DNA of 22,888 nucleotides from a virus. Where the stretch lies: IMG/VR virus record IMGVR_UViG_3300032083_003129, positions 1 to 22,888 of that record; one strand, given 5' to 3'. The notes under the pieces are model-generated. The model had not been told where the DNA came from, made no database searches, and saw nothing but the letters and a program-made list of their open reading frames with translations. Positions within the stretch are counted from its first letter, which is position 1; every line of letters starts with the position of its first letter. Below, one piece after another: positions 1 to 22,888 of the stretch. The position numbers and the translations under genes were made by a program.

Positions 1-60
1 CACTGCTCCGACTGTGAGGCCGAAGTAACCTATGTTCAAATCCACGAGGAAGAAGAATGA
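1..60 (+). CDS. C-terminal end of a zinc-ribbon-like protein (5' partial)
   Basis: The first 19 codons before the TGA at 58-60 read as an open frame that enters from outside the window. The visible tail has a Cys-x2-Cys pair (residues 2 and 5 of the fragment) and ends in four glutamates. The pair suggests the second half of a small zinc-binding module. The stop overlaps the polymerase start as ATGA (57-60), the coupling used throughout this operon, which supports the frame being real. Function cannot be assigned from this fragment. Confidence 0.6.
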   Translation, partial: HCSDCEAEVTYVQIHEEEE

Positions 61-2447
61 TTGTTGACAACTACTTGCCGGACTATGATGGGAGAGATGT
101 CCTCTACTGTCGCTGGCGAGGAGAAGACGGCTCGCTGATTGAGCAGAATGTCACGGACTTTGAACCCTACTTTTGGGTGAAGGGCGATACCGACCCCCGT
201 CTCATCAAGCACTTGGTGGACCGATACCCCGGCTCGCGAGTGGACCGGGAGGCAAAGGCGGTCGGCATAGGTGGTGAGAACCTTATCAAAATCATACCGT
301 ATCGCCAAGGCGATGTGTACTCCATGCGGAAGGAAATGATTTCGTGGGAAGGTGACTTAACTCTTCCCGACCGATTCCTCATGGACCGCTACGCTACGAT
401 GCCCGAATGGAAACCAAGAGTATGGCACCTTGACCTTGAGTGGGACCCAACAGAAGACTTCACGACGGTAATAGGCATTGCTGACAATTATACCAATGAA
501 CGGGTGGCTTTCTGTTGGTCGGAAGAATCAGCCGAATCACTCAGCGCCGACGAAGTGATTGAGGAAACACGCTCCATGTCATGGGAGAACAGCAAAGGCG
601 TGGAGAGCAGCGTGACCTATCGCCGAGTTCTATGCAATTCCGAAGCGGCCATGTACACGAAGTTCCTTGAGTACCTTGAAGTCTGTGACCCCGATGTGTT
701 TGTAGCACATGCACTCATGTGGGCCGACCTCCCTCACATCATCCGTCGCCTTGACAACAAGGATGTCCTCGGCAAAGGTTTGTTTCGCAAACTCAGCCCG
801 CTCAATCGGGTGCGCAAGCCCGACAAAGAGAAGGGCTATGACTACACTGACCAGCCTGTCCGTGGGCGACTGTGCTTTGATACGGCTGCCCCACTTAGCA
901 GCGGCACTGGCTTTGAGCGGGTGTGGAAGGACAGCGGTAAGCCTCAGTTGGCCAGCCGAAAGTTGGACCATATCACAGGGGAGGATGTGCTGGACTACGG
1001 TGGCAAATTGGAGATGGATGTTTTCACGGGATGGTACGAACGCTTTGACGAGTTCGTGGACTACTGTATGCGAGATGTAGAACTGCTCAAAATGGTGGAT
1101 GAGCGGAACCACATTCTTGAGTTTTACATGTCACTTCAACAAGTCTGTGGCGTCAGTTTCCCCTCCTGTCACAATGTCACTCGTTTTGCACGGGGCCTCA
1201 TCAGTCGTCGTACTGACTGGAAGCCCCCGACACTCAGTCCTCATTCCAAGGCCGAATACGAGGGTGCTTACATCCCGCCCCCTACTCCGGGTCGCTACGA
1301 AGGTGTCGCCTGTGTGGACTACAAAGGCCTGTACCCTTCACTTATCCTCAGCCACAACCTTTCGTGGGAGTCACAGGTTGACCGAGAGTATCGCTTTGAT
1401 GATGATGTAAGAGAACTGCCGGACGGCACCTGTTGGCGACAGGGCGAGCCGGCTCTATTACCACGCATCGTCACTGAGATGTTTGAACTGAGAGACGAAT
1501 ACAAACGCCGCATGCGTGAATCCAAGACCGACACTGAACGCTCCGGCTGGAACACCATGCAGTTGGCGGTCAAGCGAGTCATGGCGTCGCTGTACGGCAT
1601 GTGCGCCAGCACCCACTGGGGCTGGTCAGCACCCGCCATCGCCAGCGCCATCACGGCCTGTGGTCGTGAGGCTATCCGATTCCTTATGGAAGAGTCCGAG
1701 AAGCAGGGCTACAATGCGCTGTACGGTCACACCGACTCGGCCTTTGTCCAAATCCCCTTTGAAGAAGCCCCTGCTCTTGCTCGCCATTTGACAGAGACGG
1801 TTCAGCGAGAACACCAAGCCGACGCTCTCATTGTAGAGTTTGAGGCATACATGGATTACTGGATTGTGGGTGGAAAGAACCTCTACTATGGCGTATGCTC
1901 ATGGCCGCCCGAGGACAAGGGTAAAGCCAAGTCAGCACGCTGGGGCAAAATCAGCACGCTTGCCCCTGTCTCTCGCACCCTTGAAAGAGATGTGCTCACC
2001 AAGGTATGCAGTGGAGCCAATGAGAATGAAGTCGTGGACCATGTGCGAGGCATCAGCCTCGGCATCATGCAAGGTGACTACCCTGTGGCTGATGTAGCAG
2101 GTGTCACCCGCATCCAAAAATCGCTGGACAAATACGCAGAAAGCGTGGGTGTGCCCGGTGTTAAGGGTGCTCGCTACTACAACCTCCATCTCGTGGAGAA
2201 GAGTATTCATCCCAAGTTCAAGAACGGGGACAGCGTCAAGTGGGTCTATGTGAGTGAGCCGCCTCAAGGAATGCCACCCACTGACATTGTCGCTTACCAT
2301 GAAGAAGAGGAGTTGAAAGACTTCACTCTTGACTATGACAAAATGGTAGACAAATTGGTGTCCCAAAAAATCAAGCCTATTTTCAATGCACTTGGCTGGT
2401 CGTTGGACTACGCCACAGGTAAGCCGAAACCAAAGAAATACTGGTAG
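57..2447 (+). CDS. polB: Family B DNA polymerase with 3'-5' exonuclease domain
   Basis: Replicative DNA polymerase of 796 aa, a usual length for archaeal and viral PolB. The exonuclease domain comes first: Exo I is DLE at residues 126-128, Exo II keeps its Asp (D224) but reads HALMWADLP, lacking the usual Asn, and Exo III is Y336-x3-D340. The polymerase motifs follow: motif A DYKGLYPSLI from D421, motif B K506RVMASLYG, motif C YGHTDS at 556-561. The catalytic aspartates of motifs A (D421) and C (D560) are present, but the first Asp of the usual YxDTDS is His558. It presumably copies the viral genome together with the primase and helicase downstream. The ATG start overlaps the upstream stop as ATGA. 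A 33-bp gap separates it from the next gene. Confidence 0.96.
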   Translation: MIVDNYLPDYDGRDVLYCRWRGEDGSLIEQNVTDFEPYFWVKGDTDPRLIKHLVDRYPGSRVDREAKAVGIGGENLIKIIPYRQGDVYSMRKEMISWEGDLTLPDRFLMDRYATMPEWKPRVWHLDLEWDPTEDFTTVIGIADNYTNERVAFCWSEESAESLSADEVIEETRSMSWENSKGVESSVTYRRVLCNSEAAMYTKFLEYLEVCDPDVFVAHALMWADLPHIIRRLDNKDVLGKGLFRKLSPLNRVRKPDKEKGYDYTDQPVRGRLCFDTAAPLSSGTGFERVWKDSGKPQLASRKLDHITGEDVLDYGGKLEMDVFTGWYERFDEFVDYCMRDVELLKMVDERNHILEFYMSLQQVCGVSFPSCHNVTRFARGLISRRTDWKPPTLSPHSKAEYEGAYIPPPTPGRYEGVACVDYKGLYPSLILSHNLSWESQVDREYRFDDDVRELPDGTCWRQGEPALLPRIVTEMFELRDEYKRRMRESKTDTERSGWNTMQLAVKRVMASLYGMCASTHWGWSAPAIASAITACGREAIRFLMEESEKQGYNALYGHTDSAFVQIPFEEAPALARHLTETVQREHQADALIVEFEAYMDYWIVGGKNLYYGVCSWPPEDKGKAKSARWGKISTLAPVSRTLERDVLTKVCSGANENEVVDHVRGISLGIMQGDYPVADVAGVTRIQKSLDKYAESVGVPGVKGARYYNLHLVEKSIHPKFKNGDSVKWVYVSEPPQGMPPTDIVAYHEEEELKDFTLDYDKMVDKLVSQKIKPIFNALGWSLDYATGKPKPKKYW

Positions 2448-2480
2448 CATTGAAATAGTAGACTAAAGTGGTGAAACATT

Positions 2481-3050
2481 ATGCGAAACATTGACGAAGA
2501 ATTGAAGCGAACAATTAGCGAGAACCCGGGACTGGGTAGAAGTGAGTTGGTGGCCAAATCACCAACACTACAGGCGAACAGCAAACAGTACATCGGGCTA
2601 CGCCTACGGGAACTGGTCAAGCAAGGTATCATCCGTAAGGAGGGTGAAAAGAAAGGAACGAAATACTTCCCCCACTCGCCAAATGAGCCAGCCGACTCAA
2701 ACAAACTGGTGTCCTCTACTCGTATTATCCAAGTCTTTGACGAAGTGAAGCGGATGGTCGTGGCTAAGAATCAAGCCTACGGCGACAGTGTCTTTGAGCC
2801 TATGCGGGTGTTCTACAAGGGTGGCGCTCAACCAGCCGACCTCATCCGTATTCGGATGGACGACAAAATCAGCCGCCTCATTCAAGGCAGTGAAGGCATT
2901 GAGAACGACGAGGATGTCATCAAGGACTTGATGGGCTACTGTGCTATTCTACTGGTCGCCATGCGACAAGGTCAAACGCGGTTGGACGACTTTACGAAGA
3001 GCGAGCCCTCTTATTTCAAGTACAATCCAAAGTACAATCCCAAGAAGTGA
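2481..3050 (+). CDS. Winged-helix protein fused to a nucleotide-modification-associated domain (Nmad1/DUF1599-like)
   Basis: 189 aa in two parts. Residues 1-66 look like a winged helix: a helical stretch, then RLRELVKQGIIRK and a basic wing ending KYFPHSP. Residues 80-165 match the Nmad1/DUF1599 pattern, a MazG-like all-alpha fold: KNQAYGDSV at 96-104, R125-x-DDK-x2-R132, and acidic residues around 144-149 followed by MGYC. The family is common in phages, often near nucleotide or DNA modification genes, and may bind or hydrolyse nucleotides; that role is an inference. A GGTGA ribosome binding site (2470-2474) precedes the ATG. The C-terminus has a 12-bp tandem duplication coding YNPKYNPKK. 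Its stop overlaps the next small gene as GTGA. Confidence 0.72.
   Translation: MRNIDEELKRTISENPGLGRSELVAKSPTLQANSKQYIGLRLRELVKQGIIRKEGEKKGTKYFPHSPNEPADSNKLVSSTRIIQVFDEVKRMVVAKNQAYGDSVFEPMRVFYKGGAQPADLIRIRMDDKISRLIQGSEGIENDEDVIKDLMGYCAILLVAMRQGQTRLDDFTKSEPSYFKYNPKYNPKK
3021..3044 (+). repeat. 12-bp tandem duplication, two imperfect copies
   Basis: Two adjacent copies (TACAATCCAAAG and TACAATCCCAAG, one mismatch) encode YNPK twice at the C-terminus of the Nmad1-like protein. They look like a replication-slippage product in an unstructured tail. Confidence 0.8.
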
Positions 3051-3172
3051 GGCGGTCAAGGGTGGGATTTTGGGACCGCATATTCAGCCGACTGAGGACG
3101 CAAGAGGAAGAACGAATCATTGAAGGTTATTACGACAGAGCCAAGAAATTGTACGGGGTTGAAGAAGAATGA
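3047..3172 (+). CDS. 41-aa hypothetical microprotein
   Basis: A GTG start at 3047 overlaps the preceding TGA (GTGA, 3047-3050), and its own TGA (3170-3172) overlaps the next gene's ATG (ATGA, 3169-3172). This fills a 118-bp gap that would otherwise be empty. The product begins (M)RRSRVGFWDRIF and continues with a charged, probably helical segment (EEERIIEGYYDRAKKLYG) and an acidic end. It has no cysteines or membrane span. A second in-frame GTG at 3062 would give a 36-aa form. I do not recognise the family. The evidence for it being real is the double stop/start overlap and the amphipathic composition, not homology. Confidence 0.55.
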   Translation: MRRSRVGFWDRIFSRLRTQEEERIIEGYYDRAKKLYGVEEE

Positions 3173-3915
3173 AGAGAGTCACAAAGGTTATCAAAAAGGC
3201 AAACGAATTGACCCCGGCAGAAAAACGGCCCGGCTCTCTATTATCGGGAAACAAAGTTACGGGCTATTCTGTCAATTTCCCTATCGCCAACACATGTCAA
3301 CCTTCCAAGGTTTGCATTGAAACATGCTACTACGCTGCGGGGGCGACCACATGGAACGCCAGTCTCCGCAAACAACTTTGGTTGATGCAGCACTGTATCA
3401 ATGACCCTGCCCAGTTTGCGGAAGAAATCGTCAAGGAATACCGTAAGAAGAAGTTGGATTACCTCCGGTGGAACGGAGGTGGCGACTTGTTCCCCGCTTC
3501 TGTTGAGGCATTGAACCACATCGGGGAACATCATCCCGATGTTGTCATTTGGATTGTCACCCGGATACCTCACATGGCTGCAATAGTCGGTGACTATGAA
3601 TCGCTTCATTTGCATTTCAGCCTTGACAGGCATTCGTTAGAGCGCCGTGAAGCGGCTATCAAATTGGTTGAGCGGCCAATTTTCTTTTCATACCAGTGCG
3701 AGAAGGGTGAAAAGCCCGATGTAAAACACTTGACCCAAAACCACGGGGTTTCATTGTTTTTCTTTGACAATTATTACCTCACCGACCCGATTTACGAAGA
3801 GCAGTTTAAGCAATTTTTGTGCCCCTTGAACCTAAACCGCACGAATACGGGAGACATAACTGGTTCATGTGGTGAATGTCGTCGGTGTTTTAACGGTCAT
3901 TGGTTAGGTGATTGA
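3169..3915 (+). CDS. Gp88-like protein with radical-SAM-like cysteine motif
   Basis: 248 aa resembling the phage 'gene product 88' family. The N-terminus has SGNKVTGYSVNFPIANTC, then Cys43-x5-Cys49-x3-Cys53 followed by YY, matching the family's TC...C...CY signature. RWNGGGDLF at about 100-108 corresponds to the family's R-[IV]-x-x-x-GDF segment, and WIVTRIP at 128-134 to its strand with YTK. This suggests a radical-SAM-like TIM-barrel fragment binding an iron-sulphur cluster; no member's reaction is known to me. A second cluster, C218 and C234-x2-C237-x2-C240 at the C-terminus, could hold a further Fe-S cluster or zinc. The start overlaps the 41-aa gene (ATGA), and the next gene begins at the base after its stop. 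Position beside Nmad1 hints at nucleotide chemistry, which is inference. Confidence 0.62.
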   Translation: MKRVTKVIKKANELTPAEKRPGSLLSGNKVTGYSVNFPIANTCQPSKVCIETCYYAAGATTWNASLRKQLWLMQHCINDPAQFAEEIVKEYRKKKLDYLRWNGGGDLFPASVEALNHIGEHHPDVVIWIVTRIPHMAAIVGDYESLHLHFSLDRHSLERREAAIKLVERPIFFSYQCEKGEKPDVKHLTQNHGVSLFFFDNYYLTDPIYEEQFKQFLCPLNLNRTNTGDITGSCGECRRCFNGHWLGD

Positions 3916-4905
3916 ATGAGTGACAGAGATTGGGAAGCATACGCCAAGTCCACTTACCAGTGGGAGCAAGGGCACGACAAATACCTACGCATGACCAAGA
4001 CCAGCCTCACCAGCGACTTTGGGTACTGTCGTTTCCAGTACAAGAAGAAGCGCATTGAGGGTCGTAAGTCCCCTACCACAGACGCCATGACCCGTGGGAC
4101 AAATGTCCACGACGCCATGGAAGAGTTCTACATCAATGTCCGCCCAGTCTATAGGAAAGCATACGATTTGCTCAAAAAGCACGATAGGGAAGGGGCCAAG
4201 GCTCTCCTCATGGATTGTCTACCTACTCCGGAAGAGCCCTATTCGCTCGGTGAAGAACCCATAATTGACCAGCGTATTGAGTGGGAACTCGTTCGTCTTG
4301 AGGCCGACCCCGACCGATTCCTCCCCATCATCAATGAGTTGGAGGTCCACGCTTTCGTGGATGTCCCGTTCAATTTCAACGGCGAAGAGTTGACGATTCC
4401 TGTTCACTTTGCAGGTAGCATTGACCGGGCCTACCACACCGAAGAAGACAAGGTTGCCCTCATGGAATTGAAAACCGGCAAGTGGGTCGGGACCAACTTC
4501 AAGGTCCGAAGCATGCGAACTGAGATGGCTTTCTATTGGGACTTGCTCCGCAAGGCTGACCACCCATTGCAGGATGTCACGCATTGGGGCTGGTTTTACC
4601 CCGCTGGTCAACGGGATGATGTCCCCGGTTCCGAGAACCATGTGGCCTATGAGAAGGTAAGTAAGCGATACCTCACAACAATTAACAAGGCTGTCAACGA
4701 ACTGATTGAGGCATACCTCACTGACAATTTCCCTCCTCAGCCGTCCACCGGCAAGTGCGCTCATTGTGACTTTGTAGATGAATGTCCGGCTTGGGCCGAC
4801 GGAGGCGAAGTATACTGGAAAGGTGGGTGGGGCAACACACTCACGCCGAAGAGTGCCGCAGAAAGACTACGGGAACTTGAAGAAAAGAAGGGGGCAAAGA
4901 AATGA
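3916..4905 (+). CDS. PD-(D/E)XK nuclease, Cas4/RecB-like with Fe-S cysteines
   Basis: 329 aa. Nuclease residues appear in family order: RGTNVHDAME with H65, GSID with D170, MELKTGK with E184-x-K186, then RTEMAFYWDLL at about 201-211 in place of the usual Q-x3-Y motif. One N-terminal cysteine (C38) and three C-terminal ones (C281, C284, C290) match the four-cysteine iron-sulphur arrangement of Cas4 and AddB-type nucleases. Such enzymes resect or trim DNA ends, so a role in recombination-linked replication or DNA processing is likely. There is no helicase domain and no Cas gene nearby, so a CRISPR role is not supported. The ATG follows the preceding stop directly, and its own stop overlaps the next start (ATGA, 4902-4905). 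Confidence 0.88.
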   Translation: MSDRDWEAYAKSTYQWEQGHDKYLRMTKTSLTSDFGYCRFQYKKKRIEGRKSPTTDAMTRGTNVHDAMEEFYINVRPVYRKAYDLLKKHDREGAKALLMDCLPTPEEPYSLGEEPIIDQRIEWELVRLEADPDRFLPIINELEVHAFVDVPFNFNGEELTIPVHFAGSIDRAYHTEEDKVALMELKTGKWVGTNFKVRSMRTEMAFYWDLLRKADHPLQDVTHWGWFYPAGQRDDVPGSENHVAYEKVSKRYLTTINKAVNELIEAYLTDNFPPQPSTGKCAHCDFVDECPAWADGGEVYWKGGWGNTLTPKSAAERLRELEEKKGAKK

Positions 4906-5204
4906 TTGATGTCGGAAAAGTGGTCGGCGAATGCCTCGGAACATGGCTTTCTATGCAACACGGTGTTTACAGCGAAATCCGATGGGAGCACCTCGGCGAA
5001 AACAAACGCTTACTCTTTGAGTTCAACAAAACGCTGAGTTCTTTTAGCCCCGATTCGGATATGGTGGGTGAACCTCTGCTCAAAGTTACGATTACGCTTA
5101 GCCCTCGTCTTCTTTTGCCCGGCGACATCATGTCAATGAGTGATGTCATGAAGACGATAACAGATACAGTACAGAAGGTGAAAGGGGATGCGGCTGAAAC
5201 TTGA
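4902..5204 (+). CDS. Hypothetical protein, 100 aa
   Basis: I do not recognise this protein. It starts in an ATGA overlap with the nuclease gene and its last 17 bp overlap the primase start. It is soluble, with no cysteine cluster and no membrane segment. An N-terminal helix (VGKVVGECLGTWLSM) is followed by alternating strands around LLFEFNKTL and LLKVTITLSPRLL, and a C-terminal helix (SMSDVMKTITDTVQKVKG). Placement between a Cas4/RecB-like nuclease and the primase suggests a replication or recombination accessory role, by position only. Confidence 0.75.
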   Translation: MIDVGKVVGECLGTWLSMQHGVYSEIRWEHLGENKRLLFEFNKTLSSFSPDSDMVGEPLLKVTITLSPRLLLPGDIMSMSDVMKTITDTVQKVKGDAAET

Positions 5205-6291
5205 TTATCCAAGAGAAGTCCTTGAACTGAGCACCGAGAAAGGTAAAGGATTCCGAAAAATGGTCAACAACAAGGACCAATTTGAAAAGTATTGGGCTGG
5301 TAAGAACGGCGTATCCAACGCTTACATGACGGTATATGGCTATAGGGCCACTCAAGAGCCATACCACCGTCGCGTCAATTTGTACACGCCAATCATTCGT
5401 CACTTTGTAATGGATTTTGACGCCATTGATTTCCGTAACCGTTCCTCGGTGGGGCCGGAAGAACCTTTAGAGCAAACCATTCGCCTGCACAGGTATTTGC
5501 TTGAGCAAGACATTCGTCACGGCATTTGGTTTAGCGGCGGAGGATTTCATGTGTGGGTAGCACTGTCCGAAACGCTGACACCGGGTGATGGTCCTCACCT
5601 TTCCGCTGTCAAGGAAGCCGGTATTCAACTGGTCAATGACTGGGTCAAAGAGATGGACTTGTACTGCTGTGACCCAATGGTTCCATTTGATACAAGTGGC
5701 TTAATCCGCATACCCAACTCTTTCAACGCCAAGCGTGGTTTTTGGAGTATTCCCGTGACCACGGCCGACTTAGAGGCCGGGCATCAGCACATCATTTTTG
5801 AAGCGATGGAGGCCAAGAGTGGGTATCATGAATATGGGACAAAGGGAGTGACTCTCAATGTCCGACCTGTCACTGAAAAGGTGCAGATTTTCAATAAGTC
5901 GGACAAGGTGCTGGACCTCCCCACTGTCCGCATGAACGGCGTTATCATTCTCCCCTGTCTAAACCAAGCGGCGTGTCAAGTAGGCGGCAACCCCAGCCAT
6001 GACGCCCGTGTGCAGTTAGTCAAATACCTCGCTAAGCGGAAGCGCAACTTTATGCCCATTGAGCGATTTACGAAAGAGCAATTACAGGAACATGCTGACG
6101 AAATCGTAGCATACCTTATGGGGCTCAAATGGGCCGACCAAGACGAAGGTGTTACTCGGTACCAAGTTAGTACCATCGTGTTCAAGGATTACCCGCAGAC
6201 ATGTAAAATGCTGTGGGGCAAAGGGCTGTGTATCGGCAAATGCCGATATTGGGACAAAACAGGAAGTGGAGATGTGGAAAATGAAGCGTAG
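5188..6291 (+). CDS. priS: Archaeo-eukaryotic primase, PriS-like
   Basis: 367-aa primase of the AEP superfamily, making primers for the family B polymerase. The metal-binding motif MDFDAID has D76 and D78. The nucleotide-binding motif FSGGGFHVW at 115-123 contains S116 and H121. The third acidic motif lies in PFDTSGLIRIPNSFNAKRG, which closely resembles the archaeal PriS D-x-x-RLIRLPGSLHGKTG segment. A C-terminal Cys339-x8-Cys348-x3-Cys352 cluster probably binds zinc. No PriL homologue is visible in the window, so it may act alone or use a host large subunit. It begins inside the end of the preceding gene (17-bp overlap), with AGGTGA upstream, and overlaps the following zinc-protein gene. Confidence 0.88.
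   Translation: MRLKLDYPREVLELSTEKGKGFRKMVNNKDQFEKYWAGKNGVSNAYMTVYGYRATQEPYHRRVNLYTPIIRHFVMDFDAIDFRNRSSVGPEEPLEQTIRLHRYLLEQDIRHGIWFSGGGFHVWVALSETLTPGDGPHLSAVKEAGIQLVNDWVKEMDLYCCDPMVPFDTSGLIRIPNSFNAKRGFWSIPVTTADLEAGHQHIIFEAMEAKSGYHEYGTKGVTLNVRPVTEKVQIFNKSDKVLDLPTVRMNGVIILPCLNQAACQVGGNPSHDARVQLVKYLAKRKRNFMPIERFTKEQLQEHADEIVAYLMGLKWADQDEGVTRYQVSTIVFKDYPQTCKMLWGKGLCIGKCRYWDKTGSGDVENEA
6268..6271 (+). promoter_or_regulatory. Ribosome binding site deciding the zinc-protein start
   Basis: GGAG lies 9 bases before the ATG at 6281. The alternative in-frame ATG at 6272 directly abuts the GGAG and has no usable spacing, so 6281 is preferred. Confidence 0.5.
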
Positions 6292-6496
6292 GTGTATGTT
6301 TTGCAATGCTAAGTTGAGCCGACAAGGCCGTCGCATGTGCTTCACTTGTTTGAATAAAGGTCCGTACGGTCATGAGGACACAGATGTGGCTTTGGTTTTT
6401 GCTTGCAGTGCTAAAAACTACAAGGGCGAGCCCTGTAAACAGTGGGCCATGCTTGGGAGAGCCTTCTGCAATGCTCATGGGAAGGTGGACGAATGA
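6281..6496 (+). CDS. Small two-module zinc-binding protein, 71 aa
   Basis: The protein is almost all metal-binding sequence. The N-terminal ribbon has Cys5-x2-Cys8 and Cys20-x2-Cys23. The second module is Cys42-x9-Cys52-x10-Cys63-x2-His66 within GEPCKQWAMLGRAFCNAHGK. That follows the G-x-x-C...G...C-x2-H-G pattern of short phage zinc proteins, which are often near packaging or nuclease genes. No activity is known to me; DNA binding is a reasonable guess. An upstream in-frame extension exists but lies wholly inside the primase gene, so the ATG at 6281 is chosen. Its stop overlaps the ERCC4 nuclease start (ATGA, 6493-6496). Confidence 0.8.
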   Translation: MKRRCMFCNAKLSRQGRRMCFTCLNKGPYGHEDTDVALVFACSAKNYKGEPCKQWAMLGRAFCNAHGKVDE

Positions 6497-7203
6497 GCGT
6501 TCCTCCACTTATTGCTGACAGCAACGAGCGTGGCCCTTTGTTTGAGGCTGTAGAACGAATGGCTCGCAAGGAAGGTGTCCTTGTCAAGTCACAATTCCTG
6601 CAAGGTATGGGCGACTACAAAGCAGGTGATGGGCACATTGAGTGCAAGAGCCTTAGCGACTTCTTTCAATCCAGCCACAGTGGACATCTGTGGAGGCAAT
6701 TGGATAACTTGGACGCCAACTGCGGTAGAATATTCCTTGTTGTCCATGGCGACATAGCCAAGTACATTCGGATGGCTCAAAACCAAGGACGCAATGTATC
6801 ATACTCAAAGGTAACAAACGAACTGATGGGGACCTTTGCGCGCATCATGGCGGACTTTGATTGTCATATCTACAAAGCGAAAGACCATGTGGAAGCAGCC
6901 ATGTTCATTGTCAAACTTCACCAAAAATTGCACAAACCAGCCAGTCGCCATGGTGCAAGGGCGATTACAAGAGTCTCAACCAACGATGTCCGGAAGGATT
7001 TGCTGCTTTCCATTCCGGGTTTCGGACCCGATTTAGTGAGCAAACTTATTGATGCTTGCGGAAGTATAGAAGAGATGCTTTATATTGAATCACTGAAACG
7101 GGTGAAAGGTATGGGCCCGACACTGAGGCAGCGACTCATTGAAGTTTTGACGAGTGAAGAGCCTGTCAAGGTAGAACGGACCTATCAAAAGAAGAGGGAA
7201 TGA
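6493..7203 (+). CDS. ERCC4-family (XPF/Hef-like) nuclease with tandem HhH
   Basis: 236 aa, a compact XPF/Hef-type structure-specific endonuclease without the helicase part. The ERCC4 core has IADSNER (D9, E12, R13), GD at 40-41, and IECKSLSDF with E50, K52 and D56. The family's ERK is changed to ECK (C51). Residues 171-196 and 201-219 form two helix-hairpin-helix units (SIPGFGPDLVSKLI and VKGMGPTLRQRLIE), which in this family bind DNA and dimerise. It probably cuts branched DNA at stalled or recombining forks. The ATG at 6493 is preferred over an in-frame one at 6442 because it forms the usual ATGA overlap and directly precedes the conserved core. Confidence 0.9.
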   Translation: MSVPPLIADSNERGPLFEAVERMARKEGVLVKSQFLQGMGDYKAGDGHIECKSLSDFFQSSHSGHLWRQLDNLDANCGRIFLVVHGDIAKYIRMAQNQGRNVSYSKVTNELMGTFARIMADFDCHIYKAKDHVEAAMFIVKLHQKLHKPASRHGARAITRVSTNDVRKDLLLSIPGFGPDLVSKLIDACGSIEEMLYIESLKRVKGMGPTLRQRLIEVLTSEEPVKVERTYQKKRE

Positions 7204-7204
7204 C

Positions 7205-8629
7205 ATGATGAATCACACAGCAGACAAGTACGAGGCTGTTCAGCGTTACGACATTCTCAAAGGATACCTCAGTCACTTTAGGGAGGTCAGTAAAAACAAT
7301 GAAATCCCGGGCATGCTGTCGTTCTTTTTCATTTTGGGACAAGTTTCTCTACCCTTTGTGCGCATCCCCGTTGGAGGAAGCAACCTTGATACGAGGGTGA
7401 GCGTGTTTTGGCTCCAAGACACAAGAACAGGGAAATCGGTTGCCTTTGAAGTCGTGCAGCGAGTGTGTAAAGACATTGGGGTTGAGGCGGTAGATTACAG
7501 CACGGGTACTGATGCAGCCTTAGTGGGGTCATTTGTCACCGAAGAACGGGACAGCCCACCTGTCCAACGCAACGGTGTGCTGGCGGGTCGTAAAGCGATG
7601 AACTTTGATGAAGGCTCCATCCTCCTCAAGCCAAACCAGCATTCCGAAGGAACGGTTCTGTTCTTACAGTCCGCCCTCAACGCTGCGGGCACTGGGAGAA
7701 ATGTACTCACCAAGCACCTTCGTGACGGAACCATCACTATCAAGTCCGAAGTATCACTGTGGATTACTACTTTTCCCCCAAAGGGTATCAAGGAGCATGT
7801 TTTGGACAAAGGTATTTTCCAACGCGTTCTCCTCTATTGGCGTGATTGGACGCTGGACATGAAGCGCGCCGTTGCCCACGAACTCGCAGAAAGCGTACAC
7901 AAACGAACGAAGCACGATGTGTCTTACGGTGAAATTGTAAAGTTCTTTGAGAATCTACAGCGTGAACTTAAATCAAGAATCTGTCATTTGGTCGGTAAAA
8001 CGGCATTGCAGTGGGATGAGTCCGATGATGATACTCAAGAGGAATGGGCCATGGAAGTTATGGATGAGATGTTCCACATTGACGACTCCTATGTTCCTGC
8101 CCTCATCAGCGCCATTGATGAGTATTACTCACTGGTAGAGCAAATGGACCCCCACAAGCAGGGTGTCTGTGCTTCCTTCATTATGGGACTGCAAAACTAC
8201 ACCAACATCATCGCTCACCACATGGCGATGATTGAGGGCACTTGGGTCGTAAGAGGTGACCACATTGACATGGCCAAAGAGATTCTATACGACCTGTATC
8301 ATAACTTGATTCACTGGTTGGAGGCCGAAGTCAAGGTCGGTATGGGTGTCAAAGAAGCCAAGAACATGGAAATTGGTTGGAAGAAAGCCTACTTCGCCTG
8401 CGAAAAGGTGGACTTTGACGACTCTCGTGGGGATGGCTGGGTTGCGAAGTCTGCTATGTTCACAGCGTACGGTAAGCATCAAAACCTCAGTAGCAACAAC
8501 TCCATCAACAAGAAGTACAACGACCACGGTGCGAAAATGTTTGAAGACACCACTGATGGAAGTGGGGTCAAAAAGTATGTTCGGCTACGAAAGGACTACA
8601 GGGACTTTAAGGTGAGCGATGATGCATGA
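7205..8629 (+). CDS. AAA+ ATPase, replicative helicase candidate (MCM-like or DUF3987-like)
   Basis: 474 aa. A P-loop appears as LQDTRTGKS with K77 and S78, lacking the usual first glycine. Walker B is AMNFDEGS with D135 and E136. A strand-rich segment (GTITIKSEVSLWITTFPP, about 175-192) ends near a sensor-1 position, and GIFQRVLLYWRDW at 203-215 supplies a likely arginine finger (R207). The order resembles MCM AAA+ domains, where a pre-sensor hairpin and a SRFD arginine finger occur at similar places, but similarity is weak. The C-terminal ~90 residues look like a winged helix. Position between repair nucleases and primase/polymerase genes supports a helicase role. It starts ATG-ATG, one base after the preceding stop. 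Confidence 0.6.
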   Translation: MMNHTADKYEAVQRYDILKGYLSHFREVSKNNEIPGMLSFFFILGQVSLPFVRIPVGGSNLDTRVSVFWLQDTRTGKSVAFEVVQRVCKDIGVEAVDYSTGTDAALVGSFVTEERDSPPVQRNGVLAGRKAMNFDEGSILLKPNQHSEGTVLFLQSALNAAGTGRNVLTKHLRDGTITIKSEVSLWITTFPPKGIKEHVLDKGIFQRVLLYWRDWTLDMKRAVAHELAESVHKRTKHDVSYGEIVKFFENLQRELKSRICHLVGKTALQWDESDDDTQEEWAMEVMDEMFHIDDSYVPALISAIDEYYSLVEQMDPHKQGVCASFIMGLQNYTNIIAHHMAMIEGTWVVRGDHIDMAKEILYDLYHNLIHWLEAEVKVGMGVKEAKNMEIGWKKAYFACEKVDFDDSRGDGWVAKSAMFTAYGKHQNLSSNNSINKKYNDHGAKMFEDTTDGSGVKKYVRLRKDYRDFKVSDDA

Positions 8630-8771
8630 GTGCATCGTTTGCAAAGTCCCCGAAGACAGGGACACTCTCTACGGCATCGGTGACCGCAGGGGCAAACTGA
8701 TGTGCATTTGTGAATCATGTTCAATTGAAATGAGAAAGGTCATAAAGAGCGTCTTGGAGGTATTTGCATGA
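8622..8771 (+). CDS. 49-aa zinc-finger microprotein
   Basis: This small frame fills the 138-bp gap between the helicase and exonuclease genes. It starts at an ATG inside the end of the helicase gene with AGGTGA just upstream, and stops in an ATGA overlap with the exonuclease (8768-8771). The product starts MHECIVCK, with Cys4-x2-Cys7 and, after a basic loop, Cys28-x-Cys30-x2-Cys33, then an amphipathic helix (EMRKVIKSVLEVF). The cysteine spacing fits a single zinc ribbon. Function is unknown; a DNA- or protein-binding accessory is likely. Confidence 0.75.
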   Translation: MHECIVCKVPEDRDTLYGIGDRRGKLMCICESCSIEMRKVIKSVLEVFA

Positions 8772-9379
8772 GCGATGTGATGGCGATTGACATTGAAACC
8801 GAGAACTTTTCTCATGAAATCGGTGGGTGGGGTAACACCCACATGTTCTTACCGACCGTCGTTGCTACATGGACCGGTGATGGTGGGACAGTTTACTGCA
8901 ACAAATCGCAGGCAGGCGAGTTCTTGCCCGAAGGAGTCAAACTCAAGTCGCTATCTCCGGAAGTGCTGGGCCGGGACATTGAGGAACACATCGCAAAAGG
9001 CGGTAGACTCGTGGGGCATAATATCGTCGGCTTTGACCTCCCTGTGCTACGAGACAGTCTTGATTGTTGGGCGGCCGGTGACCTTCTCGGCAAAGCATCT
9101 CAAACCATCATTGACACTTCTGCTAAGTTGCGGTCTATTGCTAAATCAACTATTCCGCTGTCCGACGCTTGTGTCCACACTCTCGGTATGGACAAGACCA
9201 TGAAGAGTCATGATGCTCCGCTTGAATGGCGGAAAGGCAACTACGGCAAAGTGGCCGAGTATTGCCTCAAAGACGCTCAACTTTCGTACGACCTTTGGAA
9301 GTTCGGTAACACAGAAGGCTTCGTTAAAGCACGGTGCCGGGAAACTGGAGAAATAAAGGAATACGAAGTTGAATGGTAG
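8768..9379 (+). CDS. Stand-alone DEDD 3'-5' exonuclease
   Basis: 203-aa RNase H-fold exonuclease of the DnaQ/PolB-proofreading type. Exo I is AIDIETEN with D8 and E10, Exo II is GHNIVGFDLPVL with N85 and D90, and Exo III is Y165-x3-D169, giving all four DEDD residues. Exo II is closer to the consensus than the one in the viral polymerase upstream, suggesting this protein could supply or supplement proofreading. There is no polymerase domain. It is coupled to the 49-aa zinc protein by ATGA, and its stop lies just before the chaperonin ribosome binding site. Confidence 0.88.
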   Translation: MSDVMAIDIETENFSHEIGGWGNTHMFLPTVVATWTGDGGTVYCNKSQAGEFLPEGVKLKSLSPEVLGRDIEEHIAKGGRLVGHNIVGFDLPVLRDSLDCWAAGDLLGKASQTIIDTSAKLRSIAKSTIPLSDACVHTLGMDKTMKSHDAPLEWRKGNYGKVAEYCLKDAQLSYDLWKFGNTEGFVKARCRETGEIKEYEVEW

Positions 9380-9385
9380 GAGAGG
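9379..9385 (+). promoter_or_regulatory. Strong ribosome binding site of the chaperonin gene
   Basis: GGAGAGG sits 5 bases before the ATG at 9391. It rules out the in-frame ATG at 9373 as the likely start and is one of the strongest sites on this strand, in keeping with abundant chaperonin expression. Confidence 0.75.
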
Positions 9386-9390
9386 AACCT

Positions 9391-10887
9391 ATGACAAACG
9401 AAAAGAAACAAACAGCACAGAGCATGAACATCCGAGCAGCAAAGGCCATTGCCGATACGGTACGGTCTACTTTGGGCCCAGCGGGTATGGACAAAATGAT
9501 GGTTGATGGTGGCGGCAATGTCATTGTTACCAACGACGGGGCTACCATCCTACAACAACTTGACATCAGTCACCCCGGTGCAAAAATGATTGTTGAAGCG
9601 GCCAACACCCAAGAAAGTATGTGCTACGACGGCACGACGACGACCACAATTTTGGCTGGCTCTCTGCTTGCTAACACAGAGGGCTTGTTCAATAAGGGAC
9701 TGCACCCGAATGTGGTGTGTCGTGGCTACAGGCAGGCTGCCCAGTGGGCGGTAGAAGCCATCACTGAGACGGCTCAAAGCAGCAGCAAGGACCTGCTCAA
9801 TGTGGCTAAGACGGCCATCACAGGCAAGTCACTGGAGAGCAGCATGAGTCATGTGTCCGGTCTATGCGTGGAAGCAGTGGAGCAAGCCAATGGAGATATT
9901 AAGCGCATCAATGTGGTGTGTCAGCCCGGTGCCTCGCTGGAAGACTCCTACTGCTTTAACGGAGTCGTGCTCAACACGACCTTTATGATGCCAAGCATGA
10001 GTAAAACGCCTGCGAAGAACATCATTCTTCTCAACACTGGGCTGTCGTCAAAGAAGGACGACAATGTCCAAGTCAATGTGCAAAATGTTGGCGACTTCAA
10101 GAATTATCAGCAGTACACCACCAAGGATGTGTGGGAAGCAAAGGTAGACACTTTGACTGAACTGCTCCCCGAAGGCGGGGCGGTGTTCTGCCGGGACAGC
10201 GTGAACGAACTTGTGGCTGCTCTTCTGTCCAAGAAGGGTATCAGCGTGGCCCATCGTGTGCCTCCCAGCACACTTGACGCCATGTCGGCACTACTGGACA
10301 CGCCCATTGCTCACACCGTGGAGGACATTAACGGAGTGGTTCAGCCAACTGAGTTGGAACAACGCACGATTGGTGACATGGACTACATCGTCGTAGCCGG
10401 CGAAGGCAATGTCACGACCCTCGTTCTGCGAGGAGCCACCCGGCAGACCCTTGACGAAACCGAGCGTGGGTTTGACGACGCTATCGGCGTGGTCTGCTTG
10501 GCTTACAACAGCGACCAAATCGTAACTGGTGGTGGCTCATCCTACATTCACGCCGCACTTTCTCTACGCAATCGCGCAGCCGAGATTGGTGGTCGGGCAC
10601 AAATGGCCATTGAAGCCTTTGCAGACGCCTTGGAGGCGATTCCTGCGACCATCGCCGAGAATGCTGGCTTTGACCCGCTGGACACGGTGCTGGCTCTACG
10701 CAGCGCCCATCTGCTTGGAAAGACCGACTTTGGTCCGAACATTGAGGAAGGTGGCGTCTGCTCTATGATTGGGCTGAATGTGTACGAACCATTGGCCTTG
10801 GTGAAGCAGGCGATTCAGTCAGCAAGCGAAGTCAGCATAAGCATCCTGCGCATTGACGACATCATCGGGAAGCGTTCCGAAGAGTGA
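9391..10887 (+). CDS. thsA: Group II chaperonin (thermosome subunit)
   Basis: 498-aa ATP-driven protein-folding subunit, shorter than the roughly 540-550 aa of cellular thermosomes. Conserved parts are in order: LGPAGMDKMMVD at 28-39, TNDGATIL at 47-54, YDGTTTTT at 79-86 (GDGTT with the first Gly replaced by Tyr), the apical domain around 195-310, ERGFDDAIGVV at 358-368 with the catalytic-type D363, GGG at 380-382, and a C-terminal ISILRIDDIIG. The shortening is spread through apical and intermediate regions; no domain is missing. Group II chaperonins have been reported in magrovirus genomes. It probably folds virion proteins, perhaps including the giant protein on the other strand. It is the last gene of the + operon. 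Confidence 0.95.
   Translation: MTNEKKQTAQSMNIRAAKAIADTVRSTLGPAGMDKMMVDGGGNVIVTNDGATILQQLDISHPGAKMIVEAANTQESMCYDGTTTTTILAGSLLANTEGLFNKGLHPNVVCRGYRQAAQWAVEAITETAQSSSKDLLNVAKTAITGKSLESSMSHVSGLCVEAVEQANGDIKRINVVCQPGASLEDSYCFNGVVLNTTFMMPSMSKTPAKNIILLNTGLSSKKDDNVQVNVQNVGDFKNYQQYTTKDVWEAKVDTLTELLPEGGAVFCRDSVNELVAALLSKKGISVAHRVPPSTLDAMSALLDTPIAHTVEDINGVVQPTELEQRTIGDMDYIVVAGEGNVTTLVLRGATRQTLDETERGFDDAIGVVCLAYNSDQIVTGGGSSYIHAALSLRNRAAEIGGRAQMAIEAFADALEAIPATIAENAGFDPLDTVLALRSAHLLGKTDFGPNIEEGGVCSMIGLNVYEPLALVKQAIQSASEVSISILRIDDIIGKRSEE
10862..10887. other. Convergent overlap between the early and late operons
   Basis: The chaperonin stop (10885-10887) on the + strand lies beyond the lyase stop on the - strand (10862-10864), so 26 bp code on both strands. 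No hairpin-plus-T-run terminator is visible there. Antisense read-through from either side is likely unless transcription ends within the coding sequences. Confidence 0.85.
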
Positions 10888-11689
10888 TTTGCTCAGCGAT
10901 GCGAGAGGCAGCCTTGAGGGCTTCTTCATCTACACCCGTGGTAAAGCCCCAAGCGTGCAGGTGAGTCACCAGCGTTTCAGTTGACAGATTCGCCCCGCTG
11001 TTTTCAGCAAACGGGCAACCGCCAAGCCCGCCAACGCTTGAGTCAATTTCATGAATACCGTTGAGCAGTGCGGCACGCACTAATTCAAGGGCACGCTCTT
11101 CGTTACCGTTATGGTGAAGGTGCAAGGCGGCTCGCATACCTTCGTTTTTGGCCAGTTCAGCCAGTTCAATAACCTCCTTACGAGTCCCCGCCCCGACTGT
11201 GTCAGCAAAGACGATAGTGCTTCCAAACATTTTGGCGTCACGGATGCATGAAATGAGCGTCCCTACACTGGGCTGACCGCTGGCTGGAGAGCCGAAGGCC
11301 ATGCTGATGTACACCCGGACATTCTCCTTGGGCACTTTATCCATGAAAGTCTTGTACATCAGCACAATTTCACTGCGGGTCTTGCCCATGTTGTTCAAGT
11401 TGAAAGTCTCGCATGGGCTGAACACGATGTTGAACTTTTTCACACCAGCCGATACAGCCCGGTCAAAACCACGCTTGTTCATCACCAACGCACTACCTTT
11501 GTCAAACACCTCTTCGGCGTCGGCCATTTGAGGCACAAGGCGGGGGTGAGCAAAACTCACTTCTTCTATAGAACGCAAGCCTGCGGCGTACAGACTGGCG
11601 ATGAGTTCTTTTTTCGTGGCTGTGGGTACGATTTTCTTAAGGGCTTGAAGTCCATCACGAGGGCCAACCTCGTAAATGGAAATGTTCAC
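10862..11689 (-). CDS. HMG-CoA lyase-like DRE-TIM metallolyase
   Basis: 275 aa, a near-complete HMG-CoA lyase-type TIM barrel. Family signatures: EVGPRDGLQ (R11, D12), EEVSFAHPRLVPQMADA (E42/E43), FADTVGAG (D163), LHLHHNGN (metal ligands H190 and H192), and GGLGGCPFAENSGANLSTE with the catalytic-type C225 and metal-ligand-type N234. The usual HxHDT is HxHHN, the main deviation. The family cleaves (S)-HMG-CoA to acetyl-CoA and acetoacetate using a divalent cation; related DRE-TIM enzymes condense or cleave other acyl substrates. The GTG start at 11689 is chosen because GGAGGGG lies 6 bases upstream and it overlaps the preceding stop as GTGA; a GTG at 11719 would overlap the membrane-protein gene. 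It is last in the late operon, overlapping the chaperonin 3' end. Confidence 0.85.
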   Translation of the reverse strand: MNISIYEVGPRDGLQALKKIVPTATKKELIASLYAAGLRSIEEVSFAHPRLVPQMADAEEVFDKGSALVMNKRGFDRAVSAGVKKFNIVFSPCETFNLNNMGKTRSEIVLMYKTFMDKVPKENVRVYISMAFGSPASGQPSVGTLISCIRDAKMFGSTIVFADTVGAGTRKEVIELAELAKNEGMRAALHLHHNGNEERALELVRAALLNGIHEIDSSVGGLGGCPFAENSGANLSTETLVTHLHAWGFTTGVDEEALKAASRIAEQITLRNASR

Positions 11690-11841
11690 TGAATGCCCCT
11701 CCGCATCCCGTTGTAACACGCTCGGTGAAAAGCCTCTTCGTCTTCAATGAAAACCACAGTGTCGTTGGGGTCGGGCGTAGCCAGCCACACTGCTACAAAC
11801 CCCACTATGAAAGAGAGGATGAAGAGGGTGGGCAACAGCAT
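11686..11841 (-). CDS. 51-aa single-span membrane microprotein
   Basis: This fills the gap between the lyase and the zinc-finger gene. The ATG at 11841 is followed almost at once by about 20 hydrophobic residues (LLPTLFILSFIVGFVAVWLA), then an acidic segment (PDPNDTVVFIEDEEAF) and a short basic tail. The most likely picture is a small bitopic membrane protein. The stop overlaps the lyase start as GTGA (11686-11689), so the two are probably translated together. No strong ribosome binding site is seen at the ATG; the frame stays open upstream to about 11934 but without another standard start. Function unknown: host membrane targeting, holin-like action or anchoring of a partner are possibilities. 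Confidence 0.6.
   Translation of the reverse strand: MLLPTLFILSFIVGFVAVWLATPDPNDTVVFIEDEEAFHRACYNGMRRGIQ
11696..11702 (-). promoter_or_regulatory. Ribosome binding site deciding the lyase start
   Basis: On the minus strand this reads GGAGGGG, 6 bases before the GTG at 11689. It is the strongest such site in this part of the operon and lies inside the 3' end of the membrane-protein gene. Confidence 0.7.
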
Positions 11842-11866
11842 GTAGAGTGCGAGTGCGGTGCTGAAA

Positions 11867-12133
11867 TTAAACTTGTCGGCCCAAATTGTGATTGAGGAGC
11901 ATTTTTGACAGTGGTCCGTACCTTTTCGCTTTCAGTCGGGCGGCTGATTTTTTAAGCGAGTTCTTTTTTCCCACAGGCCCCATGTCCCCGTGCTTACGCA
12001 TGTATCCACAGGCAGGGCACTCGTGAATGAGCACCTGTTTCCCTTTGAGGTAGCGGGCTGAAATGGTAAGAGGTAGTGCTGTGGTCTTGCAAAACTCGCA
12101 GGTGTAGGTTAGTGCATCAATAAGTGCACCCAT
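11867..12133 (-). CDS. Zinc-finger protein, 88 aa
   Basis: The N-terminal half is a four-cysteine zinc ribbon: Cys12-x2-Cys15 in TCEFC and Cys39-x2-Cys42 in CPACGY. The C-terminal half is strongly basic (KKNSLKKSAARLKAKRYG), as expected for a nucleic-acid-binding tail. The ATG at 12133 overlaps the preceding structural gene's stop by one base (TGATG), with GGTGAG just upstream; a TTG at 12136 would add one residue. A late-gene transcription factor or DNA-binding accessory is possible, but the family is not recognised. A 25-bp gap separates it from the membrane microprotein. Confidence 0.75.
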   Translation of the reverse strand: MGALIDALTYTCEFCKTTALPLTISARYLKGKQVLIHECPACGYMRKHGDMGPVGKKNSLKKSAARLKAKRYGPLSKMLLNHNLGRQV

Positions 12134-13272
12134 CAACTCACCACATGGAGGTCTAACTTAACCCAAGCCGAGCCATCGTAAACAAACTTAGCGTAGTTGG
12201 TTGCGGCTACATTGACATTGATGCCGGAGGAATCAAAGTTGAGGTTATGTGCCCCCGACGGGTGGTAGACTTCAATAACATGACCGTGAGGGAAAGAGCC
12301 CGAAGGGTTGAGGTCAATCGCCGCCCCAGTCGTGACCACCCAAATGTTTGGCCCGTCAAAGGTAAAGGTTTGATTGGCTGATGTGGTCAGCACCTTGACT
12401 TCGTTTGGAGCCAGTCGCCATGTGTCGCGAGCAGGTGTGCCGCCAATATCACGCTGTGCACTGTAGAGCAACACGCTGTGCCCGTCGGGACTATGCGTTT
12501 GCCACACGCTGCCAAACGGAGAGGCTGTGAAGTCGCCATCCGAAGGTGAGGTAAAAATGGTGTCAATGCTCACTTGGTTAGTGTTGTCAATAGCATCAGT
12601 GCTGGTAACTGAGCCGGCTGCACCTGCCGTAAGGTGATTAAAGTAAACGGGGTTGGGTCGGATGAAAACGCGCTTGTCGTGTACAACCGGTGTGCTAAGG
12701 GAAGCGTTGAAAGTGCCGCCTGCCGAAACTGTATAGTGCAACACAGCAAGTACAGTAGCCTGTTGATTGTCGGCAGGTCCGGGTGCAGACAGGAAGGTGC
12801 TGGGAACCAATGGCGTCTCGCTGACTGGGTCCGCCAAAGTGCCTACTTCGTACATGATGTTGTCATTAGCGCCCATTGCGGCGACATAGATAACGACATA
12901 GACTTCTTTGTCAGTGCTGGCGTGAGGGGTCGGCAATGAGCCTACATAATTCGTGGTGGTTCCAATAACGGTCGTCGTATGCGTGCCGCCCACGCCACCA
13001 CCAAACTCGTAGATAACGCCGTCCAGCACAGCGTAGCCGCCGGAAATACTCACGGTGCCGCCAGCACCTACAGCCACATGCCCTTCCGTAGATGCGCCGG
13101 TAGCGTTCCTCGTTGAGCCGTACGCTCCGTCGGCGACTCGCAGAATACCGTTGCCGTGAAGACCTTCATAGGGATTAGTCAACGATGGGCTGCTCAAGCC
13201 GTCACCGTCTCGCAGACCGCTGGCGCTGGCAAATCCTTGTGCAGCGGTGTGTCCCGAAAGTGGATTGGACAT
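12133..13272 (-). CDS. Virion appendage/tail-fibre-like structural protein, 379 aa
   Basis: 379 aa, rich in Gly, Ser, Thr, Val and Asn with few charged residues and no cysteine, typical of beta-structured tail appendage proteins. After a flexible N-terminus, a segment with SISGGYAVLDGVIYEFGGG resembles the 'G-x-A-x-x-DG-x-x-Y' pattern in phage tail-fibre and baseplate proteins. A beta-rich C-terminal module (FDGPNIWVVTTGAAIDLNPSG and onward to the end) looks like a compact tip or trimerisation domain. No enzymatic motif is seen. Likely a fibre or adhesin subunit, inferred from composition and neighbours. GAGGTGA (13279-13285) lies 6 bases before its ATG, inside the end of the upstream gene. 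Confidence 0.65.
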   Translation of the reverse strand: MSNPLSGHTAAQGFASASGLRDGDGLSSPSLTNPYEGLHGNGILRVADGAYGSTRNATGASTEGHVAVGAGGTVSISGGYAVLDGVIYEFGGGVGGTHTTTVIGTTTNYVGSLPTPHASTDKEVYVVIYVAAMGANDNIMYEVGTLADPVSETPLVPSTFLSAPGPADNQQATVLAVLHYTVSAGGTFNASLSTPVVHDKRVFIRPNPVYFNHLTAGAAGSVTSTDAIDNTNQVSIDTIFTSPSDGDFTASPFGSVWQTHSPDGHSVLLYSAQRDIGGTPARDTWRLAPNEVKVLTTSANQTFTFDGPNIWVVTTGAAIDLNPSGSFPHGHVIEVYHPSGAHNLNFDSSGINVNVAATNYAKFVYDGSAWVKLDLHVVS

Positions 13273-13273
13273 A

Positions 13274-13627
13274 TCAGTTCACCTCTATGATAACGGCGAA
13301 GCGCAATTCATTATTCTGCGTTTTGGTTACCGCCCTGTAAGTATAGCGGAACAAAACAGTTGTGTCAGTAGCGTCATTCGGATTTTGATATTGGACGCAG
13401 ACTTCCTTCAACGGAATATCAAAGGTTGAAGTGAGAGGCAGCACTGCCTCTACAAGAATTGAATGGTCGTCCATGACTCGTACAGTAGGGGTAGCCACAT
13501 ACGCTGGGCGACCGGCTCCCCCGTCCTCACTCGTGGCCAGCGTACCGTCAAAGCCAAACACAACTTGATTGATGCGGCCTTTGAGTTGGTCAATTAAAAA
13601 TCGGTTTCCTTCGGTCAGCAACGGCAT
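13274..13627 (-). CDS. Small tail/baseplate-associated protein, 117 aa
   Basis: 117-aa beta-rich protein. Its second half follows a pattern often seen in small tail-fibre-associated or baseplate phage proteins: a strand (ILVEAVLPL), a PLKEVCVQY segment, then TVLFRYTYRAVTKTQNNELRF and a final VIIEV strand. Function is inferred from this pattern and from its place between a hub-like protein and a fibre-like protein. GGAGAGG lies 5 bases before the ATG, a strong site. Its stop is one base from the next start. Confidence 0.55.
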   Translation of the reverse strand: MPLLTEGNRFLIDQLKGRINQVVFGFDGTLATSEDGGAGRPAYVATPTVRVMDDHSILVEAVLPLTSTFDIPLKEVCVQYQNPNDATDTTVLFRYTYRAVTKTQNNELRFAVIIEVN

Positions 13628-13628
13628 A

Positions 13629-15038
13629 TCATCCTCTCCTTATGTTGATTGGCTTTTTCTTTGGATTTTGTAGTTTGAGTAGATTGACCTGCTCAGTCTT
13701 TGGGCGAGCGCCGTCTCCCCCGATGAGGCCACGCGTACTGTGCCCGATGATGTAACCTACTTCTCGCACAATGGTGGCGTTGAGGGACCACTTGGAAGTG
13801 ATTTGATAGCGACCGCTGGTACTAAACTCAACCGTCTCAATCTGCCGACTCTTTTCTTCACTGACTTCACTGAGAGCCACGATGTCGTTTTGTTGGAAGC
13901 GTTGTAGCAGGTCGGCGATACCGGTGTCCATTGAGGTAACTCGGATGTCAGTTTTCCGCTGAATGAGATGATGAGTGGCCGTCAAGACATTGAAGTTGTC
14001 GTTGTCGGTTTGCGTTTGATACCGAATAGACTCACCCGGCTGTACGGTGGTGGCCCGCACCACACCGTGAAGAGTTGTGGCCCCTTTGGCCCTATTTGCA
14101 GCGGCCAAGAACTTGCGACCGATGGCCCTCGCACTGGCCTTTGACACGGCGGTCGGGGCATTAATGCCCCCCGGTACCTCAATTACACCATTCACTTGCG
14201 CCCCAAAGTCGTCAATGGTGACAGAGTTGCTGTCGTTAAGCGCCCTCGCTTTTCCACGAACCACGAGGCGGTTTGGTAGGTGGTCAGTCTCGCTCTCTGT
14301 TTTACCGCCGGTCACTGCTACATTGCTGAGGTAGTGAGAGCGGTTGGATTGAAGTTGGTGTTGGTAGAACAAATTGCCGAATCGGTCGGTGACGAGGCGG
14401 TGCCCATCGTGCCGACTCAAGAAACGCATGGCGCTGACACCATCAAGACCGTTGAAGTCTTTGGCCACGAAGGTGGTACTCCCACGCTTTCTGCTTACAT
14501 TGACAGAATTGAGCGAAGACGACTGACTGTCTCCAAGGCGAGCAGCGAGGTCACTCGTGCGCAGACCCACATTGATAGGCTGGGCGATTTGTACAGTTTC
14601 GGTATTCATCCCAATGTCAACCAATGCACGACCTTTGAGGTTGGGGACCATGAGTCGTGAGCCCTTCGTGGCTGCGACCACTTGGTCAACGACGAGGTTT
14701 TCTTTCGTGTTGGAATTGCTGGTAACCATGGCCGGCTTCGTCGCACCACTGGACAATTTTTCGCCTTGATGAAACACAGCGCCCTCGTATCGCATGTGCT
14801 CAGTCGGCGTGTGTACCAAGTCAATGGAGTCGTCCTGCTCAGTTAGCGTGTAGGTACGCTGGTGAGTAGGTTGAAAGTCACTTTGCTTTGGCTTGGCTAC
14901 ACTGCGCTTGGAAGCCGTCTGCGTGTAGATACCGTGGCGCACAGCGTTGTCAACGAACTTGGGCTTACGGATGCGCTTCATCACCGTGGGTTGGGCTGCA
15001 TCACTGCGCCCGGTGTTGGTGTTCTTCGCGACCGCCAT
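13629..15038 (-). CDS. Baseplate hub-like structural protein, 469 aa
   Basis: The N-terminal ~90 residues are basic and low in predicted structure. The middle has DGVSAMRFLSRHDG followed by DRFGNLFYQ, like the 'look-up residue, then simple strand' layout of phage late control D/hub proteins. The C-terminal part (ASARAIGRKFLAAANRAKG, then GVVRATTVQPGESI and LTATHHLIQRKTD) resembles the hub domain in which a helix, a P-G-x-x-I turn and an H-containing strand follow one another. A tail hub or tail-spike attachment role is therefore proposed with moderate confidence. The ATG at 15038 is preferred because AGGTGA lies 5 bases upstream; the in-frame GTG at 15047 is part of that site. Confidence 0.55.
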   Translation of the reverse strand: MAVAKNTNTGRSDAAQPTVMKRIRKPKFVDNAVRHGIYTQTASKRSVAKPKQSDFQPTHQRTYTLTEQDDSIDLVHTPTEHMRYEGAVFHQGEKLSSGATKPAMVTSNSNTKENLVVDQVVAATKGSRLMVPNLKGRALVDIGMNTETVQIAQPINVGLRTSDLAARLGDSQSSSLNSVNVSRKRGSTTFVAKDFNGLDGVSAMRFLSRHDGHRLVTDRFGNLFYQHQLQSNRSHYLSNVAVTGGKTESETDHLPNRLVVRGKARALNDSNSVTIDDFGAQVNGVIEVPGGINAPTAVSKASARAIGRKFLAAANRAKGATTLHGVVRATTVQPGESIRYQTQTDNDNFNVLTATHHLIQRKTDIRVTSMDTGIADLLQRFQQNDIVALSEVSEEKSRQIETVEFSTSGRYQITSKWSLNATIVREVGYIIGHSTRGLIGGDGARPKTEQVNLLKLQNPKKKPINIRRG

Positions 15039-15039
15039 G

Positions 15040-15579
15040 TCATTCACCTACTGGTCCATCAATGTGACTTCTCCCTGTGGTCGCGTAGAAGTTTTCAATC
15101 CAAGCCTCGTGCTCATCACCTGTCATGTTATCAGTGACACTTTTGGTTGGTCGTGATAGTACGATGTTTTCCCAATCTAAAGGCTCATTGTGAAAAAGAA
15201 ATGCTTCATCCATTTTAGCATCGTTAGCGGGGTTCCACTCATTTGGTCTTCGCCCGACATCTCCACTATTTTCCAATTTTCCTCTGTGCCCGAGCACAAT
15301 TGGGTTAGGACTTGGATTTCCACTCAGTGGGTACCTTGCGTAGAAGGACGCTGTAGCGTGCGGCTCCGCACCACCCTCGGTCCAAAATGTACCCTTTTGG
15401 TTAATTGCGAGGGGTGTTGCCTTTACCCCATCCCCCGAAGTCATTGGTTTGGTGTTTGGGAATGGTACACCACGGTAAGCAGTGACAGGCTCTTTACCGG
15501 GGTAGTCCTCTATGTAGTTGTACAATTTTAGTTGCCTTGGTGCTTTGAGCACCATCCAAGCCACATCCATCGGTCCCAT
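15040..15579 (-). CDS. Hypothetical virion-associated protein, 179 aa
   Basis: 179 aa, mostly hydrophilic and rich in Pro, Gly and Asn, without cysteine cluster, membrane span or recognised domain. Near the N-terminus it has YPGKEPVTAYRGVPFP, which resembles FPGKEPLKAIGGTFLP near the visible N-terminus of the giant protein encoded upstream, so the two may share a small structural element. The ATG at 15579 is chosen because GGAG (15587-15590) lies 7 bases upstream and because the longer in-frame version would run back into the giant gene. A structural role is inferred from the neighbours. Confidence 0.65.
   Translation of the reverse strand: MGPMDVAWMVLKAPRQLKLYNYIEDYPGKEPVTAYRGVPFPNTKPMTSGDGVKATPLAINQKGTFWTEGGAEPHATASFYARYPLSGNPSPNPIVLGHRGKLENSGDVGRRPNEWNPANDAKMDEAFLFHNEPLDWENIVLSRPTKSVTDNMTGDEHEAWIENFYATTGRSHIDGPVGE
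15044..15049 (-). promoter_or_regulatory. Ribosome binding site deciding the hub-like gene start
   Basis: AGGTGA on the minus strand, 5 bases before the ATG at 15038. The alternative GTG start overlaps this site itself, so it is unlikely to be used. Confidence 0.65.
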
Positions 15580-15583
15580 GCTA

Positions 15584-18500
15584 TCACTCCGTGCTGTGGT
15601 CACCCGTGTTGAAGTTCGTATCGCCGCCTGCACCCTTGGGGTGCAACGATTGGCTGTAGCGAGGCTCTACCGAAAAGTCTTCCTTTCGTGCAGCGTCGCT
15701 ACGGAAATGCTCCAAAGTATTCTCACTCATGACAAGGCGACCTACTGGATTGGTGATGTCGGTCTTGTCATAGCCTGTCACATCCACACCCAAAATCTTG
15801 GGTCCGTTGCTGTCCGAAGCAGTGACGCTCGTGTTGGGAGCGATGCTGTAGACAGGTGAATACGGCGGGCTGCTTGGCGTACCCGTGCGTGCAGACGGAG
15901 CATCGCTGGTGTAAATACCGTACTTGCCGCCACCTGTAGCAAGGTAGAAGTTGCTGCCGTCTTGAGGGCTACCCGTCTTGAGCATGCGCTTACCACGGAA
16001 CAATTGGACATGGTGCTTATCCAGCGTGCGAACAGGGCGAACAAGGAACTCAATGCTCTTGTCTAAGACATTTGTCTTACCCTCGGTAGGGTCATGGTTG
16101 GCGTCTTGATATGGGTTGGACGACGAAGACGCACCAGCCTTGCCCCAGCCCTCGTCGGAAAGTGCACCTTGTCGCACTGACCAATCCATAATGTAAGTGC
16201 CGCCAAGACTCCACATACTGTGGGCATCCGAGATTTTCAAAATGCCCTTCACAGGTTGACCCGACCAATCAAGGCTCGTCATGTCCAAGTGACCGAGGGT
16301 TTGTGAACCAACATCCTTCGCACCACGCAATGTGGTTCGCTGCCCTACACCTCGGTTGCTGTGCAAACTGTGCGCCTCAGTTGACATGATGATGTACTCT
16401 TGACTTTCCCCGTCGTTCAGTTCACTCATCGTGTCAACATCAAGACCAATGCGAACACCGTCTGCGCCAACAGGGTCAGCCAACTCTGCATCCGCTGTAA
16501 CGGTTTCAATGCCTTCACTGACCATAGCCTCGGGCTTGAGTAGTCCTTCTTCACTGTCCAGCCCCAGCCGTGCGCTGATACCTCGGTCAATTTCTTCGGG
16601 TTGAAGCACATCGTTGCGCGGGCGGTTCAACCCTTTACCGATGGTCGGCTCACTTGTTGGCTGTGAAAGGACAAGTCCAGTAGGCTCAATTGATTCGGAC
16701 ACATCCATTAGCAGGCTTTCGTTGAAATGCGTAGGCCAGCGAACACCACGACCGTCTCCACGGTCACCTACACGCAGGGATTCGGCAGGATTGAACCAGT
16801 CCACAATGTCCATACCCGTAGCGTCATTGTTGACCGTGTTGTCGTTTCCGCTTTGTCGGTCATCGCTACCTGCGAAAAGACCGACCGTATCGGGACGAAT
16901 AGTGCGCCCACCATCAGTGTAAGCGTTTTCCGGGTCCCAAGCCGGGCTGATGCCGAAGCCACGGACAGGGAATCGTCGCACATCCTCGCCACGGGTGTTA
17001 CCCCACCAGTCAACGAGGTAGTAACGGTGAGCGTTGGCCAACTCGTAAATCTCTTTACCGGCAGCGTCACCGGCGTACAGTTTGCGAACCGTGGATGGAT
17101 TGCGTAGCACACGGACAGGGCAACCAAATGGCTTTGTCACCCGTCGCCCATCGCTATAGCGAACCTGCCGCCCAAGTTGGTCTTCGTTGAATAGAGCACT
17201 GATTTGCGTCAAGCGTTCAAGAATACCGGTGTAAGAAGCAGGGTAGTCTACGCCACTTTCCCAGCCGTCAGTCTTGCTGTCTTGCTGAATAAATGGCCCG
17301 TGATAATAGCCGAGCAAAGCGTTGCTATCTGCTACTTCCAAGTAACCACGCACATACGGGGACCAACGAGGGCGATTCATGGGCTGGCGTACAGCCATAC
17401 GATAGCCGAAGCAATAGTTGCGGGCATCGTCGGAATCACTGGTCATCTGTGCATAGGTGCGTTCTTCCACACCACTGTTGTCGCGGAAGCCCACACAGTC
17501 AACCCCGTACAATTTCCCGCCCCAGCCAATCAACGCTTCAAGGAACCCGTCAAGGCGGCTGGAACCAGCGCCACCACGCGAGCCACCGGGCCAATAGCCA
17601 GCAAAATTGAACTTGTCCGAACCAATGGTTCCGCCTTGGTGACTCAGCATAGTGTCAGCGTCAATGTTGCTGGCGGTGAACAAAGCACCTGTGCCGTCAC
17701 GGTCCGTACAGGTAGAAATCGTGAACTCAATAACAGGGAAAGTGTTGACTGTGCTTGGCCCGTCCACACCATCCACAGTTGCCGGAGTGAGTGGGCTGTC
17801 TGTGATTGTGTTCGCAACCTCGCTGGTCTTTGTCACACCCCACAGGGTAATTGCGTACAATTTTGTCCCATCATCATTCCACGAAATCCCACTCAGCCAA
17901 GGGGTAGTATCGCTTGCAGTTTGAGACGGAGAAGTGTTACGATTACCAAAGTAACTGCGCAGGTCCAAAGTATAATCTAACGATTGGCTGGTTGGGTCAA
18001 AGGGTGTGGAAAGTGTGTATTCTCTTACATAGCCTGTTGCGCCACTGAGCCACATTTTTGTACCATCGTCATTGAACAAAATGTCGCTGAGTGTGCCCAC
18101 ACTGATACTAAGGCTGGACCCTTCTGTGTCGCTCGCGGAAGTTTGCCATGGTGTAACCGTCGTGAACTGGCGCAAAGTGCTTGCATACCCAAGGAAATAT
18201 TTGGTGCCGTCGTTGTTCCATGAAACAGCACGAATACCAGTGGTTCCCGAAATGTTCTTTGCACCGGTCAAGGTTAGAGTGCTCAAATCAAATGCCGTTG
18301 AAAGAGTAGCACTTTGCACACCTCCTCCGTGGAAGTCAGTGATTATCATGTAAGTCCCAGTAGGGTCAAGGTCAAAGCCGTCACAACTGTTGAGTGTAGC
18401 ATCACCGATACCAGCACTGCGTTGGTCATAAACCCCGTCAGTATTGTCAACGGCGATTTTCGCAAAGTAGATGTTGTCAGTATCATAATCGTTGTTGTTA

Positions 18501-21500
18501 CCACGATTGGAGATGAACATGTTGTTCCCAATGACACGGAGCCCGGTCAGCCATGTCATGTCCGATGCAAGCATGTTGAAGTTCCGCCCATAGGGAATGG
18601 TGCCGGCCGTGAGAGAATCGTCCACACTTTCCAAACTAAACGAGTCGGGTTCGCACACCTGTGGCTTCATCCACTTCATCCCAAGTGCGAACGGCCCCTT
18701 GGAAGCGGCGTAAAAGAAGTCGTTGTAGTGCAATGTCTCATAATGCTCGGGGATGTTGTTGAGTCCTTTCTTGAAGACAGGACTGTCCACATCACCTGCC
18801 TTCGTGTAGAATGAGCGAGACGAATCATCGGAGTAGTAGGTGAACGGTCGCCCAAGGTTGGGGTGCCACATGCACAAGAAAGCGTCGGGAAGGTGTAGGC
18901 TATTGGTGTCACGACTACCGCTGTAGGTTTGCAGCAGATTACGAGTAGCGATGCTCTTGGTAGAATCAGTGTAGATTTCATCAGCGAATCGGTTAGCGTA
19001 AGGTCCTGTCAATTTGACGATAGTGCCCGTACCGCTTACATCCAAGTTTGTCCAAAAGTTGGGCGTGACGGCAGTAACGCCCGCAAATTGCACAGGTGAA
19101 CCAAGTGTAGCGTGAGCCAATGTCCCTACGCGGTAGGTATAGGTCGCCAATTGTCGCTGACCATTGGAGTCGGTGTACTCCAGTTGCTCACCATAGTAAG
19201 GGTCCACAGGGAACAATTCAGCGTTGTCCACAGTGATAGTCTGTCCGGACTGGTCTTTTGCCGTAGCCCGAGTGTTTGGGTTGAGAGAACGGATACGGAA
19301 ATGTTCCGCATAAATGTCGGGATAACATGTCGGATAACCGGCGAGCGTCATTTGTGCGCCCACCGCCCCGTAAGTGGCTCGGTTAAACTGATAATAATGG
19401 TCGGGAGTATGCCATTCCAAGTGACGGAAGTAAACGGCTGCCGAAGAGCGGGCTCCGTCTTTGTGCAATTGTGCCCACCACGGAACAGTGATGGTGAAAC
19501 CGGGCGTCGTTTCAATGAACATGTTGGGGTGATACGGTAGAGAGCGGCGGCTAAATGCAGGTGAAGCAGACTCTTCTACGCCCAAGGGGTTGTAGAGAGC
19601 GAGCGGTGGGAGATTGGTGAACTGGCTACCAGCATCGGGCTCAATGTCAAGAATCATTTCGTTGAGAAGGATTTCACAACCCCGTACATCAGCCATGGTG
19701 GCCTCGGCGAGAACCAGTGTGTAGCCACCATCTCCACTGGTAGAGTGCTCAATAGCGATAACCGTGTTGACCTGTTGACCAGTGAGTTCAATCACAGAAC
19801 CATCGGGCACATCGTTAGCAGGACCGTTGCGGTGATAACCAGTAAACTGCTGCTTGAACAGATTCGGCTGAATCACAATTTGGTAAGCACCTACTTCCAT
19901 AGGGTCGGGGAAGTGATTGTTCTGCGTATATGACCCAGCCGCCTCCAACACGATACTGTGGCCCCCGGTTTTGTTAGCGTCTATAGAAGCAGCGATACCG
20001 TAGCCTTCAAACTTGACCTTTGTTTCAGTGAGAAGGGTAAACGCTCCGCCGTGGATGTCACTGGGGGGCACCGACGCACTGGGTCCGGAGAACCAAATGA
20101 GCGGGTCACGGGACGGCCACCTAAGTGCATCGGACTGTTCTTCTTCAACCGAAGTAACAGACGATGCGGAGACTGCCCGGTTCAAATCGTACAGCCGCTG
20201 GTAGGCCGGGTGGGCATAATGGCCCGGCATCATCGCCATGGTGGCGTTGACATAATGGTGCCCCATCCGAGGAATCGGCATAGGTGTCAATTTAGGTGCA
20301 ACCAGTTGTGTCGCTGGTGTAGAACCAACATTCGCCCAATCAATTGTAGGCATGTCCGGACTGGCTCCGCTGTACTCCGCATGGTCACGCAGACGACGAG
20401 CAGCAAAGAAGCGAGTGCTGCCGGCCGGAAGGTAATATGACGGTACGACTTTGAGGCCACTCTTTCCTGTCACAAATGACACAAAGTCGGGAGAAACAAC
20501 CACACCTGTGAACTTGTTTGTACCTTTTCCGGTGTAAGAAGCCAACACCCCTTCGTTGGTCACAGGGTCATAAACTCGCAAGAACCAGCGACCGCTTGAT
20601 TTCTCGCTGGCGTCAGTCCATGTAGCGGCTTCGGGTGTAGAGGTCACATCAATTTCATCATTTGCCTCATCATACGCACTGAAAGTCAATTCGTCAACAT
20701 CGTATCGGTGCGTCATTGTTGCACCCATTTTTGTCACATGGAAGTGCAGAGCACGGTCGTGTGGCTCATATGCCGTCTTGAGAGGAGCATTATCAGTATG
20801 CTGTCGCCAGCCATGGGTTGAACTGTTCGGGAATGAGAGTCGGTTATCACTTACATCAGTGCCGTCTTGTGAAAGGTGTTCCCACCCGTTGTTCTCCCAA
20901 GTCGGCCAAAGTCGGGGGCTGTCATAGGTGTTAGAGAAAGTGTCTTTGACAGCACCTTCTCCTTGACTTGGGTGCATAATGCCGCCTGCCCCCATCGTTT
21001 CAGTTTGATAGCCTTGGATACGGTCAAAGCCCGGTCGCACAATGATATTCCCGGGAATCTCATTAGCAAGGGGCAAGCGAATGCGCATGTTTGGTGAAAC
21101 ACCGCTTCCGGCCAATGCAGGTGCGAGCCCTTCTATGTCCCGGTCACTTACATGGCGGAAGTCGTAAATGATGGTGCCCAGTGGGCTCCCTCCTTCTAAT
21201 CGGTGCTCTTGACCTGTGTCGTCAATAACCTGCATGCTTTGGAATTGCAGTTCTTCATTGGGTATACTGAGTGCACTTTCAACCAGTGGGTAATTTCCTT
21301 CAAGTTGAGGATGGGACAACTCTTGTGCTTGAATCAGTGGGAACATGGCGCTGTTGGTGGTTTCAAACGAGAACCGATTGTTGCCGAGGATTTTCTCACC
21401 TACCGTTTTGTAAGTTGACCCGTCTTTTCGCACCACCCAAGGGGTCATACCCAAACCACGAGCGTTGCTGGCTGGGAGAGTAAGGTTGCCTCCGTCCATT

Positions 21501-22888
21501 CGTTTCCAAATGACATGCTCTTCAAGGAAGTTTCGGGCAGCATGTCGGTCGCCGTAATACTTGTACAGGCCTTCGGATATACCGTAATATTGAGTTTTGG
21601 TTGAAACACCTTGGCACTCAACCCCGTAAGTTTCGTTGTCTTCATGAGACGCAGAAGCAGGGACAACTGACTCATCCCAAAACAAATCGCCCGTGGGGCT
21701 GTGACAAGTGTCTCCCCGGTCAACCGCAGAGGCAGCAGTGACTTGACTATGCCAATACGACTCGGTCCCAACAGCAGGGTAAGAAGCGGCCTTTTGTGGG
21801 AACGCTTTCGTATCATTCACCATGACAGCCTCTACATGAGGTCCAGCGGTAGCGTGAGAAACATAACGGTCTTTGTTGTGCACTTTGCCGGTATCCCACG
21901 CCACGGTACCGGCATTGTCCAACTTAGAAGTGCGACTCACATCCAGCCAATCACCCATAGCGATGATGCCGTCACGGTCAGCCTTTGCGATAAGAGGAAG
22001 TTCACTCTCATGTGTCACTGCAATCAAGTGCCGAGCAGCAAGTCCGTGAACACAACTGTCTTCGTACAAAGACTGGATTGTATCAATGGAGCCGTGCGGA
22101 GAAACACTGCCCAAGCACGACTCGGCGCTGCCGTAGGGTGAAAATCCTAAGAACGGGTGCCATGCGCCCAGCCCGGCCCCAAAGTTTCCGGATGTCCCAA
22201 TCTCCAACGAATTAAGGTAAGAATATCGCTCACCGGCCCAGCCTACAGCACCCACGGGTTTTGTTCGGTCCACTGCATCTACAAGTCCATTAAAGTGAAC
22301 TTGCGTACGCTCGTCAATTGATTCGTTTGAGTTGTTATAGCGATGGGTACCTGCTTTGGTCCACACATAGAGTTTGACATTCGGACCGTTGACAACCGGG
22401 GCAGGAATGGCTAATTTCGTCGTCGGGCTAACCATGTTGCTATTCGTCGTATAAGAATTGACGCCTAAAGTGAAGGTGCTGCCTGTGTAACTGACATACG
22501 GTGCAAAGGCCGACTGTGCCCCGTCACTGATTCGCAGCCAGCCATATTGAGGAAGTGTGGTTGGAATAGGAGAAGAAGTGGTGATGGTGGCGGCAGTAGG
22601 TCCAGCCGTTTCTTCGGTGTAAGTATCAACATCCAGTGTAACCCACCCATACCGGTCCTGTTTTGCAGCGTGCTGCATAGAAGGTAAGAATGTCCCACCA
22701 ATGGCTTTCAGTGGCTCTTTTCCGGGGAAGGTGTTGATAGCAGTAGCGAGAAGGGCGGCTAACTCTTCCGCATTTTGACAGCGGGTAGCGTCAACAACGA
22801 ATATGTTGTCGTGGTGAGTCATGTCATTTTCAGTTGCGAAAGTCCCAAGGTACGCTGTACCCAACGCTGAGGCCACACGGAACACCGA
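15584..22888 (-). CDS. Giant virion protein with beta-propeller-like block (5' partial)
   Basis: The open frame runs off the window edge, so at least 2,434 codons are visible and the true start lies outside; the GTG at 22885 need not be the start. The protein is rich in Gly, Ser, Thr, Asn and aromatic residues, with no obvious signal peptide or membrane span. At about residues 1430-1700 there is a series of repeats with W/F-N-x-DGTK, read as a beta-propeller (separate entry). The first ~150 residues contain FPGKEPLKAIGGTFLP, shared with the 179-aa protein next door. Its size, composition and position before hub- and fibre-like genes suggest a tail, fibre or surface protein, but no catalytic motif is recognised. 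It would take nearly a third of this window and is likely a late, abundant product. Confidence 0.85.
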   Translation of the reverse strand, partial: SVFRVASALGTAYLGTFATENDMTHHDNIFVVDATRCQNAEELAALLATAINTFPGKEPLKAIGGTFLPSMQHAAKQDRYGWVTLDVDTYTEETAGPTAATITTSSPIPTTLPQYGWLRISDGAQSAFAPYVSYTGSTFTLGVNSYTTNSNMVSPTTKLAIPAPVVNGPNVKLYVWTKAGTHRYNNSNESIDERTQVHFNGLVDAVDRTKPVGAVGWAGERYSYLNSLEIGTSGNFGAGLGAWHPFLGFSPYGSAESCLGSVSPHGSIDTIQSLYEDSCVHGLAARHLIAVTHESELPLIAKADRDGIIAMGDWLDVSRTSKLDNAGTVAWDTGKVHNKDRYVSHATAGPHVEAVMVNDTKAFPQKAASYPAVGTESYWHSQVTAASAVDRGDTCHSPTGDLFWDESVVPASASHEDNETYGVECQGVSTKTQYYGISEGLYKYYGDRHAARNFLEEHVIWKRMDGGNLTLPASNARGLGMTPWVVRKDGSTYKTVGEKILGNNRFSFETTNSAMFPLIQAQELSHPQLEGNYPLVESALSIPNEELQFQSMQVIDDTGQEHRLEGGSPLGTIIYDFRHVSDRDIEGLAPALAGSGVSPNMRIRLPLANEIPGNIIVRPGFDRIQGYQTETMGAGGIMHPSQGEGAVKDTFSNTYDSPRLWPTWENNGWEHLSQDGTDVSDNRLSFPNSSTHGWRQHTDNAPLKTAYEPHDRALHFHVTKMGATMTHRYDVDELTFSAYDEANDEIDVTSTPEAATWTDASEKSSGRWFLRVYDPVTNEGVLASYTGKGTNKFTGVVVSPDFVSFVTGKSGLKVVPSYYLPAGSTRFFAARRLRDHAEYSGASPDMPTIDWANVGSTPATQLVAPKLTPMPIPRMGHHYVNATMAMMPGHYAHPAYQRLYDLNRAVSASSVTSVEEEQSDALRWPSRDPLIWFSGPSASVPPSDIHGGAFTLLTETKVKFEGYGIAASIDANKTGGHSIVLEAAGSYTQNNHFPDPMEVGAYQIVIQPNLFKQQFTGYHRNGPANDVPDGSVIELTGQQVNTVIAIEHSTSGDGGYTLVLAEATMADVRGCEILLNEMILDIEPDAGSQFTNLPPLALYNPLGVEESASPAFSRRSLPYHPNMFIETTPGFTITVPWWAQLHKDGARSSAAVYFRHLEWHTPDHYYQFNRATYGAVGAQMTLAGYPTCYPDIYAEHFRIRSLNPNTRATAKDQSGQTITVDNAELFPVDPYYGEQLEYTDSNGQRQLATYTYRVGTLAHATLGSPVQFAGVTAVTPNFWTNLDVSGTGTIVKLTGPYANRFADEIYTDSTKSIATRNLLQTYSGSRDTNSLHLPDAFLCMWHPNLGRPFTYYSDDSSRSFYTKAGDVDSPVFKKGLNNIPEHYETLHYNDFFYAASKGPFALGMKWMKPQVCEPDSFSLESVDDSLTAGTIPYGRNFNMLASDMTWLTGLRVIGNNMFISNRGNNNDYDTDNIYFAKIAVDNTDGVYDQRSAGIGDATLNSCDGFDLDPTGTYMIITDFHGGGVQSATLSTAFDLSTLTLTGAKNISGTTGIRAVSWNNDGTKYFLGYASTLRQFTTVTPWQTSASDTEGSSLSISVGTLSDILFNDDGTKMWLSGATGYVREYTLSTPFDPTSQSLDYTLDLRSYFGNRNTSPSQTASDTTPWLSGISWNDDGTKLYAITLWGVTKTSEVANTITDSPLTPATVDGVDGPSTVNTFPVIEFTISTCTDRDGTGALFTASNIDADTMLSHQGGTIGSDKFNFAGYWPGGSRGGAGSSRLDGFLEALIGWGGKLYGVDCVGFRDNSGVEERTYAQMTSDSDDARNYCFGYRMAVRQPMNRPRWSPYVRGYLEVADSNALLGYYHGPFIQQDSKTDGWESGVDYPASYTGILERLTQISALFNEDQLGRQVRYSDGRRVTKPFGCPVRVLRNPSTVRKLYAGDAAGKEIYELANAHRYYLVDWWGNTRGEDVRRFPVRGFGISPAWDPENAYTDGGRTIRPDTVGLFAGSDDRQSGNDNTVNNDATGMDIVDWFNPAESLRVGDRGDGRGVRWPTHFNESLLMDVSESIEPTGLVLSQPTSEPTIGKGLNRPRNDVLQPEEIDRGISARLGLDSEEGLLKPEAMVSEGIETVTADAELADPVGADGVRIGLDVDTMSELNDGESQEYIIMSTEAHSLHSNRGVGQRTTLRGAKDVGSQTLGHLDMTSLDWSGQPVKGILKISDAHSMWSLGGTYIMDWSVRQGALSDEGWGKAGASSSSNPYQDANHDPTEGKTNVLDKSIEFLVRPVRTLDKHHVQLFRGKRMLKTGSPQDGSNFYLATGGGKYGIYTSDAPSARTGTPSSPPYSPVYSIAPNTSVTASDSNGPKILGVDVTGYDKTDITNPVGRLVMSENTLEHFRSDAARKEDFSVEPRYSQSLHPKGAGGDTNFNTGDHSTE
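17790..18590 (-). other. Beta-propeller-like repeat block in the giant protein
   Basis: Four spaced repeats are visible with the core DGTK or DPTG followed by a hydrophobic strand: SWNDDGTKLYAI, LFNDDGTKMWLS, SWNNDGTKYFLG and DLDPTGTYMII, centred near 17870, 18062, 18208 and 18362, about 145-190 bp apart. Two of them lead into LSTPFD or LSTAFD, the usual connection in bacterial and phage 'DGTK' propeller repeats. A partial fifth blade (TGLRVIGNNMFISN) lies near 18530. A sugar- or protein-binding propeller on the virion surface is the likeliest reading. Confidence 0.7.

Follow-up and report, generated by a model that had tools for sequence, protein, structure and literature searches.

A variable slot beside the polymerase gene of a magrovirus-like record holds three overlapping genes that are probably independent passengers

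The window analysed here is the whole of an IMG/VR-type virus record with a length of 22,888 bases. A slot between its polymerase and nuclease genes contains three genes, and this part of the window is arranged as follows:

57..2447, + strand: family B DNA polymerase (PolB), conserved backbone and left border of the slot (PF00136, 7.7e-29; phrog_262, 4.3e-81)
2481..3050, + strand: first slot gene, Nmad-like protein of 189 aa (phrog_1485, 3.8e-13)
3047..3172, + strand: second slot gene, microprotein of 41 aa with a GTG start (supported by dN/dS and by distant relatives)
3169..3915, + strand: third slot gene, Gp88 of the GP88 family, 248 aa (PF17338, 1.2e-16)
3916..4905, + strand: PD-(D/E)XK nuclease of the Cas4/exonuclease type, conserved backbone and right border of the slot (PF12705, 6e-19)

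The Nmad/microprotein and microprotein/Gp88 junctions overlap by exactly 4 bp each (GTGA and ATGA, respectively), and the Gp88 gene abuts the nuclease gene at 3916 with zero gap. The Cas4 matches of the nuclease were weak. The trio of overlapping ORFs described in the initial annotation was borne out, and all three can be regarded as real genes, since Gp88 matches PF17338, the first product matches phrog_1485 and has a winged helix in its AF2 model, and the first gene and the microprotein gene show dN/dS values of ~0.1-0.17 against close relatives (0.11-0.17 for the microprotein). Exact 4-bp overlaps were observed in 5 of the 17 adjacent same-strand gene pairs of the window, so such overlaps are weak evidence for functional linkage.

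Judging by its gene content, the window is a magrovirus-like record, i.e., it belongs to a marine archaeal virus. PolB, an archaeal-type primase, and a chaperonin are located within one module, a combination that characterises magroviruses (order Magrovirales). The gene set includes PolB, a primase-like protein, an ERCC4-type nuclease, a thermosome-type chaperonin, and an HMG-CoA-lyase-like gene. It agrees with the set of Aoguangviridae magroviruses in PolB, the archaeo-eukaryotic primase, nucleases, and the HMG-CoA-lyase-like gene (PMC10768690), whereas the ICTV profile of this family names GroEL/GroES instead of a thermosome-type chaperonin, and the G+C content of the window is 51.8% versus 31.5% in Aobingvirus (PMC10768690). 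No capsid or terminase genes were identified in the 22.9-kb record, and no RNA families or tRNAs were found in the window. The thermosome-type (group II) chaperonin gene occupies positions 9373-10887 and the HMG-CoA-lyase-like gene positions 10862-11719; genes of the latter kind were also found near Gp88 in two other loci (L016, 5599-6486; L162, 1397-2251). A 2433-aa ORF on the minus strand (15584-22885) reaches almost to the window end and probably encodes a large virion protein. The polymerase had been described as unusual; its class is not exotic, because the PolBs of magroviruses fall into a viral group close to B5 that is already known (PMC7544198). Motif C, read in the window PolB (57-2447) and in 49 related loci, is YGHTDS in all 50 PolBs where it was found, so that His stands where the usual YxDTDS has its first Asp.

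The PolB search yielded 53 related loci. All of them have the PD-(D/E)XK nuclease gene downstream of PolB, with variable content in between: Nmad (10 loci), a 62-aa helical protein (28 loci, namely L112, 7176-7364, and 27 others), other small genes (4 loci), or an empty slot (11 loci). The borders of the slot are conserved, and its content differs from virus to virus. Gp88 was present in the slot of none of the 53 loci, and the microprotein lay beside Nmad in two of the ten Nmad loci (L004 and L104). The PolBs of the three closest viruses (L004, L104, and L105) are 94-96% identical to that of the window, with which they form a clade with 100/100 support in the maximum-likelihood PolB tree. Their slots contain Nmad and the microprotein (L004 and L104) or Nmad alone (L105), and within this clade Gp88 occurs only in the window. 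In the junction DNA of L004 and L104, the microprotein ATGA leads directly into the nuclease gene, with no Gp88 there. As the clade is fully supported and Gp88 is restricted to the window, gain of this gene in the window lineage is the simplest history, by parsimony rather than by proof. Gp88 would have been added exactly at the microprotein stop with the ATGA overlap kept, an event read from one site, its direction being set by parsimony. These comparisons mark a site beside the polymerase of the magrovirus genome where accessory genes get exchanged.

The initial annotation had suggested that the three genes constitute one nucleotide- or DNA-modifying system, in which the 41-aa protein is a bridging subunit and the modified nucleotide is one that the polymerase tolerates. 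This operon reading is tempting, as the overlapping genes adjoin the polymerase, the predicted fold of Gp88 resembles nucleotide-acting enzymes such as viperin and QueE, and the first protein has an Nmad1-like domain. Co-occurrence of the trio in other viruses, set in advance as the check that could refute it, was negative. The PF17338 search detected Gp88 in none of the 51 PolB records that were searched whole (two PolB records were not) and gave two matches in the control, G001. The Nmad profile, which matched five of eight check records, detected no Nmad in the 36 Gp88-carrying records, and neither gene was detected in six distant records carrying the microprotein. No second virus with all three genes was found among the 53 PolB loci and the 51 whole PolB, 36 Gp88, and 6 microprotein records; as most of the records are fragmentary, the counts are lower bounds on presence, and absence falls short of proof. 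In addition, the microprotein gene keeps its 3' overlap of 4 bp irrespective of which gene comes next, and no further base-modification gene was recognised among the proteins scanned. A single system was rejected on co-occurrence and is considered very improbable, which corrects the operon reading. The three genes are probably independent passengers in a variable slot of the magrovirus replication module and not parts of one pathway. Against independence, they lie in one probable transcript here, and joint action in the window virus is possible.

The dN/dS values of the microprotein (consensus GFWDRxFxRLRTQEEERxIEGYYxxAKRxYGVEEE) indicate purifying selection between close relatives. The microprotein was also found in six distant magrovirus records (L216-L221, around positions 2501-2611), where it is 78-81% identical to the window copy, while PolB is about 35-41% identical. 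The third-position identity of the distant microprotein genes is about 51-57% and their dS is ~1 to 2 or saturated; these values are more readily explained by strong constraint than by a transfer in the very recent past. An older transfer is possible, since the gene is missing from most PolB relatives. In every case, the microprotein gene and its downstream neighbour share 4 bases at the microprotein stop, and five different, unrelated genes were observed in the downstream position. Together with the absence of Nmad and Gp88 from the distant records, this argues that the microprotein is not a dedicated bridge between these two proteins, as had been proposed for it. A functional pair of Nmad and the microprotein, with Gp88 alone as cargo, was also considered. 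The GTGA-overlapped pair is kept in the window, L004, and L104; however, Nmad occurs without the microprotein in L105 of the same clade and in seven L106-type loci, and the microprotein occurs without Nmad in the six distant records, which makes such a pairing improbable. As an independent passenger, the microprotein would be a strongly constrained helical factor acting on its own.

The first slot protein is predicted to consist of a winged helix (residues 1-66) and a three-helix Nmad1-like domain (residues 73-162). The winged helix had been suggested from the sequence and was recovered in the AF2 model (pLDDT 81), with structure matches at Z 9.6. It filled the match list of a PDB structure search, and four family members gave weak matches to a winged-helix family of haloarchaea. 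The three-helix domain represents a widespread viral family (600 pattern matches, 523 of them confirmed), and K96, N97, Y100, G101, S103, P107, F111, R125, D128, K129, R132, D149, G152, and Y153 are invariant in an alignment of 61 sequences. The assignment to Nmad1 held weakly: the predicted helical domain may be similar to viral UniProt entries of that name, to which the model gave distant structural matches in BFVD (E 0.02-0.12, 17-25% identity), whereas the PF07659 (DUF1599) profile found nothing in the window at E values up to 10 and was absent from the top families of the 61 relatives. PF07659 was thus dropped as the origin of the name Nmad1. No members for a PF07659 profile comparison were found in 299 genomes of one bacterial phylum, and an approximate DUF1599 query, which gave three weak phage matches only, was not used. 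DUF6378 was rejected as a relative, being weak in two members with loci that were not useful. Among the phage relatives of the window protein, the winged helix is mostly missing, and a few carry an N-terminus of another type that is predicted to bind DNA. The genome of cyanophage S-CRM01 has a relative immediately upstream of its sliding-clamp gene. The domain composition and the context of the relatives favour, with low confidence, a DNA-linked replication or pool-control factor; the protein would bind DNA via its winged helix, our guess being a replication factor that acts as a regulator or in pool control.

The role of the first protein could alternatively be that of the 62-aa helical slot protein, which it would replace, e.g., as a small nucleotide pyrophosphatase (MazG-like). 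Both proteins use the same slot, being mutually exclusive in the 53 loci, and both carry a K..YG motif. The 62-aa protein matches PHROG families of unknown function, and in unrelated phages its relatives adjoin genes for helicases, clamps, and polymerases. However, no homology between the two proteins was detected by profile comparison, and neither matches the Pfam MazG model; the 62-aa protein had no Pfam match at all. PDB sequence searches with both proteins returned nothing meaningful. Such a replacement is considered unlikely.

Gp88 is a clear member of the GP88 family (PF17338), with a score of 61.7 bits against a curated cut-off of 24.4, and all 32 aligned members match this profile. No established function for PF17338 was found in the literature, and a literature match linking Gp88 with radical SAM was discarded, since it concerned a differently numbered protein. 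The window copy differs from the family at large in its placement in an archaeal-virus replication module. Seven cysteines (Cys43, Cys49, Cys53, Cys218, Cys234, Cys237, and Cys240) are invariant or nearly so in the 32-sequence alignment, as are Tyr54, Arg100, Trp101, Gly105, Asp106, Trp128, Arg132, Ser151, and Asp153. The window protein has the seven cysteines together with R100, W101, G105, and D106, and the conserved RW..GD and W..TR motifs are present; Cys43, Cys49, and Cys53 form the N-terminal motif C-x5-C-x3-C-Y, and the GGGD motif occupies residues 103-106.

The AF2 model of Gp88 (pLDDT 91, pTM 0.89) was compared with known structures. Ordinary TIM barrels came first in Foldseek, weakly and with no match below E 0.001. 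When the top 1000 Foldseek chains were re-aligned with VIA-align, ranks 1-33 were all radical-SAM enzymes, headed by viperin (Z 9.3, rmsd 3.2, 177 aligned) and including QueE (Z 9.0) and spore photoproduct lyase (Z 8.6); the first non-member TIM barrels had Z 6.8. Radical-SAM enzymes carry the cluster loop after strand 1 and the GGE motif after strand 2. Like these enzymes, Gp88 is predicted to be a partial alpha/beta barrel with a three-Cys loop after strand 1, a GG-acidic motif (NGGGDLF) after strand 2, and a C-terminal Cys set resembling that of an auxiliary cluster. A radical-SAM-type fold is therefore predicted with confidence. The Cys-rich, radical-SAM-like character noted earlier stands for the predicted fold and the conserved cysteines, and does not extend to the canonical CX3CX2C, in place of which Gp88 has C-x5-C-x3-C, or to the sequence level, where no match to radical-SAM families or PDB chains was obtained. 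A PDB sequence search with Gp88 gave nothing meaningful, and defence-system models matched neither Gp88 nor Nmad. Because of the non-canonical spacing and the lack of a sequence match, Gp88 is called radical-SAM-like and is not filed as a member.

The same spacing and lack of sequence match, together with the first place of other TIM barrels in Foldseek, would suit a TIM-barrel-like protein that is not a catalytic radical-SAM enzyme and that uses its cysteines to hold zinc or a structural cluster. This alternative appears rather unlikely, as radical-SAM enzymes take VIA-align ranks 1-33 well above the next TIM barrels, GGGD follows strand 2 at the place of the GGE motif, and the seven cysteines are kept in nearly all 32 members. 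On the strength of the model, Gp88 is probably an iron-sulphur, SAM-binding radical enzyme, in which the three N-terminal cysteines would hold the SAM cluster and the four C-terminal ones an auxiliary cluster. PF17338, a family without an assigned function, thereby gains a testable one. The near-ties among viperin, QueE, and spore photoproduct lyase carry no information on the substrate; a nucleotide or nucleic acid is possible as a first guess. More speculatively, and with a rather low probability, PF17338 might represent an unrecognised radical-SAM subfamily with C-x5-C-x3-C and a four-Cys auxiliary site, serving as a mobile accessory gene of archaeal and bacterial tailed viruses, and would chemically modify a nucleotide or nucleic acid in the course of infection. 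What remains of interest in the trio is that Gp88 may represent a viral enzyme family of the radical-SAM-like kind and that the microprotein is very conserved.

Elsewhere, the only recurrent neighbours of Gp88 were a DNA-methyltransferase-like gene and, near Gp88 in four marine contigs, an unnamed protein of 134-209 aa. The DNA-methyltransferase-like gene is directly upstream of Gp88 in L161 (1611-2987) and L183 (2246-2977), which may leave a link to DNA possible, and similar genes were located within 3 kb of Gp88 in L172, L175, L177, and L181. Many consecutive proteins near Gp88 have an N-terminal signature close to MTAFDxAWxLxK (L016, 2653-5537; L163, 20-2948; L165, 3823-6601; and L166, 980-2948), which might serve as a tag for targeting or packaging.
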